64,000 bases of DNA, from positions 1,401,504 through 1,465,503 of the forward strand of contig OY282355.1 of the NCBI GenBank assembly GCA_958295525.1, in the 5' to 3' direction. Numbering within the stretch: the first letter of the stretch is position 1; each line of letters opens with the position of its first letter. This DNA is from an uncultured Dehalococcoidia bacterium. Its GTDB lineage: Bacteria; Chloroflexota; Dehalococcoidia; Lucifugimonadales; Australimonadaceae. Below the pieces are notes generated by a model. That model saw only the letters and a list, made by a program, of their open reading frames with translations, ran no database searches and was not told where the DNA came from. The position numbers and the translations under genes are program-made. This document shows positions 1 through 64,000 of the stretch, piece after piece.

Positions 1-1
1 C

Positions 2-349
2 TGCGGTTTCATCGCGCCGTCCATCGTCGAGCGCGGGCCGGTCACCGTCGCGGTCTCCACCGGCGGGGAGAGCCCGGCGCTCGCCCGCAGACTGCGCGAA
101 CTGATGGGCGGCGAGCGCGGCGCCCAAGGCTCCGGCGGCGAGCCGTTCTGCCGGTGCCTCCAGTGGGCGGACGCCGCGGAAGACCTGGCGGCGGTTCGGG
201 CGGAGTTGCGGGCGGAAGGGAAGAGCGCCTCGCCGGAGGCGTGGCAAGAGGCGATGGACGAGGAGTTGCTGCGTCTGTCGCTCGCGGGCAAGAGCGAGGA
301 GGCGCGCCGCCGTCTGCGGGCGGCGCTGCCGGAGCGCGGAGAGGCGTAG
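2..349 (+). CDS. precorrin-2 dehydrogenase / siroheme synthase N-domain-like protein, C-terminal part (5' end outside window)
   Basis: The reading frame is already open at the left edge and ends at a TAG at 347-349, so only about 115 C-terminal residues are visible. The segment around residues 12-30 reads GPVTVAVSTGGESPALARRL, the signature of the dimerisation region of CysG-N/Met8p-type precorrin-2 dehydrogenases. These enzymes oxidise precorrin-2 to sirohydrochlorin in siroheme synthesis. The remaining helical tail (rich in Glu, Arg and Ala) fits the short C-terminal domain of that family. It sits 3 nt before hemA, the arrangement known from many hemA clusters, so it is probably the first gene of the tetrapyrrole operon. 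Whether the NAD-binding half is intact cannot be seen. Confidence 0.8.
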   Translation, partial: CGFIAPSIVERGPVTVAVSTGGESPALARRLRELMGGERGAQGSGGEPFCRCLQWADAAEDLAAVRAELRAEGKSASPEAWQEAMDEELLRLSLAGKSEEARRRLRAALPERGEA

Positions 350-352
350 GCG

Positions 353-1600
353 ATGCGGATCGTGCTGACGGGCGTGAGCCGCCGCGCCGCGCCCCTGGAT
401 GTCCGCGAGGAGCTGAGCGTCACGAGCGAAACGCTCCCGGCGGCGTTGGACGCGCTGCAGGAGCACGCGGGGCGCGGCGTGATCGTCGGCACCTGCAACC
501 GCATGGAGGTCTACACGCTCGCGCCGACCGCCAAGCGGGGCGCGGCGGCCATCGAGCGGTTCATCGAGGCGCACTTCCGGGTGGACGCGAGCGAGCGCCG
601 CCCTCATCTCCGCACGCTGGAGCAGGACGAGGCCGTGGAGCACCTCTTCCGCGTGGCGTCCGGGCTGGAGTCTCAGATCATCGGCGAGTCCGAGGTTTTG
701 GGACAGGTGCGGGACGCTTTCAGCGCGGCGAGGCGGCGAGGCGGCGCGGGCGGGGCGCTGGCGCATCTGTTTCACAGCGCGCTCCGAACCGGCAAGCGGG
801 CGCGAACGGAGACGGCGATAGGCCGCAACGCGCTTTCGGCGAGCCGCGCGTGCGCCGCCCTTGCGCGCCGCGCGCTGGGGTCGTTGGAAGGCGCCCGCGT
901 TCTGATCATCGGCGCAGGCGAGGCGTCGCGGCTTGCGGGCGTTGCGCTGCGCGACGCCGGCGCGGGAGAGATCGTCGTCGCAAACCGGACGCCCGCGAAC
1001 GCGGCGGCGCTGGCGCGGGAACTCGATGCGGAAATCGCCCCGCTCAACGACCTCGCGGCGCTGCTTGCGAACGCCGACGTTGCCGTAACGGCGACCGCCG
1101 CGCCGGACTTCGTCATCGGCAGGGACGTCGCCGCGGAGGCTGCGGCGCGGCGCGGGGGCAGGCCGCTCGTGATAATGGACCTGGCCGTTCCGCGCGACGT
1201 CGACCCGTCGGCGGAAGAAGCGGAAGGCGTCCGCCTCTTCACGCTGGACGACTTGGACGCGCTGACGGAAGCGAACCGGCTGGAGCGTCAGGCCGAGGCG
1301 GCCCGCGTGGAGGAGATCGTCGCCGAGGAGACGGCGCGGTTCCGCGAGTGGTGGAAGGCGCGGGCGGTGACGCCCACGATCGCGGCGATGCGCCTCGAAG
1401 CCGAGCGTCTGCGCGCCGCCGAGACCTCCCGGACGCTGGCGCGGATGACCGGCCTCTCCGACGAGGATGCGGAGCGCGTCGAGAAGATGACGAAAGCGCT
1501 GGTGAAGAAGATGCTGCACCATCCGACGAGCCGTCTGCACGCCCGCAACGATGAGTCGCTGACGCAATCCGCCCGCGAACTCTTCGGGCTGGACGAGTAG
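353..1600 (+). CDS. hemA: glutamyl-tRNA reductase
   Basis: 415 aa, the usual family length. The enzyme makes glutamate-1-semialdehyde from Glu-tRNA(Glu) with NADPH, the first committed step of the C5 heme pathway in the cytosol. The catalytic cysteine lies in GTCNRMEVY (Cys48). ESEVLGQVRDAF (about residues 105-116) is the conserved catalytic-domain motif. A Rossmann segment VLIIGAGEASRLAG starts near residue 183, and a C-terminal dimerisation helix ends the protein. The ATG lies 3 nt after the previous stop and 12 nt separate its stop from hemC, so it is cotranscribed. hemL, which uses its product, lies 5 kb downstream in the same direction. Confidence 0.97.
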   Translation: MRIVLTGVSRRAAPLDVREELSVTSETLPAALDALQEHAGRGVIVGTCNRMEVYTLAPTAKRGAAAIERFIEAHFRVDASERRPHLRTLEQDEAVEHLFRVASGLESQIIGESEVLGQVRDAFSAARRRGGAGGALAHLFHSALRTGKRARTETAIGRNALSASRACAALARRALGSLEGARVLIIGAGEASRLAGVALRDAGAGEIVVANRTPANAAALARELDAEIAPLNDLAALLANADVAVTATAAPDFVIGRDVAAEAAARRGGRPLVIMDLAVPRDVDPSAEEAEGVRLFTLDDLDALTEANRLERQAEAARVEEIVAEETARFREWWKARAVTPTIAAMRLEAERLRAAETSRTLARMTGLSDEDAERVEKMTKALVKKMLHHPTSRLHARNDESLTQSARELFGLDE

Positions 1601-1612
1601 CGCGGGGCCGCC

Positions 1613-2530
1613 GTGTCCCGCCCGGTCGTCATCGGCGCGCGAGGCGGCAAACTGTCGCTCGTCCAGGCGCGGGCGGTGGCCGCCGCGCTCGCAGGCGCCG
1701 CGCCCGGCCTCAGCGTTCGGGTCGAGGCGGTCGCCTCGGCGGGCGACGAGCAGCCGGATGCGCCGCTGGCGTCGCTCGGCAGAGGCGTTTTCACCTCCGC
1801 TTTGGAGCGCGCGCTGCTCGATGGGCGCATAGACCTGGCCGTGCACAGCCTAAAAGACCTCCCTACTCTGCAGCCGGACGGCCTCGCCGCCGTTCCCGTG
1901 CTGGAGCGCGAGGACGCGCGCGACGTTCTGGTGAACCGTTGGGGCGCCACGCTGCTGGACTTGCCTGCTGGCGCGCGCATTGGGACGAGCAGCCCGCGCC
2001 GCGCCGCGCAACTCGCGCACGGGAGAAAAGACATCGCGCTGCTCCCCATTCGCGGCAACGTGGAGACGCGCATCGCCAAGTCGGAGGGGCCGGACTACGA
2101 CGGCGTCGCGCTCGCGGCGGCGGGCGTCAACCGACTGGGAATGACCGGCCGCGTGGCGGAGTTTCTCTCGCCCTACGTTTGCGCGCCCGCGCCGGGGCAG
2201 GGCGCGCTGGCCGTCGAGGCGCGCTCGGACGACGCCGACCTGCTCGCGCTCGCGCGGCGGCTCATTCATCCGCCTACGGCGGCGGCGGTCGCGGCGGAGC
2301 GCGAATTGCTCCGCGCGGCGGGAAGCGGCTGCGCCTTGCCCATCGGAGCGTTCGCCGAAGCGCACGGAGAGGAGATGCGGCTGTTCGCATGCGCCGCGCC
2401 CGCCGACGGCTCGGCGAGTTACCGCGTCGAGGTCACCGGAGACTCGTCCGACCCGGAGGTTCTGGGGCGCGCGGCCTATCGCGCGCTACTGGAGCAAGGG
2501 GCGTCCGCGCTGCTGGATGCGCCCGAATGA
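1613..2530 (+). CDS. hemC: porphobilinogen deaminase (hydroxymethylbilane synthase)
   Basis: 305 aa. Polymerises four porphobilinogens into hydroxymethylbilane. Seen: GTSSPRRAAQL and PIRGNVETRI (substrate-binding arginines), LPTLQPDGL near residue 83, and AAGSGCALPIGAF near residue 240, whose cysteine carries the dipyrromethane cofactor. The chosen start is a GTG at 1613, 12 nt after hemA; the protein begins with the expected first strand (VVIGARGGKLS) directly after it. Its TGA overlaps the ATG of the next gene as ATGA, so translation is coupled. Confidence 0.96.
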   Translation: MSRPVVIGARGGKLSLVQARAVAAALAGAAPGLSVRVEAVASAGDEQPDAPLASLGRGVFTSALERALLDGRIDLAVHSLKDLPTLQPDGLAAVPVLEREDARDVLVNRWGATLLDLPAGARIGTSSPRRAAQLAHGRKDIALLPIRGNVETRIAKSEGPDYDGVALAAAGVNRLGMTGRVAEFLSPYVCAPAPGQGALAVEARSDDADLLALARRLIHPPTAAAVAAERELLRAAGSGCALPIGAFAEAHGEEMRLFACAAPADGSASYRVEVTGDSSDPEVLGRAAYRALLEQGASALLDAPE

Positions 2531-4047
2531 CGGCGAACGAGGGCGTCGTCTCCATCATCGGCGCCGGGCCGGGCGACCCGGGCCTCATCACCGCGAAAGG
2601 CGCTGAACTGCTGCGGAAGGCGGACGCGGTCGTCTACGACCGGCTCGTCTCGCCCGCGCTGCTGAGCCTGGCGGCGAACGCGGAACTCGTCTACGCGGGC
2701 AAAGAGCCGGACACGCCTGCGGATTCGCAGGAGTTCATCAACAGCCGACTCGTCGCGCTGGCGCGGCAGGGAAAACGAGTCGCGCGGCTCAAGGGAGGCG
2801 ATCCGTTCGTATTCGGGCGCGGCGGCGAGGAAGCGCTCGCGCTCACGGAGGCCGGCGTCCGATTCGAGGTTGTCCCGGGCGTGACGTCCGCCATCGCGGC
2901 GCCCGCCTACGCCGGCGTGCCGGTCACGCACCGGGGGGTCGCGTCCGCGTTCACGGTCGTCACGGGTTCGGAAGACTCCGCGAACCCCGGCGCAGGGTTG
3001 GATTGGAGCGCGCTCGCCAAAACGCCCGGAACGCTCGTCGTTCTGATGGGTTGGCGCAACCTGCCCGCCGTCGCGGACGCGCTGATGCGCGGGGGGCGCG
3101 CGCCTGAAACCCCTGTTTGCGTAACGCAGTGGGGCACGCTCCCGCAGCAGCGGACGGTGAGCGCAACGCTGGCCGACGTCGCTGCGAAAACGGCGGAGGC
3201 GGGACTCACGGCGCCGGTGGTCGCCGTGATCGGCGAAACCGCCACCCTCCGGCCTTCCCTCCGCTGGTTCGACAAGGGGCCGCTGTTCGGCAAGCGCGTG
3301 CTGGTGACGCGCTCGAGGGCGCAGGCAAGCGCGCTCAGCCGCTTGCTCGCCGAGCGCGGCGCGGAGCCGGTCGAACTGCCCGCGATAGCGGTACGCCCCC
3401 TCGCGGACGCATCCGCGCTGGACGCCGCGCTGTCGGAACTGGGCGGCTTCGACTGGGTTGCGTTTACGAGCGCGAACGCCGTCGAGGCCGTGTTCGAGCG
3501 GCTCGCGGCGCAAGGGAGAGACGCGCGCTCGTTCGCAACGGCGAAAGTCGCGGCCATCGGCCCGGCGACAGCGGAGGCGCTCCGCGAGCGCGGCATAGCC
3601 GCCGACCTGGTTCCGTCGGCCTCGACCGGGCAATCGGTGGCGGAGTCGTTCGCCGAGCGGAGCGTTCGCGGTGCGCGGATGCTCCTCCCGCGCGCGGACA
3701 TCGCGTCGCCCGCGCTGCCCGACGGCTTGCGGCTGCTGGGAGCGGCGGTGACGGAGGTCGCGGCTTACCGCACGGCGGCGCCTGCGGACGCGGCGGCGCA
3801 GGCACGGGAGACGCTCGCGTCCGGTATGCTGGACGCCGTCACGTTCACGAGCGCGTCGGCGGCGCGCAACCTCGTCGGTCTGCTTGGCGGCGACGCGGGC
3901 TTGGTGAACCGGAGCAAGGTCGTCTCCATTGGGCCGGTCACGAGCGCGGCGGCGGAGCAATTGGGAGTGCGCGTGTCGGCGGAGGCGCGGGAGCACACCG
4001 CGCAGGGCGTCGTGGACGCGGCGCTGGAGGCTATGAGCGATGGTTGA
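2527..4047 (+). CDS. fused uroporphyrinogen-III C-methyltransferase / uroporphyrinogen-III synthase
   Basis: 506 aa with two domains. Residues 1 to about 245 are a SUMT/CobA methyltransferase: [16 protein letters not shown] at the N-terminus, YDRLVSP, then [13 protein letters not shown] and [23 protein letters not shown]. This makes precorrin-2 for siroheme or cobalamin. From about residue 250 ([12 protein letters not shown]) to the end is a HemD domain, with [18 protein letters not shown] and [18 protein letters not shown], which closes hydroxymethylbilane to uroporphyrinogen III. One polypeptide thus makes uroporphyrinogen III and diverts it to the corrinoid/siroheme branch. The same frame stays open upstream, but the domain starts right at the ATG at 2527, which overlaps hemC (ATGA). 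The end overlaps hemB by 8 nt. Confidence 0.95.
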
Positions 4048-5065
4048 CCCGTTCGCGCTCGGGCGCGCAGACGCTGAAACCGCGCGCTTCCCGCAGGCGC
4101 GCCCGCGAAGGCTGCGGCGCATGCCCGCGCTCCGCGATATGATGCGCGAGACGTCGCTCCGCCCCGCCGACTTCGTCTACCCCGTGTTCGTAACGCCCGG
4201 GCGGGACGCGCGCATCCCCATCGGCCCGATGCCCGGGCAGGCGCAAGTCTCCGTGGACAACCTCGTCCGGGAGGGGGAGGAAGCGGCGTCGCTGGGGATT
4301 CGCGCCTTGCTGCTGTTCGGCCTTCCGCCCCGCAAAGACGCGCTCGGAACGGGCGCCTACGCGCCGGACGGTATCGTTCAGGAGGCCGTCGCCGCTCTGA
4401 AGAGCGCCCTCCCCGGTCTGGTCGTGATCACGGACGTCTGCCTCTGCGAATACACCGATCACGGACACTGCGGAACGCTGCGCGCGGACGGCTCCATCGC
4501 CAACGACGAGACGCTCGATCTGCTCGCGCGGACGGCCGTCTCGCACGCGGAGGCGGGAGCGGACGTCGTCGCGCCGTCGGCGATGATGGACGGCCAAGTG
4601 GCCGCCCTCCGCAGCGCGCTGGATGCGGGAGGATGGACGGACGTCGCGGTGATGGCCTACGCATCCAAGATGGCGTCGGCTTTCTACGGGCCGTTCCGCG
4701 CCGCGGCGGACTCCGCTCCGCAGTCCGGCGACCGCAAGTCGCATCAAATGGACGGCGCGAACGCGCGGGAAGCGATGCGCGAACTGCGGCAGGACGCCGC
4801 CGAGGGAGCGGACATCCTCATGGTCAAGCCCGCGCTCGCGTACTTGGACATAATCGCCCGCGCCCGCGGCGCATTCGATCTGCCTATCGCGGCCTACAAC
4901 GTCTCCGGCGAGTACGCTATGCTGCGCGCCGCCGCCGCCAACGGCTGGCTGGACGAGCGCGCCGCGATGCTAGAGACGCTTACGAGCATCAAGCGCGCGG
5001 GCGCGGACGTCATCATCACTTATTTCGCAAAGGACGCGGCGCGGCTGCTGCGGGAAGAGGCGTAG
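4040..5065 (+). CDS. hemB: delta-aminolevulinic acid dehydratase (porphobilinogen synthase)
   Basis: 341 aa, typical length. Condenses two 5-aminolevulinates to porphobilinogen. Visible: the metal-site segment [14 protein letters not shown] (cysteines for a Zn site), [17 protein letters not shown] containing one active-site Lys, and [13 protein letters not shown] with the Schiff-base Lys. The ATG lies inside the end of cobA-hemD (ATGGTTGA overlap), indicating translational coupling. Three conserved cysteines suggest a zinc-dependent rather than a purely Mg-dependent type; that is inferred. Confidence 0.97.
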
Positions 5066-5069
5066 CGTT

Positions 5070-5525
5070 ATGACGGGGCAAGACGCGAAACGGCGCGCCG
5101 TAGCCGAACTCGTCCAACGGGGAGCCGCCGTGTTCGAGCCGGTCGGCGGGCCTGCGGGCGTTGACCTCGCCGTGCGGACGGGCGACGGCCAGTACGTGGA
5201 GGTCGTCGTTATGGAGCCTGCGTCTCCGGACAACGGGCGCGCTTTCGTAACGCGGCGGTTCCGCCCGCGCCCGCATTTGTTCATTCTGTGCGTAACGGCG
5301 GACGGCGAGGCTTGGCCGCTTCCTTCCGCCGTGTTCGAGCGGTTCGCGGCGGGCGCGCCCGGCGAGCCCGAATGGACGCTCGATCTCGCCGCTCCCATGG
5401 ACGAGCCGCTCGCCGACCGGCTAGCCGTCTACCGCGAACGCTGGGCGCTCATCGCCGACTACAACGCCTACCGCTCGACGTTGGCCGACCCGCTGGCCTT
5501 GCAAGTGCGGCTTGCAATGGGATAG
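5070..5525 (+). CDS. hypothetical protein, possibly degenerate PD-(D/E)XK-like fold
   Basis: 151 aa, not recognised. It starts 4 nt after the hemB stop and has the same codon style, so it is likely cotranscribed. The middle shows GVDLAVRTGDGQYVEVVV, a D-x(n)-E-x-V pattern as in restriction-endonuclease-like folds, but the lysine expected two residues after the Glu is valine. The protein would therefore be inactive if it has that fold. No signal peptide or membrane segment. The C-terminal WALIADYNAYRSTLADPLAL is helical. No evidence links it to heme synthesis beyond position. Confidence 0.6.
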   Translation: MTGQDAKRRAVAELVQRGAAVFEPVGGPAGVDLAVRTGDGQYVEVVVMEPASPDNGRAFVTRRFRPRPHLFILCVTADGEAWPLPSAVFERFAAGAPGEPEWTLDLAAPMDEPLADRLAVYRERWALIADYNAYRSTLADPLALQVRLAMG

Positions 5526-5557
5526 AATGTATGTTATGATGTTTGTCGGAGGCCGCA

Positions 5558-6121
5558 ATGAATATGTTCGCCGCGAGCGCCGCTAAGGTCGCGGATCAGG
5601 TGTGGATTGCGCTCGCGCTTCTCACGCGCGAGAACCCGGCGCGCTTCGGCTTCAGCGGCGCGGAGGTGCGCGAGCGCGTCAGGGAGGAGTTCGGAAGCGT
5701 TCCGCCCGGAGTGGTGTCGCACATCTCGCAGCACTGCGTCGCCACCAAGCCGGTGAGCCCCAGCAGGAACCGTATGATCACCAAGCGGGGCGCGTTGAAT
5801 TCCCTCTACCGAGAGGGAGACCCGTGCCACCCTGACCGGGCGCGGGGCAAGACGCAGCCCAAACGGCACGAGATTCCCGAGCAGTTCCATGACCTCCTCG
5901 CCTGGTATGAGGAGTCCTACGCCGGCGAAATGCGGGAGTTCGGGCTGAGCGACGCTTTCCTTCGGTACAAGCCCGCCGCATCCAGCGGGCTGCGTGACGT
6001 TGCCGCCCTCCACGACGAATACCTGGGGCAGCCTCGCAGGCCGGCGCTCCGGGTGGCGGAAGAGCGCGCGCCGTACTACGCTATGAGTTCCTTCAATGAG
6101 AACTGGGAAAATGACGGCTAA
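5558..6121 (+). CDS. DUF7669-like protein, putative partner of the downstream PIN-domain gene
   Basis: 187 aa from ATG 5558, chosen because GGAGG (5548-5552) lies 5 nt upstream; a TTG 15 nt earlier is in frame but lacks a site. The order of motifs, VWIALALLTRENP, then FSGAEVRERV, VVSHISQHCVATKP, RMITKRG, FREGD-like YREGDPCHPDR, and IPEQFHDLLAWYEE, resembles the winged-helix-like family I know as DUF7669, often found beside PIN-domain genes. I infer a DNA- or toxin-binding antitoxin role. It overlaps the PIN gene by 11-26 nt. The pair interrupts an otherwise continuous heme operon. Confidence 0.65.
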   Translation: MNMFAASAAKVADQVWIALALLTRENPARFGFSGAEVRERVREEFGSVPPGVVSHISQHCVATKPVSPSRNRMITKRGALNSLYREGDPCHPDRARGKTQPKRHEIPEQFHDLLAWYEESYAGEMREFGLSDAFLRYKPAASSGLRDVAALHDEYLGQPRRPALRVAEERAPYYAMSSFNENWENDG

Positions 6122-6560
6122 CGGCCCGGCCCGCTTCCTGTTCGTGGACACCTCGGCGTTTTACGCGAGGCTGGACCCAAGCGACCAATACCATCAGAAG
6201 GCGATCAACGGCTTCGTCGAATTGGCGAACCGTCGGGCGGCGCTCATCACTACCAACCTAGTGGTGGCGGAAACGCACCAGTTGGCGTATCAGCGTTTGG
6301 GGTTCCCTGCGGCGCGGGATTGGCTCACGCTGCTGGGCGGCTTCAACCTGCGTTTCCAAACTGAGGAGGAACACCGGCGAACGGAGCAGATACTGACGTC
6401 TCCTATCGGACCGCACCTCTCTTACGTTGACGCGGCGTCAATGGCGGCGATGGAGGCGAGGGCTGTTTCGACCGTCTTCTCTTTCGACGGCGACTTCGCG
6501 CTCGGAGGGTTCGAGCTCTTCCCGGGCGACTTCGTTCGGCCTTACCGGATTGGCCGCTGA
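6096..6560 (+). CDS. PIN-domain ribonuclease, VapC-like putative toxin
   Basis: 154 aa from ATG 6096, or 149 from ATG 6111; both lie inside the upstream gene, so translation is coupled. PIN acidic residues are all present: FVDTSAFYA (first Asp), VVAETH (Glu), [10 protein letters not shown] (third Asp) and FSFDGDF (fourth Asp). Such proteins are Mg-dependent endoribonucleases, in VapC usually cutting tRNA or rRNA. The overlap with an upstream helical protein is the normal toxin-antitoxin layout. The stop lies 10 nt before hemL, so expression of the pair and hemL would be linked. Confidence 0.85.
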
Positions 6561-6570
6561 GCGCAACGCG

Positions 6571-7854
6571 ATGCGGCTCGATAAATCCGAAAGGCTCTTC
6601 TCGCGGGCGCGGCGGATCATTCCCGGCGGGGTGAACAGCCCGGTGCGGTCGTTCGGCGCCGTCGGCGGGACGCCTCCGTTCATCGTCCGCGGCGGCGGCT
6701 CCCGCATTTGGGACGCCGACGGCAACGAATACGTGGACTTCGTCGGTTCGTGGGGGCCGCTCATTCTGGGGCACGCGCACCCCGCCGTCGTGGAGGCCGC
6801 GCAAAAGGCGGCGGCGGACGGCGCGAGTTTCGGCGCGCCGACGGAGCGGGAACTGGAAATCGCGGAGATGATCGCCCGCGCGATGCCCGCGATGGAGATG
6901 CTGCGGCTCGTGAACTCGGGAACGGAGGCCGCGATGAGCGCCGTCCGCGCGGCGCGGGCTTACACCGGACGGAGCAAAATCGTCAAATTCAACGGCGCCT
7001 ACCACGGGCACGCGGACGGCTTCCTCGTGAAGGCGGGGTCGGGCGCGGCCGCGCACGGCGTTCCCACGAGCGCGGGCGTTCCGCTTGGCTACGCGGCGGA
7101 GACGCTCATCGCCGAATACAACGATCCGCCGTCGGTCGAGGCCGCGTTCGACGCGAACGTGAATCAGGTCGCGGCGGTCATCGTCGAGCCCATCGCTGGG
7201 AATATGGGCGTCGTCCCTCCGGCGGACGGGTTCCTCGAGGGGCTGCGGACGCTGTGCGACGACAACGGCGCGCTGCTCATTTTCGACGAAGTGATCACGG
7301 GCTTCCGCGTCGCGCGCGGGGGAGCGCAGGAGCGCTGCGGCGTAACGCCCGACCTCACGTGCTTGGGGAAGATCATCGGCGGAGGGCTGCCGGTGGGCGC
7401 CTACGGCGGGCGCGCGGACATAATGCGGATGATGTCGCCGCTGGGGCCGGCGTACCAAGCCGGCACGCTCTCCGGCAATCCTATCGCCGTCGCCGCCGGC
7501 ATTGCCTGCCTGCGCGAACTGGAGAAGCCCGGCGTCTACGAGACGCTGGAGGCGCTGGGGGCGCAGGCGGAGGTCGGGCTGCGCGCCGCGGCCGGCGCAT
7601 CGGACGTCCCGCTCGCCGTCAACCGCGTCGGCTCGATGCTCACGGCGTTCTTCACCAGCGCTCCTGTCGCGTCGTGGGATGGCGCGGCGGGCTCGGACGC
7701 CGAACGCTACGCCGCGTTCTTTCACGGACTGCTCGAGCGCGGAGTCTACGCCGCGCCGTCGCAGTTCGAGGCGGCGTTCGTATCGCTCGCGCACACGCCG
7801 AACGACCTCGCCTTCGCGGGCGAGCAAGCGCGGCTGGCGATGGAGGCCCTATAG
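6571..7854 (+). CDS. hemL: glutamate-1-semialdehyde 2,1-aminomutase
   Basis: 427 aa. PLP enzyme converting glutamate-1-semialdehyde, the HemA product, to 5-aminolevulinate. Class III aminotransferase features: [13 protein letters not shown] at the start, [29 protein letters not shown] (phosphate binding), [23 protein letters not shown] (Asp contacting PLP), [16 protein letters not shown] with the Schiff-base Lys, and [10 protein letters not shown]. The frame is open further upstream into the PIN gene, but homology starts at ATG 6571. The stop codon lies in a short tandem repeat. Confidence 0.96.
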
Positions 7855-7886
7855 AGGGCGATAGAGGGCGATAGAGGGCGATAGAG
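7851..7886. repeat. 10-bp tandem repeat over the hemL stop codon
   Basis: Three perfect copies of ATAGAGGGCG (7851-7880) followed by a partial copy ATAGAG. The hemL TAG is inside the first copy. It looks like replication-slippage product; unit number may vary between strains. Confidence 0.85.
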
Positions 7887-7985
7887 CGCGCGCGCGACGC
7901 GCACTCACCCCGCCTGCGCTCGTCGTAGAACATGGCGAAATTTACGCAATCCGTAGGGGCGCAGCCTATTCCCGCGCCCCGTTTA

Positions 7986-7994
7986 TGGTAGAAT
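7986..7994 (+). promoter_or_regulatory. probable extended -10 of gyrB
   Basis: TGGTAGAAT, an extended -10 (TGn plus TAGAAT), lies 48 nt before the gyrB ATG. No good -35 is visible at 17 nt. The GAGG/AG ribosome-binding site lies near 8026-8032. Confidence 0.4.
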
Positions 7995-8042
7995 AGTATC
8001 GCCGCTTCGGCATTTCTTCCGTTCTAGAGGAGTCAACCGCGC

Positions 8043-10451
8043 ATGGTCGTTCAGGAAGCGTCCCAGTACACGGCAAGCGACATCCAGGTGCTCGAGGGGC
8101 TGGAGGCCGTCCGCCGACGCCCCGGTATGTACATCGGGAGCACGGATCAGCGCGGGCTGCATCACCTCGTCTACGAAATCGTGGACAACGCCGTGGACGA
8201 GGCGATGGCGGGCTACTGCGACCGGGTGTTCGTTACGCTGCACGCCGACAACACCGTGTCGGTGCGCGACAACGGGCGCGGCATTCCGACCGACACGCAC
8301 GCGACGACGGGGAGGCCGGCGCTCGAGACGATTATGACCACGCTGCACGCGGGCGGCAAGTTCGGCGGCGGCGCCTACAAAGTGTCCGGCGGGCTGCACG
8401 GCGTCGGCGCCTCGGTCGTGAACGCGCTCTCGGAGCGTATGCGGGTCGAGGCGCGGCGCGACGGGCGCGTCCACTCGCAAGAGTACACCCGGGGCGTCCC
8501 CGACGGCGACGTCGTTGACGAGGGCCTCGTCGCCGAGGGCGACGCCTTCACGGAAGGAACGGTCGTGCGCTTTCTGGCCGACGGAGAGATCTTCGGCCCG
8601 GCCAACTACGACCGCGACACGCTGATCCAGCGGTTCCGCGAGATGGCGTACCTGAACAAGGGGATTTGGCTCTCGTTCGCGTCGGAGGCCCACCCGGACG
8701 CCGACCGCGCGTTCTACTTCGAGGGAGGAATCGCCAGTTTCGTCAAGCAACTGAATCAGAGCCGCGAGTCGCTGCAGGACGAGCCGTTCTACTTCGAGCA
8801 GAAGACCGACCACGCGATGGTGGAGGTCGCCCTGCAGTACAACACCGGCTTCTACGAACAGACGCTGGCGTTCGCCAACTGCATCAACACCGCCGACGGG
8901 GGAACGCACCTCGTAGGATTCCGCGCCGGGCTCACCCGCGCCATCAACAACTACGCCAAGAAAAGCAAACTGGTCAAAGAGGACACGGGCAACTTCAGCG
9001 GCGACGACGTCCGCGAGGGGCTCACGGCCATCGTGAGCGTCCGCCTCGAGGAGCCGCAGTTCGAGGGGCAGACGAAAGGCAAACTGGGAAACGCCGAAAC
9101 GAAAACCGCCGTCGAGCAGACGCTCGTGCAGCATTTGGAGTTCTACCTGGAGGAGCATCCGCACGAGGGCAGGCGGATCGTCGAGAAGTGCCTCACGTCG
9201 CAGAAGGCGCGGGATGCGGCGCGGAAGGCGCGCGATCTCGTGATACGCAAAAACGCGATGGACGGCGGCTCGCTGCCCGGCAAACTCGCGGACTGCTCGG
9301 AGCGCAACCCCGAACTCTGCGAGTTGTACGTGGTCGAGGGCGACTCCGCCGGAGGCTCGGCGAAAGGCGGACGCGACCGGCGCACGCAGGCCATTCTGCC
9401 CCTGCGGGGCAAGATCCTCAACGTGGAGAAGGCGCGCCCCGACAAAATGCTCGCCCACGAGGAGATCCGAGCCCTCATCACCGCGCTCGGCGCCGGGCTC
9501 GGCGAAGACTTCAACCTCGCCAAACTGCGCTACCACATGGTCATCATAATGACCGACGCCGACGTGGACGGCGCGCACATCCGCACGCTGCTGCTCACGT
9601 TCTTCTTCCGCAATATGCGCGAATTGATAGACGCGGGGCACCTCTACATCGCCCAGCCGCCGCTCTACCGCGCCTCACGCGGCAGGTCCGTCCAATACCA
9701 GTACTCCGAAGCCGAGAAGGAAGGCTGGCTCGCCAAGCAACTCTACGGCAGGCTCGCCGTCAAGACGGAAGACGGAACGGCGCTGCTCTCCGGCGCGAAA
9801 ATCCAGGGCCTCGTGGAGCGGCTCAAGGAGTTCCAGAACTGGACGAAGCCGCTCTCCAACCTCGGCCTCGCGCCGGAACTGGTCGGCCCGTTTATGCAGG
9901 GCGCGGAGAAAGGCATGTACCGCCTTGCGTTCGAAGGCGAGGGCTCGGTGGACGCCGTAGGGGAGTGGCTGACCGCGCAGGGATTCGAATGCCGCAAGGT
10001 CGTTGACGCGGAGCGGGGCGAGTACTTCATCGAGGTTTCGGGGCACGGCACGATCAACGTCCCCCGCGTGCTGGAGTCCGCCTTCGTGCACCGCGCGCAG
10101 CAACTCTTCCCCCCGGTCGCGGAGTGGGTGAACGGCCACGTCTACGCGGTGTCGCGCCGCGACAACGAAGTCGCCGGCGGCGTGCCCTGGCACGAACTCG
10201 CCGCCGCGCTGGAGCGCAACTCCGAGCGGCAAGGCATCGGCCTGCAGCGGTACAAAGGACTCGGCGAGATGAACCCGGAGCAACTCTGGGAGACGACGAT
10301 GGACCCGGCGTCGCGGACGCTGCTGCGGGTGTCCGTCGAGGACGCCGCCGCCGCCGACCGCGCCTTCACGGAACTGATGGGCGACCTCGTGCAGCCGCGC
10401 AAGGAGTGGATTCAGGCGCACGCCCGCCAGGTGAAGAACCTCGACGTCTAA
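8043..10451 (+). CDS. gyrB: DNA gyrase subunit B
   Basis: 802 aa. ATPase subunit of the type II topoisomerase that introduces negative supercoils. GHKL domain: EIVDNAVDEAMAGYCD, DNGRGIP and GGLHGVGASVVNALS within the first 130 residues. Toprim: EGDSAGGSAKGGRDRRTQA from about residue 432 and DADVDGAHIRTLLLTFFFR from about 505. Tail: GLQRYKGLGEMNPEQLWETT near 735. The stretch between about 545 and 730 is longer than in the roughly 640-residue GyrB of many bacteria and matches the position of the insert known in 800-residue GyrBs such as that of E. coli. gyrA and dnaA are not in the window. Confidence 0.98.
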   Translation: MVVQEASQYTASDIQVLEGLEAVRRRPGMYIGSTDQRGLHHLVYEIVDNAVDEAMAGYCDRVFVTLHADNTVSVRDNGRGIPTDTHATTGRPALETIMTTLHAGGKFGGGAYKVSGGLHGVGASVVNALSERMRVEARRDGRVHSQEYTRGVPDGDVVDEGLVAEGDAFTEGTVVRFLADGEIFGPANYDRDTLIQRFREMAYLNKGIWLSFASEAHPDADRAFYFEGGIASFVKQLNQSRESLQDEPFYFEQKTDHAMVEVALQYNTGFYEQTLAFANCINTADGGTHLVGFRAGLTRAINNYAKKSKLVKEDTGNFSGDDVREGLTAIVSVRLEEPQFEGQTKGKLGNAETKTAVEQTLVQHLEFYLEEHPHEGRRIVEKCLTSQKARDAARKARDLVIRKNAMDGGSLPGKLADCSERNPELCELYVVEGDSAGGSAKGGRDRRTQAILPLRGKILNVEKARPDKMLAHEEIRALITALGAGLGEDFNLAKLRYHMVIIMTDADVDGAHIRTLLLTFFFRNMRELIDAGHLYIAQPPLYRASRGRSVQYQYSEAEKEGWLAKQLYGRLAVKTEDGTALLSGAKIQGLVERLKEFQNWTKPLSNLGLAPELVGPFMQGAEKGMYRLAFEGEGSVDAVGEWLTAQGFECRKVVDAERGEYFIEVSGHGTINVPRVLESAFVHRAQQLFPPVAEWVNGHVYAVSRRDNEVAGGVPWHELAAALERNSERQGIGLQRYKGLGEMNPEQLWETTMDPASRTLLRVSVEDAAAADRAFTELMGDLVQPRKEWIQAHARQVKNLDV

Positions 10452-10456
10452 GGGTG

Positions 10457-10485
10457 GGGAGGAGCGAGCAGCAACGCTGCCTCCC
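10457..10485 (+). terminator. possible hairpin terminator after gyrB
   Basis: Just after the gyrB stop, GCAGC-AAC-GCTGC (10468-10480) is flanked by GGGAG and CTCCC arms. The hairpin is stable but has no T-tract, so a rho-independent role is only plausible. gyrB and nadC converge here, with 157 nt between their stops. Confidence 0.35.
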
Positions 10486-10608
10486 GAACAGAGATTGCAT
10501 AACGGCTCTTGTACGGATGAGGCGCCGCACATTCGATGGGCGTTGGTGAGCCATCTCCCCCTCGCCCTCTCCCGCCTCCTCTGTGCGCGGCAGCACGCCA
10601 GCGACGGG

Positions 10609-11460
10609 TTACGCCACGCGGATCTCCAAACTGATGTCGAGCGCCTGGGCGGAGTGGGTTACGGAGCCGGTGGAGAGAAAGTCCACGCCCGTTTCGGCGA
10701 CGGCGCGGACGTTGGCGAGCGTGATGCCGCCGGACGCCTCGGTGAGCGCGCGGCCTTTGCAGAGCGCGACGCCCTCGCGCATCTGATCAGGCGTCATATT
10801 GTCGAAGAGCACGATGTCGGCGCCGGCGTCCAGCGCCTCGCGCACTTGATCGAGCGTGTCGCACTCGACTTCGACGCGGATAGTGTGGGCGGCCTCGCGC
10901 TTGGCGCGTTGAATGAGGGCGGTCATCGTCTCGCCTCGCGTGGCCATCGCCGCAATGTGGTTGTCCTTGATGAGGATGCCGTCGCCTGCGCTCATCCGGT
11001 GGTTGCGGCCGCCGCCCATACGGACGGCGTACTTATCGAGCAGCCGCCAGCCGGGGAGCGTTTTGCGCGTGTCTATGACTTGCGCGGGAAGCCCCTCGAC
11101 GGCGCGGACGAACTCGCCGACGGCGGTGGCGACGCCGCTCATCCGCTGGGCGAAGTTGAGGGCGACGCGCTCGGCGCGCAGGATGCTGGACATCCGCCCG
11201 CGAATGGCGGCGACGTACATACCGCGCTCGACCGGGGAGCCGTCGTTCACGAGGCGCTCGGTCTCGAGGGCGGGGTCGAGTTCGCGGAAGACGGCGAGGG
11301 CGACGTCGACGCCGGCGAGGACGCCGTTCGCCTTCGGCATCATCAGCGCCTCGCTCGCCAGGTCGTCGGGGAGGAGGGAGGATGTGGGGTCGTAGGCGGC
11401 CTCGTCCTCGGCGAGCGCCATGCGGATCAGTTCGAGCGTTCCGTGCCAGTGGTGAAGCAT
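10609..11460 (-). CDS. nadC: nicotinate-nucleotide pyrophosphorylase (carboxylating)
   Basis: 283 aa. Quinolinate phosphoribosyltransferase, making nicotinate mononucleotide in de novo NAD synthesis. Seen: LNFAQRMSGVAT, VIDTRKTLPGWRLLDKYAV, GGGRNHRMSAGDGILIKDNH (substrate-binding Arg, His and Lys), EVECDTLDQVREALDAGAD and ASGGITLANVRAVAETGVD. Length and order match the family. It is convergent with gyrB. nadA and nadB are not in the window. Confidence 0.96.
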   Translation of the reverse strand: MLHHWHGTLELIRMALAEDEAAYDPTSSLLPDDLASEALMMPKANGVLAGVDVALAVFRELDPALETERLVNDGSPVERGMYVAAIRGRMSSILRAERVALNFAQRMSGVATAVGEFVRAVEGLPAQVIDTRKTLPGWRLLDKYAVRMGGGRNHRMSAGDGILIKDNHIAAMATRGETMTALIQRAKREAAHTIRVEVECDTLDQVREALDAGADIVLFDNMTPDQMREGVALCKGRALTEASGGITLANVRAVAETGVDFLSTGSVTHSAQALDISLEIRVA

Positions 11461-11586
11461 CGCCGCGCTCCCGCGTAGGTGATTAGGGAAATTTTACGGC
11501 GGCGCGGGGAGGCGATTGTGAAGAATTGCACAATGAGGCGCGGGGCGCAAGAGGCGGCGCGGCGCGGCTGCGCCAAAGGCGGGGCC

Positions 11587-12168
11587 CTATGCCGGCGGCT
11601 TCTGCCTAGCGAGCCAAGCCTCGAAATCGCGCCACGGCCGCATCCGATGTTCATACGGCTGGCGCGAGGGGTGCGGAGGGTGGCCGCCGTCCGTCAGGTC
11701 GCCCAGCGTTCGCAGTTTCTTCCGGCGGTCCGCCGCTAAAAGCATCTCTCCGACCGCGATCACCTGCGGGTTTGCCCGGCCCCCCCAGTTTCCCCAAGCG
11801 CACACGATAGCATCGGCTTGCCGGGCCGCCTCGCGGATGTGCGCGTCATTGTCCGGGCCGACAGGGTCATTGACGACCCCGCGCACGTTCGGGACGGCGG
11901 AGCGAAGGGCGCGCAGGTTGACGATCACCAGCCTGCCGTAGCCGTCCCGCTCAGCGAACCCCATGCACCTGCGCACCGTGTGGTCGGATGCGTTTTCGTC
12001 AGCCGTGATCGGGTTGAGCATCAAAAACGCGCACGTTTTCGCGGGGTCGCCGTTTGGGGTTTCGACTTCCAGCCAGTAGCGGTACGCCCGATCCGCGGAG
12101 AAGCAGACGTCGTGCATTCCGCCGGCCAGCGGCCGGCCGCACGCCGGGCAGGGTTTGCTCATCGCCAT
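11587..12168 (-). CDS. DUF1643 domain protein with N-terminal CxxC motif
   Basis: 193 aa. The core shows the DUF1643 pattern: CAFLMLNPITADENASDHTVRRCMGFA, then GYGRLVIVNLRALRS and IVCAWGNWG. The function of this family is not established. An N-terminal CPACGRPL and CFSADR could bind a metal. The start (ATG 12168 or 12162) lies inside the end of miaB, a 10-nt overlap, so it is translated from the miaB mRNA. No signal peptide. 126 nt downstream to nadC hold nothing recognisable. Confidence 0.8.
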   Translation of the reverse strand: MAMSKPCPACGRPLAGGMHDVCFSADRAYRYWLEVETPNGDPAKTCAFLMLNPITADENASDHTVRRCMGFAERDGYGRLVIVNLRALRSAVPNVRGVVNDPVGPDNDAHIREAARQADAIVCAWGNWGGRANPQVIAVGEMLLAADRRKKLRTLGDLTDGGHPPHPSRQPYEHRMRPWRDFEAWLARQKPPA

Positions 12169-13517
12169 GCGCTCCTTCTCTCGGCGACTGCGGCGGGGCT
12201 GTCCGCCCTTGCATCGTCCAGGGCGCCGTTCTCCGGCGCGCGCCCTTGCAGCGACCAGGGCGTCGTTTTCGTGACGCGGACGTTCACGAGGTCGCCGAGG
12301 GCGACGGGCGCCGACGGGGCGTCGTCGAAGAAGACGAGTTTGTCGGTTCGCGCGCGGCCTTGCCAGCGGTCTTTGTTCCGGCCGTCCACGAGGATTTCCT
12401 GCGTGGAGCCGAAGCAGCCGGCGTTGATTTCGGAGAGGATGGCTTCCTGCGCGGCTTCAACGGCCTTGAGGCGGCGGCGCTTCTCCTCTTGCGGGACGTC
12501 GTCGTCGAGTTTGCGCGCGGCGTAGGTGTTGGGGCGAACGGAGTACATCGCGGCGTGCGTTTTGTCGAAGCGCAGGTCGCGGACCATATCCAGCGTGTCT
12601 TCGAATTGGGCGTCGGTTTCGCCCGGGAAGCCGACGATGAGGTCGGTGACCATCGCCACGCCGGGGACGGTTTCGCGGACGCGGGCGACGAGTTCGCGGT
12701 ACTGCGCGTTGGTGTAGCCGCGCCGCATATTGGCGAGCGTCTCGTCGTTGCCGGCCTGGAAGGGCAGGTTGACGCACTCCATTACGCGGGGGAGTCCGGC
12801 GACGGCCTCGATGATGCGGTCGCTCATATCGTTGGGGTGCGAGGTGAGGAAGCGGATGCGGGCGATTTCGGGGACGCGGTCGTGCACGGCCTCGAGGAGA
12901 TCGGCGAGGTCGGGCTCGCCCGGGAGGTCGTGGCCGTAGGAGTCGACGTTTTGGCCGAGGAGCGTCACCTCGCGGACGCCGCGCGCGGCGAGCATTTTGC
13001 ATTCCTCGACGAGTTCCGCGACGGGGCGGGAGACCTCGCGCCCGCGCCGATAGGGGATGATGCAGAACGTGCAGAACTTGTCGCAGCCGTGAATGACGGG
13101 GACGTGCGTGGTCACGGAGGGATGGCCTGGGACGAACGGCCCGGCGCAGCCGTCGGGGTCGACGCCGAACTTGTCGCCGACCATCTCGATGAGGGGCTCG
13201 AACTGCTGGGGCTGCATAAAGACGTCGACGTAGGGGTGGCGCTTGCGGAGGTCGTCTTGCTTGGGGCCGACCATGCAGCCCATCAGCGCGAGCGTCTTTT
13301 CGGGGAAGCGCTGCTTCCAGGGCTTGAGGGAGGTGAGCATGCCGGTTACGCGGTCTTCGGCCTGCTGACGGACGACGCAACTGTTGAGGACGATGACGTC
13401 GGCCTGCTTGGGATTGTCCGTCCAATCGAGGCCGAGTTGCTCCAAGCCCGCGCCCATGCGCTCGGAGTCGGCCTTGTTCATTTGGCATCCGACGGTCCAG
13501 ACGTGATAGGTGGGCAT
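12159..13517 (-). CDS. miaB: tRNA-2-methylthio-N6-dimethylallyladenosine synthase
   Basis: 452 aa. Radical-SAM methylthiotransferase acting on i6A37 of tRNAs. N-terminal UPF0004 domain with the three cluster cysteines Cys11 (VGCQMNKADS), Cys47 (NSCVV) and Cys81 (GCMVG). The radical-SAM CxxxCxxC is at residues 145-152 (CDKFCTFC). LTSHPND and FPGETDAQFEDTL follow. A C-terminal TRAM domain starts near residue 370 (EILVDGRNKDRWQGRARTD). It precedes and overlaps the DUF1643 gene. Confidence 0.95.
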   Translation of the reverse strand: MPTYHVWTVGCQMNKADSERMGAGLEQLGLDWTDNPKQADVIVLNSCVVRQQAEDRVTGMLTSLKPWKQRFPEKTLALMGCMVGPKQDDLRKRHPYVDVFMQPQQFEPLIEMVGDKFGVDPDGCAGPFVPGHPSVTTHVPVIHGCDKFCTFCIIPYRRGREVSRPVAELVEECKMLAARGVREVTLLGQNVDSYGHDLPGEPDLADLLEAVHDRVPEIARIRFLTSHPNDMSDRIIEAVAGLPRVMECVNLPFQAGNDETLANMRRGYTNAQYRELVARVRETVPGVAMVTDLIVGFPGETDAQFEDTLDMVRDLRFDKTHAAMYSVRPNTYAARKLDDDVPQEEKRRRLKAVEAAQEAILSEINAGCFGSTQEILVDGRNKDRWQGRARTDKLVFFDDAPSAPVALGDLVNVRVTKTTPWSLQGRAPENGALDDARADSPAAVAERRSAWR

Positions 13518-13540
13518 AGCGTCGCGTTCTCCGTCCGGCC

Positions 13541-13894
13541 TTATCTCAACTGGCCGGGGATTGGGATGAGCCGCTTCCGGACAGGGTCGACCACTAGATG
13601 GAATATCTCGAGCATCGTCGCGCCGAGGATGGCGCGCGCACTGTCGGAGTTGAAAACGACGGGCACGGTTTTCCTGCGTCCTTCGAACTCCACCAACGCC
13701 TCCCCCGTCTCCAGTTCCACGAGTTCCTCATTGGCCGTTCTGAACAGGCTGGCTTCCTGCGGAACGACGCCCAGCCTCCGCAAGAGGCCAACGGGGAGCG
13801 CGGTGCGGTTCGCGCCGATATCCACGAGGGCGTCAAGGTCCTCCGCGAGGCCATTCGCGCCGATGACCCGGATATTTACGGTGAACATTCCCAT
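13541..13894 (-). CDS. retropepsin-like clan AA aspartic protease homologue, substituted active site
   Basis: 117 aa, one retropepsin-size domain. The active-site position reads ALVDIGANRTALP: the usual Asp-Thr/Ser-Gly is Asp-Ile-Gly, so catalysis is doubtful. The flap-side AILGATMLEIFHLVVD (Ile/Leu-Leu-Gly) is the second conserved element of the family. No signal peptide. It overlaps the next upstream gene, a paralogue, by 19 nt; the two arose by tandem duplication. Such small proteins dimerise to build the active site, so a heterodimer with the neighbour is possible (inferred). Confidence 0.75.
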   Translation of the reverse strand: MGMFTVNIRVIGANGLAEDLDALVDIGANRTALPVGLLRRLGVVPQEASLFRTANEELVELETGEALVEFEGRRKTVPVVFNSDSARAILGATMLEIFHLVVDPVRKRLIPIPGQLR

Positions 13895-14253
13895 GTCGCC
13901 GCCTTCTTCAGGAGGGCGTCCACCGGCGTAAGGCGTTCGTTCCGCATATCCACGGCGAGGCTGAGGTTCTCCAAAGCCGTGGCCCCCAACAGAGGAGAGG
14001 AAGCGTCGTCGCCGAAAACGACTAGCACAGGCACGCCTTCCCCTTCGTAGCGGAGGTTGACGGGCCCAACCTCGTACTCAATGCGAGTATCGTCGGCCAG
14101 ACGGAATCCTCGCCGCCCCGACGGCCTCACGCCGATAGAGCGGAGGGCTTGGCTAGGTATGACTGAGTAGGTTGCGCCGGTGTCCACGAGGGCGTCGCAA
14201 TCCAATTGCCCCTGCGGGCCCTCGAAGGTCACGCGCACGCTGAAGGTTCCCAT
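13876..14253 (-). CDS. retropepsin-like clan AA aspartic protease
   Basis: 125 aa from ATG 14253 (MGTFSVRVTFEG), preceded by GAAGAAG. The frame is open further, to 14328, but that part would run into tRNA-Ser, so the internal start is chosen. The catalytic motif ALVDTGATYSVIP is intact, and LLGATALENLSLAVD is the second conserved block. Paralogue of the following gene, which has lost the Thr of the active site. Substrates of these bacterial proteins are unknown. Confidence 0.8.
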   Translation of the reverse strand: MGTFSVRVTFEGPQGQLDCDALVDTGATYSVIPSQALRSIGVRPSGRRGFRLADDTRIEYEVGPVNLRYEGEGVPVLVVFGDDASSPLLGATALENLSLAVDMRNERLTPVDALLKKAATWECSP

Positions 14254-14279
14254 TACTTCTTCACGCCGCCGGCAAGTCG

Positions 14280-14372
14280 TGGCGGAGGGAGCGGGATTCG
14301 AACCCGCGAGGGGGCTCATCACCCCCAACCCGCTTAGCAGGCGGGCGCACTAGGCCACTATGCGATCCCTCC
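14280..14372 (-). tRNA. tRNA-Ser (GCU anticodon)
   Basis: On the minus strand a 7-bp acceptor GGAGGGA/TCCCTCC closes the molecule. The anticodon arm is CCCGC-CTGCTAA-GCGGG with anticodon GCT. A long variable arm (GGGGG...CCCCC) gives the class II shape typical of serine. The T-arm is CGGGTTCGAATCCCG. The discriminator is G and CCA is encoded (14280-14282). Confidence 0.97.
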
Positions 14373-14463
14373 GCATCGCTTGCAGGATAGCAGAACGGAG
14401 GGCGGCCTTCCATACCTGCGGCTGCGCGGGACGGCGCGGGCTAACGCTCCAGCGGCGGAACGC

Positions 14464-15657
14464 TCAGTTCAGCCGCTCGAATATCGTCGAGACGCCCTGC
14501 CCGCCGCCGACGCACATCGTGACGAGGCCGTACTGCCCGTCGCTCCGCGTCAACTCCTCCATCAACTTCACGGTCATAATCGCGCCCGTCGCCCCCACCG
14601 GATGGCCCAGCGAGATGCCGCTCCCGTTGACGTTCGTCCGCTCCCAGTCCATATCCAACTCGCGGATCACGTGCAGCGCCTGCGCCGCGAACGCCTCGTT
14701 CAACTCGATCAGGTCCAAGTCGCCGACCGCCATTCCTGTCTTCTCCAGAACCTTCCGCGTGGACGGCACCGGACCGATGCCCATCACCGCCGGGTCCACG
14801 CCGGAGACGCCGCGCCCCACCCAGCGCAGCCGCGCCTCGATCCCCTCGGCCTCCGCGCGCTCCCGCGACATCACGACCACCGCCGCCGCGCCATCGTTCA
14901 CTCCCGCCGAGTTGCCCGCCGTCACCGTCCCGCCTTCCTTGAACACCGGCCGCAACTTGCCCAGCCCCTCCGCCGTCGTGTCGGCGCGCGGGTGCTCGTC
15001 CAGCGTTGCGGCCACCGGGTCGCCGCGCCGCTGCGGAACGCTCACCGGAACGATCTGCCCGTCGAACCGGCCCTCCGCCTGCGCCCGAACCGCCCGCTGA
15101 TGGCTGGCCGCCGCCAACTCGTCCTGCGCCTCGCGGCTCACCTCGAAACGCTCCGCCACGTTCTCCGCCGTAACGCCCATGTGGTAGTCGTAAATCGGGC
15201 AGTTCAGCCCCATCGTCAGCCCGTCCGTAACGGCGTAATCGCCCATCCGCGGCCCCTCGAACCGAACCCCCCGCATCAGATACGGGACGCGGCTCATGCT
15301 GTCCGCGCCCCCCGCGACGACGATCTCCGACTCCCCCGCAGCGATGGATTGGACGGCCAGGTTGATCGCCTCCAGCCCCGACGAGCAGGCGCGGTTCACC
15401 GTCATCGCCGGAACGTAGTCGGGGAGCCCCGCCTTCAGCATCGCCCGCCGCGCGACGTAGCCCGTCTCGTCGGCCTGCAGGACGTTCCCCATAATCACTT
15501 CGTCCACGTCCTCCGGGCGGACGCCGGCCCGCTCCACCGCCGCGCGGATGGCCGCCGCACCCAAGTCCGACGCCGGAACGTCCTTGAACGCCCCGCCGAA
15601 TCTGCCGACGGGCGTCCGCGCCCCGCTCACGATCACAACGTCCTGCATCATCATCAT
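14464..15657 (-). CDS. acetyl-CoA C-acyltransferase (thiolase)
   Basis: 397 aa from the first of four consecutive ATGs (15655-15657). GAGGAG lies 8 nt upstream and homology begins there (QDVVIVSGARTPVGRFGG), although the frame is open to 15735. Thiolase catalytic residues: Cys91 in NRACSSGLEA, the NEAFAAQAL region, His in GSGISLGHPVGATGA and Cys in MCVGGGQGV. It condenses two acetyl-CoA or cleaves 3-ketoacyl-CoA. It stands alone between tRNA-Ser and apt, so the biosynthetic or degradative role is open. An acyl-CoA dehydrogenase is present at the far end of the window. Confidence 0.93.
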   Translation of the reverse strand: MMMMQDVVIVSGARTPVGRFGGAFKDVPASDLGAAAIRAAVERAGVRPEDVDEVIMGNVLQADETGYVARRAMLKAGLPDYVPAMTVNRACSSGLEAINLAVQSIAAGESEIVVAGGADSMSRVPYLMRGVRFEGPRMGDYAVTDGLTMGLNCPIYDYHMGVTAENVAERFEVSREAQDELAAASHQRAVRAQAEGRFDGQIVPVSVPQRRGDPVAATLDEHPRADTTAEGLGKLRPVFKEGGTVTAGNSAGVNDGAAAVVVMSRERAEAEGIEARLRWVGRGVSGVDPAVMGIGPVPSTRKVLEKTGMAVGDLDLIELNEAFAAQALHVIRELDMDWERTNVNGSGISLGHPVGATGAIMTVKLMEELTRSDGQYGLVTMCVGGGQGVSTIFERLN

Positions 15658-15811
15658 CGCCGCTCCTCTCTCTTCTCTCGCCATCCCTCGCCGTTCTCGC
15701 CGTCCGCGCCGATTCTCCCGCCTTCCCTTGCTCATGTCAAACCATACCGGCGCGACTGGCGCGCGGGGTGGTAGCCTTGCGTCTCCAACTCCGCAAGCAG
15801 GACGCCTTCCG

Positions 15812-16330
15812 ATGAACCCCTCCTACGAAAGCCTTATCCGCGCCGTCCCCGACTTTCCGCAGCCCGGCGTTCTCTTCCGCGACATCACGCCGCTCCTCGC
15901 CGATCCGGACGCGCTCCGCGAAGCCGCGCTCGCACTCGCCGAGCCTTTTCGCGGCAAAGGCGTGGACCGGGTGGCCGCCATCGAAGCGCGGGGCTACATC
16001 CTCGGCGCGCCCGTCGCCCTCGAACTCGGCGCGGGATTCATTCCCTTGCGGAAGGCGGGCAAACTCCCCCGCGCAACCTTCTCCGCCGCCTACGAACTGG
16101 AATACGCGCAGGCTGAAATCGAAATGCACGCCGACGCGCTCCTCGCGCACCATAACGTTCTGATCGTGGACGACGTCATCGCCACCGGAGGAACGCTGGC
16201 CGCCGCGGTGGACCTCGTCCGGCAGGCGGGCGCCGCCGTCGCCGGCATCGCCGCCCTCATCGAACTCACCGCCCTCGACGGACGCGCCCGCCTCCCCGGC
16301 CAGGAAATCGCGTCTCTCGTCCGCTATTAG
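15812..16330 (+). CDS. apt: adenine phosphoribosyltransferase
   Basis: 172 aa from ATG 15812. Salvages adenine to AMP with PRPP. Start FPQPGVLFRDITPLLADP, then AAIEARGYILGAPVALELGAGFIPLRKAGKLP, and the PRPP-binding loop VLIVDDVIATGGT near residues 116-128: all hallmarks of Apt. It is divergent from the thiolase and convergent with priA (20 nt between stops). Confidence 0.95.
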   Translation: MNPSYESLIRAVPDFPQPGVLFRDITPLLADPDALREAALALAEPFRGKGVDRVAAIEARGYILGAPVALELGAGFIPLRKAGKLPRATFSAAYELEYAQAEIEMHADALLAHHNVLIVDDVIATGGTLAAAVDLVRQAGAAVAGIAALIELTALDGRARLPGQEIASLVRY

Positions 16331-16350
16331 GCGGGACGAAGCGGCCGGGG

Positions 16351-18888
16351 TCACTCCACGTGGACGGGGTCCACGTCCACGCGCCAGGCGGGGGGGACGG
16401 CGATTTTGTCCAGCAGGATGCGCGGCTCCGGGGCGCGGACGATGATTCGCCACCGCCATGCGTTGCGGACGCGCGGAGGGTAGGACGGCGCAGGGCCGAT
16501 GACGTCCGTATCGCTCATTCCCCATTCCCGCGCCGTCCGGCGGAGCAGTCCGGCGAGCCGCTCCGCCTCGCGCGCCGCCGTCCGGTTGTCCGAGTGGCCG
16601 AAGAGCAGGCGGATGAGTTTGCTGAACGGCGGATTCCGCAACTCGCGGCGGCGCTCCATTTCTTCGGCGTAGAACGCCTCGTAGTCCTGCGCGGCGGCGG
16701 CCTGCACCGCGTAATGATCCGGCGCGTAGGTTTGGATCACGGCGCAGCCGGGCCGCGCGCCTCTGCCCGCCCGCCCCGCGACTTGCGTCAGCAGTTGGAA
16801 CGTTCGCTCCGGCGCGCGGAAGTCGGGCGCGTGCAGGCCAATGTCCGCCAGCACGACGCCCACGAGGTCGACGGTGGGGACGTCCAATCCTTTGGCGATC
16901 ATCTGGGTGCCGACGAGCACGTCGGCTTCGCGGGCGGCGAAAGTTCGCAGCAGGCGTTCGTGGGCGCGGGCGTCGGTTACGGCGTCGCTGTCCCACCGGA
17001 GCACGCGGGCGCCGGGGGCGACGCGGCGCGCTTCGTCCACGAGGCGCTGCGCGCCGAGCCCGAGGTAGCGGATGCGCGCGCTGCGGCACTTTGGGCAGCG
17101 GGCGGGCGCGCCCCGCGCCCTGCCGCAATGGTGGCAGCGCAGCCGCCCCGCGCCCTTGCCGTCCGGCGGCTCGTGGTAGGCGAGGGAGGCGGAGCATCGA
17201 GCGCACCGCATCGCATGCCCGCAGTTGCGGCACACGACCGCGCTCGCGGCGCCGCGCCGGTTGAGGAAGAGCACGGCTTGCCTCTCCGCCGCGAGCGTCT
17301 CCTCCAACCGCTCGCGGAGAAGACGGCTGAAGACGCTGCGGTTGCCCTCGCGCAACTCATCCCGCATATCCACGACGTTCACCGGCGCGAGGCCGGTGGG
17401 CGCGCCGGAGCGTTCGATGCGCGTGGGGAGGCTGAGTTCGCCGATTGCGCCACGTTCGGCGCGCCAGGAGGTGACGACGTCGGGGGTGGCGCTCCCCAAC
17501 GCGACGACGGCGCCCGTGATCGCCGCAAGCCGCTCCGCGGCGTCGCGGGCGTGGTAGCGCGGATGGGCGTCCTCCTGCTTGTACGTCCACTCGTGCTCCT
17601 CGTCCAGCACGATCAGCCCCAAGTTGTCCATCGGAGCGAACAAGGCGCTTCGCGGGCCGATGATCACTCCGCGCTCGCCGTCGAGCGCTCGCCGCCACTC
17701 CGCGCTCGCTTGCGCGGGAGTCAGCCTGCCGTGCAGCAGGCCCACTTTCCCCGGGAAGCGCTCCTCAAAGCGCTGGGTCATCTGCGGCGTGAGCGCGACC
17801 TCCGGCACGAGGACGACGGCTCGCCGCCCCTGCGCGAGGCAGTGCGCGACGGCTTGCAGATAGACCTCCGTCTTGCCGCTGCCGGTCGCCCCGCGCAGGA
17901 GGAGGACGCGCGGCTCGACGGAGGGGTCGTCCATCGCCTTCTTGAGCGCCGCGAGCGCCGCTTGCTGGTCGGCCGTCGGCAGCAGCGGCACGGGATTCGC
18001 GGGAGGGTTCGCCGCAACCGCGGCCAGCCCATCGCGGACGATAGCGGCGACGACCGACCGGCCGAACCGTTTGCGGGCTTCCGCCGCGCCCAATCCTGCG
18101 GGGGAGCGCGCCAGTTCCCGCAAGAGTTCGGCTTGGCGGGGCCGCTCGGCGGCGCGAGCGCGCAGGTCGGACGCTGAAGCGGCGGGAACGAGCAGCGGCT
18201 TCCGCGCCTGGGGGGTTGGGGGAGGAGGCCGCTTGCGGGAGGGCGGCGGCTTGGGCTCCGGCTCGCTTATCCACTCGCGCGCGAGTTTCGCCTCGATCAA
18301 GGCGCGGGCGGCGTTCGCCGTCCACGGGCCGAGCGACGCGGTGAGCGCGGCCATGCGCTGCCTCCCCGGGTTCGCTCGGAGATGGGCGAGGAGTTTTCGC
18401 GCGCCGTTTGGGATGCGGTCCTCCGCGTCCGGCGGGGCGTCGTCCGCCGCTTGCAGATAGCGCTGCGCGCCGCCGCGCATTCCGGGAGGCAGCATCAGCG
18501 CAAGCGCCTCGAACGCGGAGGTCAGGTAGTAGTCCGCGATCCATCGCGCCAGTTCGACGCGCTCCGGCGAAATCAGGGGCCGGTCGTCCACGAGGGACGC
18601 GATCTCGCGGGTGTAGTCCACGTTCGGCGTCTCGCGCAGGCCGGTCACGACGCCGTGGAGCGTCCGACGGCCAAAGGGAACGCGGACGAGATGCCCGGGG
18701 CGGGCGTCCATTCCCTGAGGGACGGCGTAAGTGAACACGTCGCCGGGCTTGCCGGTCGGCGCGTCCACGACCACGTCGGCGTAGCGTAGCGCACCGCCCG
18801 CGCCTTCCCCTCGCTCCGTCCCGCCGCAGCGAGGAAGGCGCGCCTCGGGTTCGCTGATTTGCGCCGAAAAGCGCTCAAAAGCGCTCAT
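16351..18888 (-). CDS. priA: primosomal protein N' (replication restart helicase)
   Basis: 845 aa. 3'-to-5' helicase that reloads the replisome at collapsed forks. N-terminal DNA-binding domain from YADVVVDAP (about residue 37). Walker A LLRGATGSGKTEVYLQ, DEEH box IVLDEEHEWTYKQEDAHPRYHARD, zinc-binding cysteines in CRNCGHAMRCARCSASL and RCHHCGR...CPKC, and LVGTQMIAKGLDVPTVDLVGVV. About 35 residues precede the usual N-terminus, and they are encoded by repeat-like DNA at 18851-18900. The true start may therefore be internal, for example one of the GTG codons of VVVDAP. Confidence 0.94.
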   Translation of the reverse strand: MSAFERFSAQISEPEARLPRCGGTERGEGAGGALRYADVVVDAPTGKPGDVFTYAVPQGMDARPGHLVRVPFGRRTLHGVVTGLRETPNVDYTREIASLVDDRPLISPERVELARWIADYYLTSAFEALALMLPPGMRGGAQRYLQAADDAPPDAEDRIPNGARKLLAHLRANPGRQRMAALTASLGPWTANAARALIEAKLAREWISEPEPKPPPSRKRPPPPTPQARKPLLVPAASASDLRARAAERPRQAELLRELARSPAGLGAAEARKRFGRSVVAAIVRDGLAAVAANPPANPVPLLPTADQQAALAALKKAMDDPSVEPRVLLLRGATGSGKTEVYLQAVAHCLAQGRRAVVLVPEVALTPQMTQRFEERFPGKVGLLHGRLTPAQASAEWRRALDGERGVIIGPRSALFAPMDNLGLIVLDEEHEWTYKQEDAHPRYHARDAAERLAAITGAVVALGSATPDVVTSWRAERGAIGELSLPTRIERSGAPTGLAPVNVVDMRDELREGNRSVFSRLLRERLEETLAAERQAVLFLNRRGAASAVVCRNCGHAMRCARCSASLAYHEPPDGKGAGRLRCHHCGRARGAPARCPKCRSARIRYLGLGAQRLVDEARRVAPGARVLRWDSDAVTDARAHERLLRTFAAREADVLVGTQMIAKGLDVPTVDLVGVVLADIGLHAPDFRAPERTFQLLTQVAGRAGRGARPGCAVIQTYAPDHYAVQAAAAQDYEAFYAEEMERRRELRNPPFSKLIRLLFGHSDNRTAAREAERLAGLLRRTAREWGMSDTDVIGPAPSYPPRVRNAWRWRIIVRAPEPRILLDKIAVPPAWRVDVDPVHVE

Positions 18889-18900
18889 TTGCGCTCATTT
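18851..18900 (-). repeat. repeat units TGAGCGC(A/T)(A/T)(A/T) over the priA start
   Basis: Read on the minus strand, the DNA around the annotated priA ATG has successive units TGAGCGCAAA, TGAGCGCTTTT, GAGCGCTTTTC and GGCGCAAATCA. These match the 11-bp repeat found 200 nt further on at 19098-19206 but in the opposite orientation. They run through the first codons of priA. Confidence 0.6.
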
Positions 18901-18952
18901 ACTCCTGATTCCGAGGGCGGGAGCCGCCGCCCCGCGCCTCCGATTCGAGACC

Positions 18953-18961
18953 ATCGTAGCA
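18953..18961 (-). promoter_or_regulatory. possible extended -10 for priA
   Basis: On the minus strand TGCTACGAT (extended -10 form) lies about 65 nt upstream of the priA ATG. No convincing -35. It lies between the two repeat tracts. Confidence 0.3.
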
Positions 18962-19097
18962 GGAGCGGGCTAGGAGCGGCTACGGGCTGATGTCATAATT
19001 GAGCAGGCGCGCGCCGGGGCGGCATTTTGAGGGCGCCGCCGGAGCCCGTCGAGGGCGGGCGTCGGCGCGCCGGGACGGGTTTGGGGGAGGGAGGGCG

Positions 19098-19206
19098 TGA
19101 GCGATCCGTGAGCGCTGAATGAGCGCTTTATGAGCATCGAATGAGCGATCCGTGAGCGCTGAATGAGCATTCCGTGAGCGCTGAATGAGCGCAAATGAGC
19201 GCTGGG
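19098..19206 (+). repeat. 11-bp phased tandem repeat, ten units (iteron-like)
   Basis: Ten successive units each begin with TGAGC at 11-bp spacing (one unit is 10 bp). Consensus TGAGCGCTGAA, with variants TGAGCGATCCG, TGAGCGCTTTA, TGAGCATCGAA, TGAGCATTCCG and TGAGCGCAAA. The 11-bp period places each AGCGCT palindrome on nearly the same helix face, as in iterons or operator arrays. The surrounding non-coding stretch 18889-19501 holds no credible gene. It also holds one REP-like palindrome (about 19278-19296). Confidence 0.8.
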
Positions 19207-19501
19207 GGCAGGGGGAGGTTCCTTACGCGGGCAGGGCGATGGGCTGCGCGCCGTTGGGGGCACGGGAGGCGAAGTTCCGCCTACGCGGGAATGACGTGGC
19301 GCCTGGGGCGCTTTGGAGACGGGGCGCTGCGGCGCCCCGTCTGGGGGCGCGCATACTCCCGTCGTCCCGCCCCCAGCGTCCCGCTTGCTCATCATGGTCT
19401 TGGACGTATGCTCATGGCCGACCCTACTCCGTTGGGAGGGCGTCGGCAGATTCGGATGAGCGACAATCTGGAGGCCAGGGCCCGCGAGTTGGAGGGTTGG
19501 G

Positions 19502-20041
19502 TTACGGGGCGCCCGTTCCGTCTATGCGCGTGACGGGGTAGTCGGGGAAGCGCTTGTTCCATGACGCGATGTTGAATATCCCGCAGCCCTGCACGAACGG
19601 GCGAGGCCAATCAACTCCTCTCGGCCCTCGGACAGGCAGTTGCGACTCCAATGCATGGCTTCTACGGATAAGCAAAGCGCTATCAAGCGTTTCATCAGCG
19701 AAGAGAACGTAGTAATAGATAGGTTTTTCTGCTCGGTCTGATGCCCATTCATAGAGGAAAGAGTCTCGATATTTGCACTTGAAGTCAGCATCCAATTCAC
19801 CTCTCTTGAACTGAGCGACGAACGCCATGTTCTCCTTCTCCGTGTGCGACCGATCCCCTTGAGGGTCTTTGACCTCGATGAACAAGTACTTATCCTCGAA
19901 TTCGACGATGCGGTCGACCGCCTTCATGCAGTGCGACAGCGCATGTCCGTAGGCTCCTTTCTCGTCGAACTTCCGCTCGCTTACGGCGTTCACAAAAAGG
20001 AAACGGATGGCGCCTTCTACGAACTCTATGACAGCCGCCAT
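19502..20041 (-). CDS. PD-(D/E)XK nuclease-like protein, partner of the AAA ATPase
   Basis: 179 aa, not assigned to a named family. The core reads AVDRIVEFEDKYLFIEVKDP: Asp43, then Glu56 and Lys58 in EVK, the spacing of a PD-(D/E)XK metal-dependent nuclease. A preceding helix (SHCMKAVDR) fits the fold. The rest is Tyr/Phe-rich and ends in FNIASWNKRFPDYPVTRI. No signal peptide or membrane helix. Its ATG lies 2 nt after the ATPase stop, so the pair is one operon. The DNA is near 50% G+C, far below its surroundings, which indicates horizontal transfer. Candidate effector of a two-gene defence system (inferred). Confidence 0.7.
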   Translation of the reverse strand: MAAVIEFVEGAIRFLFVNAVSERKFDEKGAYGHALSHCMKAVDRIVEFEDKYLFIEVKDPQGDRSHTEKENMAFVAQFKRGELDADFKCKYRDSFLYEWASDRAEKPIYYYVLFADETLDSALLIRRSHALESQLPVRGPRGVDWPRPFVQGCGIFNIASWNKRFPDYPVTRIDGTGAP

Positions 20042-20043
20042 CG

Positions 20044-21090
20044 TTACGCTCGTCCTCGTATACTGCGCTCTATTTGCCGGTCATAAAGATCGTCATAAGC
20101 CTCTGTGATGGGATTCGGCTCTATGGCGAGGTAGTCCGTCGTGCTGTTGCAGGCGATCTCGCCCTCTTCCGTTCGGTAAAACGAATGGAACAGGACGTTG
20201 TCGGACTTTTGCATTCGCAGGTCGAACTCTTTGAGGACGACGTAGTTATGCGTGGCGAGGAACACCTGAACGCCTTGCCGCTGCAGTTCCAGCAGTACGT
20301 CCACCACCACGCCGAAGAGCGTTGGGTTGAGGTTTGTCTCCGGCTCGTCCCAGAACAGAACGGAGCCTTCACGGAGCGATCCGTTCCGTATCAACAGCCA
20401 AAGCAGCCCCAGTTTGCGAAATCCTTCCGCAAGCAACGTGAATTCGATGTCCATCGCAGTCGAACGGACAATTGAATTTGAAAGGTAGAACTCTTCATCT
20501 ACTCGTCGTATCTTCCCTCCCATGCTTTCTTCTATAGCCGTAAGCATTCCTTGACGATTCTTGTCCGGCTCAGCGCGAGGGAATGCTCGATATGCGCGGA
20601 GCAATATGTCGTTATAGACTTCTTCAAAATGGATTTCTCGCTCGGCGTAAAGCGACAAGAAGCCTGGCGCGTTAGACAACATTTCTTTGACAGGAATGTA
20701 GACGCTCTCAATTGGAGCGCCATTAGTAGGAAGCCGCTCTCCACGGAAGCCGCGTATAGGTATCACCGTCCGGATGGAGAAATTGTCTCCGAATACGTTC
20801 ACGGAGACCTTTGGCGACGCTGGTGCCCCTTCGCGCATCCATTCCCGTCTGGCCGGTCCGTTTATCAACCTCCATGCACGTCGGCCTGAAGGGAGAAAGA
20901 CATTCATGAGTTTCTGGTGGAAAAGCGGCGCGCCGGGCTTGGAAGCCTCGCAGGCGGCGTAGCAGACTTTCATCACGTGCGTCTTGCCCGTGCCGTTCGC
21001 GCCGACGAGGATGTTGACGCCGGGCGAGAACGCCAAGTCCAACTCGGCGAACGCGGTGAAGTTTTGGAGTTGCAGGCTCGTGAGCGGCAT
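20044..21090 (-). CDS. AAA ATPase, OLD/AAA_21-type, putative defence sensor
   Basis: 348 aa. ABC/SMC-like ATPase: begins LQLQNFTAFAELDLAFSPGVNILVGANGTGKTH (Walker A GANGTGKT), with the signature-like LLAEGFRKLGLLWLL near residue 220, Walker B VLFWDEPETNLNP, and switch His in FLATHNYVVL. There is no TOPRIM or nuclease domain of its own; the region between Walker A and the signature is only about 180 residues. The following gene encodes a nuclease-like protein 2 nt away. Pairs of this logic (ATPase sensor plus separate effector) are typical of anti-phage systems such as Septu and PARIS, but I recognise neither protein as theirs. Most of the gene has low G+C. Confidence 0.85.
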   Translation of the reverse strand: MPLTSLQLQNFTAFAELDLAFSPGVNILVGANGTGKTHVMKVCYAACEASKPGAPLFHQKLMNVFLPSGRRAWRLINGPARREWMREGAPASPKVSVNVFGDNFSIRTVIPIRGFRGERLPTNGAPIESVYIPVKEMLSNAPGFLSLYAEREIHFEEVYNDILLRAYRAFPRAEPDKNRQGMLTAIEESMGGKIRRVDEEFYLSNSIVRSTAMDIEFTLLAEGFRKLGLLWLLIRNGSLREGSVLFWDEPETNLNPTLFGVVVDVLLELQRQGVQVFLATHNYVVLKEFDLRMQKSDNVLFHSFYRTEEGEIACNSTTDYLAIEPNPITEAYDDLYDRQIERSIRGRA

Positions 21091-21133
21091 CGCGGCCTTC
21101 TCTCTTGCGACCTCTCTTCCCTGCCCTCCCCCC

Positions 21134-22471
21134 CTACAGCGGCCAGTTGTCCTTGATGCCGGCCACGGCGCCCTCGCCGGAGACGCGGGCGACGATTTCG
21201 TCCTCGGACTCGGCGGGGGCTTTGTCGGGGAGTTCGTCCCACGTCTGCAGGACGCGGTTGATCAGTTCGCCGTCGCGGGAGTAGCCGGCCTCGCCGGGGA
21301 TGTACTTCTTGGCGCGCTTCATGCCGAACTTGACGCGCTCCAGCGGCGCGACGATCCCGCCTTCCGGCGAGGGCGTTCGGAACACGTTCATCGGGTCGCC
21401 GCCGTCGGCCACGACCGCCATCTGCTCGCGCAGCAGTTTGCGGTAGAGGATGACGCCGCGGTCGGACTCGCCGAGGTGCTCCAAATTGCGCTTGGCGATC
21501 GGCCCTTGCGTGACCCACATCGTGTAGTCCTGATTGAACACGACGTCGACGATCCAGCGGCCGTTTTCGTCGATGAGGGGCACCTCGCGGTAGGGGACGG
21601 ACTCCTGCGTGGGGACGGGCTGCCCCGGCGCGCCGCGCCACGTGTAGAGCGACACGTGCATCGTGTGCTCGTCGTCCACCGGCACGCGGAACTGCATTGT
21701 GACGGAGACCTCGGAGCCAACGAGGAGGATGTTCGGCACGAACACGGGATGCCCGTGCTTCCAGTCGTCGTCCTCCTCCGTGTAGCCCTTGAACACGCGC
21801 CGCTTGACGACGCCGTTCTCGAAGATGTCGAAGCCGATCTTCTCGTGCGTCGGAAGGTCGAGCAGCGCGCCCTTGAAGCCCGGCCCCTGCTGGACGTATT
21901 GCCCCCAGTAGGAGTGCGCCCACTCGACGTGCACGGGGTCGAGCGAGTTCTCCTGGCATTGCAGCCAGTTGCAGGGGAGGGGCGCGATGGCGATGTCGCG
22001 CACGGCGTTTTCCCATACGAGCGGCTCCCACAGCGGGAGGTACGGGGCGGGCTGCGGGCCGAGGTAGGCGAACACGAGGCCGCCGGCGGTCTGCACGGGG
22101 TAGCCCGCGATCTTCACTTTCTCCTTGAAACGCCCATCCGGGTGAACGGTTTCCTCGAACGGCTGCTCGATGCACTGGCCGGTCTCATCCATCATCCAGC
22201 CGTGGTACATACAGCGGAGGCCGCGCTCCTCGGGGATGCCGTAGGAGAGGTCGACGCGGCGGTGGGGGCAGAAGCGCTCGATGAGCCCCATCGTCCCCGA
22301 CTTGTCGCGGTAGAGGACGAGGTCTTCGCCGAGGAGCCGGACGGCCTTGGTGGGGCGGTCGTCGAGTTCGGCGGCCGCGGCGACGGGGTGCCAGTAGCGG
22401 CGCATCAGTTCGCCCATCGGCGTGCCGGGTCCGACCTGCGTGAGTTCCTGATTGGCCTTGACGGTGAGCAT
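21134..22471 (-). CDS. Rieske non-heme iron oxygenase, large subunit (phthalate dioxygenase-like)
   Basis: 445 aa. Rieske cluster ligands Cys68/His70 in FCPHRRVD and Cys87/His90 in CMYHGW. Mononuclear iron ligands His181 and His186 with bridging Asp178 in NSLDPVHVEWAH. Such oxygenases use electrons from a reductase to oxygenate aromatic or other ring substrates; the substrate cannot be told from sequence. It closely resembles the gene at 49525 along its whole length, so the two are recent paralogues. No reductase or ferredoxin gene is adjacent. It has a good promoter upstream. Confidence 0.93.
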   Translation of the reverse strand: MLTVKANQELTQVGPGTPMGELMRRYWHPVAAAAELDDRPTKAVRLLGEDLVLYRDKSGTMGLIERFCPHRRVDLSYGIPEERGLRCMYHGWMMDETGQCIEQPFEETVHPDGRFKEKVKIAGYPVQTAGGLVFAYLGPQPAPYLPLWEPLVWENAVRDIAIAPLPCNWLQCQENSLDPVHVEWAHSYWGQYVQQGPGFKGALLDLPTHEKIGFDIFENGVVKRRVFKGYTEEDDDWKHGHPVFVPNILLVGSEVSVTMQFRVPVDDEHTMHVSLYTWRGAPGQPVPTQESVPYREVPLIDENGRWIVDVVFNQDYTMWVTQGPIAKRNLEHLGESDRGVILYRKLLREQMAVVADGGDPMNVFRTPSPEGGIVAPLERVKFGMKRAKKYIPGEAGYSRDGELINRVLQTWDELPDKAPAESEDEIVARVSGEGAVAGIKDNWPL

Positions 22472-22524
22472 AGCGGCGTCTCCTCGCGTGCGCGTTGTCC
22501 GTGGGCGTGGATGTTCGTATGCGT

Positions 22525-22553
22525 AAGGTAGCGCCCGCGCCCGCGCCGGTCAA
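22525..22553 (-). promoter_or_regulatory. promoter of the Rieske oxygenase gene
   Basis: On the minus strand TTGACC and TACCTT are separated by exactly 17 nt. The transcript would begin about 45 nt before the ATG at 22471, and a GGAG site lies before the ATG. Confidence 0.5.
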
Positions 22554-22571
22554 GCGCGGCGGAGAGCGGGG

Positions 22572-22859
22572 TTAGGGGCGGAGGTTAACTTGCGTCACGC
22601 CTTCTCCCCCGCGATCAGGCGAGGCATAGAAGAAGGCGGCGACGTATTGCCGCACGCCCTCATCCTGTTGCAGCAGCCGCCGGACTTCTTGGCGGACCGG
22701 CCCCGTTCCGTCGCCGCCCTGCCCTTTGCCGTGAATGATGAACACGCGGAAGTGGCCGGCTCTGCACGCTCTGTCGAGGAACGCGACGACTATGCCGCGC
22801 ACGTCGTCCACGCGGGCTCTCATCCGCAGGTTGAGTTCGTCGGGCGCCTTGCGCGTCAA
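22572..22859 (-). CDS. Smr-domain protein
   Basis: 95 aa. ELNLRMRARVDDVRGIVVAFLDRA followed by FRVFIIHGKGQGGDGTGPVRQEV (HGKG at residues 43-46) is the Smr domain, a small MutS2-C-terminal fold with nicking or RNA-cleaving activity in some members. Here it stands alone. The typical first Leu-Asp-Leu-Arg is LNLRM, a mild deviation. It starts 24 nt after the selenoprotein gene in the same direction and is probably cotranscribed. Confidence 0.8.
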   Translation of the reverse strand: MTRKAPDELNLRMRARVDDVRGIVVAFLDRACRAGHFRVFIIHGKGQGGDGTGPVRQEVRRLLQQDEGVRQYVAAFFYASPDRGGEGVTQVNLRP

Positions 22860-22883
22860 GCGATTCTCCTTGCCGCGGCCCCA

Positions 22884-23597
22884 CTAACTGCTCTGCAGGC
22901 CAGGCGCCTCCGTTCCGGCGTTGTACTGACGGAGCGTGTCGAGCACCGACGCGGCCGAAGGGCGGTCGCCGATGCTCTGCCCCACTTGAATGGCGACCAC
23001 CCGCTCGGAGTCCACCAGAATCGTCGCGGGCGCGGCCACGCCGTCGCCGAGCAGATCGAACACGCCGTAAGCCTCGGCGGTCGAGCGGGTCGGGTCGGCG
23101 AGGATGGGGTAACTCGCGCCGACGGTCTGCTGCATCCGCTGCGCTCCGGTGATGTCGTCCACGCTGATCGCAAGCAGTTCCGCGCCCTCCCCCCGGATCT
23201 CTTCGTAGGCGTCTTCCAACTCGCCGAGTTGGGTGCGGCAAGTCCCTCAGAAAAAGCCGCGGTAGAAGACGATGACGACGATCTTGTTCTCGGCGAGCGA
23301 GCCGGAGAGGCTGACGAGGCCGCCCTGCGCTGCGGCGAGTTGGAACTCGGGGGCGGGCAGCCCGGACGCGGAGTCGGGCGCCGGAGAAGGCGCCTGTTCC
23401 CCGTTCCCCCCGCACGAAAGCGCGAAGATGGGAACGAGAAACGCTAGGACGACGAGGAGCGAGAAAGCGACGAACACGCGCCGCCACAAAGGGCGCTGCA
23501 GAAAGGGAACGTGGTCGTCCGGCAGGCGGTTGAGTTCCTCGATCTCCGCCAGTTCCCGCTCGGTGAACCCCTGATCGTTGCCGTGGTGGTCGCGCAT
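22884..23597 (-). CDS. membrane-anchored peroxiredoxin-like selenoprotein (in-frame TGA = Sec)
   Basis: One frame interrupted by a single TGA at 23247-23249. Reading it as selenocysteine gives 237 aa with Sec117. The sequence around it is VIVFYRGFFUGTCRTQLGEL, the thioredoxin-fold motif FYRGxxCxxCxxQL of AhpC/TSA_2-type peroxiredoxin-like proteins, with U in place of the first cysteine (UxxC). After it the fold continues: ELLAISVDD, YPILADP, AEAYGVFD, TILVDSERVVAIQVG. Before it come an acidic N-terminus, a transmembrane helix near residues 41-61, a Pro/Ser linker, then the domain, so the active site faces outward. A hairpin fitting a bacterial SECIS follows the TGA. ATG 23597 is preferred because an earlier ATG (23642) lies inside the MoaD gene. 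A naive annotation would show two fragments. Confidence 0.85.
23216..23232 (-). promoter_or_regulatory. bacterial SECIS hairpin
   Basis: On the mRNA, CCAACTC-GGC-GAGTTGG forms a perfect 7-bp stem with a GGC loop. The loop starts 22 nt after the UGA. Known bacterial SECIS elements are stem-loops about 16-37 nt after UGA with G among the first loop bases, and this fits. It lies inside the coding region, as expected for bacteria. Confidence 0.8.
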
Positions 23598-23610
23598 CGG
23601 TCCCGCGGAG

Positions 23611-23892
23611 TTAGGCCGCGCCTCCCGCGACGGCGGGGACAATGCTCACCTCGTCTCCGGCGTTCACCGGAGTGGCGAGGCCGTCGAGGAAACGGACGTC
23701 CTCGTTGTTGAGGTAGAGGTTGACGAAGTAGCGCAGCGCGCCGTTCTCGTCGAGGACGCGCTCCTGAATGCCCGGGTAGACGGCCTCGAGTTCGGCGATG
23801 ACGCCGCCGAGCGTGTCGGCGGTCACGGACGCCTTGTCGACCCCGTTGGTGATCCGGCGCAGCGGGCCGGGAATGCGGACGGTGACGCTCAT
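23611..23892 (-). CDS. MoaD/ThiS-family sulfur carrier protein
   Basis: 93 aa beta-grasp protein: VTVRIPGPLRRITNG at the start, GGVIAELEAVYPGIQERVLDENGALRYFVNLYLNNEDVRFLDGL, then GDEVSIVPAVAGGAA at the end. Carriers of this family are thiocarboxylated on a C-terminal Gly-Gly. Here two alanines follow GG, so a protease would have to remove them, as the JAMM protease Mec+ does for CysO-like carriers. It lies between the NIL gene and the selenoprotein gene, in line with thrC. Role: sulfur donor for cysteine or another thio-product (inferred); no molybdopterin genes are near. Confidence 0.85.
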   Translation of the reverse strand: MSVTVRIPGPLRRITNGVDKASVTADTLGGVIAELEAVYPGIQERVLDENGALRYFVNLYLNNEDVRFLDGLATPVNAGDEVSIVPAVAGGAA

Positions 23893-24004
23893 GCTTATCG
23901 GTTCCTCCCTGCCCCGGCGGGAGACGCCGGGCGCTTGCGGATGCGGTTGCGCGCCGCCCCCGCCCCCATAGAATACCAGAGCGCGGAGCGGAACGGCGCG
24001 CCGG

Positions 24005-24262
24005 TTACGGTTCGATGAGGTCGCCCAGCGCCGGGTCCACCCGCACGCCGAGCGAGCGCACCCACTCCAGCCCCCGCTCGATCTCGTCGGCCTCGCCCTC
24101 CACTTCCAAGATCACCCAGCCCACGCCTTCCTGCACGTCGGCGCGCCGGATGTTGGTCGCCACGTCGAAGTTCCGCCCCATGCGGTAGACGACCGGCTCC
24201 TTGATCATCCGGTCGAGGAAGGTCAGGCGGACGCGCTGCATCGTGAGAGCCACGGCGTTCAC
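24005..24262 (-). CDS. NIL-domain protein
   Basis: 85 aa, from a GTG (24262) overlapping the thrC stop as GTGA, or from ATG 24241. VRLTFLDRMIKEPVVYRMGRNFDVATNIRRADVQEGVGWVILEVEGEADEIERGLEWV is the NIL domain, a ferredoxin-like fold found at the end of methionine ABC ATPases and in stand-alone form. It is thought to bind a small ligand such as a sulfur amino acid. The gene is translationally coupled to thrC and followed by the MoaD-like gene, a combination that points to sulfur amino-acid metabolism (inferred). Confidence 0.88.
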   Translation of the reverse strand: MNAVALTMQRVRLTFLDRMIKEPVVYRMGRNFDVATNIRRADVQEGVGWVILEVEGEADEIERGLEWVRSLGVRVDPALGDLIEP

Positions 24263-25485
24263 GCGCGGACGGCGGCGCGCTCCTCGAACGCCGCCACCGT
24301 GCCCTCGATCAGGATCGGACGCGCCACGTCGCTCACGATCTCCGTCGTCTTGAGCCCGTTGCCCGTAATGTAGACCACCGTGGATTCGTCGCGCCGGATC
24401 ACGCCCCGCTCGACGAGCCGCCTCAGCCCCGCGACGGCGACGCCTCCCGCGCTCTCCGTGAAAATCCCCTCCGTCTGCGCCAGCAGTTTGATGCCCTCCG
24501 CCACCTCGTGCTCCTCCGCGATGACGGCGGAGCCCTCCGACGCCTCGATCGTCTTCAGCGCGTAGTACCCGTCCGCCGGATTCCCGATGCCGAGCGACTT
24601 GGCGATGGTCGCCGGCTTCACCGGACGGATGACGAACCGCTCCTCCTCATACGCCGTTGCGATAGGCGAGCAGCCGCGCGCCTGCGCGCAGTGCATCCGC
24701 GTCTCCACCGGGCCGATGATGCCGGTCTGCTCGAACTCCTTGAACCCCTGGTAAATCTTCGTGAACATTGCGCCGGACGCCGACGGCGCCACCGCGTGCT
24801 TCGGAGCGCGCCAGCCCAACTGCTCCGCCGCCTCGTAGCCCAGCGTCTTGCTGCCCTCCGCGTAGAACGGGCGCACGTTGATGTTCACGAACGCCCACGC
24901 GTACTGATCGGCGAGTTCGCTGCAAAGGCGGTTCACATCGTCGTAACTGCCGTCCACGGCGATCATCGTCGGATTGTAGATCGCCGCGCCCAGCACCTTC
25001 CCGTGCTCCAAGTCGGAGGGAATGAACACGTAGGCGGTCATTCCGGCGCGCGCGGCGTGGGCGGCGACGGAGCACGCGAGGTTCCCCGTCGAGGCGCACG
25101 CCAGCGTGTCGAACCCCAGTTCAATCGCTTTGGCGGCCGCCACGGCGACGACGCGGTCTTTGAACGAGTACGACGGGTTGACGCTGTCGTTCTTGATCCA
25201 GAGTTCGTCGAGGCCGAGCCGTTCGGCGAGCCCCCGCGAGCGGATGAGCGGCGTGAATCCGGCGTTGATGTCCACGGCCGGGTTGTGTTCGGCGGGCAGG
25301 AAATCCTGATACCGCCACAGGCTCGGCGGCCCGGCCTGAATCCGTTCGCGGGACGCGATGTCCGCGATGGCCTCGAAGTCGTAGACGACCTCCAGCGGCC
25401 CAAAGCAGAAATCGCAGACGTTGAACGCGCTGACGGGGTATTCCCTAGAGCATTCCTTGCAGCGAAGCGCGGCGACGTTCACCAT
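24259..25485 (-). CDS. thrC: threonine synthase
   Basis: 408 aa from ATG 25485, which has GAGGAGG upstream; the frame is open earlier but without homology. N-terminal zinc ribbon (Cys9, Cys12, Cys24, Cys27: CKEC...CDFC). PLP Lys109 in SYSFKDR. ACASTGNLACSVAAHAARAG and PSASGAMFTKIYQGF follow. Converts O-phosphohomoserine to threonine. Related PLP enzymes in gene runs with NIL and MoaD-like carriers could use thiocarboxylate sulfur instead, so the substrate is not certain. Confidence 0.9.
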   Translation of the reverse strand: MVNVAALRCKECSREYPVSAFNVCDFCFGPLEVVYDFEAIADIASRERIQAGPPSLWRYQDFLPAEHNPAVDINAGFTPLIRSRGLAERLGLDELWIKNDSVNPSYSFKDRVVAVAAAKAIELGFDTLACASTGNLACSVAAHAARAGMTAYVFIPSDLEHGKVLGAAIYNPTMIAVDGSYDDVNRLCSELADQYAWAFVNINVRPFYAEGSKTLGYEAAEQLGWRAPKHAVAPSASGAMFTKIYQGFKEFEQTGIIGPVETRMHCAQARGCSPIATAYEEERFVIRPVKPATIAKSLGIGNPADGYYALKTIEASEGSAVIAEEHEVAEGIKLLAQTEGIFTESAGGVAVAGLRRLVERGVIRRDESTVVYITGNGLKTTEIVSDVARPILIEGTVAAFEERAAVRA

Positions 25486-25603
25486 TGGCAACCTCCTCGC
25501 GTGCGAGCGCTCAACGCGCGCGGCGGTTCGCCTACTCCGCGCGCGCTGCCCGAAACCCTCCGCGTCCGCGCAGGCCGGGCGGCGCATCGTTCACGCGGAG
25601 CAT

Positions 25604-25632
25604 AGGGTAGCAGACTCAAGGGATTGCGTCAA
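25604..25632 (-). promoter_or_regulatory. promoter of the thrC-NIL-MoaD-selenoprotein run
   Basis: On the minus strand TTGACG, 17 nt, then TACCCT, the latter preceded by TGC (extended -10). The leader to ATG 25485 is about 110 nt and G+C-rich; I see no known riboswitch in it. Confidence 0.5.
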
Positions 25633-25699
25633 AGGCCGAATGGCGCGCCCGCGGCATGGGCGGGCAGGCCCCTAACCGCCCGGCTGCACGCTATGTCCA

Positions 25700-25805
25700 G
25701 GGGCGAGGTTCCCGCCTGCGCGGGAACGACGGATAAGGAGGGACGGGAACGACGATGCGCTGCGCTCCATGTCCCGGGGGCGAGGTTCCCGCCTACGCGC
25801 AAGCG
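25700..25805. repeat. two REP-like palindromes between thrC and hisH
   Basis: GTTCCCGCCTGCGCGGGAAC (25708-25727) is a palindrome with a 4-nt loop. A second, GGTTCCCGCCTACGCGC, is cut short near 25800 just before the hisH promoter. The linker carries GACGATGCGCTGCGC, also seen at 53418. Together with the thrC leader this fills the 348-nt gap 25486-25833. Confidence 0.8.
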
Positions 25806-25818
25806 GGCGCGCTGCGCC

Positions 25819-25827
25819 TGCTACAAT
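25819..25827 (+). promoter_or_regulatory. extended -10 of hisH, leaderless start
   Basis: TGCTACAAT: extended -10 with TACAAT ending 6 nt before the GTG start of hisH. Transcription would begin on or next to the start codon. No ribosome-binding site precedes the GTG. Confidence 0.5.
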
Positions 25828-25833
25828 CTTCCT

Positions 25834-26451
25834 GTGAATCCCATCGCCATCATTGACTACGGCGCGGGCAACCTCCGAAGCGTGAAGAAAGCGTTCGAGC
25901 GGCTCGGCCACCCCGCGCGGTTCGCGTCGGAGCCGGACGCGCTCTCGGACGCATCCGCCGTCGTGTTTCCCGGGCAAGGAGCGTCGCCCCACGCAATCGC
26001 CGCGCTCGACGCGCACGGCATGGCCGCTCCGCTGCGCGAATGGATCGCGCAAGGGAAGCCGTTCTTCGGCGTGTGCCTGGGGCTGCAACTGCTGCTCGAT
26101 CACTCGGAAGAGGGCGACACGCCGGGGCTGGGCGTCGTTCCGGGCCGCGTCAAGCGCTTCCCTCCGGGCCTCAAGGCACCGCATATGGGCTGGAACTCCG
26201 TCAGACTCAAGGCGCCGCACCCGCTGTTCGAGGGAGCGCCGGAGGAGAGTTATTTCTACTTCGCGCACTCCTACTACGCGCTGCCGGACGACGCCTCGTG
26301 GGTCGCCGGAGAGACGCGCTACGGCCTCGATTTCCCCAGCGTGCTGGCGCGGGAGAACGTGGTGGCCACGCAGTTCCATCCGGAGAAGAGCGGCGCGGCC
26401 GGGCTCGCCGTGTACGACAACTTCGCGCGCCGGTTCGTAAAGAGGCGCTGA
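25834..26451 (+). CDS. hisH: imidazole glycerol phosphate synthase, glutaminase subunit
   Basis: 205 aa from GTG 25834. Supplies ammonia from glutamine to HisF in histidine synthesis. Class I glutaminase triad: Cys81 in FFGVCLGLQLLL, His182 and Glu184 in TQFHPEKSG. The start is fixed by homology (IAIIDYGAGNLRSVKKA). hisA follows after 3 nt; hisF is not in the window. Confidence 0.95.
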   Translation: MNPIAIIDYGAGNLRSVKKAFERLGHPARFASEPDALSDASAVVFPGQGASPHAIAALDAHGMAAPLREWIAQGKPFFGVCLGLQLLLDHSEEGDTPGLGVVPGRVKRFPPGLKAPHMGWNSVRLKAPHPLFEGAPEESYFYFAHSYYALPDDASWVAGETRYGLDFPSVLARENVVATQFHPEKSGAAGLAVYDNFARRFVKRR

Positions 26452-26454
26452 CCG

Positions 26455-27183
26455 ATGGAGATCATTCCCGCGATAGACCTGCGCGGCGGAGCGGTCGTCC
26501 GCCTGCTGCAAGGCAACTACGACCGGCAGACGACGTTCGACGACGACCCGGTCCGCGTGGCGCGGCGGTTCGAGGCGGACGGCGCCCCGCGCATCCACGT
26601 CGTTGATCTCGACGGCGCGCGCGAGGGGCGGCGGACGCAGGCGGGCGAAGTCCGGGCGTTGGCCGCCGCCGTGAGCGTTCCCGTGCAACTGGGCGGAGGT
26701 CTGCGCTCGCCCGCCGACGTCGCGGAGGCGTTCGCCGACGGCGTTGGCCGCGTCGTGCTCGGCACTGCGGCGGTCGAGGAGCCGGCGCTCGTCGAGCAGG
26801 CGCTCGCGGCGCACGGGGCGGAGCGCGTCGTCGTGGGCATAGACGCACGCGACGGGATGGCGTCGGTGGCGGGGTGGACGGAGGGGAGCGAAATCGCGGC
26901 GGCCGACCTCCTCGACCGGATGGCCGACCTGGGCGTGCGGCGTTTCGTCTACACCGACATCACGCGCGACGGCACGCTCACCTCGCCGAACTTCGCCGCG
27001 GTGCGCGAGATGGTGGAGCGGGCGGACGCTGCGGGCGGGGCGCGGATCATCGCGTCGGGCGGCATTGCCGAAATCGCGCACCTACGGACGCTGGCGGAGT
27101 TGGGAGCGGAGGGCGCGATCGTGGGCTCCGCTATCTACCGCAACGCGCTCGACCTCGCCGCGGCCGTCGCGGAGTTGGGGTAG
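26455..27183 (+). CDS. hisA: phosphoribosylformimino-5-aminoimidazole carboxamide ribotide isomerase
   Basis: 242 aa TIM barrel. Amadori isomerase of the histidine pathway. AIDLRGG with catalytic Asp8, VQLGGGLRSPADV, YTDITRDGT with the second Asp, and ASGGIAEIAHL and GAIVGSAIY phosphate-binding loops. Begins 3 nt after hisH, so one transcript. It is followed by a cluster of REP-like palindromes. Confidence 0.95.
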   Translation: MEIIPAIDLRGGAVVRLLQGNYDRQTTFDDDPVRVARRFEADGAPRIHVVDLDGAREGRRTQAGEVRALAAAVSVPVQLGGGLRSPADVAEAFADGVGRVVLGTAAVEEPALVEQALAAHGAERVVVGIDARDGMASVAGWTEGSEIAAADLLDRMADLGVRRFVYTDITRDGTLTSPNFAAVREMVERADAAGGARIIASGGIAEIAHLRTLAELGAEGAIVGSAIYRNALDLAAAVAELG

Positions 27184-27210
27184 CGGGGGCGGGGCGGCGC
27201 CGTCCCGACA

Positions 27211-27380
27211 AGGGGCGAGTTTCCCGCCTACGCGGGAATGACGGGAGCAAGGGGGCGCTTGCGCGCCGACTGGACAGGGGGCGAGGTTCCCGCCTACGCG
27301 GGAACGACGGGGCAAGGGGGCGAGATTCCCGCCTGCGCAGGAATTACGGCAAAGGGGCAGGATTCCCGCCTGCGCGGGGA
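27211..27380. repeat. four REP-like palindromes downstream of hisA
   Basis: Four imperfect copies of (G/A)TTCCCGCCTACGCGGGAA(C/T) (about 27220, 27286, 27325 and 27362), joined by G-rich linkers such as GGCAAGGGGGCGAG. Each copy folds as a TTCCCGC/GCGGGAA stem with a CTAC-type loop. They fill the hisA-aconitase gap. Confidence 0.85.
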
Positions 27381-27460
27381 GGGCGGAGCGCAGGGGGCGC
27401 GCCGTGATAACCTTAGGCGCGCGCGCCAGGAGGCGCTATCCCCGCCGGAGGACGATGACT

Positions 27461-29731
27461 ATGGCCGCTCCCCTCGTTGATTCGACGCCCGCGTTCGTGG
27501 AGGAGGCGTACCGCAAGATGGAGCGCAGGCTGCAGGCCGCGCGCGACCGGCTGGGCCGCCCTCTTACCTACGCCGAGAAAATCCTTCTCGGTCACCTCGA
27601 CGACCCGGCGGAGGCGGAACTGCTCCCCGGCGAGAGTTACCTCAATCTGCGCCCCGACCGCGTGGGTTTGCAGGACGTCACCGGGCAGATGGCGATCCTG
27701 CAGTTTATGCAGGCGGGAAAGCCGGCGGCGGCGGTTCCGACGACCGTCCACTGCGACCATCTGATCACGGCGTTCGAGGGGGCGCAGGCCGACACGAGCC
27801 TGGCGCAATCGGAGAGCAGCGAGGTGTACGGCTTCCTGCGGTCGTCCGCGTCCAAGTACGGACTCGGCTTTTGGGGGCCGGGCTCCGGCATCATCCATCA
27901 GGTGATACTGGAGAACTACGCCTTCCCCGGGCTGATGATCATCGGGACGGACTCGCACACGCCGAACGCGGGCGGGATGGGAGCGTTCGCGTCGGGCGTC
28001 GGCGGCGCGGACGCGGTGGACGTGATGGCGGGCTTTCCGTGGGAGGTGCTGTACCCGCGCCTCATCGGCGTGCGCCTCACGGGGGAGTTGAACGGCTGGA
28101 CGGCGCCGAAGGACGTGATCCTGAAACTCGCGGGCATTCTCACCGTCTCCGGCGGAACGAACGCGGTCGTGGAGTACTTCGGGCCGGGGACGGCGTCGAT
28201 CAGCGCGACGGGGAAGGCGACGATCTGCAATATGGGCGCCGAACTGGGCGCGACGACCTCCATCTTCCCCTACGACGCGCGCGCGGCCGCCTATCTGCGG
28301 GCGACTGGCCGCCCGGAACTCGCCGAACTCGCCGACCGCTGCGCGCATCTGCTCACGGCGGACGCGGAGGTCGAGGCGGACGCGGAGCGCTATTTCGACC
28401 GCGTGATCGAGATTGACCTCTCGACGCTGGAGCCGCACGTCGTGGGGCCGCACACGCCCGACCTCGCCCGCCCCATCTCCGAACTGGCGGACGCGGCGGC
28501 GAAAGAGAACTACCCGGACAAACTCTCGGCGGCGCTGATCGGCTCGTGCACGAATTCGTCCTACGAGGACGCGTCGCGGGCGGCAAGCGTGGCGCGGCAG
28601 GCGGCTGAGCGCGGCGTCAAGGCGGCGGTGGACTTCCTCGTCACGCCCGGCTCGGAAGCCGTCAACGCGACGATCAAGCGCGACGGCCAAATGGCCGACC
28701 TCGAGGCCGTCGGCGCGAGCGTGATGGCGAACGCCTGCGGGCCGTGCATCGGCCAGTGGAAGCGCCCCGCGATACGGCAGGGCGACGTCAACGCCATCGT
28801 AACCTCGTTCAACCGCAACTTCCCCGCGCGCAACGACGCGAATCCGTCGACGATGAATTTCATCGCCAGCCCGGAAATCGTGACGGCGTTCGCCATCGCG
28901 GGGCGGCTGTCGTTCAATCCGTTGACGGACACGCTGACGGGCGCCGACGGGCAGCCGTTCCGCCTCGATCCGCCAGGCGCGGCGCCGGAGGTTCCGGCGG
29001 ACGGCTTCACAGGCCGGGGGTTCGGCTACGAGCCGCCCGCCGATGACGGAAGCGCCGTCGCCGTCAGCGTCGACCCCGCCTCCACGCGCCTGCAGACGCT
29101 CTCGCCCTTCCCCAAGTGGGACGGCGCGGACTTCGACCATCTGCGGACGCTCGTGAAGGCGCAGGGGAAGTGCACGACCGACCACATCTCGCCCGCCGGG
29201 CCCTGGCTGCGGTTCCGGGGGCATCTCGACCGGCTGAGCGATAACGCCTTTCTGGGGGCGGTCAACGCCTTCACGGGCGAGCGCGGCGAGGGGCTAAACC
29301 AGATCACGGGCGAGCGGGCGGCGTTCCCGAAAGTCGCGCGCGACTACAAAGAGCGCGGCGTCGGATGGGCCGCGGTCGGCGATTTCAACTACGGCGAGGG
29401 CAGTTCGCGAGAGCACGCCGCGATGTCGCCGCGCCTGCTGGGCTGCAAAGCGGTGATCGTCCGCAGTTTCGCGCGCATCCATGAGACGAACCTGAAGAAG
29501 CAGGGCGTCCTCCCGCTGACGTTCCGCGACCCGGACGACTACGACAAGATTCTGGAGGCGGACACGATCAGCGTGACCGGCCTCTCGGACTTGCGGCCTG
29601 GGGAGCCGGTGCGCGCCGTCATTCATCACTTCGAGGGCGGCGACGAGGAGATCGAACTCGCGCACACGATGAGCGAGGAGCAGATCGAGTGGTTCCGCGC
29701 GGGCGCCGCGCTCAACATCTTGGGGAAGTAG
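27461..29731 (+). CDS. aconitate hydratase
   Basis: About 756 aa from ATG 27461. GGAGGA at 27447-27452 is 8 nt upstream of it; ATG 27455 is only 2 nt from it and less likely. Isomerises citrate and isocitrate in the TCA cycle. Length and motifs are like mitochondrial-type aconitase: IIGTDSHTPNAGGMG, cluster cysteines in IGSCTNSSYEDASRAA and ANACGPCIGQW, AIVTSFNRNF(P), and the swivel domain with NYGEGSSREHAAMSPR. It is followed 8 nt later by a restriction gene remnant. Confidence 0.93.
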   Translation: MAAPLVDSTPAFVEEAYRKMERRLQAARDRLGRPLTYAEKILLGHLDDPAEAELLPGESYLNLRPDRVGLQDVTGQMAILQFMQAGKPAAAVPTTVHCDHLITAFEGAQADTSLAQSESSEVYGFLRSSASKYGLGFWGPGSGIIHQVILENYAFPGLMIIGTDSHTPNAGGMGAFASGVGGADAVDVMAGFPWEVLYPRLIGVRLTGELNGWTAPKDVILKLAGILTVSGGTNAVVEYFGPGTASISATGKATICNMGAELGATTSIFPYDARAAAYLRATGRPELAELADRCAHLLTADAEVEADAERYFDRVIEIDLSTLEPHVVGPHTPDLARPISELADAAAKENYPDKLSAALIGSCTNSSYEDASRAASVARQAAERGVKAAVDFLVTPGSEAVNATIKRDGQMADLEAVGASVMANACGPCIGQWKRPAIRQGDVNAIVTSFNRNFPARNDANPSTMNFIASPEIVTAFAIAGRLSFNPLTDTLTGADGQPFRLDPPGAAPEVPADGFTGRGFGYEPPADDGSAVAVSVDPASTRLQTLSPFPKWDGADFDHLRTLVKAQGKCTTDHISPAGPWLRFRGHLDRLSDNAFLGAVNAFTGERGEGLNQITGERAAFPKVARDYKERGVGWAAVGDFNYGEGSSREHAAMSPRLLGCKAVIVRSFARIHETNLKKQGVLPLTFRDPDDYDKILEADTISVTGLSDLRPGEPVRAVIHHFEGGDEEIELAHTMSEEQIEWFRAGAALNILGK

Positions 29732-29739
29732 GGGGGGAT

Positions 29740-30544
29740 ATGAGCGTACCCACGAGAATAGAACTGACCAACCCGACGCTTCAGGCGATCCACGAGGCGG
29801 GGGGAAGCGCGTCCATAAACGAGATCACCGAGCGCGTGATCAAGAAACTCGGCATATCCGACGATGACGCCAACGAGACTCGTGGAACAGGGCATCGGAC
29901 CACCCTTGAGCACCGGTTGGGCTGGGCAAGGACAGACCTTAGGCTGCGCGGGCTGATCACCAACTCCGTCCGAGGAGTTTGGTCGCTGACGCCGGAAGGC
30001 CAAAAGGAGACCAGCATAGCCCGCCGGGGGGCGGCTTCGGCGGAGAACGAAACCGTCGCCGAGAACGACGACGCAGAAGAGCCCGCTTGGCAAGAGCAAA
30101 TCTTGGATGCGCTCATGGGGATGGATCCGAGCGCTTTCGAACGCTTGTGCCAGCGCATGCTGCGGGAGTCAGGGTTCATCGAGGTGAAAGTGACAGGGCG
30201 GCCGGGAGACGGCGGGATTGACGGGCACGGCATCTTCCGAATGGGCGGGCTCATCAGTTTCCCTGTGCTCTTCCAGTGCAAACGCTACCAGGGCAGTGTC
30301 GGACCCGACGTCGTCCAAAAGTTCCGGGGGGCGATGCAAGGCCGCAGCGACAAAGGGGCTGCTGATCACGACCGGCGGCTTCACTCGCGACGCCAAAGCG
30401 GAGGCCACGCGGGACGGGGCGCCGCCTATTGACCTGATTGACGGCGCCTTGCTTGCTGACAAACTGAAGGAACTCGGCTTGGGCGTCAAGACCGAGATGG
30501 TGGAGCAGGTCACGGTGGACGCGGCCTTTTTCGATGGCATCTGA
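29740..30544 (+). pseudogene. Mrr-type restriction endonuclease, frameshifted
   Basis: Two overlapping frames together give one protein of about 267 aa. Frame 1 (29740 to about 30357) has an N-terminal winged-helix domain (NPTLQAIHEAGGSASINEI...GLITNSVRGVWSLTPEG), then FERLCQRMLRESGF, GDGGIDGHG and VLFQCKRYQG (catalytic D and QxK of the Mrr fold). The match then moves to frame 2: KGLLITTGGFTRDAKAEA, IDLIDG, LGVKTE. The switch is at GGGG 30355-30358, where one extra G shifts the frame. Either a recent inactivation or a sequencing error in a homopolymer. Mrr enzymes cut methylated foreign DNA. Unlike its neighbours it has more A+T. Confidence 0.8.
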
Positions 30545-30589
30545 TCTCCGCCCCCACCTCTTCCTCAGTAGCGTGATAGCGTACACGGA

Positions 30590-31864
30590 ATGAGCGTTGA
30601 ACGCGGCGAGGAACCGGCGGGCGCGGAGGCGGCCCCATCGAGCGGGTGGGGCGCGCTGGCGTTCCGCGACTTTCAGTTTTACTGGGCGCACGGGCTGCTG
30701 CAGGGCGTCGCCCGCAATATGCGGGATATGCTCACCTTCTACCTCGTGTACGACCTGTCCGGCTCCGCGCTGCAACTGGGGATAACCGGGCTCTTTCAGG
30801 GCGCGCCGATCATTCTGTTCGGGCTCGTGGGCGGGGCGCTGGCGGACGCGCTCAACCGCAAGACGCTGCTGGTCGTCTCGCAGGCGGCGAATCTCGTTTC
30901 GATGATCGCGCTGGCCGCGCTCGTGTTCACGGGGCTCGTCGAGGTGTGGCACCTGTGGCTCTTCACGAGTTTCTGGTCGGCGGTGAACGCGCTGGGGCGG
31001 CCGGCGCAGCGGGCGTACCTGCCCCGCCTCGTGCCTCGCGCCCACATAATGAACGCGATCACGTGGTTCGGCGCGCTGAGCCAGGGGACGCTGTTCGCGG
31101 GGCCGATTCTCGGCGGGCTCCTCATCGCCTTCGTCGGCGTGGGGTGGGCTTACGCCGTGAACTCGGCGCTGCTGTTCTTCGCGGTCGCCGCGACGGTTGC
31201 GATTCGCGCGTCCGGCGAGCAGGAAGGCGGCTCGCGGCAGCCCTCGCTCCGGTCGATCTGGGACGGCGTGCTGTTCCTGAAGTCGCGGGAGGTTCTGCTG
31301 TCCTCGTATCTGCTGGACTTCGGCGTGATGTCGTTCGGCTTCTTCCGTCCGCTGATGCCGATTCTGGCGCTCGACGTCTACGAAGTGGGCGAGATTGGGC
31401 TGGGAGCGCTCAATTCGGCTCCGGCGGTGGGCTCCATCATCGGCTCGATCACGCTGCTGCTGATGGGCGACCCGCCGAGGAAGGGGATCATCATCGTGCT
31501 GTCGTACACGGCCTACGCGCTGGGGCTGATCTGGCTGGGGATTTCGCCGTGGTTTTGGCTCGCGCTCGCGGCGCTGGTCGCGCTGGGGCTGATGGACGTG
31601 CTGAGTTTCACGGCGAAGCAGGCGCTCATTCAACTAGTCGCGCCCGATCGCTTCCGCGGCCGCGCGGGGAGTCTGTCCACGATAACGGCGGGCGTAGGCA
31701 ACTCGACGGGGTCGGCGGAGATGGGCGGGCTGGCGGACGTTGCGGGAGCGCCGGGCGCGCTGATCATCAACGGGTTCATCGGGCTGGGCATCACCGCCGC
31801 CGCCGCGCTGAAGTGGAAGGGGCTATGGCGTTACGATCAGCGCAAGGAGCCGCCCAGCGACTAG
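30590..31864 (+). CDS. MFS transporter, EntS/MFS_3-like exporter
   Basis: 424 aa with about 11-12 hydrophobic helices, starting at WGALAFRDFQFYWAHGLLQGV. ALADALNRKTLLVVSQ is the cytoplasmic loop 2-3 motif of MFS, and GRAGSLSTITAGVGNSTG resembles MFS_3-type drug or siderophore exporters. Substrate unknown. It begins 46 nt after the Mrr remnant and is convergent with the next genes. Confidence 0.88.
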   Translation: MSVERGEEPAGAEAAPSSGWGALAFRDFQFYWAHGLLQGVARNMRDMLTFYLVYDLSGSALQLGITGLFQGAPIILFGLVGGALADALNRKTLLVVSQAANLVSMIALAALVFTGLVEVWHLWLFTSFWSAVNALGRPAQRAYLPRLVPRAHIMNAITWFGALSQGTLFAGPILGGLLIAFVGVGWAYAVNSALLFFAVAATVAIRASGEQEGGSRQPSLRSIWDGVLFLKSREVLLSSYLLDFGVMSFGFFRPLMPILALDVYEVGEIGLGALNSAPAVGSIIGSITLLLMGDPPRKGIIIVLSYTAYALGLIWLGISPWFWLALAALVALGLMDVLSFTAKQALIQLVAPDRFRGRAGSLSTITAGVGNSTGSAEMGGLADVAGAPGALIINGFIGLGITAAAALKWKGLWRYDQRKEPPSD

Positions 31865-31872
31865 GAGGGCGT

Positions 31873-32010
31873 TTAGCCATCGGCGAGTTTCTTGTCCACG
31901 GCGGCGAGGAAGGCGTCGGCGGCCTCGAGGATTTGGTTCGTCGCGGCGACCATATCGTCGCGCTCTCTCGGCCTGAGGTTGACTGGAGCCTGCGCGCGGT
32001 CGGCATCCAC
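31873..32010 (-). CDS. possible short open reading frame
   Basis: 45 codons from a GTG (or 26 from ATG 31953), ending in a TAA. The peptide (VNLRPRERDDMVAATNQIL, then EAADAFLAAVDKKLADG) has ordinary amphipathic-helix composition, unlike the Arg-rich noise in other frames. No clear ribosome-binding site and no recognised family. Could be the remnant of a longer gene. Confidence 0.25.
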   Translation of the reverse strand: MDADRAQAPVNLRPRERDDMVAATNQILEAADAFLAAVDKKLADG

Positions 32011-32116
32011 GAGCAATAATGTGCGCGTGGAGCAGCACCTGCCAAGGCCCTCGCCAACCTGCGGGATTGGGGAGCGTTCGGGATATCAAGCAACTCACGC
32101 GCCGGGGGCTGGCTAG

Positions 32117-32440
32117 TCACACGAGCACCAACTTGCGGTCGATGTCGTAGGCCATGGCCGGCGGATAGCCTTTCTCTATGGGTCCGGAGTAGCCGCCCGG
32201 ATAGCCCTGGTAGCCCGGGTCCTCTGTCTCCCCGGGGTAGCCCCGGTACTCCGCGTCGTTGAAGCGGTACAGGCGTTCGCCGAGGTAAACCGTGCCGAGG
32301 TAGTGGCCTCGCGTGTCCACGGCGTAGTCGTCGCCCCACGGGAACCAGCCGAGCCACGTGCCCATAGGGGTGAACAGGTAGTCTCCCTGACGAAAGGCTA
32401 TCCACTTGCCTTCGGAGTCGAACAGGTACTGCACTTTCAT
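32117..32440 (-). CDS. small aromatic-rich protein, beta-flower-like
   Basis: 107 aa from ATG 32440 with GGAGG 5 nt upstream. Repeated short strands: LFDSEGKWIAFRQGDYLFTP, MGTWLGWFPWGDDYAVD, RGHYLGTVYLGERLYRF. This four-blade pattern of G-x-W/Y-L/I-G/A resembles 4-fold beta flower proteins (inferred from pattern only). The Pro/Gly/Tyr-rich tail (YRGYPGETEDPGYQGYPGGY) is likely disordered. No signal peptide. Function unknown. Confidence 0.7.
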   Translation of the reverse strand: MKVQYLFDSEGKWIAFRQGDYLFTPMGTWLGWFPWGDDYAVDTRGHYLGTVYLGERLYRFNDAEYRGYPGETEDPGYQGYPGGYSGPIEKGYPPAMAYDIDRKLVLV

Positions 32441-32487
32441 CTCGGCCTCCGTCACGGCGGTGGCGCAGGGCCTCGCCGCTCGCAGCA

Positions 32488-32496
32488 ATTGTATCA
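32488..32496 (-). promoter_or_regulatory. extended -10 for the beta-flower-like gene
   Basis: On the minus strand TGATACAAT, an extended -10, 47 nt before ATG 32440. Confidence 0.45.
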
Positions 32497-32513
32497 CGCC
32501 CCGCCCGCCTCTC

Positions 32514-34298
32514 TTAGCGCGTTCCGCCGAGGCGGTGCAGTTCCTCCGGCAGCGTGGGCAGCTGGACGGCGACGACGGCGGGGAAGCCGTCGCGCGCTGC
32601 GGCGAGGCCGCGCTCCAGCGCAGGGGCGATCTGAGCGGGGTCGGCGACGCTCTCGCCGTAGCCGTTGGCGGCCTCTGCGAGTTTGGCGAAGTCCGGCGGC
32701 GGGTCGAAGAGGCCGCCCTCGTAGCCCGCCGACGCCGCGTAGCCGCCGGGATAGGCGGCGTCCAAACCGGACGTGCCCGTGCTGTACGACTTGTTGACGA
32801 ACACGACCGTTAGGAACGGCGCGCCGTGCCGCCCCGCCGCCCAGAGCGCGGCCAGCGGGCTGCCGAACATAAAGTAGCCGTCGCCGGTGACGAGCACGAC
32901 GTCGCGGTCGGGGGCGGCGACTTTCGCGCCGAACGCCGCGCCCGCGCCCCAGCCTCCCGCGCTGCCCCCGCTCTTGAAGTACGAGCCCGGCAGGCTGCGC
33001 CCGTGATAGGGACGGAACGCGGCGGTCGAACTCAGCGTGTCGTCCAGAACGATGGCTTGCTCCGGCAGCATCCGCCCGATCTGATAGCCCGCCCAGCGCG
33101 GGCTGACGGGGTTCCTCGACGCGACGCTCAGGGCGGCATCCTCCGCCTGCTGCGTCAGTTCCCGCTTGCGCTGGGCGAGCCGCTCGCGCCGGTCGGCGAT
33201 GCGCCCCATATCGGCTTTCGAGAGCATCGCCTCGGCCTGCTGCAGAACGGCCGCCGCGAACGGGCCCGCCGCGACGGGCAGCCACAGGTCGGCGCGGAAC
33301 TCCATCGTCTTGTAGCGCGACTGCGCGGGGTCGGGGTCGGTCCAGACGATTTTCGCGCCGGGGCGCGGAACGTTCGGCGGCATATACGGAACGGGCGTCT
33401 CGATGACCACGACGACGTCGGCGTTCGCGGGCGACGGCCCCGTGCCGGAGAGCGGATGCGTCGTGGGGAAGTTCAGCGTCATCGTGCGGTCGGAGTCCGT
33501 CATTGGGAGCGCGAGAAGTTCGGCGAGGCGGACGAGCGGCTCGACGGACGCGCTGTTGCGCCCGGACTGGCCGAGGATGCAAAGGGGATTGTCGGCCTCT
33601 ATGAGCCATTGGGCTACGCGCTTGGCGTCGGCGGGGTCGGGCCAAGCGGGGCGCGCCGTTCCGAGTTCAGCGGCGGTTGGGAAGCGCGTCTTGCCGGGGA
33701 GCGGAAACATCGCCGCCTCCTGCGGAACGCTCATATAGACGGGGCCTTTCGGCTCGCTCATCGCCACCTGAAGGAGGCGGCTCACGATGAGGCCGGGGTT
33801 GTCGGTATGGTCGAGGCGGTGGTCGAGTTTGGTGTATTGGCGGACGATTTCGCCCTGGTCGCGGGGCTCCTGCACCCACTGGACGGAGTTCGTCCGCGCG
33901 CCCCGCATCGAGCCGGGGTAGGCGCGGGGGCCCGCGCCCGCAGTGATGAGAACGGGATGCGCGGCGCGCCAGGCCGTGTGAATGCCGGCGCCGTAGTTGA
34001 ACGTGCCGACGTCGACGTGGACGGCGGTGGCGGCGGGCTGCTCGCGCACCATCGCGGAGCCGAGCGCGGCGTTGAGCGCGGCGCCCTCGTGCGTGACGGT
34101 GAGCAGACGCGGGGCCGGCCAGCCTTTCGCCTCCGCCCGGGCGACGGCCTCCTGAAAGAACGAGATCTCGGAGCCGGAGACGAAGAAGAAGTGCTCCACG
34201 CCGCCGAGTTTCATCGCGGTCGTGAGCGCGTCGGCCCACTCCTCGCCCTCGTGCTCGCTCCAAGCGGGATCCGCCGCGATAGCGCGCGCCTCAACCAT
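32514..34298 (-). CDS. thiamine-pyrophosphate enzyme, acetolactate synthase-like
   Basis: 594 aa from ATG 34298, preceded by AAGGAGGG; the frame is open to 34391 but that part lacks homology. Three-domain TPP enzyme: N-terminal PYR domain (GGVEHFFFVSGSEISFF, VTHEGAALNAALGSAM with the activating Glu), central domain (CILGQSGRNS, PGAKIVWTDPDP), and the C-terminal TPP-binding GDGYFMFGSPLAALW followed by VFVNKSYSTG. Reaction uncertain: candidates are benzoylformate decarboxylase, oxalyl-CoA decarboxylase or sulfoacetaldehyde types. The short SEISFF segment in place of a longer first motif is unusual. No regulatory subunit gene is adjacent. Confidence 0.9.
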   Translation of the reverse strand: MVEARAIAADPAWSEHEGEEWADALTTAMKLGGVEHFFFVSGSEISFFQEAVARAEAKGWPAPRLLTVTHEGAALNAALGSAMVREQPAATAVHVDVGTFNYGAGIHTAWRAAHPVLITAGAGPRAYPGSMRGARTNSVQWVQEPRDQGEIVRQYTKLDHRLDHTDNPGLIVSRLLQVAMSEPKGPVYMSVPQEAAMFPLPGKTRFPTAAELGTARPAWPDPADAKRVAQWLIEADNPLCILGQSGRNSASVEPLVRLAELLALPMTDSDRTMTLNFPTTHPLSGTGPSPANADVVVVIETPVPYMPPNVPRPGAKIVWTDPDPAQSRYKTMEFRADLWLPVAAGPFAAAVLQQAEAMLSKADMGRIADRRERLAQRKRELTQQAEDAALSVASRNPVSPRWAGYQIGRMLPEQAIVLDDTLSSTAAFRPYHGRSLPGSYFKSGGSAGGWGAGAAFGAKVAAPDRDVVLVTGDGYFMFGSPLAALWAAGRHGAPFLTVVFVNKSYSTGTSGLDAAYPGGYAASAGYEGGLFDPPPDFAKLAEAANGYGESVADPAQIAPALERGLAAARDGFPAVVAVQLPTLPEELHRLGGTR

Positions 34299-34412
34299 TA
34301 GGGCCCTCCTTGCCTTGCGCGGAGCCGAAAGCGACTCGTCCAAGATTCTTGGAATGGAGCCGGCGTGCCCGTGACCGCGCTGCTTCAGCATATCGTCAAC
34401 GGCGCTGGGAAA

Positions 34413-34493
34413 TCATAGTAATCGTCGCCAGGCTCGGCGGTATCCGTCTATGGAGACCTTGAGGAACCCCAATTCCGAGTCGGCGAGCCTCAT
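34413..34493 (-). CDS. possible 26-residue mini-gene
   Basis: ATG at 34493 with a strong site AGGAG 5 nt upstream, ending in TGA at 34413. The peptide starts MRLADSELGFLKVSIDGYRR. The upstream 120 nt are A+T-richer than the genome and contain CATAAT. The 317-nt gap 34299-34615 shows nothing else. A leader peptide or small protein is possible; coding is unproven. Confidence 0.3.
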   Translation of the reverse strand: MRLADSELGFLKVSIDGYRRAWRRLL

Positions 34494-34615
34494 TTTACTC
34501 CTAACCGAAGGTCGCTCGCCGCTTGAAATGGAATTATGCAATGTCTCCGTTGAGGAGCGCCGCCTACCCGCGCTGCGCCTTAATTGGGAAATTGGGACGC
34601 GCCCTAACGCGGAAT

Positions 34616-35554
34616 TCACCACCAATGGACTTCGTCCAGCGACTCGGCGTCCGCGTCCGAGCCGCTCCACGGGCGGGCGGGCAGATACTTCCACGCCCCG
34701 TCGGAGAACATCATCACGACGTTGCCCTCCTCCATCCCTTCCGCGACCCGGAGAGCGGCGTGCAGAACCGCCCCGGACGAAACCCCCGCGAAAATTCCCT
34801 CGGCGCGCATCGCGTCGCGGGCGGCGGCTATCGCGCTCGCGCTGTCCACGAGAAAACGCCGGCTCAGCGTTCCGAGGTCGAGCAGCGGCGGAACGTAGCC
34901 CTCCGAAAGGCTCCGCAGCCCCTGCAAGCGGTCGCCGAGCCTGGGCTCGACGCCGACCGCCTGCATCTCCGGCCACCGCTCGCGCAGGCGCCGGGTCACC
35001 CCCATAATCGTGCCGCCGGTGCCGATCCCCGCGACGAATGCGTCCACGCGCTCCATCGCCGCCGCGATTTCGGCGCCGGTGGTCGCATAGTGGCACGCCG
35101 CGTTCGCCGCGTCGGTGAACTGCCCGAGCGCGTAGTGGCCGGGCCGCGCGGCGATCTCCTGGGCGCGCCTCACCGGCCCGCGCATTCCCGCCTCCGGCTC
35201 ATGCCATTCGATGCGCGCCCCGTAAAGGTCGAGAATGTCCGCGACGCTGGGGACGACGCCTCGCGGAAGCACGACGCGGACTTCGTGCCCCCGGCGCGGG
35301 GCGAGCGCGGCGAGCGCGATGGCCGTGTTGCCCGTGCTCGCCTCGACCAGCGTCGCCCCGGGACGGAGCGCGCCCCGCCGTTCGGCGGCGTCCAGCATTG
35401 CGAGAACGATGCGGTCTTTGACGCTTCCGCTCGGGTTTTGCCCTTCGAGTTTGGCGAAAAAACGAACGCCCGGCTTGGGGCTGAGCCGCGTCAGTTCGAC
35501 GAGAGGCGTGCCGCCGACGAGCGACGCGAGCGTTTGCGGGCTGGTTTCGGTCAT
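34616..35554 (-). CDS. cysK: cysteine synthase (O-acetylserine sulfhydrylase family)
   Basis: 312 aa from ATG 35554. PLP Lys46 in NPSGSVKDR, substrate loop EASTGNTAIALAALA, GTGGTIMGVTRRL (phosphate-binding glycines), and GVSSGAVLHAAL near the end. The frame is open 54 codons earlier, but a TACAAT -10 lies 6 nt before this ATG, so the short form is chosen. Makes cysteine from O-acetylserine, or O-phosphoserine, and sulfide. The residues do not distinguish CysK from CysM; a CysM type could use a thiocarboxylated carrier such as the MoaD-like protein at 23611. Confidence 0.93.
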   Translation of the reverse strand: MTETSPQTLASLVGGTPLVELTRLSPKPGVRFFAKLEGQNPSGSVKDRIVLAMLDAAERRGALRPGATLVEASTGNTAIALAALAPRRGHEVRVVLPRGVVPSVADILDLYGARIEWHEPEAGMRGPVRRAQEIAARPGHYALGQFTDAANAACHYATTGAEIAAAMERVDAFVAGIGTGGTIMGVTRRLRERWPEMQAVGVEPRLGDRLQGLRSLSEGYVPPLLDLGTLSRRFLVDSASAIAAARDAMRAEGIFAGVSSGAVLHAALRVAEGMEEGNVVMMFSDGAWKYLPARPWSGSDADAESLDEVHWW

Positions 35555-35560
35555 GCCCCG

Positions 35561-35566
35561 ATTGTA
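35561..35566 (-). promoter_or_regulatory. -10 box of cysK, leaderless start
   Basis: TACAAT on the minus strand, 6 nt before the cysK ATG. No ribosome-binding site between them. -35 not recognisable. Confidence 0.45.
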
Positions 35567-35687
35567 GCGCGAGGCGGCGTGATTTCCGCAGTAAGCGCTC
35601 AAAAGCGGCGCGGCGCGAGGGGATTGCCCGTCGCCTGCGCGGAAGGCTAGACTCGTCGCGGCGCCGCAGTCCGCAAGGGAGAAGACA

Positions 35688-35969
35688 ATGAACATCACAC
35701 TGCCCTTTCGCCGCAAGAGCGTGGGGGAGCGCGGCGGAGCAATCTACCGCAAGAAGGTGCGCCCGTTCGTCTACCCGCAGGAGACGGGCAAAATCGTCGT
35801 GATAGACGTTCGCACCGGCGACTACGAGATGGCGGCGAATCCGCGGGACGAAGTTCCTGCGGAGAGGCGGCTTCTCGCGCGTTGCCCCGACGCCGTGATC
35901 TGGAGGAAGCGCGTCGGCTTCCAAACCGTTCACGCCTTCGGCGGGCTGCAGGTGGACAAGGATGGTTAG
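35688..35969 (+). CDS. hypothetical protein, partner of retropepsin-like gene
   Basis: 93 aa from ATG 35688 with GGGAGAAG upstream. Basic N-terminus (FRRKSVGERGGAIYRKKVRP) followed by a beta-rich part: GKIVVIDVRTGDYEMAANP, then ADE/AERRLLARCPDAVIWRKRVG. The pattern 'I-V-I-D-x-x-T-G-D-Y-E' plus a trailing hydrophobic strand recurs in small genes placed before clan AA proteases. No known function. It overlaps the next gene by 8 nt. Confidence 0.65.
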   Translation: MNITLPFRRKSVGERGGAIYRKKVRPFVYPQETGKIVVIDVRTGDYEMAANPRDEVPAERRLLARCPDAVIWRKRVGFQTVHAFGGLQVDKDG

Positions 35970-36327
35970 CGGCGTTGTTAGGAGCCTCGTCCCTATCGTG
36001 CCTTTGACCGTTATGGGGCGGGACGGCGGCCCGCAGCGATTTCAGGCAATTCTAGACACCGGCTTCACGGGGACGGTCGCGTTGCCCGCGTCCGATGTTC
36101 AGCGGCTAGGTCTGACCAACCCTCGGCCGGAGATGGTCAGATTCGCAAACGGGGAGTCGGGCAATTGCGACGTCTACCTCGCCGACGTAATCTGGGATGG
36201 AGAAGAGCGGACTACGCGAGTGTACGCAATCGGCAACGAGCCGCTGGTTGGCATGTATCTGCTCGATGGCGCTCGGGTGACGATAGACGTCGCGGAGGGC
36301 GGGGCGGTTGCGGTCGAGCCGCTCTAG
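35962..36327 (+). CDS. retropepsin-like clan AA aspartic protease
   Basis: 121 aa. AILDTGFTGTVALP is the catalytic Asp-Thr-Gly loop. VRFANGESGNCDVYLADVIWDG and EPLVGMYLLDGARVTIDV complete the single retropepsin domain. Starts inside the end of the upstream small gene, so the two are translationally coupled and probably act together. The active site is intact, in contrast to the copy at 13541. Confidence 0.8.
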   Translation: MVSGVVRSLVPIVPLTVMGRDGGPQRFQAILDTGFTGTVALPASDVQRLGLTNPRPEMVRFANGESGNCDVYLADVIWDGEERTTRVYAIGNEPLVGMYLLDGARVTIDVAEGGAVAVEPL

Positions 36328-36637
36328 CGTGTTCGCGCCGCGCGGTTGCGTCGCGGAGGGCGGCCGCATCCCGCCGCCCGAAGGCGTTGGCCGTCCGCCC
36401 GGCTGCTGCTAGAATTCGCGCCGCTTTGCCGAACCTCGACGCGCCCCGCCTCAACGCTCGCTCTGGCCCTCGCGCAGGGGAGCCTTTGCTTAACCCCGCC
36501 GCCCCTCGTTCCGACGCCCTCTCCCGCCTACGCGGGAATGACGGTAGGTTGCCCAGGCTGGGCGGCGAGTTGCGCGGCGGGAATGACGTGGGCGTGGCGT
36601 GCGGAGAGGATGAGGGCGGAATGAGGGCAGGCGCGAG
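36328..36637. other. intergenic region with trkH leader and one REP-like palindrome
   Basis: 310 nt without a credible gene. It contains the trkH promoter and one palindrome CCCGCCTACGCGGGAATGACG near 36526. It also contains three close copies of ATGAGGGC just before the trkH start (36609-36645). No known riboswitch seen. Confidence 0.5.
36387..36415 (+). promoter_or_regulatory. promoter of the trkH cluster
   Basis: TTGGCC, 17 nt, TAGAAT, with TGC before the -10 (extended form). The start site would lie about 215 nt upstream of trkH, leaving a long leader. Confidence 0.5.
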
Positions 36638-38098
36638 ATGAGGGCGAACGGCTGGCGCGCGCGGCCCGGCGACCGCGTAGCGCGGCGACCCCGTCAGCGG
36701 GAGACTGCGCCCGTGCGCGTGCGGCCCCCGCGCCTGCGCCGCCGGATAACGCTGCCCGCCGCGTCGAGCGCGCTGCTGTCGCTCGCGGGGGGGTTCGCGC
36801 TGCTCATCACGGTGGGCGCGGGGCTCCTGATGCTGCCCTGGGCGACGGCGGCGAGCGAGTCCGCCCCGTTCGTGACGGCGCTCTTCACCGCGACCTCGGC
36901 GGTCTGCGTCACCGGGCTCGTCTTGGAGTCCAGCGCGGCCTACTGGAGCGGATTCGGGCAGGCCGTGCTCGCGGCGCTGATGTTCGCGGGCGGGCTTGGC
37001 ATTATGAGCGCCGGCCTCGTGATGCTGGCGGCGGGCGGGCGGCGCATCACGCTCAACCAGCGGCTGCTCGTGCGGGAGACGCTGGGAGGGGCGGCGCTCG
37101 GAAGCGCGTTCCGCCTCGTGCGGTGGATTCTCATCTTCGCGGTCGCCGCGCAGGCGCTGGGGTTCGCGCTGCTGTTCGCCCGCCTCATATTCTCCTACCC
37201 CGCGCCGCAAGCGCTCTGGCAGAGTCTGTTTCACAGCATTTCAGCGTTCAACAACGCGGGATTCACGATCTTCCCCGATTCCGACAGCCTTTCCGCGTTC
37301 CGCTCCGACCCGGCGCTGCTGGCGATCATCGGCGGCGGCATCGTGCTGGGCGCGCTGAGTTTCTCCGTGGTCAACGAGGTCGCGCGGCGCAGAGGCGTCA
37401 GCAGATGGACGCTCGACACGCGGCTGGTGGTGATCGGAACGCTGGGACTGTGGGGAGTGGGCGCGCTCGCAATGCTGGCGTTCGAGGCGGGCAATCCGTC
37501 CACGCTCGGCGGAATGCCGCTGCTCGACCGCCTCGTCAACGGGGCGTTTCAGGCAACGACGGCGCGGACGGCGGGGTTCAGTTCCATTGATTTCGGGCAG
37601 GCTGAGGCAGGCTCCAGTTTCCTCTATATGATTATGATGTTCGTGGGCGGAGCGTCGGGATCGGTCGCCGGCGGCATCAAGATCAACACGGTGATGGTGG
37701 TCGTCGTGGCGACGCTGGCGGTGGTGGGCGGGCGTCCGCGCGCCGAGTTCGACCGGCGGGAGATTCCTCGCTCGCAGGTGGCGCGGGCGCTGGCGCTGCT
37801 CGTGCTGGGCGCGCTGGGAGTCGCGCTGTTCATCGCGGCGCTCGCGTGGACGGAGCGCGGAAGCATCCGGTCGGGCGAGTTCGCGTTCGTCGACGTGATG
37901 TTCGAGGCGGTGTCCGCGTTCGGAACCGTGGGGCTTTCCCACGGCGTCACGCCCGACCTGTCCACGCCCGGGAAGATAATCGTTACGCTTGCGATGTACG
38001 TCGGGCGTCTTGGGCCGCTGACCATCGCGCTCGGTTTGGCGCTGCGCGAGCGGCGCGCGGTGTACCGCTACGCGGAAGAACGGGTTAGAATCGGGTGA
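36638..38098 (+). CDS. trkH: TrkH/KtrB-family potassium transporter
   Basis: 486 aa. After an Arg-rich cytoplasmic N-terminus of about 40 residues come eight or more membrane helices with four pore loops: TATSAVCVTGLV, SAFNNAGFTIF, ATTARTAGFSSID and VSAFGTVGLSHGV, each holding a filter glycine. GGASGSVAGGIK follows the third. The protein conducts K+ and works with RCK subunits; trkA begins 10 nt downstream. Confidence 0.94.
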   Translation: MRANGWRARPGDRVARRPRQRETAPVRVRPPRLRRRITLPAASSALLSLAGGFALLITVGAGLLMLPWATAASESAPFVTALFTATSAVCVTGLVLESSAAYWSGFGQAVLAALMFAGGLGIMSAGLVMLAAGGRRITLNQRLLVRETLGGAALGSAFRLVRWILIFAVAAQALGFALLFARLIFSYPAPQALWQSLFHSISAFNNAGFTIFPDSDSLSAFRSDPALLAIIGGGIVLGALSFSVVNEVARRRGVSRWTLDTRLVVIGTLGLWGVGALAMLAFEAGNPSTLGGMPLLDRLVNGAFQATTARTAGFSSIDFGQAEAGSSFLYMIMMFVGGASGSVAGGIKINTVMVVVVATLAVVGGRPRAEFDRREIPRSQVARALALLVLGALGVALFIAALAWTERGSIRSGEFAFVDVMFEAVSAFGTVGLSHGVTPDLSTPGKIIVTLAMYVGRLGPLTIALGLALRERRAVYRYAEERVRIG

Positions 38099-38108
38099 GA
38101 GGAGCGCT

Positions 38109-38771
38109 ATGCCGCATCAGGTGGCCGTCATCGGCATGGGCAGGTTCGGAATCAGCCTGGCGCAAGAGTTGTACCGGGTCGGGCACGACGTGCTCGCCGT
38201 CGACCGCAACGAGTCGTTGTCCCAGATGATGATGGGGCAGGTGACCTACTCCGTCACCGGCGACTCCACCTCCATGGAGTTCCTGGAAGAAGTGGGCATC
38301 CGCAACTTCGACACGGTGGCCATCGCCATCGGAACGGACATTCAGTCGAGCGTGCTGACGACGGTTCTGGTGAAGCAGACGTTCGAGGCGCCGCAGGTGC
38401 TGGCGCGCGCCAGCAGCGAAATTCACGGCAAGACGCTCTCCGCGGTCGGTGCCGACCGCGTCGTGTATCCGGAGCAAGAGACCGGAGTGCGCGCCGCCCA
38501 CAGCCTGTTTCAGCGCGGCGTGCTGGAATATATGGAGTTGTCGGCGGGCTTCGGATTCAGCAAGATGAACGTTCCGCAAGCCCTGATTGGAATGACGCTG
38601 GAGCAGGCGGGGCTGAGCACGGCGCGCGACAAATACGGCGCGGCCGTCGTGGCGATCCGAAGAGGCCGCGAGCCCATCCTGTCGCCGTCGAAAGACGAAA
38701 CGCTCCGCGAGGGCGACGTGCTCGTCCTGGCGGGAAGCGATGGAACGCTGGAGCGTTTGGGGCTGCGGTAG
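38109..38771 (+). CDS. trkA: TrkA/KtrA-family RCK subunit
   Basis: 220 aa. RCK_N Rossmann domain with VAVIGMGRFGISLAQEL and LAVDRNESLSQMM (acidic residue at the end of strand 2, as for NAD/ATP binding). IAIGTDIQSSVLTTVL and ERGV-like regions follow. RCK_C domain from about residue 140, ending REGDVLVLAGSDGTLERL. Cytosolic gating ring of the TrkH channel. 10 nt after trkH. Confidence 0.93.
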   Translation: MPHQVAVIGMGRFGISLAQELYRVGHDVLAVDRNESLSQMMMGQVTYSVTGDSTSMEFLEEVGIRNFDTVAIAIGTDIQSSVLTTVLVKQTFEAPQVLARASSEIHGKTLSAVGADRVVYPEQETGVRAAHSLFQRGVLEYMELSAGFGFSKMNVPQALIGMTLEQAGLSTARDKYGAAVVAIRRGREPILSPSKDETLREGDVLVLAGSDGTLERLGLR

Positions 38772-38774
38772 GCT

Positions 38775-39218
38775 ATGGATAAGATCGAGAGCGTGCTCGC
38801 CCTTGTTTCCGGGACGCCGACGGACAGGCAGGTCGTTTCGGTGGCGTGCGATTTGGCGCGCCCGTGCAAGGGCCGGGTTTCGGCGCTCTACGTCATCGAG
38901 GTTCCTCCCACCCTGCCGATCGACGCCGAGACGCCGAACGCGACCTCGCGCGGCGAGCGCGTGCTGGAGCGCATGGAGGAGCACGGGCGCGCGCTCAAGA
39001 GCAAAGTCGAGGGCTACATTCTGCAGGCGCGGGACGTCGGCGCCGCCGTCGTCAGAGAGGCGGTCGAGCGCGGGACGGACGTTATCGTCATCGGAATGCC
39101 GTACACCGAGCGCTACGGCAGCCCCTCGCTCGGCGAGACGGTTCCCTACGCGCTGCGCTACAGCCCCTGCCGCGTCGTCGTGTGCCGCGACCGGCAACCG
39201 GCCCCGGAGGGCGCGTAG
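38775..39218 (+). CDS. universal stress protein
   Basis: 147 aa. USP fold: LALVSGTPTDRQVVSVACDLARPCKGRVSALYVIEVP, VREAVERGTDVIVIGMPY and SLGETVPYALRYSPCRVVVCR. The usual nucleotide loop G-x2-G-x9-G(S/T) is not clear, so ATP binding is doubtful. Starts 3 nt after trkA, inside the K+ cluster, which suggests a regulatory role in K+ uptake. Confidence 0.88.
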   Translation: MDKIESVLALVSGTPTDRQVVSVACDLARPCKGRVSALYVIEVPPTLPIDAETPNATSRGERVLERMEEHGRALKSKVEGYILQARDVGAAVVREAVERGTDVIVIGMPYTERYGSPSLGETVPYALRYSPCRVVVCRDRQPAPEGA

Positions 39219-39220
39219 CG

Positions 39221-39625
39221 ATGCCGCGCCGCGTGATGATCGTCGGCTGCGGGCGGCTCGGCGCGAGCATGGCGGCGGCGCTGATCGAGCGCGGCGACCA
39301 CGTTGCGATATTGGACACGGACGCGGAGAACTTCCGCCGCCTCCGCGCCCACCCCCGCCTGAAAATGTACGTCGGCGACGGCGTCTCGCACGAGACGCTG
39401 CGAAGCGCGGGGATCGAGTCGGCGGAGGCGTTCATCGCCGCGACGGGCCAAGACACGACGAACGCGCTCGCGGCGCAGTCCGCCCGCGCGACGTTCGGCA
39501 TCGCCCACGTCGTCTGCCGCATCAACGACCCGGTGAGGAGCGAAATGTACGAAAGCCTCGGACTGACGACGGTCAATGCGAACCGCCTCGTCCTCGACCT
39601 GGCGCTCAAGGCGATGGAGCCGTAG
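39221..39625 (+). CDS. single RCK_N (TrkA-N) domain protein
   Basis: 134 aa, only the NAD-binding half of a TrkA protein: VMIVGCGRLGASMAAAL, VAILDTDAENFRRL, ATGQDTTNALAAQSAR, VVCRINDPVRSEMYESLGL. No RCK_C domain. Adjacent to a full-length homologue 2 nt downstream, so the two may form mixed rings. Confidence 0.92.
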   Translation: MPRRVMIVGCGRLGASMAAALIERGDHVAILDTDAENFRRLRAHPRLKMYVGDGVSHETLRSAGIESAEAFIAATGQDTTNALAAQSARATFGIAHVVCRINDPVRSEMYESLGLTTVNANRLVLDLALKAMEP

Positions 39626-39627
39626 CG

Positions 39628-40299
39628 ATGTACGTCATCGTCGTCGGGGCCGGCAAAATCGGGTTCTATCTGACGCGCGCGCTCCTCTCCGCAAGCCACG
39701 AAGTCACGCTGATCGAGCGCGACGCGCATATCAGCGCCGCCGCCGCCGAGGAGTTCGGCTCCATCGTCATCACCAGCGACGGAACCGAGCCGTCCGTGCT
39801 CGAAGAGGCCGGGGCGAACCGCTGCGACATTCTGATCTCCACCAGCGGGCGCGACGCGACGAATCTGACGGCCTGCCAGGTGGCGAAGTACTCCTTCAAC
39901 ACGCCCCGCACGGTCGCCGTGGTCACCGACCCCGACCACGTGCCGCTCTTCCGCGAGTTGGGCGTGGACGTCACAATCAGCACCACCGAACTCATCCTCT
40001 CGCACCTCGAAGAGGAGTTGACCGGCGGGCCGTTCGTGCACGTTTTGCCGATGCAGGGCGGAAGCAAAGGCATCGTCGTCATCCGCGCACCCTACGGCTC
40101 CCCGGTCGTCGGGCAAACCGTCTCGCGGCTCAAACTGCCGGAAGGAACGCTCTTGGTCGCCGTCATCCAAAAGAACGGCGACCTCCAGCCCGCGCTCGCC
40201 GACCCCGAAATCGCGCCCGACGACGAGATCGTGGCGATCACTCCGCCGGAGAAAGAAGACGAACTATGGCGCGCGCTCACAGGAGAGGCGAAACGATGA
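39628..40299 (+). CDS. TrkA-family protein with RCK_N and RCK_C domains
   Basis: 223 aa. YVIVVGAGKIGFYLTRAL (Rossmann), VTLIERDA, STSGRDATNLTACQVAK, VVTDPDHVPLFRELGVD. C-terminal RCK_C: VVIRAPYGSPVVGQTVSRLKLPEGTLLVAVI ending DEIVAITPPEKEDEL. Third RCK protein of the cluster. Its end overlaps pheA as ATGA. Confidence 0.92.
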   Translation: MYVIVVGAGKIGFYLTRALLSASHEVTLIERDAHISAAAAEEFGSIVITSDGTEPSVLEEAGANRCDILISTSGRDATNLTACQVAKYSFNTPRTVAVVTDPDHVPLFRELGVDVTISTTELILSHLEEELTGGPFVHVLPMQGGSKGIVVIRAPYGSPVVGQTVSRLKLPEGTLLVAVIQKNGDLQPALADPEIAPDDEIVAITPPEKEDELWRALTGEAKR

Positions 40300-41444
40300 A
40301 AGTGGCCTACCTCGGCCCTCGCGGGACATTCTCGGAGCAGGCCGCGCTGAACTACGCGGCGGACGCGGAACTCGTGGAGCGCTCCTCCATCACCGCCGCC
40401 GCCCACGCCGTGCTCTCCGAAGACGCCGACGAGGCCGTGTGCCCCATCGAGAACAGCCTGCAAGGCGCCGTCACCGATACGCTGGACGCGCTGCTCTACG
40501 AGGACGGCCTGCGGATCCGCCAGGAACTGAGCCTCGATATCGTGCACGACCTGATGGTGAAGCCGGGGACGGCGATCGCCTCCGTGAAGCGCGTCTACTC
40601 GCATCCGCAGGCGCTCGGCCAGTGCCGCCGCTACCTGGAGCGGCATCTGCCCAACGCCGAACTCGCCGCCGCGCTCAGCACTGCGGGCGCGGTGGAGCAA
40701 GCGATGGCCTCCGATGAGCCGGCGGCGGCCATCGCCCCCGCCCGCGCCGCCGAACTCTACGGCGCCCAAGTGGTCGCCCCCGGCGTTCAGGACGACGACA
40801 ACAACGTCACGCGGTTCGTCGTCCTCGCCAAAGACGACCATCCCCCCACCGGAGACGACCTGACGTCCGCCGCGATGGCGTTCTCGCACGACCGCCCCGG
40901 CCAGTTGTTCGGCGTGCTGGGCGAGTTCGCGGAGCGCAATCTCAACCTCACGAAAATAGAGTCGCGCCCGACGCGGCTGGGGCTGGGCAAGTACTACATC
41001 CTGGTGGACATCGAGGGACATCGGAGCGACCCCGTGCTCGCGTCCGCGCTCGACCGCATTCGGGAGCGCGCGTCCCGGCTCGTCGTGTTCGGCTCCTACC
41101 CGCGTATGAACATCAAGGCGTATCTGTCGGCGCTGGCGCGGGAGAGCGCCGCGCTGCACCGGTTCCGCTCCGAGGAGCAAGCGATGCGCGCGGGCGTCCA
41201 CGTGGACGTGCTGCTGCAAGACGGCGAGCGCGAGGTCGGCGTGGCCATCTGCGCGGGCTCATCCTACGGGCGAACGCGCGAAACGGCGGAGGAGTTCCGC
41301 GAGGCGGGGCTGGCGCGGGCGATTTTCGTATTCGCGGACCCTGCGGTCGCGGCGCGGGCGCAAGCGGCGGCGGGCGAATGGCCGGATGACCTGGCGGCGT
41401 TCTCCGCCTTCACCCTCGCCGACCGGGTCGGCGCCTTGCTCTAG
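40296..41444 (+). CDS. pheA: prephenate dehydratase with C-terminal extension
   Basis: 382 aa from ATG 40296, overlapping the RCK stop. Makes phenylpyruvate from prephenate. Catalytic domain: AYLGPRGTFSEQAA, CPIENSLQGAVTDTL, NNVTRFVVLAKD. ACT regulatory domain at about residues 190-270 (LTKIESRPTR). Typical proteins end near residue 280; here about 105 further residues follow, with VHVDVLLQDGEREVGVAICA (301-320) and REAGLARAIFVFADP. That tail resembles a PD-(D/E)XK-like sandwich without a clear catalytic Lys; its function is unknown. Confidence 0.93.
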   Translation: MKVAYLGPRGTFSEQAALNYAADAELVERSSITAAAHAVLSEDADEAVCPIENSLQGAVTDTLDALLYEDGLRIRQELSLDIVHDLMVKPGTAIASVKRVYSHPQALGQCRRYLERHLPNAELAAALSTAGAVEQAMASDEPAAAIAPARAAELYGAQVVAPGVQDDDNNVTRFVVLAKDDHPPTGDDLTSAAMAFSHDRPGQLFGVLGEFAERNLNLTKIESRPTRLGLGKYYILVDIEGHRSDPVLASALDRIRERASRLVVFGSYPRMNIKAYLSALARESAALHRFRSEEQAMRAGVHVDVLLQDGEREVGVAICAGSSYGRTRETAEEFREAGLARAIFVFADPAVAARAQAAAGEWPDDLAAFSAFTLADRVGALL

Positions 41445-41529
41445 CGCGCGGAAGCCTTCCCGCTGCCCGCCCCTCCGGTGGATACTGGGGGCATGGCAGG
41501 CGGCGCAAAGCGCCGCGCCGAACAGTAAC

Positions 41530-41720
41530 CGAGATTCCCGCGAAGGCGGGAACCTCGTCCCCTGCCCCGTCATTCCCGCGTAGGCGGGAATCCAGTCGGC
41601 GCGCAAGCGCCGGACGAATGCGCGCAGCGCATCGTCTCCAAATCACCCCACCCGCCACGTCATTCCCGCGTAGGCGGGAATCTCGCCCCCTGTCCCGTCA
41701 TTCCCGCGTAGGCAGGAACC
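41530..41720. repeat. four REP-like palindromes after pheA
   Basis: ATTCCCGCGAAGGCGGGAAC near 41534 and three ATTCCCGCGTAGGCGGGAAT-type copies near 41572, 41662 and 41700, joined by CCCGTC or GCCCCCTG linkers. The segment AATCCAGTCGGCGCGCAAGC after the second copy recurs near 47295, so flanks are repeated too. The pheA-lipoprotein gap holds no gene. Confidence 0.85.
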
Positions 41721-41790
41721 TCGCCCTCACAGAGAGGGGCGGGGCGCGTTCGCGCCCCGCCCCCTTCCGTTGCGTTGCGGCGCCCCGCCG

Positions 41791-43656
41791 CTACTTGGCG
41801 GCGAGCCCCTCCAAGTTGTCCACCGGCGCGCCGGAGACCATGCCGGAGAAGACGAAGTCCGCGATGACGTCCGGGTCGGCCACGACCTCGTTGGGCAGGT
41901 AGAAGAGCGGAATGTCCTGATGGAGGTCGTAGTAGAGGTCGCCGACCTCGCGGAGGATGTCGTCCCGATCCTGCGGCGTGTTGGTGTCGAGAGCCACGCG
42001 CATCAGCGCCTCGGCGTCCGGATCCTGCAGCCCGATGTAGAGCACCGGAATGATGGAGGAGCCGTAGACCTGCACGGTGACGAGTTGCGCGCCGCTCGTG
42101 GCGATCGGGACGACGTGGTTGTCCCACTGCATCGCGCGCTGCTTCGTGCGGTACTCGTTCGGATCGACGCGCTGCTCGATCACCTCCACGCCGATGTCGC
42201 GCCAGTAGTTGGCGATCGCCTGCATCACGTCCACCCCGGCCGGAACGGCGGGCAGATCGGTCAACTGCAGCGTCGTCGTCAGTTGCTCTATCCCCAACTC
42301 TTGCAACCCCTGCGCGAGCAGTTCCCGCGCGGCGTCCGGGTCGTACCCGTACTCGTCGGGGAACCGCGTCACCCACTCAGGGTTCCAGCCGACGCGCTGA
42401 GGGTTGTTGGGGAGGTAGTGGTTCTTGTGCATCGTCAGGCCCTTGCCGTCGAAGAAGGCCGCGTTGATCGTCTCGCGGTCTATCGCCTTGTTGAGCGCCT
42501 TGCGGACGTTCAGGTTGGCGAGCGGCGTGTCGGGGTAGGCGGGGTACTCCTTCTGAGCGAGGGCTCCGCTCCATTCCCCGATGCGGTCGTTCGCCTTGCT
42601 TGGCCCCGCCGGAACGTAGACGCCTTGCCAGGCGAGGAAGTAGCGCGCGGCGGGCACCTTCGCGGTGAACCGGACGAACCCGTCCTCTTCCGCCCGCGCG
42701 CTGAGCTCCTCCGGCAGTTTGGAAAGATGAACTTCCCCGGCGAGCAGTTTCGCCAGCCGCGTGGACGCCTCAGGGATGAACTGGAACTCGAACTCCGGGA
42801 AATCGGGGGTTGCGCGCCAGTGATCCTCCACGCGCCGGTAGACCACCCCGGTCTGCTCGTCCATCTCGACGATCTCGTAGGGGGCGGTGCCCGCCAACGG
42901 AGGCTCCGTCGCGGCGGGGTCGCTCGCCCCGACCAGTTCGGCGAGGCGCGGGTCATCCTCATACGACGCCCATTCCGCCGTCGGCTTGCCCGCGAGCATG
43001 CCGAACGTTCGGGAGAAGGCGTCCGCTCTGCTGGCGATCTCCATTCCCCCCTGGATTTCGGAGATGACCTCGAACACGTCCGCGTTGGGCTCGGTGGTGC
43101 GGAAGACGACCTCGTAGGGGCCGACGATCTCGACGTCGGTCACAATGACGCGCATCGTCCGCGCCTCGCTGCCCACGTCGTCCGGCAGAATGTTCATCAG
43201 CCAGGAGAAACGCACGTCGTCGGCGGTGAATTCGCCGTTTCCGCCGTGGAACTGCACGCCCTCGCGCAGTTGGAACCGCCACGAGTGGCCGTCCGGCTCC
43301 AGGCTCCATTCGGTGGCCAGTTGCGGAATGTACGCGCCGGTGGTTTTCTCGAAGCCGACCAGATACTCGTAGTGCGGGCGGATGTACCAGTTGCTCGACT
43401 GCCCCGGGATGCGGCGGAGGTTGCTGAAGTCGACCGGCGGCGCGACCGCCGCGACGACGCGCTCGACCGCAGGCCCCGCCGGCTCCGGCGTCGGCGTGCT
43501 CGTCGCGGGCGCAGCCGTCGCGCCCGGGGCGGGCGTGTTGGTCGGCGGGACGGGCGTCGCCGTCGGATCAGGGCTGCTCGTGCATGCCGCCGCCGCGAGC
43601 AGCGCGGCAAGCGACCCCGCGGCGATGAGGCGGACGCGGCTTCGTATCGCGCTCAT
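41791..43656 (-). CDS. ABC transporter substrate-binding lipoprotein (peptide/nickel SBP family 5)
   Basis: 621 aa. Signal peptide with lipobox-like LLAAAAC (about residues 19-25), then a Thr/Pro/Ala-rich linker and an SBP_bac_5 fold: PHYEYLVGFEKTTGAYIPQLATEW, FHGGNGEFTADDVRFSW, ANLNVRKALNKAIDRETIN, NPEWVTRFPDEYGYDPDAARELL. Binds oligopeptides or other solutes outside the membrane. AGGAGGAACCT precedes the ATG. Divergent from a Rieske gene and two ABC ATPases (240 nt between); permeases are missing here. Confidence 0.92.
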   Translation of the reverse strand: MSAIRSRVRLIAAGSLAALLAAAACTSSPDPTATPVPPTNTPAPGATAAPATSTPTPEPAGPAVERVVAAVAPPVDFSNLRRIPGQSSNWYIRPHYEYLVGFEKTTGAYIPQLATEWSLEPDGHSWRFQLREGVQFHGGNGEFTADDVRFSWLMNILPDDVGSEARTMRVIVTDVEIVGPYEVVFRTTEPNADVFEVISEIQGGMEIASRADAFSRTFGMLAGKPTAEWASYEDDPRLAELVGASDPAATEPPLAGTAPYEIVEMDEQTGVVYRRVEDHWRATPDFPEFEFQFIPEASTRLAKLLAGEVHLSKLPEELSARAEEDGFVRFTAKVPAARYFLAWQGVYVPAGPSKANDRIGEWSGALAQKEYPAYPDTPLANLNVRKALNKAIDRETINAAFFDGKGLTMHKNHYLPNNPQRVGWNPEWVTRFPDEYGYDPDAARELLAQGLQELGIEQLTTTLQLTDLPAVPAGVDVMQAIANYWRDIGVEVIEQRVDPNEYRTKQRAMQWDNHVVPIATSGAQLVTVQVYGSSIIPVLYIGLQDPDAEALMRVALDTNTPQDRDDILREVGDLYYDLHQDIPLFYLPNEVVADPDVIADFVFSGMVSGAPVDNLEGLAAK

Positions 43657-43895
43657 AGGTTCCTCCTCTTCCCGCCTTCGCGGGGATTGCGTTGCTCGGG
43701 CCGTTCCGATTGTCTTGCCCGCGCCTGCGGCGAGGGGTAGGGTTAAGGTGTATCGTATGGCGTGGACGGCGGAGCGGATTATACCCGCGCGCGCGCCAAG
43801 CGCAAGAAGGCGGCGAGTCGAGCGTCCGGCCCCCGGGAACGGATCGGAGAACGAACAGGGAACGGGGCGGCGCCGGAGCGGATAGGAGGCGCGGA

Positions 43896-45161
43896 ATGTT
43901 GAGCCACGCTGACAATGAACTGGTGACGCGCACGGGGAAGGGGACGCTGATGGGCGCGCTCTTCCGCCGCTACTGGCTGCCCGCGCTCATCTCCTCCGAA
44001 CTGGAGGCCGACGGCGCGCCCGTCCGCTTCCGCCTGCTCAACGAAGACCTCGTCGCCTTCCGCGACACCGACGGCGAGGTCGGGATCCTCCCCGAGCGCT
44101 GCCCCCATCGCGGCGTCTCCCTCGCGCTCGCCCGCAACGAGCGGAACGGCCTCCGCTGCCTCTACCACGGCTGGAAGTTCGACCGGGAGGGCGTCTGCGT
44201 CGACCTCCCGACGGAGCCGCCCGAAAGCGGGTTCCGCCGCAAAGTGCGGGCGGGCGCCTACGCCGTTCAGGAGCGCGGCGGCGCCGTCTGGGTCTATATG
44301 GGCGACCCGGAAAGCGAGCCGCCCTTCCCCGCTTACCTCTGGACGACCGTGCCCGACTCCAACCGCATTATGGCGAAATGGATTCAGGACGCGAACTGGC
44401 TCCAGAGTCTGGAAGGCGGCATAGACACCGTCCACGCCTCGTTCCTCCACAACACGGCGGCGGGGCCGATGACCGCCCCCGGCGCCCAACGCTCCGCCCT
44501 GTTGTTCAACGACACGACGCCCGTGCTGGAGTTCGAGCCGACCGCCTACGGCTTCCGCTACGCCGCCATACGCCGCAGCGACCGCGAGGACGAGCGCTAC
44601 GTGCGGATCACACCCCACATTATGCCCGCATCCTCCTACCCCCCGGGCTCCGTCGGCGAAAACCGGATATGGAATATGTGGGCGCCCCGCGACGACGAAT
44701 CCTGCTGGGCATGGGACGTCTGCTTCAACGAAGTGACCCCGATGTCCGACGAATTGAAGGAGGAGTTGCGCGACTACCGCGGCTACTACGCCTTCGACCC
44801 CAAAACGTTCGTCAAGTACGCCGGGCCCCAGAATATGTGGCTCCAAGACCGCGAACTGATGCGGACGGAGAGTTGGTCGGGCATTCGCGGCCTCTTCGTG
44901 CAAGACAACGCCGTGCAGGAGAGCATGGGGCCCATCGTCGACCGCACAATGGAGCGCCTGGGGACGACGGACGCCGCGATCATCGCGGCGCGCAAACTCT
45001 ACATCAAGGCCGCGGTCGCGCTCGCCGAGGAAGGCGTCGACCCGCCCGGCGTGTGGGAGCAGCGCGACTACGACCTCATACGCTCGGAGGCGTACCGCCA
45101 GTCCGCCGACCGCGCCTGGCGCGACGAGCGCCCGCTCGACGCGCGGTTCGCGGCGCGCTGA
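43896..45161 (+). CDS. Rieske non-heme iron oxygenase, large subunit
   Basis: 421 aa from ATG 43896 (AGGAGG just before). Rieske ligands Cys69/His71 (RCPHRGVS) and Cys88/His91 (CLYHGW). Iron site His180, His185 with Asp177 in GGIDTVHASFLH. Divergent from the two other Rieske proteins of the window. Followed by two ABC ATPase genes (21 nt gap), which suggests that uptake and oxidation of one compound are linked. The start is fixed by the family's DNELVTRTGKGTLMGALFRRYWLP. Confidence 0.92.
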   Translation: MLSHADNELVTRTGKGTLMGALFRRYWLPALISSELEADGAPVRFRLLNEDLVAFRDTDGEVGILPERCPHRGVSLALARNERNGLRCLYHGWKFDREGVCVDLPTEPPESGFRRKVRAGAYAVQERGGAVWVYMGDPESEPPFPAYLWTTVPDSNRIMAKWIQDANWLQSLEGGIDTVHASFLHNTAAGPMTAPGAQRSALLFNDTTPVLEFEPTAYGFRYAAIRRSDREDERYVRITPHIMPASSYPPGSVGENRIWNMWAPRDDESCWAWDVCFNEVTPMSDELKEELRDYRGYYAFDPKTFVKYAGPQNMWLQDRELMRTESWSGIRGLFVQDNAVQESMGPIVDRTMERLGTTDAAIIAARKLYIKAAVALAEEGVDPPGVWEQRDYDLIRSEAYRQSADRAWRDERPLDARFAAR

Positions 45162-45182
45162 AGGCCGGGGAGCGCAAGGCAG

Positions 45183-46277
45183 GTGAGCGGCGGAAACGGA
45201 ACGGCCGGCATCGGCGGCGGAATGGCCGCCCGCGTCCCCGAAACAGCGGGCCGCGCCGCCGAAACGGACGCCGGCGGCGCCCCCGTGCTGGACGTGCAGG
45301 GTCTGCGGACGCATCTGTTCACGCGGTGGGGCGTGACGCGGGCCGTGGACGGCGTGAGTTTCGCTATCCGCGAGGGCGAGACGCTCGGCCTCGTCGGCGA
45401 ATCGGGCTCCGGCAAGAGCATGACGGCGCTCTCGCTCCTGCGGCTGCTGCCCGACGCGGCGCGCATCGTCGGGGGGCGCATCATGCTCGACGGCGAGGAC
45501 GTCGCGGCGGCGAGCGCGGCGCGCGTCCGGGAGTTGCGCGGACGGAAAATCTCCATGATTCTCCAAGATCCGCAGACCGCGCTGAACCCCGTTTTCACCG
45601 TCGGCAACCAGTTGCGGGAGTCCATCGCGGAGCGGTCGCGGCGCGGCGGCGAGCGGCGGTCGGGCGCGGCGGTTCAGGAGCGCGCCCTCGAGGTCTTGCG
45701 GATGATGCGGGTGGCCGCGCCGGAGCGCCGCCTGTCGGACTACCCCCATCAGATGAGCGGGGGGATGAAGCAGCGCGTCGTCGGCGGCATCGCCATCGAG
45801 AGTCATCCCCGCCTCCTCATCGCCGACGAGCCGACGACGGCGCTGGACGTCACCATCCAGGCGCAGTACCTGAGCCTGCTCAAGGAGATCCAACGCGAGA
45901 CGGGCGTCGCCATTCTCTTCATCACGCACGATATGGGCGTCGTGGCGCGAATGTGCGACCGCGTCGCCGTGATGTACGCCGGACGGATCGTGGAGCAGGG
46001 CGGCATCCGCGAGTTGTTCGACAATCCGTCGCATCCGTACACGCAGGCGCTGCTGGGCTCCATTCCGCGAATGGAGGAGCGCGCCGAGCGGCTGACGGCC
46101 ATCGAAGGGCAGCCCCCCGCGCTGTTCGCGCTGCCGCCGGGCTGCCGGTTCGCCCCGCGATGCCCGCGCGCTTGGGAGAAGTGCGAGGCCGAGTATCCGC
46201 CGGAGTTCGCCAGCGCGGACGGGCAGACGGCGGCTTGCTGGACGCTGGAGGAGACGTGGAAGCCGACGTCCTGCTGA
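45183..46277 (+). CDS. oligopeptide/dipeptide ABC transporter ATPase, OppD-like
   Basis: 364 aa from GTG 45183. Walker [22 protein letters not shown]-loop [15 protein letters not shown], signature MSGGMKQRV, Walker [18 protein letters not shown]-loop LFITHDMG. The C-terminal OppC_ATPase segment with [14 protein letters not shown] is the cysteine pattern of oligopeptide ATPases. About 35 Gly/Ala-rich residues precede the domain. It overlaps the next gene. Confidence 0.93.
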
Positions 46278-47230
46278 GGGCGAAGAATCTCCGGAAGCAT
46301 TTCCCCGTCACCGAGGGGCTGGTTCTGATGAAGACCGTCGGCTGGGTGCGGGCGGTCGACGGCGTCAGTTTCGAGGCGAGGCGCGGCCAAACGCTCGCGC
46401 TCGTGGGAGAGTCGGGCTGCGGCAAGACGACCACCGCCAAACTCGCGCTGCGGTTGGAGACGCCGACGAGCGGGAGCGTCGAGATCGAGGGGCGCGACGT
46501 GCACGCGCTGCGAGGCAAGGAACTGCGCGATTTCCGCGCGCAGGCGCAAGCGGTGTTTCAGGACCCGTGGAGTTCGCTGAGCCCGCGTATGCGCGTGCGC
46601 GACATCATCGCCGAGCCGCTCGTCGTCAACAAGCGCGTGGGCAAGCGCGAGGCGCGGGAGCGCGTCGCGGAGTTGCTGGAGGACGTCGGGCTCAGGCCGG
46701 AGCAGGCCGACCTCTTCCCGCACGAGTTCAGCGGCGGCCAGCGGCAGCGCATCGCAGTGGCCAGCGCGCTGAGCGTCTCGCCGCAACTCATCGTGCTGGA
46801 CGAGCCCGTCTCCGCGCTGGACGTCTCCGTGCAGGCGCAGATTCTGAATCTGCTGCGCGACCTGCAAGAGCGGCGCGGCGTGAGTTACCTGATGGTCTCT
46901 CACAACCTGGCGACGGTGCGCTATCTCGCGCACGAGGTGGCGGTGATGTACCTCGGCGAGATCGTCGAGCGGGCGGAGACGGACGCGCTGTTCAGGCGTC
47001 CCTTGCATCCGTACACGCAGGCGCTGTTCTCGGCGGCGCTTCCCGCTCGGCCCGGCGCGCGGCGCGACGACGAGATCATTCTGCAAGGCGAGGCGCCGAG
47101 TCCGCTGAATCCGCCGTCCGGCTGCCGCTTCCATCCGCGCTGCCCGTTCGCAATGGACGTCTGCGCGGAGACGGCGCCGGAGTGGAAAGAGGCGTCGCCG
47201 GGCCGGTTCGTGGCCTGCCACTTGCATTAG
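46256..47230 (+). CDS. oligopeptide/dipeptide ABC transporter ATPase, OppF-like
   Basis: 324 aa from GTG 46256, with GGAGGAG just before; it overlaps the OppD stop by 22 nt. The frame is open far upstream but without homology. Starts [16 protein letters not shown]. Walker [31 protein letters not shown], signature FSGGQRQRI, Walker [17 protein letters not shown]-loop MVSHNLATV, and tail [14 protein letters not shown]. Partner of the preceding ATPase. No DppB/DppC permease follows. Confidence 0.92.
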
Positions 47231-47274
47231 GGGCCTCCTTCCTGCGCTATGCCCCTTCATTCCCGCCCCCATCG

Positions 47275-47426
47275 TCATTCCCGCGAAGGCGGGAATCCAG
47301 TCGGCGCGCAGCGCCCCCTTGCCCCGTCATTCCCGCGTAGGCGGGAACCTCGCCCTCTGCCCCGTCATTCCCGCGTAGGCGGGAACCTCGCCCTCTGCCC
47401 CGTCATTCCCGCGCAGGCGGGAATCC
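47275..47426. repeat. four REP-like palindromes between oppF and the MFS gene
   Basis: ATTCCCGCGAAGGCGGGAAT near 47277, then three ATTCCCGCG(T/C)AGGCGGGAA copies near 47329, 47367 and 47405, at 38-bp spacing for the last three. The last copy supplies the final codons and stop of the MFS gene on the minus strand. Confidence 0.85.
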
Positions 47427-48614
47427 CGCGCCCCCCGGGGCCGCGGGTCGCCCGCGCGACGCGGCGTAGAGCAGCGGCGTGAGCAGCGCCGCCCCAAACA
47501 TCAGCGCCCCCGCCGCCGTCACCGACGCGGCCAGGCTCGACGCCTCCGCGAGCGGCCCGAACACCAGCGGGCCCAGCATCTGCCCCGCCGCCCAATAGAT
47601 GCCCACCACCGCCATGAACACCCCGCGCTGCTCCGGCCTGCTCGCCGCCGCCGTAAGGCTCACATTGAGCACGCGCCCCGCGTTGAACGCGAGGCCAAGC
47701 GTGAACATCAGCGCGAGCGCCGCGGAGTACGCCCCGCCCCACGCCGCGGCGCCGATCAGCAGCAGCCCGTGCGTCCCCATCGTGAGCGCGTAGGTCGGCC
47801 GCTGCCCCGCCCGGCCCAGAAACCGCGCGAACGCGAACCCAGCGATGATCGCTCCTCCCGCGTGAACCGCCAGCAGCGAGCCGTAGGCGTCGTCGCCGAA
47901 TCCGCGCTCCTTGAACAGCGCCGCCCCCACCGACGTAAGCACGGAAATCTGCAGCGAGGTCGCCAGCGCCATCACGGCGGGAAGAATCGTCTCCCGCTTG
48001 CGGAACACGCCCGGAACCGGAGCGAGGATTTCCCGCAAGGTCAGCGCGGCCCTGCGCGGCAGTTGAGGCATCACGGCCACGACCCCCATCGCCGCAACGG
48101 AGACGCCCGCCGCGATCAGAAAGCCCTCCGCGTAGCCCAACTTGACCGCAATTACGCCGCCGCCCGCGTTCCCCGCCAGCCCGCCCACCGCCGCGAATCC
48201 GAAGAACCGGCCCACCAGCGCCGGCGTGCGCGACTCGTCTATCCGGCTCCCGTAAGACTGCGCCGACGTCCAGTAGATCGCGCGCGAGCCCCCGTACAGC
48301 GCCTGCGCGAGCAGCAGCGACCCCAGCGACGAGGAGAACGCGAGCGCGAGCGACCCCAGCGCAAGCGCGGCGAAACTCGCCTGAATCACCCACCGCTCGC
48401 CGATGCGGTCGGAGATGACGCCTCCGAACAGCCGCAGCGCGACCTGAAAGAGCCCCTGTCCGGCGATGATCACCCCGAGCCAGCCCGGGTGATACCCCAG
48501 CGAGATAATGTACAGCGGAACGAGGACGATAACGCCCCCCAGCACGATGCTGTACGCGGTCGTGTGAAAGTAAAGGCCGGTCTCGGCGGCGCGCGCCCGG
48601 GGCGAAGAAGCCAT
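47403..48614 (-). CDS. MFS transporter
   Basis: 403 aa from ATG 48614; an open frame continues upstream but without homology. Twelve hydrophobic helices starting FHTTAYSIVLGGVIVLVPLYI. GGVISDRIGERW is the loop 2-3 motif. Substrate unknown. The last residues GFPPARE and the stop are encoded by a REP-like palindrome, so the natural C-terminus has been altered by the repeat. Confidence 0.88.
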   Translation of the reverse strand: MASSPRARAAETGLYFHTTAYSIVLGGVIVLVPLYIISLGYHPGWLGVIIAGQGLFQVALRLFGGVISDRIGERWVIQASFAALALGSLALAFSSSLGSLLLAQALYGGSRAIYWTSAQSYGSRIDESRTPALVGRFFGFAAVGGLAGNAGGGVIAVKLGYAEGFLIAAGVSVAAMGVVAVMPQLPRRAALTLREILAPVPGVFRKRETILPAVMALATSLQISVLTSVGAALFKERGFGDDAYGSLLAVHAGGAIIAGFAFARFLGRAGQRPTYALTMGTHGLLLIGAAAWGGAYSAALALMFTLGLAFNAGRVLNVSLTAAASRPEQRGVFMAVVGIYWAAGQMLGPLVFGPLAEASSLAASVTAAGALMFGAALLTPLLYAASRGRPAAPGGAGFPPARE

Positions 48615-48622
48615 CGCCCCGC

Positions 48623-48628
48623 ATACTA
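48623..48628 (-). promoter_or_regulatory. possible -10 of the MFS gene
   Basis: TAGTAT on the minus strand, 8 nt before the ATG; leader almost absent. No good -35. Confidence 0.3.
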
Positions 48629-48796
48629 CCAGCGCCCCGCTCGTTCGGCGCGAGCCCTTGCGCAACCCGCCGCCTCGCCGAGGCGCCGCCGCCCGCCGTC
48701 GTCGCGGCGGCCTTGCGCTATGAGCGACCGGGTGAAATTGGCGCTCCGCGCCTGCCCCATCCCCGCCTCGCGGAATTGAACGGCGTGGGTTGCGCC

Positions 48797-49405
48797 TCAC
48801 CGCTCGCGGTTGACGTGGCGCGCGACGGATTGCGCGAGGGCGGCGACGCCGCGCTGGGCGCAGGTGATGACGTGCGGGCCGCGTATCGCCTGCGTCATCT
48901 TGTGGTCTATTTGCGTGGAGCCCCAGATCGCGACGACGTCCGCCCAGGCCACGTGGCTGTCCGACGTTCTGCGGCCCGGCCGGTCGTCTTTCGTGAGGAA
49001 GCGCAGTTCGCAACCTTGTCCGCAGAGGCTCTTCAACTCGTCACGGGAGTTGGGGGCGCCGCCGACCACGAGGAGTTTCGTTCGGTTGGCGCGTTGCATC
49101 GCGGCGAGCATCTCCTCGACCGCCGCGCGGTTGTCCTCGCCGCCGCAGCCGTCGCAATGCTCCGCCGCCGTCTCGACGACGGCGCGCCCGTCGCGTTGGG
49201 CCTTCTCGCGGCACGCGGGCTTATGGCAAGCGCGGACAAACGCGGCGCGGAGGGCGCTCTGCGCCGCCGCGATCTTGTTTTCGGCGATTCGCGTCTTGCC
49301 GGGGCGGGTCAGCCCCGCGCCGCAAAGCGCGGCGAATCCGCGTTCGGCGTTGGCGCCGCCCAGCCCGGCGCGGGCCAGCGCGTCTGCGATGGGAACATCT
49401 TGCAT
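48797..49405 (-). CDS. cysteine-rich protein of unknown function, DUF2325-like C-terminus
   Basis: 202 aa. The first half holds CHKPACREKA and EHCDGCGGED, four or more cysteines that could bind a metal. The second half is an alpha/beta unit: TKLLVVGGAPNSRDELKSLC, DVVAIWGSTQIDHKMTQAI, HVITCAQRGVAALAQSVA. The VVGG start and the DxVxIWxxxIDHK pattern recall DUF2325 domains (weak, from pattern). No signal peptide. It is convergent with nothing and divergent from the Rieske gene at 49525 (119 nt between). Confidence 0.7.
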   Translation of the reverse strand: MQDVPIADALARAGLGGANAERGFAALCGAGLTRPGKTRIAENKIAAAQSALRAAFVRACHKPACREKAQRDGRAVVETAAEHCDGCGGEDNRAAVEEMLAAMQRANRTKLLVVGGAPNSRDELKSLCGQGCELRFLTKDDRPGRRTSDSHVAWADVVAIWGSTQIDHKMTQAIRGPHVITCAQRGVAALAQSVARHVNRER

Positions 49406-49466
49406 AGCGCGTCTATGCTACCGCAGAGACAAAGCGCGCGGGAACGGCGGTCTTTCCAATGAGCGC

Positions 49467-49493
49467 TTGACATCCGCGCGGGAGCGCTACAAT
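49467..49493 (+). promoter_or_regulatory. promoter of the Rieske gene at 49525
   Basis: Perfect TTGACA, 15-nt spacer, TACAAT. The start of transcription would lie about 25 nt before ATG 49525, with GGGAGGA in between. Confidence 0.55.
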
Positions 49494-49524
49494 CGCGGCA
49501 ACCGGCCCGCGCAGGGAGGACGAT

Positions 49525-50793
49525 ATGCTGAGCCAGCAGGAGAACGAACGCCTGACGCAGGTGAGCGCGGGGACGCCGATGGGCGAACTGATGCGCCGCT
49601 ACTGGCATCCCGTCGCCGCGACCGCCGAACTCGACGACCGCCCAACGAAAGCCGTCAAGATCCTCGGCGAGGACCTCGTCCTCTACAAGGACAAGTCGGG
49701 GACGCTCGGCCTCATCGAGCGCTTCTGCCCCCACCGCCGCGTGGATCTCTCCTACGGCATCCCCGAGGAGCACGGCCTGCGCTGTATGTACCACGGCTGG
49801 ATGATGGACGAGACCGGCCAGTGCATCGAGCAGCCCTTCGAGGAGACCGTCCATCCCGACGGGCGGTTCAAGGAGAAAGTGAAGATCGCGGGCTACCCCG
49901 TTCAGGAGATGGGCGGGCTGATCTTCGCGTACCTCGGCCCCGCGCCCACGCCGTTCCTTCCCGTGTGGGACCCGTTCCAATGGGACGACGCGGTTCACGA
50001 CGTAGGCATCACGACGCTGGATTGCAACTGGCTGCAGTGCATGGAGAACTCGCTCGACCCCGTGCATGTCGAGTGGCTGCACCGCTTCTACACGAACTAC
50101 CAGCAGGCGATCTCCCCCGACCTCATCGCCTCGATGCCCCCGCGCATTCCGCATCAGGAGATCGGGTTCGACGTGTTCGAGCACGGCGTCATCAAGCGGC
50201 GCGTGCTGGAGGGCTACACGAAAGAGCACGACGACTGGAAGATCGGCCACCCGATTCTGTTCCCGCAAATCCTCTATGTCGGCGGGTTCCAGTCCAAGAC
50301 GCTGCAGTACCGCGTGCCGATAGACGACGAGCACACGCTGCACTTCATCTACTACTCGTGGCGCGTCGCGCCCGGGCAGCCCGTGCCGCGGCAGGAGCGC
50401 ATCCCCTACAAGTACGTTCCGCACCGCGACGCCTCCGGCAGATACGACACGACCTTCACCGTCGATCAGGACAAGATGGCGTGGGAGACGCAAGGCCCGG
50501 TCGCCAAGCGCTATATGGAGCGGCTAGGCAAGTCCGACGTCGGCGTCATTCTCTACCGCAGGCTGCTGACCGAGCAGATGCAAATCGCCGCGGACGGCGG
50601 GGAGCCGATGAACGTCTTCCGCAGCCGGGAGGCGGCGGAGAACGTCGCCGTGCCCACCGAGCACATGGCGCTGGGGCGCGACCGCGTGCCGCGCGTGAAG
50701 TTCGTGCCGCTCGAGGCCGGAATCAGCGGCGCCGAAGACGACATCCGTTACGCTGTGGAATCCTGGTACGTCGGGGAGCCGGCGGCGGTGTAG
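49525..50793 (+). CDS. Rieske non-heme iron oxygenase, large subunit (paralogue of 21134-22471)
   Basis: 422 aa. Rieske ligands Cys68/His70 and Cys87/His90; iron site Asp178, His181, His186 in NSLDPVHVEWLH. The first 130 residues are almost identical to the protein at 21134 (both have MGELMRRYWHPVAA and CMYHGWMMDETGQC). The later half differs more, which suggests different substrates. It has the best promoter of the window. No reductase partner adjacent. Confidence 0.93.
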   Translation: MLSQQENERLTQVSAGTPMGELMRRYWHPVAATAELDDRPTKAVKILGEDLVLYKDKSGTLGLIERFCPHRRVDLSYGIPEEHGLRCMYHGWMMDETGQCIEQPFEETVHPDGRFKEKVKIAGYPVQEMGGLIFAYLGPAPTPFLPVWDPFQWDDAVHDVGITTLDCNWLQCMENSLDPVHVEWLHRFYTNYQQAISPDLIASMPPRIPHQEIGFDVFEHGVIKRRVLEGYTKEHDDWKIGHPILFPQILYVGGFQSKTLQYRVPIDDEHTLHFIYYSWRVAPGQPVPRQERIPYKYVPHRDASGRYDTTFTVDQDKMAWETQGPVAKRYMERLGKSDVGVILYRRLLTEQMQIAADGGEPMNVFRSREAAENVAVPTEHMALGRDRVPRVKFVPLEAGISGAEDDIRYAVESWYVGEPAAV

Positions 50794-50872
50794 CCGCGCC
50801 AGGCGAGGCGGCGTAGGCGCTCCGCCCTGGGCCGAAAGAGCCGTGCCCGCCGAAACGGAGTCGGCGGGCGGC

Positions 50873-51304
50873 CTACTCTTCGTCCTCGTCGTCCGGCGCG
50901 AGCGAGCGCGCTTTCTTGGCGCCGCTTCTGCGCCGCTTCTCCTCCAAGCGCCGAGACTCCGCAGCCTCAGAGGGGCGCGTTGGGCGGCGCGGGGACGGAG
51001 GCTCGGCGGCGCGCCGCAGAAGGTTTGCGAGACGCTCCACGGCGTCGTCGCGGTTGCGCTCCTGGCTCCGGTAGCGCTGCGCCTTGATGACGAGCGTTCC
51101 GGACGGCGTGAGCCTGCGTCCGGCGACGCTCCGCAGCCGCCGTTTCACGTCGTCCGGCAGCGAGGGGGAGTTCGCGGCGTCGAAGTGGAGGTGCGCGGCG
51201 GTGGCGACGCGGTTCACGTTCTGGCCGCCGGGCCCGGCGGATGTTACGTAGCGGAACTCCAACTCGCGCTCGGCGAGGCTGATGGCGTCGGTTACGCGGA
51301 TCAT
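50873..51304 (-). CDS. arfB: alternative ribosome-rescue factor ArfB (peptidyl-tRNA hydrolase)
   Basis: 143 aa. RF-like domain with GGQ (residues 26-28 in TSAGPGGQNVNRVATA), then RLTPSGTLVIKAQRYRSQERNRDDA, and a basic C-terminal tail (RRLEEKRRRSGAKKARS) that reads the empty mRNA channel of stalled ribosomes. Family length about 140. Stand-alone gene. Confidence 0.94.
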   Translation of the reverse strand: MIRVTDAISLAERELEFRYVTSAGPGGQNVNRVATAAHLHFDAANSPSLPDDVKRRLRSVAGRRLTPSGTLVIKAQRYRSQERNRDDAVERLANLLRRAAEPPSPRRPTRPSEAAESRRLEEKRRRSGAKKARSLAPDDEDEE

Positions 51305-51345
51305 CGCTCAAGGATAGCGGAGAGAGGCGTTCTCCGTCTGCCTAC

Positions 51346-52830
51346 TCAGTCGTTCAACTCCCCGCGAACGGTCAGCGCGAACTCCTCTTCGGGGGAGCGG
51401 ACGAGGCGTTTGCGGCCAACAGCCGCGAACCAGGCCAGCCCGGCCGCGAACCAGACCGCGCAGCCGTAGACGCCCATGCGGTAATCCGCGTTCACGAAGA
51501 GGAAAATCAGAGTGACGAAGGCGATGACGCCCGCCGCCGCCGCGCCCGCCTTGCCGAACGGGCTGACGTAGGGGCGCTCCATCTTCGGGAAGCGGCTCCG
51601 CAGCCGGACGAAGGCGATCATTTGCATAACGTAGGCGATGACCGCGCCGAACACCGCCATATTTAGCAGCACGGCCACGACGGGAACGTCGCCGAACCAG
51701 TCGCCGCCGAACTCGATGAGGAGCGCGACGGCGTAGCCGATCGCGGCGCCCGTCACCAACGCCGCGTGGGGCGTCTTCGTCTTGGAGTGCGTGAGCGAGA
51801 GCCAGCGCGGGAAGTAGCCCGCCCGCGACAGCGCGTAGATGCGGCGTCCGTAGGCGTAGATGATCGTATGGAAACTTGCGGCCAAGCCGACGACCGCCAG
51901 CAGCGACAGAACGGACGCGCCGACGCCGCTTCCGAAGATCGTCCTGAACGCGAGGAAGATCGGCTCTTCGCTTTCTCCGACGACCGCCGCGCCGGGGGCG
52001 ATGCCCGCGTTGAGGAACAGCGTCAAGACCGAGGCGGCGATCAGCGTGAGGATGCCCCAGCGCAACGCTTTCGGCATATCCCGTTTCGGTTCGCGCGACT
52101 CTTCCGCCGCCAGCGGAACCTCTTCAATGGCGAGGTAGAACCAGATGGCGAACGGCAGCGCGTAGGCCACGCCGATCCAGCCAAAGGGGAGGAACCGCGA
52201 GGCGCCCTCTTCCGGCGCGATGTTCAACGCCATATCCCAGTCAAAGAGGGGAATCGCTCCGATCCAGAACACGGCTAGGATGCCGAGCGCGAGGAACGTA
52301 ATGACAACCGCCAGGCGGAACGCCGCCCGCGCTCCCATAACGTTGACTCCTACGAAAACGGCGTAGAACAGCAGCCACCACACCGGCGCGGGAACGTCGA
52401 GGCCGAACAGGTCGTTGATCGCATGGCCGGCGTAGGTCCCGATTGCGACTACGATGACCGCCGGGGTCAGCACGTACTCTATCGTCTCGGCCAGCCCGGT
52501 TACGAAGCCGCCCCACGGCCCCATCGCGGTTCGGGCGAAGGAGTACGCGCCGCCCGTGTGCGGCAAGGCGGGCGACATCTCCGCGATGGAGTAGGCTATG
52601 AAGAGGTACATCAGCGCGATGATGCCTGTCGCTATGAGCAGGCCGCCGAAGCCTCCGGCGGACAGGCCGAAGTTCCAGCCGAAGAAGTCGCCTGAGATAA
52701 CCGCGCCTACGCCCAGCGCCCACAGCGACCACGCTCCCGCGTAGCGGCGCAGTCCGCGTTTTTCGAAGTACGCGCCGTCAACGGCCTGATACTGAACCGA
52801 GCCGACTTTCGTTCCGTCCGCGCCGCTCAT
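51346..52830 (-). CDS. APC-family permease, ethanolamine/amino-acid type
   Basis: 494 aa from ATG 52830 with CGGAGG upstream; the frame is open into the repeat array but that part is not coding. Twelve or more helices; first-helix motif WALGVGAVISGDFFGWNFGL of the APC fold, then EMSPALPHTGGAYSFARTAMGP and YLAIEEVPLAAEESREPKRDMPKAL, like ethanolamine permeases. Imports an amine or amino acid. Weakly supported substrate. Confidence 0.9.
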   Translation of the reverse strand: MSGADGTKVGSVQYQAVDGAYFEKRGLRRYAGAWSLWALGVGAVISGDFFGWNFGLSAGGFGGLLIATGIIALMYLFIAYSIAEMSPALPHTGGAYSFARTAMGPWGGFVTGLAETIEYVLTPAVIVVAIGTYAGHAINDLFGLDVPAPVWWLLFYAVFVGVNVMGARAAFRLAVVITFLALGILAVFWIGAIPLFDWDMALNIAPEEGASRFLPFGWIGVAYALPFAIWFYLAIEEVPLAAEESREPKRDMPKALRWGILTLIAASVLTLFLNAGIAPGAAVVGESEEPIFLAFRTIFGSGVGASVLSLLAVVGLAASFHTIIYAYGRRIYALSRAGYFPRWLSLTHSKTKTPHAALVTGAAIGYAVALLIEFGGDWFGDVPVVAVLLNMAVFGAVIAYVMQMIAFVRLRSRFPKMERPYVSPFGKAGAAAAGVIAFVTLIFLFVNADYRMGVYGCAVWFAAGLAWFAAVGRKRLVRSPEEEFALTVRGELND

Positions 52831-52859
52831 TCCGCCTCCGCTCGAAAAGATTGAGCGCG

Positions 52860-52868
52860 ATTCTACCA
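52860..52868 (-). promoter_or_regulatory. extended -10 of the APC permease gene
   Basis: TGGTAGAAT on the minus strand (extended -10), 29 nt before the ATG. -35 not clear. Confidence 0.4.
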
Positions 52869-53039
52869 CGCGCAAATTCCGCAAGCCGCGCCCGCCTGCG
52901 GCGACGCGGAGCCCACGAGGCCGCGCGTCGTGTAGACGGGGCTGTGCGACTTGCTGATCAGGGCGCTCACGGCGGCTCACCTCTCGGCGTTCGGATTCCG
53001 GCAAGCGGCATCTTATGCCTTGCGCCGCCGTTCGACAAC

Positions 53040-53530
53040 ACGAGGAGGCGAGTCCCGCCTGCGCGGGGCGCTTCCAGTAGGTTCCCGCTTCGCGGGAATG
53101 ACGTGGCGGGGGAGGCTCCTGCCTGCGTGAGGCGCTTCCAGTAGGTTCCCCGCTTCGGGACAGGGGGCGGGATTCCCGCCTACGCGGGAATGACGGGGCA
53201 AAGGGGAGGCGGGATTCCCGCCTACGCGGGAATGACGGGGCAAAGGGGAGGCGGGATTCCCGCCTACGCGGGAATGACGGGGCAAAGGGGAGGCGGGATT
53301 CCCGCCTACGCGGGAATGACGGGGCAAAGGGGAGGCGGGAATCCCGCCTACGCGGGAATGACGATAAGGGGCCTAGTAGGTTCCCGCTTTCGCGGGAATG
53401 ACGGGGCAAGGGGCGGGACGATGCGCTGCGCGCCACGTCAGGGGCGAGATTCCCGCCTACGCGGGAATGACGGTAGGGGGCGGGAATGACGGGACATGGG
53501 GGCGAGATTCCCTCCTACGCGGGAATCTCG
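53040..53530. repeat. dense REP array including a 42-bp tandem repeat of five units
   Basis: Five units of 42 bp start at 53169, 53211, 53253, 53295 and 53337. Each holds ATTCCCGCCTACGCGGGAAT followed by GACGGGGCAAAGGGGAGGCG; the last is slightly changed. Further single palindromes lie near 53085, 53385, 53449 and 53507 (the last imperfect). Since 42 is a multiple of 3, long open frames appear on both strands by chance. The 744-nt gap 52831-53574 has no gene. Confidence 0.9.
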
Positions 53531-53574
53531 GACGCAAGGGCGGGAATGATGGGACATGGGGGCGGACGGCGGGG

Positions 53575-54528
53575 TTAGGCTGCGTAGGCGAAGTAGGCGG
53601 ACGCGAGCAGGCCGTGCAGTTCGAGCGACTGGTCGCTCGCGGCGCGCAGCAAGGCGAGGCGGTCGCCGCTGTCCGGCCAGTGATGCTTGACGAGCGCGCT
53701 GAGCCGTCCGGCGGCGCGGCGCGCCGCGGCGCCCGCGTCCGCGGCGGGGCCGGCGGCGAGCGCCTCGGTCTCCCCTTCGAGCGCGTCGAAGAGGCGGGCG
53801 AGCGAGCCGGGCAGCAGCGGGTCGGTTACGATGAGGTCGAGCGCGGCGCCGGGCTCGACGGCGACGCCGTAGCGCAACTGATAGGGCTCGAGCGCGTGCA
53901 GCGCTTTCAGCAGGCAGCCCCAATCCGTATCGGCGTCCGCCGTTCCGGCTTCCTCGTCGATCTCGGTCTGCGCCAGCAGCAGCGCGCAGGAGGACTGCGC
54001 CCGCTCCAGGGCGCGCCCGAGCGCGAGGAACCGCCAGCCCTCGTCGCGGTAAATCGTCGCGGAGGCCGCGCCTTCTATCGCGGCGACTTCGGCGGTCATT
54101 CCCGCGTAGAACTTCTCCGGCGACTCCGCCCAGATGTCGGGCTCGTCCATATCCCGGATACGGAGGTACGCGAGGTTCAGGCGCTGCCACACCTCGGCGC
54201 TGACGCAGTGGCGCATCTGGCGGGCGTTCTCGCGGCTCTGCGCGAAGCAGTTCCACACGGAGTCGGGGTTGGAGCGCTCGAACGTGAGGTCGCCCGCGAG
54301 CGTGTAGGAGTCGGCGAGCGTGAAGTCGTCGCTTTCGGCGTCGCCGAGGTCGCCGCCCGGGGGCTCGCGGCCGATGCTCGCGTAGAGCCTGCGCCATCCG
54401 GCGTGGATGTCGCGGGCGGGCCTGTCCACGAGCGCCTCCGCTTGGAGTTGCAGGAGGCGGCAGATGAACCCCGTCCGCTCCAAGTAGCGGCCCATCCAGT
54501 ACAAACCTTCCGCGCTGCGCGAGAGCAT
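53575..54528 (-). CDS. alpha-E domain protein
   Basis: 317 aa. MLSRSAEGLYWMGRYLERT at the N-terminus and mainly helical sequence thereafter (FAQSRENARQMRHCVSAEVW) identify the alpha-E (DUF403) family. These proteins are encoded beside circularly permuted ATP-grasp enzymes and are proposed to act in a peptide or amide-forming system. Here it follows the ATP-grasp gene after 6 nt. The family's other usual partner, a transglutaminase-like peptidase, is absent. Confidence 0.92.
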   Translation of the reverse strand: MLSRSAEGLYWMGRYLERTGFICRLLQLQAEALVDRPARDIHAGWRRLYASIGREPPGGDLGDAESDDFTLADSYTLAGDLTFERSNPDSVWNCFAQSRENARQMRHCVSAEVWQRLNLAYLRIRDMDEPDIWAESPEKFYAGMTAEVAAIEGAASATIYRDEGWRFLALGRALERAQSSCALLLAQTEIDEEAGTADADTDWGCLLKALHALEPYQLRYGVAVEPGAALDLIVTDPLLPGSLARLFDALEGETEALAAGPAADAGAAARRAAGRLSALVKHHWPDSGDRLALLRAASDQSLELHGLLASAYFAYAA

Positions 54529-54534
54529 AGGCGC

Positions 54535-55962
54535 CTACTCCTCCAAAACCCAGACGTCTTTGCCGCCGCCGCCCTGGCTGGAGTTCACGACGAGGCTTCC
54601 CCGCCGCAGGGCGACGCGGGAGAAGGCTCCTGCGACGACGCGCGTCTCGCGCCCTTGCATAACGAACGGGCGCAAGTCGACGTGGCGGGGCTCCATCGCT
54701 CCCTCGACGAGGCACGGCGCGCGGGAGAACGCGAGCACGGGCTGGGAGATGAAGTCCGCCGGATTCATGCGCACCTGCTTCGCGTAGTCGTCGCGCTCCT
54801 CCGGCGTCGCGTGCGGGCCGACGAGCATTCCGTAGCCGCCGGACTCGCCCACCTTCTTGACGACGAGTTTGTCCAGGTTGTCCAGCGTGTACTCCAGGTC
54901 TTCCTGGCGGCGGCAGAGGCGGGTCTCCACGTTCGCCAGCATCGGCTCCTCGCTCAGGTAGTAGCGGATCATATCGGGCACGTAGGGATAGACGCTCTTG
55001 TCGTCGGCGACGCCGGACCCGGGCGTGTTGATCAGCGTGAGGTTCCCGCGCTTGCAGGCGTCCAGCAGACCGGGGACGCCGAGCGAGGAGTCGGGGCGGA
55101 AGACGTTGGGGTCGAGGAAGAGATCGTCTATGCGGCGGTAGAGAACGTCCACGCGGCGGAGGCCCTGGGTCGTCCGCATATAGAGGAACCCGTCGCGCGT
55201 CAGGAGGTCGCGTCCCTCGACGAGTTCGGCGCCGATTTCGCGGGCAAGGAACACGTGCTCGTAGAACGCGGCGTTGTGCACGCCGGGCGTGAGGAGCGCG
55301 ACGGTTGGGTCGGGGCGGCCTTGCGGGTCGAGTTCGCGGAACGTCGCGCGCAGCAAGCGCCCGCAGTCCGCGACCTCCCGCACGCGGGAGGCGCGGTATA
55401 GCCGGCGGAAGCCCGCCTTCACCGCGTTTCGCGTGGCGACCATATACGACATCCCTGACGGCGAGCGGAGGTTGTCCTCGAGCACGCGGAATCCTTCCGC
55501 CGTCCGCACGATGTCGCTTCCGCAGAGCGTCGCCCACGATCCCTCGGGGCCCGCGTAGCCTTGCATCTCCGGGCGGAACTGGGGGCACTCGTAGACGAGG
55601 TCGGCGGGAATCACGCCGTCGGCGATGACGCGCGCCTCGCCGTAGATGTCGTGCAGGAACTTGTTGAGCGCGTTCAGCCGCTGCGTCAGTCCTTGCTCGA
55701 TATGGCGCCACTCGGCGGCCGGGACGACGCGGGGGACGCAGTCCACCGGCATAATGCGCTCCTGCGACACCTCGTCGCCGTAGACCATAAAGAAGATGCC
55801 CTCGTGCAGGAACGCGCGCGACACGCCGTCCTGGATGCTCTTCATCCGCTCCGGCGAGAGTTCGCGCAGCGCGTCGTAGAGGGGGCGGCAGTGCTCCCGA
55901 GGCGAGCCGTCCGGCAGCAGCATCTCGTCGTAGAAGTCCAGGTTGTAGCCGTCGAAGTCCAA
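54535..55962 (-). CDS. circularly permuted ATP-grasp protein
   Basis: 475 aa. HCRPLYDALRELSPERM, RIMPVDCVPRVVPAAEWRHIEQGL, RFRVLEDNLRSPSGMSYM, LVGPHATPEERDDYA, and the end FVMQGRETRVVAGAFSRVALRRGSLVVNSSQGGGGKDVWVLE define the CP_ATPgrasp (DUF404/407) family, predicted to ligate an amine to a carboxylate using ATP. Operon with the alpha-E gene. Its start is 17 nt downstream of the histidine-kinase stop, so the pair could be cotranscribed with the signalling genes. Confidence 0.93.
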   Translation of the reverse strand: MDFDGYNLDFYDEMLLPDGSPREHCRPLYDALRELSPERMKSIQDGVSRAFLHEGIFFMVYGDEVSQERIMPVDCVPRVVPAAEWRHIEQGLTQRLNALNKFLHDIYGEARVIADGVIPADLVYECPQFRPEMQGYAGPEGSWATLCGSDIVRTAEGFRVLEDNLRSPSGMSYMVATRNAVKAGFRRLYRASRVREVADCGRLLRATFRELDPQGRPDPTVALLTPGVHNAAFYEHVFLAREIGAELVEGRDLLTRDGFLYMRTTQGLRRVDVLYRRIDDLFLDPNVFRPDSSLGVPGLLDACKRGNLTLINTPGSGVADDKSVYPYVPDMIRYYLSEEPMLANVETRLCRRQEDLEYTLDNLDKLVVKKVGESGGYGMLVGPHATPEERDDYAKQVRMNPADFISQPVLAFSRAPCLVEGAMEPRHVDLRPFVMQGRETRVVAGAFSRVALRRGSLVVNSSQGGGGKDVWVLEE

Positions 55963-55979
55963 TGCAGCCCTTCCCGCGG

Positions 55980-58217
55980 TCAGCCTTCGTCTTCCCCATC
56001 CGGCCCCGGCGACTCCTCCGGAGCGGCGGGTTCCTCGTCCTCGGCCGTGCTCCCCGCGTGCTCCGGGGGCGAGAGCGGCAAGGTGACGACCATTTCCGTG
56101 TAGGCGCCGGGCTCGGATTCTACCTCAATTGCGCCTCCGTGTTTCCGCACGATGTCGTTCGAGAGCGCGAGACCCAGCCCGGTGCCCTTGTCGGTCGGCT
56201 TCGTCGTGAAGAAGGGGTTGAATATCTTCTCTTTGATCTCGTCGGGGATGCCGCCGCCGTTGTCGCGGATGCGGATCACGATTGCGTCCTCTCCGCGCTG
56301 CGTGCCCAGCGTCAGCGTGGGCATATAGGGTTCGCCTTGCGCCGCGCCGCGCCGCTCGCGCCGCATCTGGTCCGTCGCGTAGCAGGCGTTGGACACCATA
56401 TTGAGGAAGACGCGCCCCATATCCTCGGGGACGACCTCGATCTCTCCCGCGTCCGCGTCGAGTTCCTCGCGCAGGTCCAGTTGGAAGTCCGGGTCGAGCG
56501 CCCGCGCGCTGTGATAGGCGAGCAGGGCGTGCTCGTGGAGGAGGTCGTTGATGACGATGGGGCGCGACTCGCCGCCGCCGCGGCCCATCATCAGCATATC
56601 CTGCACGATGCGGTTCGCCCGTTCGCCGTGCGAACGGATGCGCTCCAGGTTGCCGATGAGGTCTTGGGAGATGTCATCGATGTCTTTGCGCTGCTTCTCC
56701 GTCAACTGTTCGCTGCCCTCCTGGAGAATCTCGTTCAACTCCTCCAGCAGTTCCGCGGACGACTCGGAGAAGTTTTTGACGAAGTTGAGGGGATTGCGGA
56801 TTTCGTGGGCGACGCCCGCCGTGAGCGAGCCCAGTTCCGCGAGTTTTTCGCGCATCACGATCTGATCCTGCGCCTTGCCCAGTTCGGCGAGCGCTTCCTC
56901 CAGGGCGTCCTTCTGCTGGTCGAGCGTCGCGTTCTTCTCTTCGAGTTCCTTCGCCATCAGTTCCACGAGGTTGAGCCGCTGCACCTCCAGCGCGTTCTGG
57001 CGGAACTTCTCGAGCGCGGTCGCCATATCCGCAATTTCGTCGCGCCCCTTCACCTCCACCTCTTCCTCGAGGTCGCCGCCGGCCATGCGCCGCATACGGT
57101 CGGACAGAGACGCCAGGCGCCTCAGCAGCACGCGGTACACGAAGAGCCAGTCCACCAGCAGCGCGCCGCCGATGCTGAGGGAGCCGATGACGAGCAGCCA
57201 CACGAGCCCCGAGCGCACCGCTTGCCCCGATGCGAGCGTCGCGTCCGCCGCGCGCGCGTTGGCCGCGCTCACGAGCGTCTCCACTTCCTCCGTCAACTGC
57301 AGCGCGAGGTCGTTGTTCCGCGCCAGCAGTTCGCGCTGACTCGCGGCCAGCGTGAGTTGCCGCTCCACGAGGTTGAACGCGCTCCCGTCGCCGGATCCCA
57401 ATTGGATGAGGCTGTCCAAGATCGGGACGAGTTCGAACTGCGCCGCCGGGTCTTGATAAACGGCGAACGTGTTCTGAATGCGGCCCGCCGCCGCCTCGAA
57501 CCGCTCCCTCAGCGGTTCGACCTGCGCGGCGTCCGACACCGTGAACGCGCTCGCCAGCACCTGCGCGGCGGACGTCGCGTCCGTGTGCAGATCGGACAGA
57601 TGCCGGAAGCGGTTCAACTGCTCCGCCGTGAAATAGTCCTCGCTCGCGTCTTGCGGCTCGTCGATCGCGCGGTATCCCGTAACCAGGTAGAAGAACTGAT
57701 CGTCTATGGAGGGAATCAGCGCCGCGTCCACTGCGTCCTGCGCGGCGGTCAAGCCGACCCGGAGCGTCTCTTCCCGCGCCGCCAGATCGAACGTCTCCGG
57801 GGTCGCGCTCTCTATTTCGTTGATGCTGGATATGAGCGTGTCGCCGTACCCGCGAATGCGGCTCACGCGCTCCGCGTTTCCTTCGGCGCCGCTTCCTTCC
57901 AAAACCGCCAGTTGCTCCTCGAACGCCCGGTATTGGCGGTCAATGTCCGCGGCGACTAGGTCCAAGTCCGGCTGCGCCGCCGCCGTGGTGAGGCGCGGCG
58001 CCGCCGCCACGAGCCCTGCGGCGTACTCCGTGACGAGGAACGCCGCCGTGATCTCCGGCAGACTCCCCTCGTTCACCCGGCTCTGCACGTCGCTCACGCG
58101 GTTGATGGAGAACCATCCGACGAGGCTCGCGGCCAGCGTCAGCGCCGCCGCCCCGCCGATCACCAGTTGGAACTGGGTGGACATCCGGGAGAAGACGTTG
58201 GATACCCAGCGAATCAT
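55980..58217 (-). CDS. membrane sensor histidine kinase
   Basis: 745 aa from ATG 58217, overlapping the preceding lipoprotein gene as ATGA. First membrane helix near residues 17-38, a large extracytoplasmic helical domain (to about 335), a second helix near 340-365, HAMP (GGDLEEEVEVKGRDEIADMATALEKF), a coiled coil, then HisKA with the phospho-His in GVAHEIRNPLNFVKN (about residue 470). HATPase: NMVSNACYATDQ, DNGGGIP, GTGLGLALS. The tail is acidic. Phosphate goes to a receiver, most likely the one on the phosphatase at 59908 (inferred). The extracytoplasmic domain may contact the lipoprotein. Confidence 0.95.
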   Translation of the reverse strand: MIRWVSNVFSRMSTQFQLVIGGAAALTLAASLVGWFSINRVSDVQSRVNEGSLPEITAAFLVTEYAAGLVAAAPRLTTAAAQPDLDLVAADIDRQYRAFEEQLAVLEGSGAEGNAERVSRIRGYGDTLISSINEIESATPETFDLAAREETLRVGLTAAQDAVDAALIPSIDDQFFYLVTGYRAIDEPQDASEDYFTAEQLNRFRHLSDLHTDATSAAQVLASAFTVSDAAQVEPLRERFEAAAGRIQNTFAVYQDPAAQFELVPILDSLIQLGSGDGSAFNLVERQLTLAASQRELLARNNDLALQLTEEVETLVSAANARAADATLASGQAVRSGLVWLLVIGSLSIGGALLVDWLFVYRVLLRRLASLSDRMRRMAGGDLEEEVEVKGRDEIADMATALEKFRQNALEVQRLNLVELMAKELEEKNATLDQQKDALEEALAELGKAQDQIVMREKLAELGSLTAGVAHEIRNPLNFVKNFSESSAELLEELNEILQEGSEQLTEKQRKDIDDISQDLIGNLERIRSHGERANRIVQDMLMMGRGGGESRPIVINDLLHEHALLAYHSARALDPDFQLDLREELDADAGEIEVVPEDMGRVFLNMVSNACYATDQMRRERRGAAQGEPYMPTLTLGTQRGEDAIVIRIRDNGGGIPDEIKEKIFNPFFTTKPTDKGTGLGLALSNDIVRKHGGAIEVESEPGAYTEMVVTLPLSPPEHAGSTAEDEEPAAPEESPGPDGEDEG

Positions 58218-59485
58218 GGATGCCAGTCTCCCATCCGCTCTATCGGATAGTAGCGTCCGTCCGACCCGATCACCGTCAGGAACACCTGATCGGATCCCTG
58301 GTTGTCCTGCTCGCCGTAGCGGAGTTCGAATCCGTCCAAGTCCACGCTTTCCGAACTTCGCAGGCTCTTCAGGAAGCAATCGCGCGAGAGGCGGGGCCCG
58401 CAGGCTTGCAGCCCCGCTATGGCGAGCCGCCCGGCCAAGTAGCCCTCCAGCGACACGAACCCGGCGGTCGAACTCGGATCATACGCGGCGAGCGTCCGCC
58501 GGTAGGACGCTACGATGTCTTGCGAGCGGTCCCACGGGAAGGGCACCACCTGCGTGACGAACACGCCTGCGCCATCCGGCCCCAGTTCCTGCGCCAGCGC
58601 GTTGCTGCCCACGAACGAAATGTTGACGAACTCCGTGTCCAGCCCCAGCCGCCGCGCCCACAGAATGAGCGACGAAAGCGGCCCGTACGCTCCGACCAGA
58701 ATCACGGCTTCCGGCTCCACGCGCTGAATGTCCAGCAGCGCCACTTTCACCGCCGTCGTGTTGCGGGGGTAGAGCCCCACCGCGACCGGCTCCAAGTCGC
58801 GCCGCTCCAGCGCCGCGAGCGCGCCAGCGTACCCCGCTCGCCCGAACGAGTCGTCTTGATAGAGCACCGCGATACGCAGAATGCCCAAGTCTTCCGTTAG
58901 CCGGGCGACCATCTCCTCGGTCTCTTGGTTATAGGACGCGCGAAGATTGACGACGCTGCTCAGATCGGGGTTCCGCAGAAATCCGGCGCCCGTGAACGGC
59001 GCGATGTAGGGCGCGCCCGCCGCCTGCGCCACCGGAACCGCCGAGCGCGAGGTCGGCGTCCCAACGGCGCCCAGCAGCATAAAGACGCCCTCGTCCTCGA
59101 TGAGCGTCCGGGTGTTCGCTATGGCGAGTTCCGGCTCGTAGGAATCGTCCAGCGAACGCAGTTCCAGCGCGCGCCCGTGAATTCCTCCCTCTTCGTTCGC
59201 TTCGTGGAACGCCGCCTGAATCCCCATACGCATATTGACGCCCAGTTCCCCCGCCGGGCCGGAGAACGCGGCGGACTGGCCGATGAGGATGCGGTCGTCG
59301 CCGACGCCCGGATCCTGCGGCTCGGCGGTGGGCTCGGCGGTGGGGGACGGAACGGGAACCGGCGTTGGGGTGGACGCGGGCTCGCCCGCGCAACCGACGA
59401 GGCTCAGCGCGGCTCCCAGCGCCGCGAGAATTCCGAGCGCGCCGCGAATTCGCAAGCCCCCCCGCGAGCGCCGCGTCCGTCTCAT
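58214..59485 (-). CDS. Leu/Ile/Val-type periplasmic-binding lipoprotein
   Basis: 423 aa. Lipoprotein signal with lipobox LVGC (Cys32), a Pro/Thr linker (TPTPVPVPSPTAEPTAEP), then a type I binding fold: ILIGQSAAFSGPAGELGVNMRMGIQAAFHEAN, ELRSLDDSYEPELAIANTR, GAVGTPTSRSAVPVAQ, IAVLYQDDSFGRAGYAGALAAL. Members bind amino acids or amides. No transporter genes are here; instead it overlaps the RsbW-like gene (ATGA) and the histidine kinase (ATGA), so it is probably the ligand sensor of that kinase. Confidence 0.92.
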   Translation of the reverse strand: MRRTRRSRGGLRIRGALGILAALGAALSLVGCAGEPASTPTPVPVPSPTAEPTAEPQDPGVGDDRILIGQSAAFSGPAGELGVNMRMGIQAAFHEANEEGGIHGRALELRSLDDSYEPELAIANTRTLIEDEGVFMLLGAVGTPTSRSAVPVAQAAGAPYIAPFTGAGFLRNPDLSSVVNLRASYNQETEEMVARLTEDLGILRIAVLYQDDSFGRAGYAGALAALERRDLEPVAVGLYPRNTTAVKVALLDIQRVEPEAVILVGAYGPLSSLILWARRLGLDTEFVNISFVGSNALAQELGPDGAGVFVTQVVPFPWDRSQDIVASYRRTLAAYDPSSTAGFVSLEGYLAGRLAIAGLQACGPRLSRDCFLKSLRSSESVDLDGFELRYGEQDNQGSDQVFLTVIGSDGRYYPIERMGDWHP

Positions 59486-59904
59486 TCACCCCTCGCCAGC
59501 GTCAGCGTCAGGCAATTCTTCCCATCCTCGCGCCGGTAACGCATCTCCGACGTCATCGAGCGCGTGAGGTGAATCCCCAGCCCTCCGATGCGCCGGTCTT
59601 CCACCGATGCGTCCAAGTCGGGCGCGGCGGCGTCCGTGAGCGGATCGAAAGGCCGCCCGTCGTCCGTCATCTCAATCGTCAATCCGTCGGCGCGGGAGAC
59701 GATGCGGATGTCCACCTCGTGCAGCCCTTCCTCGTCGTGCCCGTAGCGAATGACGTTGAGCGCCAACTCCTCGAGGATGAGGTTGACCTTGAAAGCGAGG
59801 CTTTCGGGCCAGCCGTCATCCGCGGCCAAGCGGTCAACGGCGGAGGCGAGCCGTTGCAACTCCTCCTCCCGCGTCTCCATTGTGATTTCCAGCCGCGCGG
59901 TCAA
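59482..59904 (-). CDS. anti-sigma factor kinase, RsbW/SpoIIAB-like
   Basis: 140 aa from a TTG (59904), chosen over ATG 59880 because the first strand (RLEITMETR) needs it. GHKL ATPase: LILEELALNVIRYGHDE (N-box), MTDDGRPFDP (G1), GGLGIHLTRSM (G2). Phosphorylates its STAS antagonist and binds a sigma factor in partner switching. Overlaps the lipoprotein start (ATGA). 3 nt after the phosphatase stop. Confidence 0.92.
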   Translation of the reverse strand: MTARLEITMETREEELQRLASAVDRLAADDGWPESLAFKVNLILEELALNVIRYGHDEEGLHEVDIRIVSRADGLTIEMTDDGRPFDPLTDAAAPDLDASVEDRRIGGLGIHLTRSMTSEMRYRREDGKNCLTLTLARGE

Positions 59905-59907
59905 CGC

Positions 59908-61065
59908 CTATCCTTTGCGGCGCAACACGAGGCAGGTGATGTCGTCGGACTGCTTAATGCCTCCGGCGAAGGCGTGCACGGCCTCGAACACGGCGCGCGC
60001 CGCCGACTGCGGATCCCGGGGGGGCGACTGCCTGAAGACCTCCTGCAGCCGCGCCTCTCCGAACAGTTCGTCCGCCGCGTTCATCGCCTCGGTGACCCCG
60101 TCCGTGTACATAATCACCGCGTCCCCCGGCGCGAGCGTCACCGTCCGCTCGTCGTAGGACATGCCCGGCGCGACGCCCAGCGCGATGCCCCCCGTCGTCG
60201 CCAGATACTCGGAGCCGCCGTCGGAGTGAACGAGCAGCGGCGGGTTGTGCCCCCCGTTGGCGTAGGTGAAGTTCCCGGTGACCGGGTCGTAGACCGCGTA
60301 AACGAGCGTGACGAACATCGCCGTCGCGTTGTCCTGCCCGAGCAGGTCGTTGACCTCTTTCAGAACCGCGCCGGGCTGGCCCAGCCCAAGCGCCGTCCCC
60401 TTCAGAAGCGTCCGGCTGGACATCATAAACAACGCCGCCGGGACACCCTTGTCCGAGACGTCCGCCGCCGCGAGTCCGACGAGCCCGTTGCCCAGCCGCA
60501 CCACGTCGAAGAAGTCCCCCCCCACGTTGCGCGCCGGCTCCATGCTCCCGAACGTCTCGTACTGCTCGGTCTGCGGAAACTGCGTGGGCAAGATGGACTG
60601 CTGCATCGAACTCGCCACGTCCAGTTCCTTCTGAATGGAGACCAGCATATCGCGCGAACTCAACGCCTCCTTCCACGCCTCCATATTGTCCAGCGTGCGG
60701 TCTATCGTGAGTTGCAGGTCCTCGAAATCCAGAGGCTTGGTGACGAAGTCGAACGCCCCGCGGTTCATCGCCGTGCGGATGTTCTTCATATCGCCGTAGG
60801 CCGAGATGATCACGGAGCGGATGTTCGGGTCCACCTTCGGGATCTGCTCCAAAAGCGTGAGCCCGTCCATCAGCGGCATATTGATGTCCGAGACGACCAT
60901 GTCGATGTCCTGGTCGTCGCTCAGCGCCTTCAGCGCCTCCACCCCGTTGCGCGCGAAAACGAACTCGTACCGCCCGTCCCGAATCTGCCGGCGCATGCGC
61001 TGCAGCACCAGCGGCTCCACGTCGGCCTCGTCGTCCACCACAAGGATTTTGTACTTTTCCGCCAT
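59908..61065 (-). CDS. receiver-PP2C phosphatase, RsbU/RssB-like response regulator
   Basis: 385 aa. Receiver: KILVVDDEADVE, phosphoacceptor Asp60 in VVSDINMPLMDG, Lys110 in FVTKPLDF. After a coiled linker (ASSMQQSILPTQFP) comes a SpoIIE-type PP2C domain: GGDFFDVVRLGNGLVGLAAADVSDKGVPAALFM, NPPLLV, GDAVIMYTDGVTEAMN, SDDITCLVLRRK. Dephosphorylates the STAS antagonist. 71 nt downstream of the STAS gene. Confidence 0.94.
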   Translation of the reverse strand: MAEKYKILVVDDEADVEPLVLQRMRRQIRDGRYEFVFARNGVEALKALSDDQDIDMVVSDINMPLMDGLTLLEQIPKVDPNIRSVIISAYGDMKNIRTAMNRGAFDFVTKPLDFEDLQLTIDRTLDNMEAWKEALSSRDMLVSIQKELDVASSMQQSILPTQFPQTEQYETFGSMEPARNVGGDFFDVVRLGNGLVGLAAADVSDKGVPAALFMMSSRTLLKGTALGLGQPGAVLKEVNDLLGQDNATAMFVTLVYAVYDPVTGNFTYANGGHNPPLLVHSDGGSEYLATTGGIALGVAPGMSYDERTVTLAPGDAVIMYTDGVTEAMNAADELFGEARLQEVFRQSPPRDPQSAARAVFEAVHAFAGGIKQSDDITCLVLRRKG

Positions 61066-61136
61066 CGGGCCCGCTGCTCCTTATCTCTCCCCGCCGCCGC
61101 GGCGTCCGCCGCCCCCGCGAACGCGGACGCTCCCCG

Positions 61137-61469
61137 CTACGACGCCTCGAGCGCTTCTTGGCGCGTGCCGTGCACGGGGATGATCTTGTCGAACCCGCTG
61201 ATCGTGAACACCTCTTTCACGGTGTCCGAGAGCGAGCAGACCGCCAGTTTCGCGCTCTGCCGCTGGAGTTCCTTGGCGACCAGCAGCACGACCCGGAGCC
61301 CCGCGCTGCTGACGTAGGACAGCGCGCCCAAGTCGAGCACCACCAGCCTGTCGCTCTCCTCGATCACGCCTTCGAGAGCCTCCTGGAACTCGCTGGCGTT
61401 CGTGCCGTCCACGCGCCCGTCCACCGCGATGAACAGGTTGGCCCCCTCTCGTGTGGCATTGCATTCCAT
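61137..61469 (-). CDS. anti-sigma factor antagonist, STAS domain
   Basis: 110 aa. FIAVDGRVDGTNASEFQEAL, VVLDLGALSYVSSAGLRVVLLVAKEL (phosphorylatable Ser54/55 in VSSAGL) and SDTVKEVFTISGFDKIIPV define the RsbV/SpoIIAA family. First gene of the five-gene cassette, with GGAGAAGAAG before its ATG. It frees a sigma factor by binding the RsbW-like kinase. No sigma factor gene is nearby. The 263-nt gap to the next gene shows nothing recognisable. Confidence 0.94.
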   Translation of the reverse strand: MECNATREGANLFIAVDGRVDGTNASEFQEALEGVIEESDRLVVLDLGALSYVSSAGLRVVLLVAKELQRQSAKLAVCSLSDTVKEVFTISGFDKIIPVHGTRQEALEAS

Positions 61470-61732
61470 GGCTTCTTCTCCTCGCCGATTATCCGGCGCG
61501 CCCCCGCCGGGGATCGCCTCTAGGGTACTCTATCTAATCGCAAGCGGGAGTTGCAACCGCCGGACGGCTAATCCCGCGCGCGGGACCGCCACGCCTCTTC
61601 CCCCTCCCCCATTAGTCCGCCGGCGCCAGGCCGCCAAGTTCTCCGTCCGCGCCTCGCCTGCGGACCTTTCCGCTCTGAGCAGCGCGGAAGCGAATTACGG
61701 CAAGGCGGCGCCTGTCTTCCGGCGCGGCCCAT

Positions 61733-62899
61733 TCACGAAATCGCGTTGAGCCCCGTGAGGTGACGGCCCAGGATCAGTTGGTGCATATGCTCCGTGCCTT
61801 CGTAGGTGTGCACCGTTTCCAGATTCATCGCGTGGCGCATCGGAGGGAGGTCGTCCGTGATGCCCGCGGCGCCCAGCAAGTCGCGGGAGGTTCGCGCAAT
61901 CTCCAGCGCGGCGCGCGTGTTGCCTTGCTTCGCCATGCTGACGTGCGACCAGTGGAGCGCGCCCGCCGCTTTGAGGCGGCCCAGTTGCAGCGCGAGGAGT
62001 TGGGCTTTCGAGAGCGCCGTCGCCATATCCGCGAGTTTCTGCTGCACGAGTTGGAACGACGCCAGCGGGCGTCCGAATTGCTCGCGCTCTTTCGTGTACT
62101 CAATGGCGGTATGGAGGCAATCGCCCGCCGCGCCGCAGACGCCCCACGCGATGCTGTAGCGCGCCGCGTTCAGGCATTCCAGCGCGGAGCCGAGCCCCCG
62201 CGTCCCGGGCAGCAGCGCGTCTCCGCCGACCTCCACGCCGTCGAGAAAGAGCGCGCTCGTCACGCTCATCCGCATCGAGAGTTTGTTGCGGATGTCCTCC
62301 GTCCGCACGCCGGGCAGCGACGCGTCGACGAGGAAGCCGCGCACGGCGCCGTCCAATTTGGCCCAGACGACGATCACGCCGGCGACGCCCGCGTTCGTGA
62401 TCCACATTTTGCCGCCGTCGAGGACGTAGCCGCCGCTCGACGTTCTGGCGCGCGTCTCCATCGCGCCCGCGTCGGAGCCGTGGTCGGCTTCCGTGAGGCC
62501 GAACGCGCCGAGCAGGCGCCCCGCCGCCATATCGGGCAGATAGCGCTCGCGCTGCTCCTCCGTTCCGAACGAGTGAATCGCGGTCATCGCCAGCGACGAT
62601 TGGACGGACGCGAACGAGCGGAAGCCGGAGTCGGCGCGCTCCAGTTCCTGCATAATGAGGCCGTAGGCGACGGGGCCGACGCCCGCGCAGCCGTAGCCCT
62701 CCAGGTGCGCTCCGAATATCCCCAGTTCGCCCATGCGCGGGATGAGCGCGGCGGGGAACGTTCCCTCGCGGAAGCACGGAATCACGGCGGGCAGCGCCTC
62801 GGCCTCGACGAACGCGCGGACGGCGTCGCGCGCTTGCCGCTCCTCGTCGGTGAGTTGCGCTTCGATGTTCAGCAGGTCTATGCCGCGGTAGGGTTGCAT
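61733..62899 (-). CDS. acyl-CoA dehydrogenase, glutaryl-CoA dehydrogenase-like
   Basis: 388 aa. Acyl-CoA dehydrogenase fold: FGLTEADHGSDAGAMETRA, YVLDGGKMWITNAGVAGVIVVWAK, SLPGV...IRNKLSMRMSVTSALFLDGVEV, REQFGRPLASFQLVQQKLA, and HTYEGTEHMHQLILGRHLTGLNA with catalytic Glu near 367. The YEGTxxMHxLIxGRxLTGxNA ending is characteristic of glutaryl-CoA dehydrogenases (oxidative decarboxylation to crotonyl-CoA) and relatives. Acts with an ETF not seen here. Confidence 0.94.
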   Translation of the reverse strand: MQPYRGIDLLNIEAQLTDEERQARDAVRAFVEAEALPAVIPCFREGTFPAALIPRMGELGIFGAHLEGYGCAGVGPVAYGLIMQELERADSGFRSFASVQSSLAMTAIHSFGTEEQRERYLPDMAAGRLLGAFGLTEADHGSDAGAMETRARTSSGGYVLDGGKMWITNAGVAGVIVVWAKLDGAVRGFLVDASLPGVRTEDIRNKLSMRMSVTSALFLDGVEVGGDALLPGTRGLGSALECLNAARYSIAWGVCGAAGDCLHTAIEYTKEREQFGRPLASFQLVQQKLADMATALSKAQLLALQLGRLKAAGALHWSHVSMAKQGNTRAALEIARTSRDLLGAAGITDDLPPMRHAMNLETVHTYEGTEHMHQLILGRHLTGLNAIS

Positions 62900-63039
62900 T
62901 TACGGACGACTCCTAGCCGCCCGCCTTCGGGCAACGTTCGCTATGCGCCGCTTCATCCCGCGCTCATTATTCGGTTGCGCCTCCGCCGTCATTTCCTTCC
63001 CATTCGCGGCGGGCGGCAGGCAGCGTTAGCCCTTCCGCC

Positions 63040-63999
63040 CTAGTCCCAAGCCTTGAGTTCCCCCTTCTTGTTTTCGGGGCCGGGGACGCCCGTGCAGCCC
63101 GCGACGAGGTTCTTCATCCGGCATTCCTGCCCGTGCTTCGCCAGATCCTCCTCGAAGATGCGGTGCACGCGAGGGTCCTCGTCTTCGTACTCCAACTGGA
63201 TGCCGCCCTCTTTGATGCTCACCATCGCGCGAATCTCGCCCTGCTTCGCCGGGTCGTTGATCCCGCGCCGGTAGGCGTACTTCCGCGAGTTGGAGGGGCT
63301 CATATTGATGTAGCGCGCGGGCGTCGTGCCGACGTTGAAGTGCTGGTGGAAGTACTCGTTCTCCGAGTCCTGCGTCGGCAGGTAGAGGCTCCCGCGCTGC
63401 CAGTCCGCCTTCACGAGGTCGGACATATCCTCTTCTTTCCAGACGAGCGCGAAGCCGACGCCGCCCGTGATGAGCAGGTGCGCGCCGGGGCCGTGCCGGT
63501 GCGCCTTCTTGTAAGTGCCCACCGGGAATTCCGAGATGTGCGACGACACCGTGTTGTCGGCCAGCGAGAGCATAATGTTCGTGCCGCCCGCCCCGCGCTC
63601 GTGCCAGTCCGGCATCGGCATATTCGCCGCGTCCGGCAAGAAGTTCGTCTCCCACACCCGCCCCTTGTACATCGAGCCGGATCCCGCGGCCCAGCCCTCC
63701 TCTGCGGTCAGCCGGTCGGGGAAGACGAACGGGTTGTCCCAGATGAACTCGGGCGCGATGAAGCGGCGGGCCATCCCGGGCAGGTTGGTTACGGACACCA
63801 TCCGCGTCGGCTCCGAGCCGCTGCCGTTGAAGTGCTGGTACCAGGCGTTCATCGGAATGGAGAAGTACGCGCCCTCGTTCCACTCGAACGTCTGCTTGCG
63901 CTCGTCGTCGTACCACACGGAAGTCGCGCCGCGCCCGTTGAGAATGTAGATCACCTCGTTGTACATGTGCCTGCAGGGGTTCGTCTTGCCCGCCGGGCC
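63040..63999 (-). CDS. double-cupin domain protein, N-terminus outside window
   Basis: About 319 aa visible; the frame is open to the right edge. Two cupin domains. The first has NEVIYILNGRGATSVWYDDERKQTFEW and YFSIPMNAWYQHFNGSGSEP. The second has FPVGTYKKAHRHGPGAHLLITGGVG with metal ligands His-Arg-His and a later His. This two-domain architecture resembles gentisate 1,2-dioxygenase and related ring-cleaving or unknown cupins. The Rieske and acyl-CoA dehydrogenase genes make an aromatic-degradation role possible (inferred). Confidence 0.85.
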   Translation of the reverse strand, partial: GPAGKTNPCRHMYNEVIYILNGRGATSVWYDDERKQTFEWNEGAYFSIPMNAWYQHFNGSGSEPTRMVSVTNLPGMARRFIAPEFIWDNPFVFPDRLTAEEGWAAGSGSMYKGRVWETNFLPDAANMPMPDWHERGAGGTNIMLSLADNTVSSHISEFPVGTYKKAHRHGPGAHLLITGGVGFALVWKEEDMSDLVKADWQRGSLYLPTQDSENEYFHQHFNVGTTPARYINMSPSNSRKYAYRRGINDPAKQGEIRAMVSIKEGGIQLEYEDEDPRVHRIFEEDLAKHGQECRMKNLVAGCTGVPGPENKKGELKAWD

Positions 64000-64000
64000 G

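Follow-up and report, generated by a model that had tools for sequence, protein, structure and literature searches.

Organization of the locus

The window, a 64,000-nucleotide stretch of the 2.51 Mb single-contig genome of an uncultured Dehalococcoidia bacterium, holds on its minus strand a single reading frame that runs from an ATG at 23597 to a TAG at 22884 and is interrupted only by a TGA at 23247–23249. An earlier sequence-only reading joined two same-phase frames across this TGA, and the joined frame is indeed otherwise open. Readthrough yields a product of 237 residues with the TGA as residue 117, at the first Cys of a redox motif (FYRGFF[U]GTC) as that reading had placed it, and the product matches Pfam family PF00578 (AhpC-TSA) as a complete fold domain with 94.7 bits (cut-off 26; E 5e-27). 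The features of the locus are as follows.

22884..23597 (-), predicted selenoprotein gene, 237 aa, start ATG 23597, stop TAG 22884, with one in-frame UGA
23247..23249 (-), UGA codon for putative Sec117 (UGTC motif), assigned because the same column is TGA in 126 homologues and Cys in four close ones
23216..23232 (-), bacterial SECIS-like hairpin, 7 bp with a GGC loop, assigned from conservation, synonymous covariation and a codon-preserving folding test
22908..23372 (-), AhpC/TSA (peroxiredoxin-like) domain, residues 76–230, holding U117, C120 and P190
23421..23492 (-), transmembrane helix, residues 36–59, with RPLWRR before it and LSC after it, assigned from the AlphaFold2 helix and a hydropathy of 2.89
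23493..23597 (-), acidic N-terminal segment, predicted cytosolic and conserved in the genus (ERELAEIEELNRL)
23611..23892 (-), ThiS/MoaD-like sulfur-carrier gene (PF02597), the upstream neighbour in 16/16 family loci
24005..24262 (-), NIL-domain gene (PF09383), present in 15/16 family loci
24259..25587 (-), thrC-like PLP enzyme gene (PF00291) with a real TGA stop, present in 15/16 family loci

The UGA codon and the hairpin downstream

TGA serves as an ordinary stop in this genome, terminating the thrC-like gene next door and 16 of 46 long frames in a rough call, which would fit a pseudogene or two genes split at a real UGA stop. Comparison with relatives already refutes that explanation, and we consider it exceedingly improbable. 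Homologue searches covered sets of 98 and 250 genomes, almost all from the window's own order, from which the loci were then extracted, and in 130 close homologues from this order column 117 is TGA in 126 distinct sequences and Cys in four (L042, L043, L160, L172), so that UGA or Cys is kept at this catalytic column in place of a random residue. Beyond the TGA, moreover, the frame goes on to encode a conserved domain, and the hairpin described below covaries. Identity within the same genus is 60–65%, and three changes on the tree suffice to account for the Sec and Cys states. Homologues from other classes of the phylum likewise have TGA at the Sec position, remoter matches carry Cys, Ser, Thr or other residues there, and a contig scan of other genomes returned only distant Cys or Ser/Thr homologues (actinobacteria, cyanobacteria and others). 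Within this order the Sec form of the redoxin prevails almost without exception.

The machinery for selenocysteine insertion is complete in the same genome, with selA (498.6 bits), selB (341.2 bits), selD (370.2 bits, with one in-frame TGA) and a tRNA-Sec with anticodon UCA. Together with the homologues and the use of TGA to end neighbouring genes, this argues strongly against a reading of the UGA as Trp or another amino acid through a changed code or leaky readthrough: the close homologues that lack the UGA carry Cys and not Trp, no support for either route was found, and such recoding has next to no probability here.

The selD gene of this genome (L016, C1:230609-231529) is, with its in-frame TGA, probably itself a selenoprotein gene.

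The perfect 7-bp hairpin with a GGC loop noted in the sequence-only reading is present as described (CCAACTC-GGC-GAGTTGG; arms at 23232–23226 and 23222–23216, loop at 23225–23223). It spans 15–31 nt after the TGA, with the stem starting at 15 nt and the loop at 22 nt, and it is conserved in relatives, where at least six of the seven pairs are kept in 111 of 125 Sec genes as against one of 20 Cys genes. The stem is encoded by QL-x-EL codons and the loop codon begins with G in 122/125, and the third position of the Gln codon is base-paired with the first position of the second Leu codon. The Gln-Leu combinations at these codons are CAG-CUN in 54 genes, CAA-UUR in 52, CAG-UUR (a G-U pair) in 14 and CAA-CUN (a mismatch) in one, giving 106 matched pairs, 14 G-U pairs and a single mismatch, although both swaps are synonymous. 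CAA is accompanied by UUR in 52 of 53 cases (98%) at the hairpin, whereas UUR makes up 23% of Leu codons elsewhere in the same genes, and the element is a clear instance of a SECIS within a coding region that synonymous covariation brings to light. Mapped on the tree there are 23 changes at one covarying site and 24 at the other; well-supported branches alone provide about four informative independent pairs, all in one direction and too few for significance.

When folding energies of 45-nt segments are compared with codon-preserving resamplings in the 125 genes, those that start at 0 and +15 relative to the TGA are the only ones clearly more structured than expected (mean z of -0.66 and -0.89, SE 0.10), and mean z values for the rest of the gene lie between -0.3 and +0.2. 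The window's own hairpin is not significant by folding energy when taken alone (z = -1.3), and the significance of the element derives from the comparison with relatives and not from single-sequence energy. Because the column keeps UGA or Cys, the Sec machinery is present and the hairpin is conserved and covaries, the comparative case that the gene encodes a genuine selenoprotein is very strong.

In one genus, loci with a Sec gene also hold a homologue whose residue in the Sec column is Asp, Asn, Ser or Gly and which lacks a CxxC (L154, L155, L161, L162, L166-L168, L170), and these homologues are possibly inactive partners.

Some relatives contain more than one Sec codon. In L039/L099, L089, L092 and L094 a single frame, free of other stops, encodes a pair of redoxin domains and contains two in-frame UGAs; each UGA in L039, L089, L092 and L094 is likewise followed by a SECIS-like hairpin. 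The L126 gene, from a single-contig genome (minus strand, 2250-4365 on the reverse complement), has three domains and three UGAs with the same hairpin after each; close to the frame's end lies a fourth UGA, probably a real stop. Three Sec redoxin genes stand in tandem at L109, L111, L116, L117, L121, L123, L127 and L137. Few bacterial selenoproteins are known to carry as many as two or three Sec residues in one chain.

Active site, membrane anchor and gene context

The peroxiredoxin-like fold suggested at the outset is supported by the PF00578 match and by an AlphaFold2 model built from a 47-row alignment (A1), with a mean pLDDT of 88.5 and values of 97–99 for most blocks of the redoxin domain. 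The closest solved structures to the model are peroxiredoxins, namely Bcp4 (Z 22.6, rmsd 2.0 over 152 residues) and AhpE (Z 22.1). In the profile alignment the motif Pro and Thr of AhpE (which we take to be P38 and T42), its peroxidatic Cys and its catalytic R116 (the last identified by an R116A entry) correspond to R113, U117, C120 and P190. Arg113, U/C117, Cys120, Gln123, Leu124 and Leu127 are invariant across the 47 rows, and Pro190, which replaces the catalytic Arg of peroxiredoxins, is present in 45 of the 47.

We considered a typical peroxiredoxin as a candidate identity and rejected it, since the fold agrees but R113, U117 and P190 stand at the positions of the PxxxT/SxxC signature and its Arg. 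A related alternative is that the product is a selenoprotein and yet a true peroxidase, in which extracellular peroxides are reduced by Cys120 or Sec117, with resolution by the other of the two residues and re-reduction of the enzyme by a thiol. The fold and the nearest solved relatives speak for this, as do the alignment of Cys120 with the peroxidatic Cys of AhpE and the cyanobacterial homologues with FYRGFFCPRD, which retain the first Cys alone and thereby indicate that the Sec position can act alone. The presence of RxxxUxxC in place of PxxxT/SxxC and the replacement of the catalytic Arg by Pro argue against it, and we regard a peroxidase as somewhat unlikely. Pro190 would presumably be the cis-Pro found in thioredoxins, and since the protein has lost the peroxidase signature and has instead a UxxC with Pro of the thioredoxin type, the likeliest chemistry is selenol:disulfide exchange.

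The sequence-only reading also called for a transmembrane helix ahead of the domain, and both the AlphaFold2 model and hydropathy support one. In the window's genus the N-terminus starts with a conserved acidic segment, continues through a short positive flank into the helix, and has a Cys (mostly SC) after it; the family's other genera have the helix and mostly no Cys at that place, and among relatives in the rest of the order a signal of lipoprotein type (AACG and the like) predominates. With all of these anchor types the redox domain is predicted to lie outside the cytosol, in keeping with the extracytoplasmic Sec that was originally envisaged. A Pfam search of the genome found no homologue of DsbD/CcdA, VKOR or MauE, a negative that counts against an extracytoplasmic disulfide reductase because it leaves no candidate reductant, and a search for SCO1 was empty too.

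Our preferred explanation, which we hold to be probable, is that the gene encodes a Sec117 selenoprotein whose extracytoplasmic peroxiredoxin-like domain is a selenol:disulfide oxidoreductase and not a classical peroxiredoxin. UGA codon 117 would be read as Sec by SelB and tRNA-Sec(UCA) under the guidance of the nearby hairpin, as the comparative data indicate, and the product would be a single-pass membrane protein with its N-terminus inside. Sec117 would be an exposed nucleophile paired with Cys120 in a thioredoxin-type UxxC, attacking a disulfide or some other oxidised substrate to give a mixed selenenylsulfide that Cys120 would resolve.

The position of the gene after MoaD-like, NIL and thrC genes was borne out by Pfam, which places all three just upstream. 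They are found together upstream in 15 of the 16 loci of the window's family, both Cys versions included, and the sixteenth (L028) has only ThiS within the locus. This context is conserved only in the window's own family, neighbours outside it being different, and the Smr and Rieske neighbours on the other side (21134–22859) are not kept among the relatives within reach. The Sec protein might serve these genes, for example in sulfide, persulfide or thiocarboxylate redox reactions at the membrane, a role compatible with the selenol:disulfide oxidoreductase reading. The retention of the neighbourhood across family loci favours it, but the redox domain is predicted outside whereas ThiS is cytosolic, and the homologues checked beyond the family lack these neighbours, some adjoining CopC/CopD instead; we think such a role quite unlikely. 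The context points to no single pathway. A broader proposal, which is tentative and in our view unlikely, is that the mostly-Sec tethered redoxins across the phylum, with their two- and three-Sec chains, may form a dedicated extracytoplasmic selenium redox system with a membrane donor, coupled in the window's family to ThiS-dependent sulfur metabolism.

Two further observations concern neighbouring genes. The ThiS-like carrier (23611–23892) ends in AGGAA, and its counterparts in five congeneric species end exactly in AGG. Seen beside the thrC-like and NIL genes, this suggests a carrier-protein sulfur route into amino acids. CopC/CopD copper genes lie near Sec redoxin lipoprotein genes in seven loci (L033, L035, L036, L087, L088, L093, L177), a proximity for which a link to copper handling is possible.

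Relation to known redoxins and selenoproteins

Points of comparison include SelL, which has a UxxU motif, and ResA, a membrane-tethered extracytoplasmic CxxC oxidoreductase. ResA (PDB 1st9, 2h1b) is matched by profile at E 2e-18, and the window protein differs from it in having Sec for the first Cys and in belonging to a genome without a CcdA/DsbD homologue. The best NCBIfam match is the SelL-related redox protein model NF040769, which all 47 aligned members match at E 0.001 but for which the window protein scores 52.5 bits against a curated cut-off of 120; every other NCBIfam match is also well below its cut-off, and the gene is therefore likely to be split in annotations. The motif letters resemble those of the UGSC-containing selenoprotein NF041046, which gave no match to the window protein in an HMM scan at E 0.1. 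Compared with the peroxiredoxins AhpE and Bcp4 (PDB 1xxu, 3hjp) the fold is alike (Z ~22, rmsd ~2, 150 residues) and Cys120 occupies the peroxidatic position, but PxxxT/SxxC and the catalytic Arg are lacking.

Prx-like thiol:disulfide oxidoreductase selenoproteins are defined by PF00578 together with UxxC or UxxU (PMC9312934, PMC13188914), and UxxC selenoproteins of the AhpC/TSA family have been tabulated repeatedly (PMC1088965, PMC2398784, PMC9312934, PMC13188914), including 22 Prx-like selenoproteins from the Sargasso Sea (PMC1088965). By its PF00578 score and its U117-G-T-C120 motif, the window protein belongs, as far as sequence can place it, to this class, which has been known for two decades. 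The earlier description of the protein as undescribed thus does not hold for the broad class, already tabulated in those four papers, and would stand only at the level of a subfamily; the literature searched yielded no account of this UGxC subfamily.

With the Prx-like class ('Prx-like 1', PMC2398784) the window protein shares the Pfam family, the UxxC with Sec first and the suggested chemistry. It differs in being membrane-tethered, in its UGxC, and in two active-site residues, with Arg in place of the motif Pro and Pro in place of the peroxiredoxin Arg, and multi-Sec fusions occur among its relatives. The ratio of 126 Sec to 4 Cys in the window's order also differs from the 225 Sec and 2,740 Cys members of Prx-like 1 in the GOS data (PMC2398784). 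What would be new is at most a distinct subfamily, with UGxC, a membrane tether, thrC-NIL-ThiS neighbours in its own family and scores below every NCBIfam cut-off, and it adds to the known Prx-like proteins a well-supported selenoprotein subfamily missed by present annotation models.
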